Shown: positions 1 to 23,012 of the stretch, piece by piece
Layout: each line of letters starts with the position of its first letter
Position numbering within the stretch: position 1 is the stretch's first letter
Virus record (IMG/VR): IMGVR_UViG_3300044846_001324
Coordinates: 1-23,012 of that record
DNA length: 23,012 nt
DNA from: a virus
Reading direction: 5' to 3' (one strand)
The notes under the pieces: model-generated
The model's database searches: none
Seen by the model: the letters and a program-made list of their open reading frames with translations, nothing else
What the model was told of the DNA's origin: nothing
Position numbers and translations under genes: made by a program

Positions 1-152
1 AGAAACGTTATTAACTATTATGTGCTTAAAGGGAAAATAGTTTGTTTAGATAAATCTACATCGTACAAATCCCCTTCAGTAACTTGATTTACAAAAGGTG
101 AATCTATTAGTAATTGTTTTAAAGTATCGATTAAAGTATAATATCCGCTCAT
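1..152 (-). CDS. Putative tail component, 5' part, with internal -1 frameshift (runs off left edge)
   Basis: ATG at 152-150 overlaps the TGA of the preceding frame (ATGA), suggesting translational coupling. The zero frame encodes 44 residues (MSGYYTLIDTLKQLL... to ...KQTIFPLST) and stops at 18-20. The -1 frame stays open to the window edge and continues as KHIIVNNVS. From memory, Bacteroidota phage tail-completion-type proteins carry a contiguous FPLSHIIVNNV-like stretch here, so the family continues in the -1 frame. The switch coincides with the slippery heptamer C CCT TTA (27-33). Either a programmed -1 frameshift makes the full protein, or one base has been lost (mutation or assembly error). 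Its place just after the tail chaperone fits a tail-terminator or minor tail role; the exact function is not known to me. Confidence 0.65.
27..33 (-). other. Candidate -1 slippery heptamer C CCT TTA
   Basis: In the zero frame of the gene starting at 152 the codons TTC CCT TTA give the X XXY YYZ pattern C CCT TTA. Slipping back one base after TTA reads AAG CAC ATA ATA GTT, restoring the expected family sequence. The zero-frame stop follows three codons later (18-20). I cannot assess a downstream stimulatory structure because the window ends. Confidence 0.45.
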
Positions 153-415
153 CTGTTTTGTCTTTTTATTTGTGCCACCTCAACGGCTAATTTTTGTTTT
201 TCAAATGTTAAATACGTTAAGCATTGGTGAAGTGAAAGTGCGGTAACTGCATCGAATCGCTCCAAGTTTCCCTTAGCGATTGCATAAATTGATTGATACC
301 ATCCCCATCGTTTGCTAAATTGAGTTGACTCGCTAAAGTCGTTTTCATCTGCTTGCTCATCTTCTTCTCCAAAAAGTGTGGGATAGCCTTTATTAATTCG
401 TTTCCTAAAGTCCAA
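149..415 (-). CDS. -1 frame extension of the tail assembly chaperone (GT-like product)
   Basis: This frame is open from about 448 down to TGA at 149-151. It encodes an acidic linker (FGEEDEQADENDFSE) and then KRWGWYQSIYAIAKG and LHQCLTYLTFEKQK, which looks like the conserved C-terminal module of Bacteroidota phage tail chaperones made by frameshift, analogous to lambda GT. It lies in the -1 frame relative to the gene at 217-903, and its TGA overlaps the ATG of the next gene (ATGA), which supports real translation. The start is not an ATG; the segment is probably joined by slippage. I placed the junction at the in-frame T-run (415-421), but it could occur further downstream. Confidence 0.6.
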   Translation of the reverse strand: MDFRKRINKGYPTLFGEEDEQADENDFSESTQFSKRWGWYQSIYAIAKGNLERFDAVTALSLHQCLTYLTFEKQKLAVEVAQIKRQNR

Positions 416-903
416 AAAAAAACACTTGCTGCAATTGCAATTCCACAAGGCGCAAACTTCATTACGTCTGCATAGTTTACAGTCCCTGAATACTCTTGTA
501 TTTCGTAAGCGTTACCTTTTGTCTTTACAATCGGTCTATACATAGCAGCCATAGCTTTGTGCATATCCTCCCAACTTGAACTGTACTTAACTATATCAAT
601 ATATTCACCCATACTTATATCTTCAATGCTAGGAATAAATCCGAACTCTTGAGTGCCTATTTTAAATCTGTGTGTAAATTCATTCTTAGTAGAGAATAAC
701 TTTGAAAAGTGAGTAATCATTTCAGCTACTGAACTAAGCTTAATTTTAGCTACGTCTTTTAAATCAATACCACAAAAAATCTCAATCATTTTCATAGAGA
801 TAAACTCCTCATCATTTGAAGTAGCGCAAACCTCTTGAAACTTTTGATAAGCTCCTAGACTAATTTCGTTCACGTTTGTTGCTCTTATAACTTCTAACTT
901 CAT
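217..903 (-). CDS. Tail assembly chaperone, zero-frame product (G-like)
   Basis: This is a 228-residue soluble protein, ATG at 903-901, placed after the large terminase and directly before a tail component. An alpha/beta N-terminal part is followed by a hydrophobic stretch (IAIAASVFFWTLGNELIKAI, around residues 155-175) and a basic tail. It overlaps the -1 frame module by about 200 nt, the arrangement of phage tail chaperones whose short and frameshifted forms load the tape-measure protein during tail assembly. The tape measure itself would lie beyond the left edge. The C-terminal zero-frame part (NDGDGINQFMQSLRE) also looks like constrained sequence, so both forms are probably made. The role is inferred from architecture and position. 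Confidence 0.7.
   Translation of the reverse strand: MKLEVIRATNVNEISLGAYQKFQEVCATSNDEEFISMKMIEIFCGIDLKDVAKIKLSSVAEMITHFSKLFSTKNEFTHRFKIGTQEFGFIPSIEDISMGEYIDIVKYSSSWEDMHKAMAAMYRPIVKTKGNAYEIQEYSGTVNYADVMKFAPCGIAIAASVFFWTLGNELIKAIPHFLEKKMSKQMKTTLASQLNLANDGDGINQFMQSLRETWSDSMQLPHFHFTNA
414..422 (-). other. Candidate slippery T9 run in tail chaperone gene
   Basis: The coding strand reads GTT TTT TTT TGG, so T TTT TTT forms a perfect X XXY YYZ heptamer in the zero frame (415-421). A -1 slip continues as TTG GAC TTT in the frame that ends at 149. A run of nine is also prone to polymerase slippage. It is the best slippery match upstream of the -1 module, but not proven to be the site used. Confidence 0.4.
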
Positions 904-937
904 ACTTATAAACTAATTTAATTCATATTTGTACCCC

Positions 938-2239
938 CTATCTAATACCGTAATTACCTACGGGTTTAATCTCAAACCAATAACGCATCATTATACTATC
1001 CCACTCATCAGGAGACCGACCTATCATTTCTTTAATCTTATCCTTAGGAATGATTGACAAACGACCATCTTTATCTATATCCTTCATTTTAATTTGCTCC
1101 ATCTCTTCGCTTGTAATATCCCTTACATTACCATCGTTGCAAATCTCACCTACTTCTTTTAATACTATTTTCTTAGCCATTAAGATACTGCATTGGCTTT
1201 TTAAATTGTCGTAGTTTTCACCGTTCAATGCTTTACTATTATTTACAAACCCGTTTATCTTTGGTTTAGTAAAATCTATTAAACCACCCCCTACTCCGTC
1301 CTCATCAGCAATAACATTGCTAGAACTTATACCGTGCTTTCTTTGTAGTTCGTATAGTTTTTCTAATACCACATCTAAACCACTTTTAGCAATCTCAAAT
1401 CTATCAACGACAAGCCAACCATGCCACACTCTAAAAACCGTTTTATCTTTACCCATACGAGCAACATCAATAGTCATGTATTTCTGTCCTTCACGTTTAA
1501 TATGAATAGGATTAAAATAGTCTATAATACTATCCTGGTCAATTAGCGTGCTAGGGTCATCATCGTACTCCCAGTTGCCGTAGTATAATCTTTGCTTACT
1601 GTTCTTATCTAACTGTAATAACGATTTTAAGTAAGACGGGTGCAAGTGCGGGTTGTCCTTCGGAAGGGCTTGTATGAACTTTCTGTAAGGTAGTAAGGTA
1701 TTGTTCTTATCAGGTGAATAAAACTCTTTATAAGTCCAATTCTTAGCAGGATTACACGTGCCTAAAATCTTTGGAATTAAGTCATATTCGTTTAGCTTAT
1801 ATCTAATCCTTGACTTTACTATTTGCCATGCTTTATATACTACCTGATTACATTCATCAATGAAGGCAAATGTAATTTCAAGTGACCCAAGTGAATCGTA
1901 ATTTGGGTCTGAAGGGTATAAAAATAAATCTTTGAGTATTATTTCACTACCGTTATTAAAATAGATAATATTTGATTGTGCGTTGTAGTTGTATTCAGCT
2001 CCGATATTTAAAGAAGTAGATAACTCAAAGAATGTGTTTAGTGTAGTCTCTTTTAGCGTTTTCAGTTTTGCCCTTCCCATTAAACATCTAACACCGGGAT
2101 ACTTTTGACACATAGATATAAGCCAAAGGCAACCGAAAGCGGATTTACCACCACCTGCAGCGCCTCCATATAAAACTTCTTCAGTTGTCCTATCGTTTAG
2201 ATAGTAAGTTGCGTGTTCTTGCTTTACTAATAATCTCAA
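938..2239 (-). CDS. terL: Terminase large subunit (ATPase/nuclease)
   Basis: Packaging motor subunit that translocates DNA into the prohead and cuts the genome. Visible features: Walker A GGAAGGGKS (residues 25-33), Walker B ITFAFIDE with D129 E130, a coupling-type motif LGTCNP (160-165), and an RNase H-like nuclease half with acids at D259 (MTIDVARMGKD), D313 (VIADEDG) and near the C-terminus (PDEWDS). At 433 residues it has usual length. The start is TTG at 2239-2237, overlapping the upstream TGA as TTGA; no earlier ATG is possible, and the residues before Walker A (EHATYYLNDRTTEEVL) look like a normal TerL N-terminus, so I accept the TTG. It follows the small subunit and precedes the tail genes. 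Confidence 0.96.
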   Translation of the reverse strand: MRLLVKQEHATYYLNDRTTEEVLYGGAAGGGKSAFGCLWLISMCQKYPGVRCLMGRAKLKTLKETTLNTFFELSTSLNIGAEYNYNAQSNIIYFNNGSEIILKDLFLYPSDPNYDSLGSLEITFAFIDECNQVVYKAWQIVKSRIRYKLNEYDLIPKILGTCNPAKNWTYKEFYSPDKNNTLLPYRKFIQALPKDNPHLHPSYLKSLLQLDKNSKQRLYYGNWEYDDDPSTLIDQDSIIDYFNPIHIKREGQKYMTIDVARMGKDKTVFRVWHGWLVVDRFEIAKSGLDVVLEKLYELQRKHGISSSNVIADEDGVGGGLIDFTKPKINGFVNNSKALNGENYDNLKSQCSILMAKKIVLKEVGEICNDGNVRDITSEEMEQIKMKDIDKDGRLSIIPKDKIKEMIGRSPDEWDSIMMRYWFEIKPVGNYGIR

Positions 2240-2433
2240 TCTTTTTTAGGTAATGTTTGAAACCACTCATCCATCTCTTCACGTAGTTTACCGCTGCAAA
2301 CGTAATCATCTAGAAATTTATGCGGGTCTGTGCCACTCACATCTACGTCTAATTTTAACCCGTTATATTCACATTCACTCTTTACCCTGAATGTAATTAC
2401 ACTTCCTTTAGTCTTCAATATTTTGTACTTCAT
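2236..2433 (-). CDS. Small conserved protein between terminase subunits
   Basis: A 65-residue protein of unknown function lodged between the terminase genes. It overlaps the end of the small subunit gene by 26 nt and the TTG start of the large subunit by 3-4 nt, so it is almost certainly co-translated. The sequence is mixed alpha/beta (ITFRVKSECEYNGLKLDVDV, then an acidic helical end REEMDEWFQTLPKKD) with two cysteines. No motif identifies it. Its position suggests an accessory packaging or decoration role, but that is only inference. Confidence 0.7.
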   Translation of the reverse strand: MKYKILKTKGSVITFRVKSECEYNGLKLDVDVSGTDPHKFLDDYVCSGKLREEMDEWFQTLPKKD

Positions 2434-2713
2434 CTGTATTCGGGTTTATGCCTATTCCTAAACTAATAATATTCTGTATTTTTTCGCCTTGTGTTGTATG
2501 GTCTATTAAGCTTGTAGGATTACCATAAGCATAAGCAATAATTAATTTAGCTGCTGCAATTCTATCACTAGCCTTCTCATTAATATCTTTCATTATAGCA
2601 ATCACACAATCAATTGCTCCTGGTGCGTAAGGACTTGTCAAATCTCTAATACGTTTTTCTTCGTCTTTTGATTTTCTACCCGCACCAATTGTAGCTCCTC
2701 CTTTTCCTGCCAT
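2408..2713 (-). CDS. terS: Terminase small subunit
   Basis: A 101-residue protein beginning MAGKGGATIGAGRKSKDEEK, the glycine/basic N-terminus (G-x-x-GAGRK) typical of a terminase small-subunit group seen in Bacteroidota and other phages. A helical part follows (IDCVIAIMKDINEKASDRIAAAKLII) with AYGNPTS, a common end to this DNA-recognition helical domain. It would recognise pac/cos DNA and hand it to TerL. The gene order TerS - small ORF - TerL and the family-like N-terminus support the call. Confidence 0.82.
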   Translation of the reverse strand: MAGKGGATIGAGRKSKDEEKRIRDLTSPYAPGAIDCVIAIMKDINEKASDRIAAAKLIIAYAYGNPTSLIDHTTQGEKIQNIISLGIGINPNTDEVQNIED

Positions 2714-2737
2714 CGAATTCGTTTTGATTATTCAATA

Positions 2738-3103
2738 TTAATCTTGTTTATATTCAGCATGTAGCAATCTCAAATCCTTAAGAATATCTCTCCAACAGTC
2801 GCCACAACTTGTAGCCATTTGCTTGTCATTAAATACGCGGTTATATATCTTGAGTAGATAACCTTGTTCAGCCGGTGAAACTTGGTTTTTAAACGTCTTG
2901 AAAAAATCTGTAAGAAATTCATGTTCACTTTCAATTAAACATTCTATTTTTTTATACTTCCATAACTTGTTAAGTTTTTCTTTTCGCTGCTCACATCCGC
3001 AATCCTCTCCTGCAATAAAGTGAACTAATTTATCTACTCCCGTAGCGTGTAAAATCTTTTCTACAGTATCACCTAATCCTTTGCTTACTCTTCTTTTTGC
3101 CAT
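2738..3103 (-). CDS. Conserved phage protein with paired cysteine motifs
   Basis: A 121-residue, lysine-rich protein of a kind I recall near terminase genes in Bacteroidota phages. A basic N-terminus (MAKRRVSKGLGDTVEKIL) precedes CGC around residue 35, then EQRKEKLNKLWKYKKIECL, a helical middle, and a second cluster TSCGDCW near residue 100. The two Cys clusters could form one metal site. It sits between the sigma-like gene and the terminase genes. Function unknown; possibly nucleic-acid binding or head maturation. Confidence 0.8.
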   Translation of the reverse strand: MAKRRVSKGLGDTVEKILHATGVDKLVHFIAGEDCGCEQRKEKLNKLWKYKKIECLIESEHEFLTDFFKTFKNQVSPAEQGYLLKIYNRVFNDKQMATSCGDCWRDILKDLRLLHAEYKQD

Positions 3104-3105
3104 AG

Positions 3106-3300
3106 TTATATATATATAGTTTCTAATTTTTCTATTTCTAATGGTAAATAAATACTTTCACCATTTTTTAAAATACATTTTTCCCTTAAATACGTTACGG
3201 TTCTAAAGTGTTTTGATTTTCTAAACAATGTCGCTTTAGTCCAATATTCTCGTGTAAATTCTTTAAGTTCACCCGTTCTTTTTATAACTTTTACTGCCAT
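3106..3300 (-). CDS. Small basic hypothetical protein
   Basis: A 64-residue, lysine/arginine-rich protein (MAVKVIKRTGELKEFTREYW...) with no recognised motif. Its ATG lies in the 15-bp sequence AACTAATATAATGGC that is duplicated just upstream, at the end of the sigma-like gene. It is followed after 2 nt by the Cys-motif protein, so it belongs to the packaging operon. Function unknown. Confidence 0.68.
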   Translation of the reverse strand: MAVKVIKRTGELKEFTREYWTKATLFRKSKHFRTVTYLREKCILKNGESIYLPLEIEKLETIYI

Positions 3301-3350
3301 TATATTAGTTATTATAGTGTTTATTTATGTTTTTAGCCATTATATTAGTT
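3296..3350 (-). repeat. 15-bp direct repeat carrying a duplicated start region
   Basis: AACTAATATAATGGC occurs at 3336-3350 and again at 3296-3310. The upstream copy contains the TAA of the sigma-like gene overlapping an ATG that opens an 11-codon mini-ORF (MAKNINKHYNN, 3305-3340). The downstream copy contains the TAA of that mini-ORF overlapping the context of the ATG of the 3106-3300 gene. It looks like a duplication or the scar of a deleted small gene. Confidence 0.55.
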
Positions 3351-3873
3351 CGTAATCTTTATTAATTAAATCCTGATAGTCTTCACCTACATTTTGTCTT
3401 AACCTACGATAGCAATTCTCTAACGTCCTTTGTATGCTTCTCAAAGTTATTCCGCTACCTTTTGAAATATCCCGCATTGAAATTGAATCGTTCATATAAA
3501 TTGAGAATAATAGTTGGTCGTACATATTCCACTTCGTTACTTCTTTGTTAATCTTTACATTAAAATTAGAACGCGCTTTAACCTCATCTAAAGTACAATT
3601 TTCATTTATTTGTATATCATAGTTACTTAGTGAAATAGTTAAGTTGTCCTGTTTAAATTGTTGGAACTGTAAATTTCTTAAAGTAATCCAAACATAAGAC
3701 TTTGATAGCACACCGTTTTTAAATAGCTTTTCGTAAGATGACAATTTGTTTAGTCTTAAATACATATCCTGAACTACGTCTTCGCAAGTATCGTAGCTTA
3801 CACCAAATGACCGTACAATCTTACACCACTCGGAGTGATACTTTGATAGCTCTATCATTAATTTATTACTCAT
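3340..3873 (-). CDS. Phage sigma-70-family (ECF-like) transcription factor
   Basis: A 177-residue protein with two regions typical of small sigma factors. Residues 25-42 contain YDTCEDVVQDMYLRLNKL, matching the region 2 helix with its E-D-x-x-Q-D core. Residues 126-160 contain SISMRDISKGSGITLRSIQRTLENCYRRLR, a region 4 helix-turn-helix. A TTG lies in frame one codon upstream, but I chose the ATG at 3873-3871. It is the first gene behind a consensus promoter (3903-3930) and heads the packaging/tail block, so it could redirect host RNA polymerase to late phage genes. That role is inferred; an ordinary HTH regulator is the alternative. Confidence 0.75.
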   Translation of the reverse strand: MSNKLMIELSKYHSEWCKIVRSFGVSYDTCEDVVQDMYLRLNKLSSYEKLFKNGVLSKSYVWITLRNLQFQQFKQDNLTISLSNYDIQINENCTLDEVKARSNFNVKINKEVTKWNMYDQLLFSIYMNDSISMRDISKGSGITLRSIQRTLENCYRRLRQNVGEDYQDLINKDYELI

Positions 3874-3902
3874 CAATTCAAATAATATGTAAATACCATG
3901 TT

Positions 3903-3930
3903 CAAAGATACGTTTTTTTTCGTTCTACAA
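3903..3930 (-). promoter_or_regulatory. Bacteroidota-type promoter for sigma/packaging operon
   Basis: On the minus strand TTG (3930-3928), a 17-nt spacer and TATCTTTG (3910-3903) match the TTG / TAnnTTTG consensus of Bacteroidota vegetative promoters. Transcription should start around 3898, giving a leader of about 25 nt before the ATG at 3873. Confidence 0.8.
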
Positions 3931-3964
3931 TGATAGTTAAAATGTAAAAGTAATATTTTAGTTT

Positions 3965-3972
3965 CAAATATA
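3965..3972 (-). promoter_or_regulatory. Candidate second -7 element TATATTTG
   Basis: TATATTTG lies just after the stop of the phosphoesterase gene on the minus strand and matches TAnnTTTG. No TTG is found at the expected -33 distance, so it is weak on its own, or belongs to a different promoter class. It would be an upstream tandem promoter for the sigma-like gene. Confidence 0.35.
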
Positions 3973-3982
3973 TCCATAATTT

Positions 3983-5104
3983 TTAAAATAAAGTTGTTAA
4001 ACGTGCGACTTGCCCAAACTCCTTATGAAATATAAAACCCTCAATTGCTAAAGGTGAGTGTTGGTAACCGCTTTTATGGTGCCAACTATCAGCAGGGCTA
4101 GGTGAACGTAAAGACTCTATTTGTACGCTCATAATATCCTTGCTTGTTTTGTGGTGAACGTGGTGAGTAAACCAATATCTATGTTTACAATCGTGCCAAT
4201 AATTTGAAGCTTCATGACACATCAGTAATGGTAAATCATTTTGTTTTGCTCCGTCTCCGTGCGTTGTGCCTATTAGATTTTTTCCGTAGGTTGTATACTT
4301 TCTATGTGATGGGCTTCTATTAAATTCTATATTCCGATGTGTGTTATACCAACTGTACAAAGAATCCATTAGAAAAAAGCCGCTCATCTCGTCATGATTA
4401 GAGACGTTATAAATTATTTCTAAGTCTGCAATTTGTACCAAAGTTTCTATAATGTCAATGTATAATTGTTTAGCCATTATGAACGCATCGAACCATTTTA
4501 AGTGTGTGTCCTGTTGTGTGCCTTTTGTCGTTTGGCTCTTAGCATTGTCAGTGTTTAAAACATCATTACCAACTATTAATATAATCTTATCAATGTTGAA
4601 ATATTTACTTTTCTTAAGTATTGAATAAACGCCTTCTTTAACTCTTTGAACTGCAATTTGTGAGTTATATTCCTCACCCGTTTCAAATGCAGAACAAAGT
4701 TTGTTTATGTGAATGTCGGCAGGGTCTATAAGTAAACAGTGCGAGTCCTCGATGAGTTCCGACCGCTCAATTTTAATATGGTTAGGTTTAATATTCTCAA
4801 CTGTGCTGATAAAATCTTGTTTAAACTCTTCGTAATTAAAGTGGTCAGATTCGACCCCTTTTACATTGATAGAATAATGCTCACCTTTATACCAATAATG
4901 CTTTACTTTATCTATATCTATTCCTACGGCTTCGCACTCTTGATTAATACCATTGTTTAACCTACGATTAATTAGTTTGCCTACGCTCCTCCTATGGTTA
5001 TGGTCAAATTCAATTCCTTGCTCTTCACATATTTGCCTCGCTACGTTTGTCTTCCCTATTCCAGAGTTAAACAACTCCATTATTCGTTCTATGTTTTCAA
5101 CCAT
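3983..5104 (-). CDS. Calcineurin-like metallophosphoesterase with N-terminal HTH
   Basis: A 373-residue protein. The first ~50 residues (ERIMELFNSGIGKTNVARQI...) look like a helix-turn-helix. The rest has the metallophosphoesterase motifs in order: D130-x-H132 (DPADIH), GND 179-181, NHDE 236-239, H282 (GTTHGDG) and H314/H317 (THHVHH). SbcD/Mre11-type nucleases share this fold, so a DNA nuclease or phosphatase role in repair, recombination or degradation of host DNA is likely. The DNA-binding N-terminus supports a DNA substrate. It ends the replication block; a promoter follows. Confidence 0.82.
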   Translation of the reverse strand: MVENIERIMELFNSGIGKTNVARQICEEQGIEFDHNHRRSVGKLINRRLNNGINQECEAVGIDIDKVKHYWYKGEHYSINVKGVESDHFNYEEFKQDFISTVENIKPNHIKIERSELIEDSHCLLIDPADIHINKLCSAFETGEEYNSQIAVQRVKEGVYSILKKSKYFNIDKIILIVGNDVLNTDNAKSQTTKGTQQDTHLKWFDAFIMAKQLYIDIIETLVQIADLEIIYNVSNHDEMSGFFLMDSLYSWYNTHRNIEFNRSPSHRKYTTYGKNLIGTTHGDGAKQNDLPLLMCHEASNYWHDCKHRYWFTHHVHHKTSKDIMSVQIESLRSPSPADSWHHKSGYQHSPLAIEGFIFHKEFGQVARLTTLF

Positions 5105-5134
5105 ACGCTAAAGGTAAACAAGTTTTTTAAATAG

Positions 5135-5371
5135 CTATATTAATGATAAGTTAAATTCTGATAAATATGATTGTATACTATCCCTTAATTCCTGTGCTAA
5201 TTCTATTTCTTCTGATGTAGCTTCCCTATTTCTATAAACTCCATGCTTAGTTATGCTTCTCAAATCATTATCTAATTGGTGTAGTATTACGCTATACTTA
5301 TAGCCATTCAATGCCATGTTAATATCGTCTTGCTCTTCTACTGAATCGAACTCAATTGTTACCTTTCCCAT
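5135..5371 (-). CDS. Small acidic phage protein
   Basis: A 78-residue protein starting MGKVTIEFDSVEEQDDINMALNG and ending in a helical segment (EEIELAQELRDSIQSYL). The layout (beta-strand, acidic loop, then DNDLRSITKHG and a helix) resembles small phage proteins often found beside methyltransferase or resolvase genes. I do not know its function. It starts one base after the methyltransferase stop, so they are co-transcribed. Confidence 0.65.
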   Translation of the reverse strand: MGKVTIEFDSVEEQDDINMALNGYKYSVILHQLDNDLRSITKHGVYRNREATSEEIELAQELRDSIQSYLSEFNLSLI

Positions 5372-5372
5372 C

Positions 5373-5999
5373 TTAAAATAGTTTTTGTTGTGAAATATGA
5401 TTATTAATTCTTTGCATTGCTTTGTCGTAATATTCCTTATCTAACTCGCACGCTGTCAAGTCAAAGCCGTAATCGTGGCACGCTATTGCTATTGAGCCAC
5501 TACCAAGGTGCGTGTCAAGAATTTTATCGCCTTGCTTTGCGTATTTATCTAAAATCCATTTGTAAAGTTTTGAGGGCTTTGTTGTTGGGTGAAACTTTTC
5601 GCCCTCCATACCTATAAAACCACTATAAGGAATAACGGCTTTTTTTAATGCTTGATTAAACGAAGTCCAAATTAACTCACCATCTGAAAACGAGCATCCT
5701 TCTGCAACACATTTATCCCAGAAAATCCAACCCATTGAAATTGGTAAATTTTCGGTCATATAATTAGCTCCGCAAATAATTTGATTTTTAGAAACCCTAA
5801 ACAATTCATTAAAATATTCTTTTGTAGGAGTTTCATTATCCCATTTTTTAACCGTTCTTTTTTTTGATTTAGTGTCTTTTTTTCTTCCAGCATTCATATT
5901 TACAGAAATTCCATAAGGAGGATCAACTATTGCCAAATCAAAATAATTATCTGGGTAGCGAGCCATTAACTGCATATTGCACTCATTTGTTATACCCAT
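5373..5999 (-). CDS. DNA adenine methyltransferase (DPPY class)
   Basis: A 208-residue SAM-dependent amino-methyltransferase. The catalytic motif DPPY is at 26-29 (AIVDPPYGI) and comes first. HPTTKP (137-142) and the SAM-binding loop LDTHLGSGS (161-169) come last, the order of the beta class (N6-adenine or N4-cytosine); DPPY favours N6-adenine. The binding loop starts D-T-H rather than the usual D-P-F, a mild deviation. The recognition region between (GRKKDTKSKKRT and on) is short. With no restriction enzyme beside it, it is probably an orphan enzyme protecting phage DNA from host restriction. Its start overlaps the preceding gene by 17 nt. Confidence 0.92.
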   Translation of the reverse strand: MGITNECNMQLMARYPDNYFDLAIVDPPYGISVNMNAGRKKDTKSKKRTVKKWDNETPTKEYFNELFRVSKNQIICGANYMTENLPISMGWIFWDKCVAEGCSFSDGELIWTSFNQALKKAVIPYSGFIGMEGEKFHPTTKPSKLYKWILDKYAKQGDKILDTHLGSGSIAIACHDYGFDLTACELDKEYYDKAMQRINNHISQQKLF

Positions 6000-6177
6000 C
6001 TTTTAAATCTTTAATTGTGTAAACCCCTTGAGAGCTGTTATTCATTGCTATCACTTTAGTTTTATCTTTTAATAATTCCGCTAAAGGGTTAGTAAATTCT
6101 ATTTGTCCGTTCCATCTCTTTGCTATTGGTATAACTTCACCAGTGCTAGGTATTTTTACTCCAAATTTTGTACTCAT
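5983..6177 (-). CDS. Small conserved hypothetical protein
   Basis: A 64-residue protein (MSTKFGVKIPSTGEVIPIAKRWNG...), mostly beta-strand, overlapping the methyltransferase start by 17 nt. The pattern of a short beta-hairpin followed by VIAMNNSSQGVYTIKDL is one I associate with small proteins in flavobacterial phages. It may be a partner of the methyltransferase, but nothing in the sequence proves that. Confidence 0.68.
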   Translation of the reverse strand: MSTKFGVKIPSTGEVIPIAKRWNGQIEFTNPLAELLKDKTKVIAMNNSSQGVYTIKDLKDGYNK

Positions 6178-6178
6178 C

Positions 6179-6421
6179 TTATTTATATTTTCTAATTAAT
6201 TCAAAGGTATATTTAATATCATGCCAATTAATATGATAAGTATCATAATTAAAAGAAGGGTACCATGCAATACAATGACCGTAATTAGCGTTTTTGCAAT
6301 CCTCTTGTTTAATTACATTACCGTTTACACTTCTTAAATAAATCCAAGGTATGTTACCAGTCAACTGAATTTCAATACCTATTTTCTTTAATCTCTCAAC
6401 TAATACATCTAGCTCGTTCAT
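6179..6421 (-). CDS. Conserved hypothetical phage protein
   Basis: An 80-residue protein: an amphipathic N-terminal helix (ELDVLVERLKKIGIEIQL), GNIPWIYLRSVNGNVIK, then FELIRKYK at the end. This helix - PW(I/V)Y - strand - IRKY layout recurs in Bacteroidota phages next to replication genes; function is unknown to me. It overlaps the Cys-rich gene by 4 nt (ATGA). Confidence 0.7.
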   Translation of the reverse strand: MNELDVLVERLKKIGIEIQLTGNIPWIYLRSVNGNVIKQEDCKNANYGHCIAWYPSFNYDTYHINWHDIKYTFELIRKYK

Positions 6422-6621
6422 TTCATTATATCTTTAAATTGGTTTATAATTCGCTCGTTCCTATCACCCCAAAACATATCACACGTGAACTTATCTTCCA
6501 CTATCTTAAATGGTGGCTCATTAAACCAGCTTTGTCGGTGTTCGCTTGCGTATGCTGTAAATCTGTAGCACTCTTCTTTTTTAGGGCAATTATTGCCGCT
6601 GCACATTGTTATATCGCTCAT
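6418..6621 (-). CDS. Small Cys-rich, probably metal-binding protein
   Basis: A 67-residue protein with cysteines CSGNNCPKKEEC near the N-terminus and FTCDMFWGD later, a four-Cys arrangement (residues 7, 12, 18 and about 47) that could hold zinc or a disulfide pair. It begins MSDITMCSGN and overlaps both neighbours by 4 nt, so it is translated with them. Similar small Cys proteins accompany resolvase and methyltransferase genes in related phages; no function is known. Confidence 0.7.
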   Translation of the reverse strand: MSDITMCSGNNCPKKEECYRFTAYASEHRQSWFNEPPFKIVEDKFTCDMFWGDRNERIINQFKDIMK

Positions 6622-6944
6622 CTTGTTTCTATTATATCAAATTTAATATACTCTTCACCTTTTTTAACATTTAATTTAACCGCTTCAAGTTGATAAATAT
6701 CCCTATCGTTAAAATCATATTTTACCGTTAAGCAATCCTGAAAAACTTTAATACAATTATCTAAGTCCTGAAGCTTACTAGATAATCCAAATTCTAAAAT
6801 AAGCTTGTACGGAGGTCGACCAATAAAAAAAATAGGTAATTGCCTCATAACTTCTGATACATATTCTTTATGTACTTGGTTCTTAAATCTCTTACCTTGA
6901 TAGCACGAATTTACGCTTAATGCTTTGATATTTATCTTTTCCAT
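6618..6944 (-). CDS. rusA: RusA-family Holliday junction resolvase
   Basis: A 108-residue protein with the RusA signature DLDNCIKVFQDCL (residues 60-72), whose two aspartates and N63 form the metal site, followed by D80/D82 (DFNDRDIYQLEAVK). The N-terminal half (NSCYQGKRF ... RPPYKLILEFG) fits the family fold. It resolves branched DNA during recombination-dependent replication or before packaging. An in-frame start five codons upstream (6959) would overlap the previous gene; I prefer the ATG at 6944-6942, one base after the preceding TAG. Confidence 0.85.
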   Translation of the reverse strand: MEKINIKALSVNSCYQGKRFKNQVHKEYVSEVMRQLPIFFIGRPPYKLILEFGLSSKLQDLDNCIKVFQDCLTVKYDFNDRDIYQLEAVKLNVKKGEEYIKFDIIETR

Positions 6945-6945
6945 A

Positions 6946-7290
6946 CTAAAATAATTCATTAATTGGTAATAAAATACCTTTTGAACTGTTTAAATCACCT
7001 CCTTTTCTATCTCTTTCAGTACCTAAATGCTTTCTATATTTTAATTTTAGTAAAGCAGTAGATATAAAATGAAACGTATTTCCAAAAGCAAAACAATAAT
7101 AATCTGCTTGACTTGTACTTATACCGCTTAATTTTCCCCTACTAAAATATTCTACATAAACATTTTTAGTTTCTAAAGCTTGTAAATCATATTTAATTTC
7201 TATTGTGCTATTTTTAAATATGTTCCCTATTTCAATTTCTTTTGTCTGACCTATTTTTAAGTCATATTTAAAATCATTATTATACTCCAT
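6946..7290 (-). CDS. Putative PD-(D/E)XK nuclease-like protein
   Basis: A 114-residue protein. FKYDLKIGQTKEIEIGNIF starts the fold, STIEIKYDLQ looks like the E-x-K part of a PD-(D/E)XK core, and NVYVEYFSRGKLSGISTSQADYYCFAF resembles the conserved end seen in small nucleases of flavobacterial phages (VEY...SGIST..ADYY). The core is short and one acid is uncertain. It lies between RusA and a small gene in the recombination/replication block. Call by motif and context only. Confidence 0.55.
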   Translation of the reverse strand: MEYNNDFKYDLKIGQTKEIEIGNIFKNSTIEIKYDLQALETKNVYVEYFSRGKLSGISTSQADYYCFAFGNTFHFISTALLKLKYRKHLGTERDRKGGDLNSSKGILLPINELF

Positions 7291-7456
7291 GTTCTATAAT
7301 TTTTCTAAGTTCATCTACTGTTTTGAATATTTTATACGGTTTATTAATTAAATAACCGCAAAACACTTTCTCAATCGTAATATTATATTTTCTATATAAA
7401 ATTATATCAGGAGTATCCACTCGTTCAAATCCTAACCTTTCAAGTTCTTTTTTCAT
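7280..7456 (-). CDS. Small hypothetical protein filling an apparent gap
   Basis: A 58-residue ORF: ATG at 7456-7454 overlaps the upstream TGA (ATGA), and its TAA (7280-7282) overlaps the next gene by 11 nt. It starts MKKELERLGFERVDTPDIIL and ends VDELRKIIEHGV, with a strand-rich centre containing one cysteine. Perfect coupling on both sides and clean phage-like codons make it a real gene. Function unknown. Confidence 0.7.
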   Translation of the reverse strand: MKKELERLGFERVDTPDIILYRKYNITIEKVFCGYLINKPYKIFKTVDELRKIIEHGV

Positions 7457-7743
7457 ATCATTTTTATTAGTTCATCGTTAATTTTAATCTGTTCATTTGT
7501 TTCTTTTTTCGCCATTAACCACAAAAGCTCTAAATCGAAGTTTCTAGTACGTGCAACCCTATAATTTTTTTCAAGCGTTTTAAACGTGTTTAAGACTATG
7601 TTTAAATCATTGATAGTACTTTCTACTTCTTTTATCTTTAAGTCGCTTAAACCTTTCCTTTTCATGCTTATTTTGCGAAATAGTAGTTTATTTATTGTCA
7701 TTGATAAATAAATTTCCGATTGTGTTAATCTTAAGTCGTCCAT
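7453..7743 (-). CDS. Helical hypothetical protein
   Basis: A 96-residue, almost wholly helical protein with coiled-coil-like heptads (SDLKIKEVESTINDLNIVLN, ETNEQIKINDELIKMI). Its ATG overlaps the helicase stop (TAATG) and its stop overlaps the next ATG, so it is translationally tied to the helicase. A helicase accessory or loader role is possible from position; no motif supports it directly. Confidence 0.65.
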   Translation of the reverse strand: MDDLRLTQSEIYLSMTINKLLFRKISMKRKGLSDLKIKEVESTINDLNIVLNTFKTLEKNYRVARTRNFDLELLWLMAKKETNEQIKINDELIKMI

Positions 7744-8636
7744 TAAAAATCGTTATTAGGTTTTAAAATACTTGTTTGTGCTTCTTTAATTCGTTTTATG
7801 CAATCAATAGCTCCAACCTTAAACCCTAAGCCACGATTATAATCTAAAAGTACTGGGCTGTTTAACTTTGTAGGCATCCCACCCGTATCGGTGTCCTTAA
7901 CTTTTACTACTTCACACATTGTTTGGTTCCACATCGTTGGGTGTTGAGTCATTCTGTGTATTACTAGAAAGTCATCAGCTTTATTCGCAAATGCTTTACC
8001 TCCTTCAATATCACTTTTTAATGGAGCCATTACATGACCAGCCCAATGATGCTTTTCAGGATATACAGCAGAGCGTCTACCACTTGCAGAACTTGGGTGT
8101 GTATTTACGTAGATTGTCTTCCCGTTTTTAGTAAAGTGTTTTAATTCGTTTAATACATCGTAGTTGCTGCTGTAGCTCATAGCTGTTTTTAATCCATTAA
8201 AAGGGTCAATTAAATAATTATCAGTATTAGAATTAGCAAAAATATTTAATAATTCATCTGGAGTATATCTTTTTTGATTATCTACAAATTTAAAATAATG
8301 CTCCATTTTTATAATTCCCTTTCGTAATTCTGTAGGAGTTAAATCCTTAAAAGGTTTACCCATGTACATCTGTATTAAATCTCGCATAACCTTACCCTGA
8401 TAGTTTTCATCCATAAATAAAGTAAATGTTAAATTGTGTTGAGTTGCTAGTGCTAAAAAATACCATTCAATGAAATATGTTTTACCTACGTTGTCATGAC
8501 CTAGAATAATATTAAGTTGTCCTGTTTTCCATTTTAAATGGTCATCTAAATAACATCCTATACCTAATCCAAAAGGTATTTTACCATTCATATAGTCATG
8601 TAGATAATCTGTGCTATGTCCTGCTTCTAATATCAT
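7743..8636 (-). CDS. DnaB-like replicative helicase / RecA-fold ATPase
   Basis: A 297-residue RecA-fold ATPase. The Walker A loop is ILGHDNVGKT (44-53), an unusual GHDNVGKT form. Walker B ends at D144 (NYLIDPFNGL). A motif III-like strand is TIYVNTHPSS (174-183), and a late basic stretch follows KVKDTDTGGMP. There is no primase domain, unlike T7 gp4. The opening MILEAGHSTDYLHDYMNGKI... GIGCYLDDHLKWKTGQLNII is the 'target + ATPase' layout of DnaB C-terminal domains. It likely unwinds phage DNA at the fork; the replication protein gene lies directly upstream (4-nt overlap). Confidence 0.85.
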   Translation of the reverse strand: MILEAGHSTDYLHDYMNGKIPFGLGIGCYLDDHLKWKTGQLNIILGHDNVGKTYFIEWYFLALATQHNLTFTLFMDENYQGKVMRDLIQMYMGKPFKDLTPTELRKGIIKMEHYFKFVDNQKRYTPDELLNIFANSNTDNYLIDPFNGLKTAMSYSSNYDVLNELKHFTKNGKTIYVNTHPSSASGRRSAVYPEKHHWAGHVMAPLKSDIEGGKAFANKADDFLVIHRMTQHPTMWNQTMCEVVKVKDTDTGGMPTKLNSPVLLDYNRGLGFKVGAIDCIKRIKEAQTSILKPNNDF

Positions 8637-9289
8637 AATAATTTATTTGCGTTTACTTGTTTCATTACGTTATTGTAATACTCATCTTCACTACTTAATT
8701 TTATTTCCGCAGTTTTTACAGAATATTTATCTAGAGTATCAGCTCTTGAAATAAATTCAGGAGTACAAAATTGATAACCATTATCTTTATGATACTGAAT
8801 ATTTTTTAAATTGTCTATACAGTTTTTAATATCCTCTTTGGTATAACCATCTTTTAATCTTGACTTAAATTTTGTTTTAATATTATCATTGATTATTTTA
8901 AACTTTCTGTTTAGAGATGAATTAATATAATTTAGTAACACTCCGAAGTCGATAGACTCGGTACTATTATATTGTTCTTTCTCTTTCTCTTTCCCTTGTA
9001 CTTGTACTTGTACGGCAGGGGGTTCGGTACCCCCTTGCCTAGGGTCTAGGCTACCCCCTTTGCTAGGGTCAAATTTTTCATCTTTTGTTTTGTCAAAATA
9101 TCCTTTTAATTGAGAGTCAATAGAATGTTTTTGAGATAGATACGCAAATTTACTCATGCCTGTTAAATTAGGTTCTATGTTTTCAAATTGTTTATTCATG
9201 ATAGCATCATAAAATAAAAGTCTATCTTTGTCGCTTAATTCTTTTGCTATTTCATAATAGCTGCGGAAAAAATTTATTGCCTTTCTCAT
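8633..9289 (-). CDS. Replication initiation protein (DUF6291-like N-terminus, Phg_2220_C-like C-terminus)
   Basis: A 218-residue protein in two parts. Residues 1-65 (AINFFRSYYEIAKELSDKDRLLFYDAIMN...) look like the DUF6291 domain. A low-complexity linker (about 75-105: GGSLDPRQGGTEPP, three VQ repeats, KEKEKE) separates it from a C-terminal domain (115-195, DFGVLLNYINSSLNRKFKII ... YQFCTPEFISR...LDKY) matching the conserved phage replication domain of TIGR02220. Such proteins act as origin binder or helicase loader. The linker DNA is far more G+C-rich than its surroundings and forms strong hairpins (about 9000-9070). Confidence 0.82.
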   Translation of the reverse strand: MRKAINFFRSYYEIAKELSDKDRLLFYDAIMNKQFENIEPNLTGMSKFAYLSQKHSIDSQLKGYFDKTKDEKFDPSKGGSLDPRQGGTEPPAVQVQVQGKEKEKEQYNSTESIDFGVLLNYINSSLNRKFKIINDNIKTKFKSRLKDGYTKEDIKNCIDNLKNIQYHKDNGYQFCTPEFISRADTLDKYSVKTAEIKLSSEDEYYNNVMKQVNANKLL

Positions 9290-9486
9290 AAGTAATCAAG
9301 AATAGCAATTTGTTTTTTTAACTCTTTACATAATTTAATAGCTGTTAATTTATCTAAATAAATACAGCCATATTCTTCTTGAATATTATTTTCAATATAA
9401 AGACAAAGATATTCTTTATTTTTTAATGTCATTAATAAAGTTGTTTCATCTATATAATCGTGAAACATTAAAGATACACCACTCAT
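9286..9486 (-). CDS. Small phage protein, unknown
   Basis: A 66-residue protein with a beta-rich N-terminus and the helical end IYLDKLTAIKLCKELKKQIAIL, a tail I have seen in small proteins encoded beside replication initiators of Bacteroidota phages. It overlaps the initiator start by 4 nt (ATGA). No functional motif. Confidence 0.66.
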   Translation of the reverse strand: MSGVSLMFHDYIDETTLLMTLKNKEYLCLYIENNIQEEYGCIYLDKLTAIKLCKELKKQIAILDYL

Positions 9487-9528
9487 AATAAAATAAAGGT
9501 TTTAAGATAACCAGTAACTTTTAGTAAA

Positions 9529-9551
9529 TAAAAAAGCCATTTAAAAAAGGC
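9529..9551 (-). terminator. Weak intrinsic terminator
   Basis: On the minus strand GCC (9551-9549), a T-rich loop and GGC (9538-9536) are followed by TTTTTT ATTTA (9535-9526). The stem is short (3 GC pairs plus 3 AT after a mismatch), but the T-tract is good. It would end the short transcript described at 9530-9609. Confidence 0.45.
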
Positions 9552-9609
9552 GCTGGACTACCTTTGATAAATGACTTTATAATAATGTTTTTAGAAGTGT
9601 CCAGCTTCG
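9530..9609 (-). ncRNA. Putative ~80-nt phage small RNA
   Basis: A TATATTTG -7 element (9621-9614) predicts a start near 9609, and a T-tract terminator ends it near 9530. Between them GCTGGAC (9605-9599) pairs perfectly with GTCCAGC (9558-9552), closing a 40-nt A/T-rich loop; an alternative small hairpin GAAG-CTTC overlaps the 5' arm. No ORF of note is present. This combination of promoter element, closing stem and terminator looks like a discrete RNA. It could instead be a 3' UTR processing product of the lipoprotein mRNA. Confidence 0.4.
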
Positions 9610-9613
9610 TGTA

Positions 9614-9621
9614 CAAATATA
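9614..9621 (-). promoter_or_regulatory. -7 element TATATTTG in lipoprotein 3' flank
   Basis: Matches TAnnTTTG exactly on the minus strand, 8 nt after the lipoprotein stop, but has no TTG at -33. A near copy (ACTATATTTACACG) follows the lysozyme stop around 14943-14955, and the flanking ACTATATTT-ACACG is shared by both. Confidence 0.35.
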
Positions 9622-9628
9622 GTAATAA

Positions 9629-9823
9629 TTATTTAATTATAATCTTTTTACTCTTATTTATATTAATTCTAAATAGTGTTTTACCTCTCTCATCTCTTAT
9701 ATTCTGCTGTTTACGTATGCTTTGCTTGTCATATTTCAGCATAGTTTTACGTTGACTATCTAGATTGTATTGGTGTACGCTAGTATTGCAGGATAATAAA
9801 AGTAAGATTGGTAAATATTTCAT
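9629..9823 (-). CDS. Small phage lipoprotein
   Basis: A 64-residue protein starting MKYLPILLLLSC: a very short signal peptide with lipobox LLLSC, C12 being the lipidated cysteine. The mature part (NTSVHQYNLDSQ... KSKKIIIK) is polar and basic, with no other membrane segment. Small phage lipoproteins often block superinfection by shielding the receptor or inhibiting DNA entry, so a superinfection-exclusion role is possible but unproven. I chose ATG 9823 over an upstream TTG (9829), which would add only two residues. A TATATTTG element abuts the start codon, so the mRNA may be leaderless. Confidence 0.65.
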   Translation of the reverse strand: MKYLPILLLLSCNTSVHQYNLDSQRKTMLKYDKQSIRKQQNIRDERGKTLFRININKSKKIIIK

Positions 9824-9826
9824 GCA

Positions 9827-9834
9827 CAAATATA
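9827..9834 (-). promoter_or_regulatory. -7 element abutting the lipoprotein start (leaderless candidate)
   Basis: TATATTTG ends 4 nt before the ATG at 9823. In Bacteroidota the start point lies about 4-7 nt after this element, so transcription would begin at or next to the A of the ATG. No TTG at -33 is visible. Confidence 0.4.
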
Positions 9835-9866
9835 CGGCAAATGATTCTATTTATGGTGTATTTGTG

Positions 9867-10028
9867 TTTTGGCAGTAAGTTAATAATATTGCCAAAATAG
9901 AATAGGGAGAGCTTAGACAAAATAATTGCGTTTATTTTTACTCCCCCTATTCAGTTGCTTAACCGAACAATACGCATTAAGCAGCTATGTGTGTATGCCA
10001 AAAGTAGGTATAAATTTTAATTTTGGCA
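9867..10028 (-). other. Four consecutive hairpins: structured RNA or replication-origin element
   Basis: This 160-nt gene-free stretch is packed with non-overlapping inverted repeats. IR1 is TTTTGGCA 9867-9874 / TGCCAAAA 9890-9897. IR2 is GAATAGGG 9900-9907 / CCCTATTC 9945-9952. IR3 is AGTTGCTTAA 9953-9962 / TTAAGCAGCT 9977-9986, with one G-T wobble. IR4 is TGCCAAAA 9996-10003 / TTTTGGCA 10021-10028. IR1 and IR4 use the same octamer in mirror order, so the outer arms could also pair with each other. It lies between the cassette array and the lipoprotein, near the replication genes. No T-tract follows any stem, so these are not ordinary terminators. Confidence 0.5.
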
Positions 10029-10083
10029 CGTTATAACACTTGATTAGCGCAACTTCGCAGACGCTAATACGACGTTAGGTGCA
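10029..10083 (-). other. attC-like site A (after cassette gene 10107-10385)
   Basis: On the minus strand the R''-like box ACCTAAC (a perfect RYYYAAC) is followed by GTCGT, ATTAGCG, a loop, CGCTAAT, CAAGT and the R'-like GTTATAA. Pairing is TAAC/GTTA plus ATTAGCG/CGCTAAT, separated by a 5-nt unpaired bubble. TAACGT at the gene-proximal end is shared with the other three sites. The last 10 nt of the gene side (TGCACCTAAC, read on minus) are complementary to the R' side of site B. Confidence 0.7.
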
Positions 10084-10106
10084 ATATTACGAACGCACCC
10101 GTCGAC

Positions 10107-10385
10107 CTATATTTTAGTTGATTTTTTAATTAGTTGTTCAGCTTTATCCATTAATCCAGCAACTTGAATTGTATTATTAGGACTTAAACTACATAATTTC
10201 ACCAATAATTCAAGCATTTCTGGAGCTTTTGAAATTAGTAAGGCTGTTTTTTTAGCTTCTTCAATAGTTTCAAACTGATGATGCCATACTTCAATAAATG
10301 CTCCAAATCCAATATCTTCACCAAGTCTTACATTTTGACATCCAATATGTTCTGGAGTGAATAATTCCCATTTTTCTGTTTTCAT
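10107..10385 (-). CDS. Cassette gene 3: phage-type hypothetical protein
   Basis: A 92-residue soluble protein. The N-terminal part (WELFTPEHIGCQNVRLGEDIGFGAFIEVWHH) is beta-rich. The C-terminal part contains EAKKTALLISKAPEMLELLVKL, which resembles the A-x-LI-x-x-APEMLE-x-L helix common in many small phage and prophage proteins. It is the only ORF of its cassette; the stop is 24 nt before attC-like site A and the ATG sits behind an A/T-rich leader with TTTAATTTAA. Function unknown. Confidence 0.72.
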   Translation of the reverse strand: MKTEKWELFTPEHIGCQNVRLGEDIGFGAFIEVWHHQFETIEEAKKTALLISKAPEMLELLVKLCSLSPNNTIQVAGLMDKAEQLIKKSTKI

Positions 10386-10416
10386 AATTATAATTTTACA
10401 TTGTTAAATTAAATAC

Positions 10417-10499
10417 TGCACCTAACCGCATCTACACTAAACGGATTGAAACGTACTAATCCGAGAGCCGTTAAGCGTAGTTGCAAAACGTTATAAGAG
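10417..10499 (-). other. attC-like site B (after cassette gene 10491-10697)
   Basis: On the minus strand: TCTTATAAC, GTTTT spacer, GCAACTAC paired (7 of 8) with GTAGATGC, an inner AACGG/CCGTT stem with bulges, then GTTAGGT, a perfect GTTRRRY R' box. The gene's TAA lies inside the R'' side. Own arms pair only TAAC/GTTA, whereas the R'' side pairs over 9 nt with the R' side of site C. The longest site, about 80 nt. Confidence 0.68.
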
Positions 10500-10697
10500 A
10501 TTTAAGCGGTGCAAATCATCTTTATCAAAAATAACATCTCTTACTTCTTCGCCACAAGAAGGACAATTATTAACTCTGTACAGTACCGTATCAATCTTAA
10601 AGTGTGGCACTGTTAAAAATATTTTATTATTTTCTGGAAATCGCATCCACTTAAATCCCCTTATTAATTTAGGGAAAACTTTACAACATGTATTCAT
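10491..10697 (-). CDS. Cassette gene 2: small Cys-containing protein
   Basis: A 68-residue basic protein: MNTCCKVFPKLIRGFKWMRFPENNK, then VNNCPSCGEEVRDVIFDKDDL. The single CPSC knuckle plus the N-terminal CC could bind one metal ion, but a full zinc ribbon is not present. It is the sole ORF of a 305-bp cassette; its stop codon falls within the attC-like site that follows. Function unknown. The leader again contains TTTAATTT tracts rather than a Shine-Dalgarno sequence. Confidence 0.65.
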   Translation of the reverse strand: MNTCCKVFPKLIRGFKWMRFPENNKIFLTVPHFKIDTVLYRVNNCPSCGEEVRDVIFDKDDLHRLNLL

Positions 10698-10722
10698 ATC
10701 TATTAAATTAAAATTAAAAACT

Positions 10723-10804
10723 TCTTATAACAGGTGTTTGGCAAAACGGCTTGACAAGTACGATCCTGTTAGCTGTTTCGTCAATCACCGAAACGTTATA
10801 CACA
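10723..10804 (-). other. attC-like site C (after cassette gene 10808-11341)
   Basis: R boxes TATAAC (10726-10731) and GTTATA (10795-10800) pair over 6 nt. Inside, the arms 10733-10750 and 10772-10789 are inverted repeats matching at 14 of 18 positions, with a 21-nt loop. Spacers are asymmetric: 1 nt on one side and GAAAC on the other, as in sites B and D. Minus-strand gene-proximal end reads TAACGTTTC. Confidence 0.7.
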
Positions 10805-10807
10805 ATA

Positions 10808-11341
10808 CTAATCCATATATTTTCTACCAATACCTAAAATTTCTTCTCGTGAAACAGTACTTAATGATGTTAATACTTCAAATAGAAATTTCTTACTATG
10901 AATTGTTCCATTATAACAATTTTCACCTTCGTTGTCAATCCAATTTGCAATCATTAAATGTTTGGTTTTAAAATAGAATTTTCCACTTATTTCACCATCG
11001 TTAGTTATTTTTTCAAATTTACACCATTCTTCATCATAGTGTTTAACTTTAAACCCAAGTTGTTGAAAGTCTAAGTATGTTATTTCTTCATTACCATATT
11101 TATGTTGGTTTAAAAAGTTTGATAGTTCTAATGCTAAATTTGGTATAATATCAAATAAATCTTCATTACTTCTTAACCAATACTCGTATTCACCAACTTC
11201 CATATCAGAAATTGGTTTGAACCCTGGGGAGCGACTAAGCCCTATTAAAACACTCACTTTTTCTTTTTTTTCACGTTCACCCCAAATAACATCTTTTTGT
11301 TCGATTGGTTCTGGTCTTTCATTTTCTAATTTTTCCTTCAT
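10808..11341 (-). CDS. Cassette gene 1: hypothetical protein
   Basis: A 177-residue acidic soluble protein. It has a charged N-terminus (MKEKLENERPEPIEQKDVIWGERE), VSVLIGLSRSPGFKPISDMEVGEYEYWLRS, a central LDFQQLGFKVKHYDEEWCKFEK and a helical end (LFEVLTSLSTVSREEILGIGRKY). I recognise no catalytic motif. As the largest cassette ORF, filling a 648-bp cassette, it is the best candidate for an accessory function such as defence or counter-defence, but nothing in the sequence shows one. Stop TAG is 3 nt before the inverted repeat that ends the cassette. Confidence 0.72.
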   Translation of the reverse strand: MKEKLENERPEPIEQKDVIWGEREKKEKVSVLIGLSRSPGFKPISDMEVGEYEYWLRSNEDLFDIIPNLALELSNFLNQHKYGNEEITYLDFQQLGFKVKHYDEEWCKFEKITNDGEISGKFYFKTKHLMIANWIDNEGENCYNGTIHSKKFLFEVLTSLSTVSREEILGIGRKYMD

Positions 11342-11369
11342 ATTATTTATAATTTAATTTAAAATGTAC

Positions 11370-11430
11370 TGTGTATAACAAATGATAAACAACATTAAAA
11401 CGATTGTTTATCATCAGACGTTATTCAAAA
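11370..11430 (-). other. attC-like site D (after gene 11421-11714)
   Basis: The cleanest of the four hairpins. ATAAC (11375-11379) pairs with GTTAT (11420-11424); spacers are AA and CAGAC; then an 11-bp perfect stem ATGATAAACAA (11382-11392) / TTGTTTATCAT (11404-11414) with an 11-nt loop. The gene's TAA is inside the R'' side. No partner for its R'' end (would be TTTTGAATAAC on plus) was found further upstream, so this may be the resident site into which the three cassettes were inserted. Confidence 0.68.
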
Positions 11431-11714
11431 CTTTTATCGAAAAACTCTACTAACTTTTTTACATTATAAATCTCTTCATCTGCCACATCTGCTAAGTTTT
11501 CACCTGATTGAGAATAATATAAACTATTGCAAAACATATCTAACTTTTTGAGTAAGTCCGTTGTATAAAATTTAGGAAAAACTTTGTTTAATAATTCATA
11601 GTTATCTCTAAGTCTAGGAGCCATTGCCATTGATTCAGCCATTAATCTATCGTAAAACTTTTTATTATTTAAGTATAACAATTTTTGTTCTTGTTCTGTA
11701 AGTTTCTTATTCAT
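11421..11714 (-). CDS. Helical hypothetical protein next to the cassette array
   Basis: A 97-residue, mainly helical protein (MNKKLTEQEQKLLYLNNKKF..., DLLKKLDMFCNSLYYSQSGE..., IYNVKKLVEFFDKSF). Its ATG overlaps the preceding small gene by 8 nt (ATGAATAA), tying it to the phage backbone operon. Its stop lies in attC-like site D, so it is either the first cassette's gene or, more likely, a resident gene. Function unknown. Confidence 0.7.
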   Translation of the reverse strand: MNKKLTEQEQKLLYLNNKKFYDRLMAESMAMAPRLRDNYELLNKVFPKFYTTDLLKKLDMFCNSLYYSQSGENLADVADEEIYNVKKLVEFFDKSFE

Positions 11715-11886
11715 ATTCGTTGTTTTTAAACCATTCTAAGCCATTTAAACACTTGTTAAATGCCATCTTATCTTTACGTTCATATTTGTTTCTTAAAATG
11801 CCCCCGTTATGTTCTCTAGTTAAGGGCATCAATCTAGTTCTTTTAAACTGTTTTAGCCATTTTGCGTATGCTATCTCGCTATCCAT
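11707..11886 (-). CDS. Small basic hypothetical protein
   Basis: A 59-residue ORF (MDSEIAYAKWLKQFKRTRLM ... LNGLEWFKNNEYE), ATG at 11886-11884 shortly after the stop of the upstream gene (11891), and TAA overlapping the next ATG by 8 nt. It fills what would otherwise be a 180-nt gap. It is helical and strongly basic in the middle (LRNKYERKDK), compatible with nucleic-acid binding. Function unknown. Confidence 0.68.
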   Translation of the reverse strand: MDSEIAYAKWLKQFKRTRLMPLTREHNGGILRNKYERKDKMAFNKCLNGLEWFKNNEYE

Positions 11887-11890
11887 ATCT

Positions 11891-12151
11891 TTAAATTTTA
11901 CTGTAAAATAATTTCTTTGATAGATTGTGTACTTTCCCGTTGTCGCATTGGATTCTGTACTGTTGCTTATAAGTTTCTATGATTGTGTAAATGTTCAATG
12001 TACTTATCAAATTAGCATATCCAGCGCGTGCAATTACTTGCTTAGCTTCTAAGAAGTTTGGCTTAACGTAGTCTATTCCTGTTGTGTACTCGCTGCAGTT
12101 TTTATGGTGGTGTGTTTCTTTGCACCCTACTAAACAATATTCTGTTATCAT
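11891..12151 (-). CDS. Cys/His-rich hypothetical protein
   Basis: An 86-residue protein with an N-terminal cluster CLVGCKETHHHKNCSEY (residues 6-22) rich in Cys and His, which could bind a metal. The remainder is helical then beta (YRIQCDNGKVHNLSKKLF). It overlaps the next upstream gene by 4 nt (ATGA). No function can be assigned. Confidence 0.68.
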   Translation of the reverse strand: MITEYCLVGCKETHHHKNCSEYTTGIDYVKPNFLEAKQVIARAGYANLISTLNIYTIIETYKQQYRIQCDNGKVHNLSKKLFYSKI

Positions 12152-12354
12152 AGTTTCTCTATTTCTTGTTTAACTTCTAAATAAAACTCTAAAACTTCCA
12201 AAGGTATTTTTTTACCAAGTACTAATATCTCATCTATTGCAATTAATGCACATTGTTTAGCGTTATCTTTTTGATTTTTTCTATCCGAAGAGTATGATGT
12301 TGCTCTTGGATAAAATTTATTAAATAACTCTTCCGCCTTTTCTTTTGGTGTCAT
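12148..12354 (-). CDS. Tandem paralogue 3 of the MTPKEKAEEL family
   Basis: A 68-residue helical protein starting MTPKEKAEELFNKFYPRA, with the family core AKQCALIAIDEI and the ending EVKQEIEKL. I recognise this small family (start M-T-P-K-E-K-A, middle KQCALIA-x-DEI, end W-x-x-VK-x-E-I-E-KL) from flavobacterial phages; function unknown. It is the most divergent of three tandem copies here and lacks the YWDRVK motif. Confidence 0.72.
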   Translation of the reverse strand: MTPKEKAEELFNKFYPRATSYSSDRKNQKDNAKQCALIAIDEILVLGKKIPLEVLEFYLEVKQEIEKL

Positions 12355-12355
12355 A

Positions 12356-12547
12356 TTATAGTTTTTCTAATTCTAATTTAACCCTATCCCAATAATCTAT
12401 CATAACGATGTCGTGAAGTTGTAAGTGTTCTAAAACCTCATCACAACATATTAAAGCGCATTGTTTAGCTCCACTAAAACTAATATCTGTATAATCAGCA
12501 TTTGAATATTTATCTATTAACTCTATTGCTTTTTCTTTTGGCGTCAT
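12356..12547 (-). CDS. Tandem paralogue 2 of the MTPKEKAEEL family
   Basis: A 63-residue member: MTPKEKAIELIDKYSNADYT, GAKQCALICCDEVLEHLQL and DYWDRVKLELEKL. The last ~35 residues are nearly identical to the C-terminus of the next upstream copy, and the DNA of 12361-12460 and 12545-12645 is clearly duplicated, implying a recent duplication. Its ATG overlaps that gene's TGA. Function unknown. Confidence 0.75.
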   Translation of the reverse strand: MTPKEKAIELIDKYSNADYTDISFSGAKQCALICCDEVLEHLQLHDIVMIDYWDRVKLELEKL

Positions 12548-12870
12548 AATTTTTCAATTTCTAATTTAACCCTATCCCAATAATCTATCATTACTATATC
12601 GTGAAGCTGTAAGTGTTCTAAAACCTCGTCGCAGCATATTAAAGCGCATAACTTGCTTTGTGTGTACTCTATATTAAAGTCTACTGTCATTTGTCTTATC
12701 AAGTGTTCTGCTTTCTCTTTTGCTGTCATCTCTTTTTTTATTAGTGTAAATTCGTTTATTACTATATCAATTGCTTGGGTTAATTCCTTAGGGTATATCA
12801 TTTCTGCTTCGCCTCCTAGCCTCCATTCTTGGTGTATTTTTAAAAGGTTTATAGCTTCTTCTAATTTCAT
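12544..12870 (-). CDS. Fusion of a small phage domain with paralogue 1 of the MTPKEKAEEL family
   Basis: A 108-residue protein in two parts. Residues 1-48 (LEEAINLLKIHQEWRLGGEAEMIYPKELTQAIDIVI...) match another small phage family that I usually see alone (helix - HQEWRLG - P-x-x-L-x-x-AIDIV). Residues 49-108 begin again at a methionine (MTAKEKAEHLIRQM) and form a complete copy of the MTPKEKAEEL family, ending DYWDRVKLEIEKL. An internal start at M49 could also make the second part separately. Function unknown. Confidence 0.74.
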   Translation of the reverse strand: MKLEEAINLLKIHQEWRLGGEAEMIYPKELTQAIDIVINEFTLIKKEMTAKEKAEHLIRQMTVDFNIEYTQSKLCALICCDEVLEHLQLHDIVMIDYWDRVKLEIEKL

Positions 12871-13076
12871 GATTTAAAGGTTTCGTTATAATAATCAATA
12901 CCTCCTACCCAATATTCGTAGCTAGTTCCCGCTCCACTAGATTTTCTTAGTTTATTTCCGTGAGCTTCTATAATCTGTTGCTTCTCCATTTCTTTGGCTT
13001 GGCTAATCAATTCTTTCGTGTGTAATGTGCCGTTTGTAATTTGCTCAACAAGCCATTCTACTGCTGTCTGTCTCAT
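12867..13076 (-). CDS. Small phage protein of the 'AVEWLVEQ...YYNETF' type
   Basis: A 69-residue protein: MRQTAVEWLVEQITNGTLHT, KELISQAKEMEKQQIIEAHG and an end GGIDYYNETFKS. This order (TAVEWL-x-EQ, QAKEMEK-x-QII, YYNETF) is a common small-protein family in flavobacterial phages, role unknown. Unlike most relatives it carries an insertion RKSSGAGTSYEYWVGGI before YYNETF. 4-nt overlaps on both sides. Confidence 0.75.
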   Translation of the reverse strand: MRQTAVEWLVEQITNGTLHTKELISQAKEMEKQQIIEAHGNKLRKSSGAGTSYEYWVGGIDYYNETFKS

Positions 13077-13246
13077 GGTTTCAATATTTTAAGGTCTGCT
13101 TCTACTAATCTATTAATTAATTCAAACGCTAATTTAACAAGGCTATTAGCGTCATCTTTTAAACCGTTATTTTCTGTTATCATTAAGATATTAGTAAGGT
13201 CTATATCGCTAAAATCTATTATATTCTTTTTAAGTTGTCTTTTCAT
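13073..13246 (-). CDS. Small hypothetical protein
   Basis: A 57-residue ORF, ATG 13246-13244 overlapping the TGA of the membrane protein gene and TGA 13073-13075 overlapping the next ATG, both as ATGA. The sequence MKRQLKKNIIDFSDIDLTNI ... LVKLAFELINRLVEADLKIL is basic then amphipathic helical. The perfect double overlap makes it a genuine gene. Function unknown. Confidence 0.68.
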   Translation of the reverse strand: MKRQLKKNIIDFSDIDLTNILMITENNGLKDDANSLVKLAFELINRLVEADLKILKP

Positions 13247-13368
13247 TTTGTAAGTATTTCGTAAACTGTTAATCCTATCATTATTCCTACTAATCCTATT
13301 ATCGTTAAGAATAATTTTAATAGGAATCTCATCTCTTTTATATTCTCATCGTCTTGAAATTCTCTCAT
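13243..13368 (-). CDS. Single-pass small membrane protein
   Basis: A 41-residue ORF: a charged N-terminus (MREFQDDENIKEMR) then one hydrophobic helix (about 14-38, FLLKLFLTIIGLVGIMIGLT). ATG 13368 lies just before the stop of the ERF-partner gene, and the TGA overlaps the next start (ATGA). The acidic end outside a single helix resembles small inner-membrane effectors; it could also be an early holin/antiholin-like peptide. No direct evidence of function. Confidence 0.62.
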   Translation of the reverse strand: MREFQDDENIKEMRFLLKLFLTIIGLVGIMIGLTVYEILTK

Positions 13369-13369
13369 A

Positions 13370-13819
13370 TTAAATATTTTTTACTGAAATTGAACTTTTA
13401 CTAAATGTTACGATCGGACGTTTAAGTATCTCTCCAGTGCTTTCGTCTAAGCTCGCTAAGCTACTTAAAGCAACTTGCTTATATTTGTCCTCAATCTCTT
13501 TTAAATTAGCCTTAGCAATCTGATATTCTTCAATTTCTGAATAGTCAATCATTCTACGTCCTTCTACTTTTGTAAATTTAAAGTTACCAAAATTAAAAGT
13601 TTTCTCGGTACGTTTCTCCGCTTCATCTATTGCCAGCATTTGTATTTCAATTTTAACCTTTTGCGCTAACTCTTCAATCTCTTTTGCTTTACCGTATAAT
13701 TCTAAAGCATTTAACTCTCCATTTCTAACCGCTTCGATTAATATTCCGAAGTAATCCTGTAGCGTAGTTGGTGTGATTTCAATAACGCTTTCTCTTTGTT
13801 GTCTTTCTAAATTATTCAT
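13370..13819 (-). CDS. ERF-associated conserved phage protein
   Basis: A 149-residue protein of a family that usually sits beside ERF or other annealase genes: helical N-terminus (LQDYFGILIEAVRNGELNAL), ELYGKAKEIEELAQKVKIEI, then FNFGNFKFTKVEGRRMIDYS, a coiled-coil EEYQIAKANLKEIEDKYKQV and a C-terminal beta part (STGEILKRPIVTFSKSSISV). Function uncertain; likely a partner in single-strand annealing recombination. It overlaps the ERF gene by 4 nt. Confidence 0.75.
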   Translation of the reverse strand: MNNLERQQRESVIEITPTTLQDYFGILIEAVRNGELNALELYGKAKEIEELAQKVKIEIQMLAIDEAEKRTEKTFNFGNFKFTKVEGRRMIDYSEIEEYQIAKANLKEIEDKYKQVALSSLASLDESTGEILKRPIVTFSKSSISVKNI

Positions 13820-14328
13820 CTTTTAGTTATTTCGTTAATTTCTAATTGTTGTTGTGCTGTCAATGTGTATGCTGTTTTAAGCTTGTCGAATACATCTAAC
13901 TCTAATCCTTCATATCTACTTATTGCTTTTTCAAATAATGCAGGAGAACAAATTGGCTTATTAATTGCTTGTGGCGCGCTTGCTTTTTGACCATCATCGT
14001 CGTCTGCCATTAAAAGTAAAATACTTGAAATTTGGTAACGTCGATAGTAAGTAATTTGGCTTCCGAGCGCCTGACTTGTTAAGTTTGGAGTTAGTTCAAT
14101 ACTGCTCTCAATCATTTCTCCGTTATCAATGTCTATTATCTGTGTGAACACTTTACCGTCTTTAATCGGTTGTAAGAGTATTAAACCCTTTTCTAGTAGT
14201 ATTGGTTCAACCGCTTCAATTAACGCGTTTAAATCTGCGTATGTGTTTTTAAAGTGTGGGTTTTTAGCGTTCTTTTTAACTACTCCTATCTCTTGTTTTG
14301 CTGCGTGTATTTTTGCGTAAATTTTCAT
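13816..14328 (-). CDS. erf: ERF-family single-strand annealing protein
   Basis: A 170-residue recombinase of the ERF superfamily. Signature features are an N-terminal helix and FKNTYADLNALIEAVEPILLEKGL (26-49), the strand ESSIELTPNLTSQALGSQITYYRRYQISSILLLMADDDDG (76-113) with the typical S-x-IT-YYRRY block and the acidic DDDDG end, and a helical C-terminus. It anneals complementary DNA strands, supporting circularisation and recombination-dependent replication together with RusA. It is one of the first genes behind the early promoter. Confidence 0.92.
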   Translation of the reverse strand: MKIYAKIHAAKQEIGVVKKNAKNPHFKNTYADLNALIEAVEPILLEKGLILLQPIKDGKVFTQIIDIDNGEMIESSIELTPNLTSQALGSQITYYRRYQISSILLLMADDDDGQKASAPQAINKPICSPALFEKAISRYEGLELDVFDKLKTAYTLTAQQQLEINEITKR

Positions 14329-14594
14329 AACTCTTGATTTTTAAGGTAAATTTCTACTAATTCATTTTGCATCCATTCCTGTTCGAATAATTCTGTAATA
14401 TCTACACCAGCAACGTACACCCTTAATACATAAACATATTGACCGTCTTCAGGGAATCTATTGTCGTAGCTATCTTGAAATTCTACTTCTAAATCAATAT
14501 CTTTATAATTGATAAATGTTGTTTTCGCATGACTAGGAATTAATTTCTTTAAATCCGCGATACATTCTTCTAGTGTTTTAATTGTGTTTCTCAT
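14325..14594 (-). CDS. Early hypothetical protein
   Basis: An 89-residue acidic protein: helix (IKTLEECIADLKKLIPSHAK), beta sheet (INYKDIDLEVEFQDSYDN ... YVYVLRVYVAGVDIT), helix (LFEQEWMQNELVEIYL). Second gene after the early promoter, overlapping the ERF start by 4 nt. No motif recognised; an early host-takeover or recombination accessory role is conceivable. Confidence 0.68.
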   Translation of the reverse strand: MRNTIKTLEECIADLKKLIPSHAKTTFINYKDIDLEVEFQDSYDNRFPEDGQYVYVLRVYVAGVDITELFEQEWMQNELVEIYLKNQEL

Positions 14595-14596
14595 AA

Positions 14597-14752
14597 TTAT
14601 TTGTTTATTGCTTTTAAATACTGTAAGTATAACTCATAATTGAAGCTTCCTGTAGTTGCTTCTGCTTTGCTTTTTGATTTCCACCATTTAATACATATTC
14701 CTAAAGGCGGTGCGATGTACGTGTTTTCTAATTTGTTTTGTGTTGCTTTCAT
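14597..14752 (-). CDS. First early gene: 51-residue hypothetical protein
   Basis: ATG at 14752-14750, about 35 nt after the predicted start of the early transcript; TAA at 14597-14599, 2 nt before the next gene. Sequence: MKATQNKLENTYIAPPLGIC, then IKWWKSKSKAEATTGSFNYE and YLQYLKAINK. Basic, with a tryptophan pair. Position immediately behind a strong promoter suggests an early protein acting on the host. Function unknown. Confidence 0.7.
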   Translation of the reverse strand: MKATQNKLENTYIAPPLGICIKWWKSKSKAEATTGSFNYELYLQYLKAINK

Positions 14753-14791
14753 AATTTGTGTTTTTATTATTGTTACGTCTTATTGACATAG

Positions 14792-14821
14792 CAAAGATAA
14801 CTATAATATTGACTATTACAA
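14792..14821 (-). promoter_or_regulatory. Consensus Bacteroidota promoter for the early operon
   Basis: On the minus strand TTG (14821-14819), a 19-nt spacer and TATCTTTG (14799-14792) match the TTG / TAnnTTTG consensus exactly. The predicted start is near 14787. It lies between the terminators of the lysis operon and the first early gene, so early genes are independently transcribed by host polymerase. Confidence 0.85.
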
Positions 14822-14854
14822 ACTTTATTATAAAATAATTACTATTTATATTGA

Positions 14855-14893
14855 TTCTAAATAAGAAGGCCGAACAACTTTCGCTATTCGGCC
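14855..14893 (-). terminator. Intrinsic terminator 2 after the lysis genes
   Basis: GGCCGAA (14893-14887 on minus) and TTCGGCC (14874-14868) form a 7-bp GC-rich stem with a 12-nt loop, followed on the minus strand by TTCTTATTTA. It lies between a first terminator and the early promoter and isolates the two transcripts. Confidence 0.65.
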
Positions 14894-14908
14894 CAATTTA
14901 ACCTAACC

Positions 14909-14944
14909 AAAAAAAACACATGGGAAATTATGAAAAACCCGTGT
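14909..14944 (-). terminator. Intrinsic terminator 1 after the lysozyme gene
   Basis: On the minus strand ACACGGG (14944-14938) pairs with CCC..GTGT (14924-14922 and 14919-14916) with a 2-nt bulge and a 13-nt A/T loop, followed by eight Ts (14916-14909). Placed 11 nt after the lysozyme stop. Part of a tandem pair. Confidence 0.7.
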
Positions 14945-14955
14945 AAATATAGTGA

Positions 14956-15393
14956 TTATTTCTTTATAAACAAGTCAGCTTCTTTACGTCTTCTTTTAAT
15001 AAGTCCTGGAAGTAACTTACCACCACCCGTAACGTAATGATTAATCCACCAATCATAAATTACCTCATCTGTAGCTTTTTGATTTACTAATCTGAATAAA
15101 GCTTGTGAGCTTCCACAGTTCCAACAAAATGACACAAGGGCGTCAAATTGGTTTTGGTTTACAGTAACCTTAATATTTTTGATTACTGTAGCCTCGTATT
15201 TAGGCAATAGTTTTAGCATTAACATATCAGCTTCTACTTGGCTAATCTTTTGACCCATTAGAACTTTGCTACCATCTAAGTAGAACGTATTGCCGTAGCC
15301 AATAGTCCAAACATTTGCGGGGCATTTATAACTTTTCAGCTTGCACCCCTCAAATAGTTTTATTAATTCAATACCTTTTTGGCTCGTCTTCAT
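14956..15393 (-). CDS. Endolysin, GH24 lysozyme with E-C-T active site
   Basis: A 145-residue T4-lysozyme-type muramidase. The triad spacing E-x8-(D/C)-x5-T is seen as E15, C24, T30 (LFEGCKLKSYKCPANVWTIG). A cysteine replaces aspartate at the second position, as in phage P1 Lyz, and C17 is placed as is P1 C44, which in P1 forms the inactivating disulfide with the catalytic cysteine. Further parts: FDALVSFCWNCG (83-94) and GGGKLLPGLIKRRRKEADLF near the end. There is no N-terminal SAR or signal helix, so export needs a holin. It is the last gene of the structural/lysis block. Confidence 0.93.
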   Translation of the reverse strand: MKTSQKGIELIKLFEGCKLKSYKCPANVWTIGYGNTFYLDGSKVLMGQKISQVEADMLMLKLLPKYEATVIKNIKVTVNQNQFDALVSFCWNCGSSQALFRLVNQKATDEVIYDWWINHYVTGGGKLLPGLIKRRRKEADLFIKK

Positions 15394-15395
15394 AT

Positions 15396-15593
15396 TTAGA
15401 TTTTAGCAAACTTTGAAACCGTTGCGGCAGTCGTTCCGATTGTAACTAGAACCGCACCTACTGAAGCTGTAGCAGGTAACGTAATTAACGCACCACCAAC
15501 TAAGCCTATTACTATTCCTACGTGGATTAACTTCTTAAAAAACATCGGTGTTTCCGCGTTCCATCTCTTTTTCACTTCTTTTAAATTTCTCAT
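15396..15593 (-). CDS. Putative holin (two hydrophobic segments)
   Basis: A 65-residue protein. A basic N-terminus with the recurrent R-W-x-A-x-TP-x-F-F-KK pattern (VKKRWNAETPMFFKKLI) is followed by two hydrophobic stretches (HVGIVIGLVGGALITLPA and VGAVLVTIGTTAATV) and a short basic end. Size, topology and location 2 nt before the lysozyme gene fit a holin that opens the inner membrane. The N-terminus resembles holin-like proteins of Bacteroidota phages. Confidence 0.75.
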   Translation of the reverse strand: MRNLKEVKKRWNAETPMFFKKLIHVGIVIGLVGGALITLPATASVGAVLVTIGTTAATVSKFAKI

Positions 15594-15808
15594 CCTCTTC
15601 TTATTTTAAATTTGTCTGGTAAGATAGCAAAATTAATTGATTTACTATACATTCTATTAGCTTTTAAATTCCCGTTTGCCATTCTTAACTCGTAACAATG
15701 TTCTAATTTAGCCTCCAATGCTTGCACTCTTGAGTTTGTAATCCATAGCCAACAAGCTAATACTCCTGTCACTCCGTACTTTTTTGTTATATCTACAAAT
15801 TCTCTCAT
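15590..15808 (-). CDS. Small membrane protein, lysis cassette (spanin- or holin-accessory-like)
   Basis: A 72-residue protein with one N-terminal hydrophobic segment (YGVTGVLACWLWIT), a short coiled-coil-like helix (RVQALEAKLEHCYELR) and a basic C-terminus (KFKIRRG). The anchor-plus-coiled-coil plan recalls an inner-membrane spanin or a pinholin-type accessory, but it is short and no outer-membrane partner is visible beside it. It overlaps the putative holin by 4 nt. Confidence 0.65.
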   Translation of the reverse strand: MREFVDITKKYGVTGVLACWLWITNSRVQALEAKLEHCYELRMANGNLKANRMYSKSINFAILPDKFKIRRG

Positions 15809-15811
15809 TTC

Positions 15812-16024
15812 TTAAAAAGGGTTTACTGGTGATTGAGGTGTAAAACTTTCCTCTGATATTTCTAGCAAGTAATTAAAATTGCCTAAATTATTAATATCTG
15901 ATTCACTTAATAAAATAAACCAATCATCATTAATATCTTGAACACAATTAAAAAAAGTTGTTGGGTTAAAAAAAACACCATGTATAGCGTCTTTTTGCTC
16001 TATTGTTAATTTTCTACCGTTCAT
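15812..16024 (-). CDS. Small conserved phage protein (tail/lysis border)
   Basis: A 70-residue acidic protein: LTIEQKDAIHGVFFNPTTFF, CVQDINDDWFILLSESDINN and a proline-rich end. The block N-P-x-x-D-x-N-x-x-WFI recurs in small proteins next to tail-fibre genes of Bacteroidota phages and prophages. Function unknown. Overlaps the tail/adsorption gene by 4 nt. Confidence 0.7.
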   Translation of the reverse strand: MNGRKLTIEQKDAIHGVFFNPTTFFNCVQDINDDWFILLSESDINNLGNFNYLLEISEESFTPQSPVNPF

Positions 16025-16806
16025 CTTGAAAGTGCTGTTTTAAAAGTTTGTTGAATAGTAGTTAAATTTGTTGCATCCGTATCGCTTAATCCTTCAGCTA
16101 CAAAAATAAAGTAATATTCATTTGTATTGTAATTAGATATAGAACCATTGTTATTTCTAGCATTTAAAACAAATTGAAACGTGCTAGGAGATATTGAAGC
16201 TGTTGTTTTTGATGTTTTTACAACTCCATTTTTATAAGCTTTTATAACATTTGATGCCGTTCTTGAAACGATATAAAACCCGCTACCAGCAGTATTTAAA
16301 AAATATTCAGCAGTACTATCGTTTGCACTTGTGTAAGCATCGTTACCTCCAGCATAAGGCCATAACTCACATCTTGAAGACGGGCCTAAAGCTGATAAAG
16401 CGAATCCAAGTCCTGTATTAAAACGTTGTACAACCCCGTACGATATACTATTTTGGTTTAAATCACTAGGCTTTATCACTAACTGCATGTAAGCTGCCGA
16501 GTTTGCGTTTATCCCCGTACTATTTTGCGTAAAACCACTAGAAAAAGTACCAACATATTGAGCCGTGTTCATGAAATTCAAAGAGTGTTTTAAACTGGTG
16601 GCTCCTACGCCTAAATTTAAATACTTCATTTTAGAAGTTAAACCGTATGTAGTTAAACCGCTTTCAAGAGTGTTCAACGCACCTAAAATAGTGACATCTG
16701 TTTCGCCCGTTGCCGCTATCCATGCAGTTGTTAAAGCACCGTTACTACCACCGCTTGGTAGTTTTTTCATCGAGGCAATAATGCCCGTATAACCGAAGCC
16801 AAACAT
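16021..16806 (-). CDS. Tail/adsorption protein, LamG-like
   Basis: A 261-residue protein rich in Ser, Thr, Asn and Gly. The N-terminal segment (AWIAATGETDVTILGALNTL ... YGLTSKMKYLNLGVGATSLK) is a layout I recall from Bacteroidota phage minor tail proteins: helix with 'L-x-x-L-x-YGL-x-S-K-M', then a jelly-roll beta domain. The later part (FQFVLNARNNNGSISNYNTN, EYYFIFVAEGLSDTDATNL) matches a concanavalin/LamG-type sheet with its closing helix. It probably binds host glycans or forms part of the fibre tip. Confidence 0.7.
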   Translation of the reverse strand: MFGFGYTGIIASMKKLPSGGSNGALTTAWIAATGETDVTILGALNTLESGLTTYGLTSKMKYLNLGVGATSLKHSLNFMNTAQYVGTFSSGFTQNSTGINANSAAYMQLVIKPSDLNQNSISYGVVQRFNTGLGFALSALGPSSRCELWPYAGGNDAYTSANDSTAEYFLNTAGSGFYIVSRTASNVIKAYKNGVVKTSKTTASISPSTFQFVLNARNNNGSISNYNTNEYYFIFVAEGLSDTDATNLTTIQQTFKTALSR

Positions 16807-17075
16807 TATGCTAAAACTAAAGCTACTGAACCACTTGTTAACTTAACACCTGAAAAGTTAACCCCTTGACCCGTAATAAACGCACCCGCTTTTATAGCCG
16901 TTGCAGCAGTTGAAATATAAGTACTTTTTACGTCAGAACCACTAACTTTTAAAGTGTTAAACACTGTGTCTTCTAATACTAAAATTCCTGCAAATGCTGT
17001 TGTTTTTTCAGTTGTATCATTTACTATAAACACCCCTTTGCTCGCTACTAACTTATCTAAATTTGGTAAACTCAT
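16806..17075 (-). CDS. Small virion-associated protein
   Basis: An 89-residue beta-rich protein (LVASKGVFIVNDTTEKTTAF, GILVLEDTVFNTLKVSGSDV, GQGVNFSGVKLTSGSVALVL) typical of small decoration or tail-fibre collar proteins. Shares one base with the start of the LamG-like gene. No signal peptide. Virion location is inferred from neighbours. Confidence 0.65.
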   Translation of the reverse strand: MSLPNLDKLVASKGVFIVNDTTEKTTAFAGILVLEDTVFNTLKVSGSDVKSTYISTAATAIKAGAFITGQGVNFSGVKLTSGSVALVLA

Positions 17076-17094
17076 CTTATTTATTTTTTATTAA

Positions 17095-17538
17095 TTAAAC
17101 TTCCTGATTGATTCCTAAAACATCCCACTTTGTATCGTTTGCATTGTACACTAATCCAATATATAAAGTTTTGCTTATTACAGTCGTTGTAGGTAATGTT
17201 ACTCCTATTGCTCTATATTGTGTACCGAATCCAATTGTACGCGCTGTACCGTTGTCTTTAATACGTATAAGCATAGGCATATTATCTACTGCTGTTCCTG
17301 TTGGATTAGCAATAGTTAAGTTAGCCGCTTGTGCTGTTATTTCTACAATATCATTTAAAAAAGTAGGGGTAACCGTTGCGCTACTAGCTACACTTTGTTT
17401 TCTAGGAGTGTAAACAAGTGTACCCGTAATAGTTTTATTATCGTACGTTGCACCGTTCCACTCCAATATAGGCAATAAATCTAATATTGCAGGCTGCGTG
17501 GTTTTCGCTGTATAACTACTTAGTTTTTTGTCTGCCAT
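17095..17538 (-). CDS. Putative tail fibre / decoration protein
   Basis: A 147-residue beta-rich protein. MADKKLSSYTAKTTQPAILD resembles the start of many phage fibre and baseplate proteins (M-A-x-K-K-x-x-x-Y-T-A). The remainder is a Thr/Val/Ile-rich repeat-like beta domain (TAVDNMPMLIRIKDNGTART, VISKTLYIGLVYNANDTKWD). Likely a surface component of the virion; no enzymatic motif. Confidence 0.65.
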   Translation of the reverse strand: MADKKLSSYTAKTTQPAILDLLPILEWNGATYDNKTITGTLVYTPRKQSVASSATVTPTFLNDIVEITAQAANLTIANPTGTAVDNMPMLIRIKDNGTARTIGFGTQYRAIGVTLPTTTVISKTLYIGLVYNANDTKWDVLGINQEV

Positions 17539-17623
17539 CTTTTTTGTTTATTACTTTAATATATGCTTTTAGCTTAACTAAATTCTCTTGTTTAGGCTCG
17601 TATGTTTTCTTTATAGTTTCCAT
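17516..17623 (-). CDS. Possible 35-residue ORF in the gap before 17538
   Basis: ATG 17623-17621, overlapping the connector gene's end, to TAG 17516-17518, overlapping the next start. It encodes METIKKTYEPKQENLVKLKA and ends VINKKDGRQKTK. It spans the only gap in the virion block (17539-17610). The AGGAGG before the ATG is too close to act as a Shine-Dalgarno sequence. Could equally be non-coding. Confidence 0.3.
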   Translation of the reverse strand: METIKKTYEPKQENLVKLKAYIKVINKKDGRQKTK

Positions 17624-18111
17624 CCTCCTAGATTTGTGCTGTGTTTTGGGTAAATATCGTCACTTGAATTGTTTGTATATTCAGGGAACAAAGATTGATT
17701 ATAAGTCATGTAACTATCAAATCTACTACTATAACTTTCTGCTATACTTCTTTCTTTTTCAATTAAGAAATCTACTTCAGCTTTACTAGCTACTTCGCTA
17801 TTTTCTGCACCCTTTTTGTAGATACCCCCGTTTGCTATCATGTAAGCTGCAAATGGTAAATACTCTACCATCGCCCAGTGAATTAACATAGGTTTCAAAT
17901 ATGTATTCACTAGGGTTATGTAGTTCCCTGCTAAAGTAGTCGCTACAATATCAGCTTTTAGTTTGTTTAATAAATTAGTACCTGTGTACCCTTGAATATG
18001 TATATCTTGAGCTATCTTAATAAACTGTATAAACTTATCAGTATCAATGTTACCATTCATAGCTGTATGCTTTACAATATCCGCTCTGCTTATCAATAAT
18101 GCTTCTGCCAT
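17611..18111 (-). CDS. Head-tail connector / neck protein (DUF6712-like)
   Basis: A 166-residue, mainly helical protein. Segments ISRADIVKHTAMNGNIDTDK, FIKIAQDIHIQGYTGTNLLN, MLIHWAMVEYLPFAAYMIAN, KKGAENSEVASKAEVDFLIE and FPEYTNNSSDDIYP follow, in order, the pattern I know from Bacteroidota phage proteins of the DUF6712 type, helical adaptor proteins at the portal. It directly follows the portal gene (1-nt gap), as adaptors usually do. Confidence 0.82.
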   Translation of the reverse strand: MAEALLISRADIVKHTAMNGNIDTDKFIQFIKIAQDIHIQGYTGTNLLNKLKADIVATTLAGNYITLVNTYLKPMLIHWAMVEYLPFAAYMIANGGIYKKGAENSEVASKAEVDFLIEKERSIAESYSSRFDSYMTYNQSLFPEYTNNSSDDIYPKHSTNLGGWKL

Positions 18112-18112
18112 G

Positions 18113-19894
18113 TTATTTAACGTCTGAAGGTAAGTTTGTATTATTAGGGCTAAATCCTTTCAATGGTAAATTATTAGGGTATATAGAAACCTCAAAAGGA
18201 TTAGTAACTTTAAAACCTCTAATTTCTGCCGCTCTAGTTCCTATCTCTTGTAATCCTGCTTTGTCATTGTTAAAGTCGTACATCATTGTAACGCGTTCAA
18301 ATTTATGATGACATCGTGGCCCGCCTTTATATTTAAATATATCGTAAACATCAGCTCCAAATTCTCCGAATCCTGCATTCACTATTTGCGAACTCATTTT
18401 ATCAATATCCTCTTTTCTGTATAACTTATTTGCTTTTAGCATAGCGTTACAAAATTCGCGCTCTGGCGATTTATTACCAACGTATTTATATCTAACTTTA
18501 AAATATCGTTCTTTAACAAGTTCATCTTGTTTAGATATTGCCGTAGGTCGTGCCGTCCCTGTACTTACTAGATTAATTAATTTAGATAATACAGTTTGTT
18601 TGTTTAGTTTTTCGTGTAGTTCTGAATTGAGACTATCAATGTGATTATTTAAAATATCCTCATCATCTAATTCAACATCTCTACTATCTACAATAATCCA
18701 ATCCTTTTGTTCTGCATCCTCACACTCATCTAAAATAGTCTGTAAAGCACTTTTTTGTGAACTTAAAGCGGTTTCAACTTGTGCAACCGCATCAATAGGT
18801 TTCTCAAATGGATTTAACGTCTTAAAATGTAACTTTAAAGTTATGTTATTAAACGCTAAAATACTATCAAAGGCATCTATTAGTAAGTCTTGAAATGAAC
18901 GTACTATTGTATTATCAAAAGCAGTCATTGACGTAGCTAACTCATCAGCATTAGAACTAAAACCAGTACCCGTAATAATACCAAACATCAAAGGGCTTGT
19001 AACGTTGTGAGCTGTTAAAATCTTATCCCTAGATTCCGTAGATAGGTATTCATAATGTTTTGCCGCCTCGTTAAGTGGAATATCTACTACCGTTGTAGCT
19101 AACTCTTGATTTTCATTGAATGCAACTATTACTTTTTGACCTTTCGACCCCGTTAAACTAGATTTTATCTTATTACTAATATCGTCCTGTTGCTCATCAG
19201 TATATCTGCCACCGTTAACATTTACTATCTTAGTCCCACTAAAACTGTTTTGCACTTCTGTAATTAAGTATTGTGCTATTTCCTCTTCTAAAGTTGCGTA
19301 AGGTAAACCACCTTGATAATCTACACCGCTAAAATACTTCATCCCTACGCTGTAAGGTTTTACAAATAGTATTTCGGTATCAGAATTAGACGTATTGAAA
19401 GCAGGTATTTTTATAGGAGCGTACTCCTTTACATTCTCCCAATTGTCAGAATAGTAATAGTTAGCAATTTTACCCTCTTTATTACACTTCTCAGGGCATA
19501 TAAGGTGAACGCTTATGTGTTGTACTGAAATAACTTTTTTATGGTCTTTAGAATAAAGAACTTGCATAGCACATTGACCTAACATCTTTAAGTCAACAAC
19601 TAATTTACGTACGTCTTCACTTTTAAACATAGTAATAAATGAAGCGTAATCATTTGGCTTGCTAGCAGCATCTAAAGCCGTTAAACCTTTACCGTAAATC
19701 AATCTACTTACTCCGTTTATAACCGCGTTATTTGTAGCAGAATTAGTATATCTATCAATCAGGAATTTATAGTAACTATTTTTATCCCCATATTGTACGT
19801 AATCTCCGTCTTTACTTTCAGTTAGTTCAGGCGCAACGTAAGAAGCTAAACTAAGTACATGTACATTAGGGCGTTTATTTTCTATTTTATTCAT
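18113..19894 (-). CDS. Portal protein with MuF-like C-terminal extension
   Basis: A 593-residue protein. Residues about 1-410 are a portal: NGVSRLIYGKGL early, a wing/clip region, YLITEVQNSFSGTKIVNVNG, and the stem/crown part STESRDKILTAHNVTSPLMFG then GFSSNADELATSMTAFDNTI. Residues ~490-560 (RYKYVGNKSPEREFCNAML, KANKLYRKEDID, YKGGPRCHHKFERV) resemble the head-morphogenesis MuF/gp7-type domain with its G-G-P-x-C-x-H ending, here fused. The portal forms the DNA-entry ring; the extra domain may be injected or aid assembly. Eight-base overlap with the upstream gene. Confidence 0.88.
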   Translation of the reverse strand: MNKIENKRPNVHVLSLASYVAPELTESKDGDYVQYGDKNSYYKFLIDRYTNSATNNAVINGVSRLIYGKGLTALDAASKPNDYASFITMFKSEDVRKLVVDLKMLGQCAMQVLYSKDHKKVISVQHISVHLICPEKCNKEGKIANYYYSDNWENVKEYAPIKIPAFNTSNSDTEILFVKPYSVGMKYFSGVDYQGGLPYATLEEEIAQYLITEVQNSFSGTKIVNVNGGRYTDEQQDDISNKIKSSLTGSKGQKVIVAFNENQELATTVVDIPLNEAAKHYEYLSTESRDKILTAHNVTSPLMFGIITGTGFSSNADELATSMTAFDNTIVRSFQDLLIDAFDSILAFNNITLKLHFKTLNPFEKPIDAVAQVETALSSQKSALQTILDECEDAEQKDWIIVDSRDVELDDEDILNNHIDSLNSELHEKLNKQTVLSKLINLVSTGTARPTAISKQDELVKERYFKVRYKYVGNKSPEREFCNAMLKANKLYRKEDIDKMSSQIVNAGFGEFGADVYDIFKYKGGPRCHHKFERVTMMYDFNNDKAGLQEIGTRAAEIRGFKVTNPFEVSIYPNNLPLKGFSPNNTNLPSDVK

Positions 19895-20219
19895 ATATTA
19901 TAAAGTCATTTGTAGAAACGTGGCTAGTATATACGTTTTGATTAGGTGAATAAGTTTCACTATTTTGATTGCTTATAAAAACTTTGTCCTTAAATACTAT
20001 ATCAGAACCGTTTTTAATAGTAAGTGAATAGAACGTATCTTTTGTAAGGTCAAATGAAGCTACAATTTCATTATAGTAGTCACCTACTAAACTTGAAACG
20101 ATAGTAATATTAGCACTTACATTCGTGCTTTCATTGGTAACTATCAAAGTATTATAAGTATTCGAACGTGGAATAAATTTAATCGTTTGATTTGCGCTAC
20201 CCTCATTTAATAGTATCAT
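19887..20219 (-). CDS. Small beta-rich virion protein
   Basis: A 110-residue beta protein (MILLNEGSANQTIKFIPRSN, TNESTNVSANITIVSSLVGD, YSLTIKNGSDIVFKDKVFIS). The start M-I-x-LNEG is typical of a small conserved protein located beside portal genes in Bacteroidota phages; probably a structural or decoration protein. Transcription into it must read through the terminator at 20253-20280. Its leader AGTTTATAAGTATGA is identical to that of the tail chaperone gene. Confidence 0.7.
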   Translation of the reverse strand: MILLNEGSANQTIKFIPRSNTYNTLIVTNESTNVSANITIVSSLVGDYYNEIVASFDLTKDTFYSLTIKNGSDIVFKDKVFISNQNSETYSPNQNVYTSHVSTNDFIIYE

Positions 20220-20252
20220 ACTTATAAACTAAATTATACTACTTTTGTAACC

Positions 20253-20280
20253 AAAAAAAAGCGTACATCAAATGTACGCT
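20253..20280 (-). terminator. Strong intrinsic terminator inside the virion block
   Basis: On the minus strand AGCGTACAT (20280-20272) pairs perfectly with ATGTACGCT (20268-20260) around a 3-nt loop, followed by eight Ts (20260-20253). One of the best terminators in the window, placed between two virion genes, so it must be partly read through or act to lower expression of portal and later genes. Confidence 0.85.
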
Positions 20281-20302
20281 CTTAATATTAGATAGTAATT
20301 AA

Positions 20303-20848
20303 TTAAGCCGTTACAACTGTAGCAGCATCAAATAAAGCTATTAAAGCAGTTTCATTTGCACAATCTAAGAAGTTAGCAGGCACTTTCTCCTCAGCCATAA
20401 AGCTTAAAGAATATCCGTTAAAGTCTCCTAGTTTAGTTCCTGAGCCAATAGTCCCTGAAACCACATCAGCACCTTGCTCAAGTCCTACTAAAAAGAATTG
20501 ATTAGAACGCGTGTGAACAACTATTTGCGGTCTACCATATGATAAAATTTTAATCATTTTAGTAGTTGCTACATCTTGTTTTTTAAGTTTGATGTTTAAC
20601 TTTTGTTCAAAATACGTTGTTCCCGTATTTCTATCCGTTTTAATATCTTGGTCAAAAGAGTTTTCACCTTTTAACTCAAATTTGTATAGATTACTAACTC
20701 CGTTAACTGCTGAAATTAAATCTGTGTGAGTTGCATCATACGTTACATCTCCTTCACCTATACCATAATTGATTAGGTAAACTGCTAAAAGTCCTGAAAC
20801 TGAATCTTTACAGGTTTCTGCTCTCCCCATTGCTATATCACAAGCCAT
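20303..20848 (-). CDS. Virion structural protein, tail-tube-like
   Basis: A 181-residue protein: MACDIAMGRAETCKDSVSGL, FELKGENSFDQDIKTDRNTG, TTYFEQKLNIKLKKQDVATT, LSYGRPQIVVHTRSNQFFLV and TKLGDFNGYSLSFMAEEK. The order 'C-K-D-S-V-(S/G)-G ... G-T-x-(F/Y)FEQ ... G-D-x-NGY-x-(L/V)-x-F' is a family I recall beside Bacteroidota phage capsid genes. The beta-sandwich pattern and abundance-type flanking terminators suggest a major tail tube or second major structural protein; tube identity is not certain. Confidence 0.68.
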   Translation of the reverse strand: MACDIAMGRAETCKDSVSGLLAVYLINYGIGEGDVTYDATHTDLISAVNGVSNLYKFELKGENSFDQDIKTDRNTGTTYFEQKLNIKLKKQDVATTKMIKILSYGRPQIVVHTRSNQFFLVGLEQGADVVSGTIGSGTKLGDFNGYSLSFMAEEKVPANFLDCANETALIALFDAATVVTA

Positions 20849-20860
20849 AATATTTAAGTA

Positions 20861-20895
20861 TTAAAAAAGGGCGGTGTATATTGCACCACCCTTTT
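20861..20895 (-). terminator. Intrinsic terminator after the major capsid gene
   Basis: On the minus strand AAAAGGGTGGTG (20895-20884) pairs with CACCGCCCTTTT (20876-20865), 12 bp including one G-U wobble, around a 7-nt loop and followed by further Ts (20864-20863). It lies 20 nt after the capsid stop and separates it from the next gene. Confidence 0.8.
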
Positions 20896-20915
20896 AAGTT
20901 TATAATTTAATTTAA

Positions 20916-21869
20916 TTAATTCGCTGAGTTCGTGATTCCGTAAGTTACGATGTCAGAAACTGAATGATAGTTAACCGCGTAAGAAGCTCTTAAAATCAAT
21001 CTTACATTATCAGAACCATCTAAGTCTGCCATATCCAAAACTTTCACAAGGTTAGTGTCTGCAAGTAATCCGCAACCAAAAAACAAGTTACTAGTTTGAG
21101 TAGCAATTGCAGTATTAGCAGCTAATCCATTAGCAATAAACAATGGAATGCCATCAAAAGAAAGCTCACCGTTATTATACCATTGTGTCCCTTTGTTTTC
21201 GGTACCATTAGCACCAACACCCGCAGCGATAAAACCACCTAAAGCTCTAACATATGCCTTAGCGATATTTTGCGAAACGTAAATTCTTAAGTCTTCTTTA
21301 CCGTACAATGCAGCAGGAAGTGCGTCAACAATTTTACCTAATTCAGCAACAACGTTTGCAGCAGTTACAGTAGTCCCTGCAACCTCTTGAGCAGAAGGTA
21401 AAGCAGCATCAGCAGCAAGCAAAGTAGAAATACCATCAATTTGACCTGAAGTAGCGTTTGCACCTACCCAAATAGCAGTTTCAACTGAAGCAGCAACTTT
21501 TTCTGTTACGTAAGCTAATAGGTAATCTTGGAAAGATTTAGCCATAACTTTGTGAGCAGAGAATCCCATTTCTTCGCTTCCCCATGAAGATAAAAAGTCT
21601 TTTTTACAAAGTTGCAAATTAACTTGGAAAGGCTCAAGTGTTAATTGTCTTTCTGTAATAGTTACAGTTGACGTTGCAGTAAAGTCGCAAGTTGCATCTT
21701 TTAAAAGACCATCAGTTGCAAGTTTGTGTAGCGTAGTTTTGTACGCGATGTTAGGCATGATAGTCATACCTCCATTTGATAATGTGTTACCGCTCAATAG
21801 AGCAGCTTTTACCCACATTTTTGAATCTTGACCAGCATATGTAGTCGTAATTGTTGCTGTTGTAGCCAT
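20916..21869 (-). CDS. Major capsid protein
   Basis: A 317-residue protein rich in Ala, Thr and Gly. It has an N-terminal arm (TTTYAGQDSKMWVKAALLSG), then TSTVTITERQLTLEPFQVNL, a long helix (HKVMAKSFQDYLLAYVTEKV), a G/A-rich loop and a beta part (DLRIYVSQNIAKAYVRALGG ... DGIPLFIANGL). This composition and order match HK97-fold-type capsid proteins of Bacteroidota phages, with 'DLRIYVS' and 'GIPLF' in the usual places. It is preceded by a scaffold-like gene and followed at once by a terminator, consistent with very high expression. Confidence 0.87.
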   Translation of the reverse strand: MATTATITTTYAGQDSKMWVKAALLSGNTLSNGGMTIMPNIAYKTTLHKLATDGLLKDATCDFTATSTVTITERQLTLEPFQVNLQLCKKDFLSSWGSEEMGFSAHKVMAKSFQDYLLAYVTEKVAASVETAIWVGANATSGQIDGISTLLAADAALPSAQEVAGTTVTAANVVAELGKIVDALPAALYGKEDLRIYVSQNIAKAYVRALGGFIAAGVGANGTENKGTQWYNNGELSFDGIPLFIANGLAANTAIATQTSNLFFGCGLLADTNLVKVLDMADLDGSDNVRLILRASYAVNYHSVSDIVTYGITNSAN

Positions 21870-21877
21870 CTTTTTTT

Positions 21878-22447
21878 TTATTTATTATTGTATATTTCTT
21901 CTAAAATTCTATCACGCATTCCCTTTGGCGCGTTAGGTGTTAAGTCAACATAGTTAACTTCATTTCTGTTTTCAGGGTTATAAACGATTGCTTTCGCTAG
22001 TTCAACCTCTTCAACTGTTTCTATTACTTCAACCGCAGCAAGTTTAAGTGCATCAATTTCTGACTGTAGTTTTGCCAATTCAGCAAAATGATGTTCTTCA
22101 CTTACAGATTTAATAATTTTCTTAGGAGTAGCTTCTACTGTTTCAACCGTAGCTTCAACTTCTGTTTCAACTTCAGGCTCAACCGCTTCTTCTTCTTCCA
22201 TAGCAGCATCTTTAATTTCTCCGATAATACCATCTTCAGAAACTACTAAGATTCTATTATCTTCAAGTTCGTATTCTCCAATTGGTAAAGGAATTTTTTC
22301 TTCATCAGAAACGATATAAACTTCTTGACCTACTACAAATTCATTTGCTTCTAAAACGGTAACTCCGTCTACAAGCATCATTTTTGCTAATTTAACCTCC
22401 ATATTTAGGTAAGTTTTAATTGTGTTAATTGCTTCTCTTACATTCAT
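21878..22447 (-). CDS. Acidic scaffold-like capsid assembly protein
   Basis: A 189-residue acidic protein directly upstream of the capsid gene. The N-terminal beta domain (VKLAKMMLVDGVTVLEANEF, GQEVYIVSDEEKIPLPIGEY, NRILVVSEDGIIGEIKDA) is followed by a Glu/Val-rich linker (EEEEAVEPEVETEVEATVET), a coiled coil (FAELAKLQSEIDALKLAAVE) and a C-terminal peptide MRDRILEEIYNNK. Position, acidity and coiled coil suggest a scaffold or core protein. The last 13 residues resemble the first 13 of the gene upstream. Confidence 0.68.
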   Translation of the reverse strand: MNVREAINTIKTYLNMEVKLAKMMLVDGVTVLEANEFVVGQEVYIVSDEEKIPLPIGEYELEDNRILVVSEDGIIGEIKDAAMEEEEAVEPEVETEVEATVETVEATPKKIIKSVSEEHHFAELAKLQSEIDALKLAAVEVIETVEEVELAKAIVYNPENRNEVNYVDLTPNAPKGMRDRILEEIYNNK

Positions 22448-22449
22448 AA

Positions 22450-22818
22450 CTATAATAATTTTTCAACGTTTTGTAAATTTGCTATTTTATCAAGGGCGTC
22501 CTTTACATTATTTTTTAAAGAACTTCCTCTGCCAGCAAGATTTGCAGGAATTTCAATTCCTAATGCTTTCACTTGAGCAGATATATCGTCAATTACTTTT
22601 AACGCTGAAGTCCATTGAATACCTGCTTGTCTATAACCTACTTTTACATCATTAACCAAATTCTTAATTTTAATTAAATCAGCTTGGCTCTTATCAAATT
22701 CTTTTTTACCCGCTGAAAAAAAAGCATCTAACTCTTTTATATTAGCAAGTTTCACCTCAATAGAATTTAATGCTACTAATTGATTATTGTACACGTCTTT
22801 TAAAATATTATCCCTCAT
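22450..22818 (-). CDS. Coiled-coil virion/assembly protein
   Basis: A 122-residue, almost fully helical protein (LVALNSIEVKLANIKELDAF, FDKSQADLIKIKNLVNDVKV, SSLKNNVKDALDKIANLQNV). It starts MRDNILKDVYNNQ, like the C-terminal peptide of the next gene. Heptad patterns imply a coiled coil. It lies 2 nt before the scaffold-like gene, so it may be an assembly chaperone or head component; role not proven. Confidence 0.68.
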   Translation of the reverse strand: MRDNILKDVYNNQLVALNSIEVKLANIKELDAFFSAGKKEFDKSQADLIKIKNLVNDVKVGYRQAGIQWTSALKVIDDISAQVKALGIEIPANLAGRGSSLKNNVKDALDKIANLQNVEKLL

Positions 22819-22854
22819 AACTATAAACTTTATTAATTTATTATTGTAACCTTT

Positions 22855-23012
22855 TTACCCTCTTTGAGTGGTCGTTGTTGTACCTGAATTATTAATTACT
22901 ATTGTAGATGTTGATTGACTTTCTAGTGAGCCAATTCCTTGCGCTTGTAACGAACCATCACAACATTTTTTAGAGTACGTTCCATCAGGACACGCGCAAC
23001 CTCTTTTACCAC
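22855..23012 (-). CDS. Cys-rich small virion-region protein (partial, start beyond right edge)
   Basis: The last 52 codons of a gene entering from the right edge; TAA at 22855-22857. It encodes GKRGCACPDGTYSKKCCDGS then LQAQGIGSLESQSTSTIVIN and ends with a Thr run and QRG. The KRGCACPDGTYSKKCCDGSLQAQGIG core is a pattern I recognise from small proteins at the head-gene start of Bacteroidota phages. Four Cys in pairs suggest metal or disulfide binding. Confidence 0.72.
   Translation of the reverse strand, partial: GKRGCACPDGTYSKKCCDGSLQAQGIGSLESQSTSTIVINNSGTTTTTQRG

What the first reader, a model, noticed from the sequence alone, without database searches (positions are those of the whole stretch)
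9867..10028. Four back-to-back hairpins with mirrored octamer arms
IR1 to IR4 cover 160 nt almost without gaps, and the first and last use the same octamer (TTTTGGCA/TGCCAAAA) in mirror order. The stems have 8, 8, 10 and 8 pairs and no T-tract. This could be a structured phage RNA, a replication origin close to the initiator/helicase genes, or a recombination site related to the adjacent cassette array.
Basis: seen in the sequence. Interest (0 to 1): 0.6.

Follow-up and report, generated by a model that had tools for sequence, protein, structure and literature searches.

The report
Conserved two-hairpin terminator RNA in phages
The four hairpins are real, but only the middle two matter: they form a conserved RNA structure that most likely ends transcription of one block of genes in a family of Flavobacterium-like phages, just before the next block starts.

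Summary
The four inverted repeats exist and are non-random: 0 of 500 dinucleotide shuffles of the stretch fold as well. They are not one unit. IR3+IR2 (9900-9985, - strand) is a conserved single-copy element, found in 15 further distinct IMG/VR or MAG loci. In IR2, every change in the aligned phages keeps the pairing on the strand of the phage genes (23 G-U cells, no A-C cells). IR3 keeps its loop TGCGTATTGTTCGG on a different stem sequence in L020. Contrary to the finding, IR2 does have a T-rich tract on the transcribed strand (7-10 T of 12; GTTTTTT in L019 and L064). The element always lies between the last gene of one operon and the downstream module, while genes on both sides vary. Best reading: a phage operon-end RNA, an intrinsic-terminator hairpin (IR2) preceded by a conserved bulged hairpin (IR3) of unknown partner. 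Simple termination does not explain the invariant loops, so put-like control or a small RNA stay open. Origin and integron-recombination readings are disfavoured. No Rfam family matches.

The parts
9900..9985 (-). Conserved core element, IR3 followed by IR2 (read on the - strand)
   Evidence: Model R1 matches the window and 16 other loci at 82-119 bits; L088 added; one copy per record
9953..9985 (-). IR3: bulged hairpin with conserved loop TGCGTATTGTTCGG
   Evidence: Invariant loop in most copies; same loop on a different stem in L020/L021; shortened loop with CG/CG inner pairs kept in L054, L066, L088
9900..9952 (-). IR2: 12-13 bp terminator-like hairpin with a conserved internal part
   Evidence: No broken pair in 14 sequences; G-C/G-U/A-U exchanges; -19.4 kcal/mol on the - strand against -14.3 on the + strand
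9893..9904 (-). T-rich tail after the GC core of IR2 (TATTCTATTTTG)
   Evidence: 8 of 12 T; 7-10 of 12 in relatives; 1.07% of 12-mers on the - strand have 8 or more (the T=2 printed for L065 is a script artefact, by eye it is 8)
9867..9897 (-). IR1: dyad TTTTGGCA/TGCCAAAA in the upstream part of the next promoter region
   Evidence: Mismatched in L051, L054, L065; not aligned in L019; deleted in L088
9996..10028 (-). IR4: hairpin between the attC-like site and IR3
   Evidence: Complete only in the window, L056 and L057; right half only in L066 and L088
9827..9834 (-). TATATTTG, matches the flavobacterial -7 box TAnnTTTG; no -33 TTTG at the expected distance
   Evidence: consensus in PMC9723704
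10029..10079 (.). attC-like site next to the block, at one end of the cassette array (a separate element)
   Evidence: Read directly; cassette ends complementary (GTTAGGTGCAATATT/AATACTGCACCTAAC); same site in L053, L055, L056, L057, L061, L062

Best explanation
IR3+IR2 is the transcribed 3' end of the phage operon that probably starts near 14.8 kb and runs leftwards on the - strand. Shown: the element is conserved, structured on the gene strand, single copy, and always follows the last gene of that operon. Inferred: RNA polymerase makes IR3, then the long IR2 hairpin, and stops or partly stops in the U-rich stretch after IR2's GC core, so that the downstream module is expressed from its own TAnnTTTG promoter(s). 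Inferred and less sure: IR3, a bulged hairpin with an invariant loop, is bound by a phage or host factor, or protects the RNA 3' end, and so tunes how much transcription passes IR2. Cassettes and accessory genes accumulate just upstream because DNA there joins the operon without disturbing the terminator.
For: Conserved in 16 phage loci, one copy per record. All IR2 changes keep pairing, with 23 G-U cells on the gene strand and none on the other; IR2 is more stable on the gene strand in all 16 copies. T-rich tail in all copies, GTTTTTT in L019 and L064. Position: directly after the last gene of the operon; the stop codon lies inside the IR3 5' arm in L019, L052, L059 and L020. Upstream and downstream genes vary while the core stays. 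In L020 the IR3 hairpin is followed by a canonical terminator CCTCG..CGAGG-TTTTTT. A TAnnTTTG box follows in the window. L019: helicase four-fold sites 60% identical but core about 89% with unchanged loops.
Against: No transcript data. The T-tract is interrupted by A and C in most copies, and the simple terminator scan did not list IR2, because its loop limit is 8 nt. A plain terminator does not need invariant loops. Two-sided compensatory changes are few because the sequences are close. IR3 column pair 7/36 is C-A on the gene strand in half of the copies.
Confidence: 0.58

Rival explanations
1. Put-like or nut-like termination control: the two adjacent hairpins act on RNA polymerase, or recruit a phage protein, so that transcription runs through terminators into the next module.
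For: Two stem-loops about 1 nt apart within about 85 nt, like the roughly 70-nt two-stem-loop HK022 putRNA (PMC9378689); invariant loops and a conserved bulge; IR3 stands directly before a terminator in two different contexts.
Against: It lies at the end of an operon, several kb from the likely promoter at 14.8 kb, and is followed by its own promoter-like box; put sites lie near early promoters. IR2 itself looks like a terminator.
Confidence: 0.15
2. A phage small RNA, cut from the 3' end of the operon mRNA or made on its own, that acts in trans through its loops.
For: Loops more conserved than stems; terminator-like 3' end; single copy.
Against: No complementary stretch longer than 10 nt to the loops elsewhere in the window; no obvious promoter in front, and the upstream sequence differs between phages.
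Confidence: 0.12
3. A DNA element: a conserved hinge between phage modules, or a recombination platform (attI-like) for the adjacent cassette array.
For: The core stays while genes on both sides change; an attC-like site lies next to it in the window and six relatives; IR3's 3' arm GTTAAGC fits GTTRRRY.
Against: Strand-specific G-U pairing in IR2. GTTRRRY is lost in L020 while the loop stays. IR3 is not split by a cassette in any of 16 copies, and the core occurs without any array in L019, L052, L054, L059, L063, L065. Homologous exchange at a conserved sequence can be a by-product of its conservation.
Confidence: 0.1
4. Replication origin.
For: It lies about 0.6 kb upstream of the initiator-like gene in the window.
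Against: No GC-skew change. Present next to unrelated replication modules. G-U pattern of a transcribed RNA. A stronger palindromic repeat lies inside the initiator gene at 9017-9064.
Confidence: 0.03

Closest known systems
Intrinsic (Rho-independent) transcription terminators of phages and flavobacteria
   Same: GC-rich hairpin followed by a U-rich tract, placed after the last gene of an operon and before the next promoter
   Different: Preceded by a second hairpin with an invariant loop; the inside of IR2 is itself conserved; U-tract imperfect in most copies
HK022 putRNA (PMC9378689)
   Same: Two adjacent stem-loops in phage RNA, about 70-85 nt, with a bulge and conserved bases
   Different: Operon end instead of just after an early promoter; no sequence likeness looked for or seen; activity untested
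Lambda nut/boxB RNA hairpins
   Same: Small conserved phage hairpin whose loop could be read by a protein (from general knowledge)
   Different: No N-like partner identified; larger loop with a bulged G; position at the operon end
CALINs (attC clusters without integrase) in virulent phages (PMC9892861)
   Same: The neighbouring attC-like cassette array without a nearby integrase; methyltransferase genes occur at the same locus in relatives
   Different: The hairpin core itself is not an attC or attI and is present without any array in several phages

Membership tests
Intrinsic terminator | Stable GC-rich hairpin in the RNA of the upstream genes | tested here: met
   IR2 -14.6 to -20.8 kcal/mol on the gene strand in 16 copies; pairing kept
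Intrinsic terminator | U-rich tract directly after the hairpin | tested here: met
   7-10 T of 12 after the GC core, interrupted in most copies, GTTTTTT in L019 and L064
Intrinsic terminator | Transcription ends there | not testable with these tools
   No transcript data
HK022 put RNA | Two adjacent stem-loops of about 70 nt in total | tested here: met
   IR3 and IR2 about 1 nt apart, about 85 nt
HK022 put RNA | Located shortly downstream of an early promoter | tested here: not met
   Lies after the last gene of the operon, about 4.8 kb from the promoter-like site at 14.8 kb
HK022 put RNA | Suppresses pausing and termination in cis | not testable with these tools
   Needs a transcription assay
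Integron attC/attI (IR1-IR3) | RYYYAAC..GTTRRRY core boxes conserved at the site, used as the insertion point | tested here: not met
   IR3 fits loosely in the window group but the box is lost in L020, and no cassette splits IR3 in 16 copies
Rfam families | Match at the gathering score | tested here: not met
   None; only chance-level eukaryotic snoRNA/miRNA hits far below gathering in the permissive search
Replication origin | GC-skew switch at the element | tested here: not met
   GC skew keeps its sign through the window

The most novel reading that the evidence does not exclude
IR3-IR2 is a new phage RNA class that controls RNA polymerase or acts in trans through its invariant loops (a put-like element or a phage small RNA in Bacteroidetes phages), using its own terminator hairpin as the switch between an accessory-gene operon and the replication genes.
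Probability: 0.25. Interest if true: 0.6.

Novelty: new variant of a known kind. Interest (0 to 1): 0.36.

Why it matters
I found no described transcription punctuation or RNA control elements for this kind of phage in the searches made. A conserved, single-copy, structured operon-end RNA with invariant loops is a concrete and easily tested candidate for such control. It also suggests why cassettes and methyltransferase genes collect at one place: they enter just ahead of a terminator, where they join an existing operon.

Tried and rejected
Kissing loop TGCGT (IR3) with ACGCA (IR2): possible in the IR3-IR2 copies (G-U in L065), but L020's IR3 has no ACGCA nearby and a 5-nt match is easily chance, so not claimed. 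Mirrored octamers as a functional pair: rejected, because IR1 and IR4 are not conserved. Host origin: a pattern scan of the genome collection gave only one real hit, a viral-looking 5-kb contig in a Bacteroidetes MAG (L066), and one chance hit (L067). A search of 64 genomes of that MAG's family found the element only in the MAG itself. Named phages and plasmids: no real match. Other exact hits to the IR3 loop (L069, L070, L072-L078) lack the IR3 stem; stem-pattern hits L081-L087 and L089 lie in unrelated sequence without IR2. Antisense or repeat matches of the core elsewhere in the window: at most 11 nt on the same strand and 10 nt antisense. tRNA or tmRNA: none. Origin: rejected on skew and gene context. 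The first IR2 folding script cut the hairpin short and was redone.

Full report
WHAT WAS CHECKED. The window is one linear IMG/VR virus record of 23,012 bases in which the main phage genes run on the - strand. The four inverted repeats at 9867-10028 are there. The stretch folds better than all 500 dinucleotide shuffles on either strand, and only one other scanned stretch (8911-9072, inside the initiator gene) folds more stably. The octamer TTTTGGCA occurs four times in the window, all in this block.

ONE BLOCK, TWO KINDS OF PARTS. Relatives were fetched with the initiator and helicase proteins and with loop sequences. On the - strand the order is attC-like site, IR4, IR3, IR2, IR1, TATATTTG, downstream genes. 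Besides the window, 15 distinct loci carry IR3+IR2 in full (L005, L019, L051-L057, L059, L063-L066, L088), and there are a cut copy (L058) and a near-duplicate of L055 (L061). It is a single copy in each record searched whole. IR4 forms only in the window, L056 and L057; L066 and L088 keep its right half only. IR1 is degraded in L051, L054 and L065, not aligned in L019 and deleted in L088. So the mirrored octamers that drew attention are the peripheral part.

IR3+IR2 IS STRUCTURED ON THE GENE STRAND. In the 14-sequence alignment all IR2 pairs are kept. Six of them vary, through G-C/G-U, U-A/U-G and two-sided G-C to A-U changes. Counted by strand, IR2 has 23 G-U cells on the - strand and none that would be G-U on the + strand. 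IR2 is more stable on the - strand in all 16 copies. L088 adds a G-to-A change in the 5' arm that stays paired. Sliding the partner by 1-3 columns drops paired cells from 98.6% to 40-58%. The copies are close relatives, so the formal covariation signal is small (two two-sided pairs; covariation score reached by 1 of 500 shuffles), and IR3 has one pair (columns 7/36) that is C-A on the - strand in half of the copies. The stronger point for IR3 is L020/L021: there the loop TGCGTATTGTTCGG sits on a different stem, TTCTAA/TTAGAA, directly after another methyltransferase gene and before a canonical terminator. In L054, L066 and L088 the loop is shortened but the inner CG/CG pairs stay.

CONSERVATION EXCEEDS THE BACKGROUND. 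L019's helicase shares only 60% of four-fold sites with the window, and its sequence beyond IR2 is unrelated, yet the IR3+IR2 core is about 89% identical with both loops unchanged. Recent exchange of this stretch between phages could add to that similarity and cannot be separated from selection here.

CONTEXT. Clustering of neighbouring ORFs shows the same upstream operon (families F8, F6, F5, F1, F4, F3, F2, F11) ending at the core. The last gene before the core varies: cassettes in the window, a Dcm-like methyltransferase in L019/L052/L059, F11 or F2 in others. The downstream genes vary too, including different replication modules. In L019, L052, L059 and L020 the stop codon TAA lies inside the 5' arm of IR3. 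A TAnnTTTG box follows (9834; a second one at 9621). This is the -7 consensus reported for flavobacteria (PMC9723704), although the -33 element is missing here. A promoter-like TTTG-N-TATCTTTG at about 14.8 kb and a terminator-like hairpin at 14894-14867 mark the likely start of the upstream operon.

MECHANISM. The tail after IR2's GC core is T-rich (8 of 12 in the window, an unbroken TTTTTT in L019 and L064; about 1% of 12-mers on that strand reach 8). The most economical reading is an operon-end RNA with an intrinsic terminator (IR2) and a conserved bulged hairpin (IR3) directly in front of it. Shown: conservation, gene-strand structure, position, tail composition. Inferred: termination itself. 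Guessed: that IR3's loop is read by a factor. A plain terminator would not preserve its loops, so put-like control or a small RNA remain open.

NOT SUPPORTED. Origin: no skew switch, and the core is shared by phages with different replication modules. Recombination site: the attC-like array next door resembles the CALINs already reported in virulent phages, including Polaribacter phage P12002L (PMC9892861). The core is never split by a cassette and occurs without an array. Rfam has no matching family; named phages and plasmids have no real match.

LIMITS. All copies come from one group of uncultured phages; the host is inferred only from weak matches to Flavobacterium phages, the promoter type and one Bacteroidetes MAG. 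There are no expression data. The attC-like sites were not scored with an integron-specific model, and several of their R boxes (GTTATA..) do not fit GTTRRRY strictly.

Noticed in passing
window 9490-9621, - strand; also L005 3590-3710 and 4951-5063, L019 2215-2335, L064: Leader-like RNA after a TATATTTG box: a stem (GCTGGAC/GTCCAGC in the window; GCTTGGAC/GTCCAAGC, GTCTCAC/GTGAGAC, GTCAGC/GCTGAC, GCCTGGA/TCCAGGC in relatives) interleaved with a terminator-like stem (AGTCATTTA/TAAATGGCTTTTTT). The stem sequence differs each time but pairs each time, so it looks like a recurrent phage attenuator or pseudoknot leader with no Rfam match.
   Followed up: partly
window 8990-9070: GC-rich palindromic tandem repeat (GGGGGTTCGGTACCCCC...) inside the initiator gene, the most stable 162-nt stretch of the scan; a candidate replication origin.
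   Followed up: no
window 10029-11420: Array of attC-like sites with three small cassette-like ORFs (10107-10385, 10491-10697, 10808-11341), no Pfam hits. The site next to the hairpin block is nearly constant across six relatives while its cassette side varies, as a fixed insertion platform would.
   Followed up: partly
window 3340-3876, - strand: 178-aa ORF that looks by eye like a sigma-70-type factor; no Pfam hit at E 0.01. It could be a phage sigma factor.
   Followed up: partly
window 14867-14894 and 14792-14822, - strand: Strong terminator-like hairpin (GGCCGAATAGCGAAAGTTGTTCGGCC) followed by a TTTG-N-TATCTTTG promoter-like site: the likely boundary before the operon that ends at the hairpin block. 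Its loop side shares TTGTTCGG with IR3.
   Followed up: no
L019, L020, L052, L059: The stop codon of a DNA methyltransferase gene (two different kinds) lies inside the 5' arm of the IR3 hairpin.
   Followed up: partly
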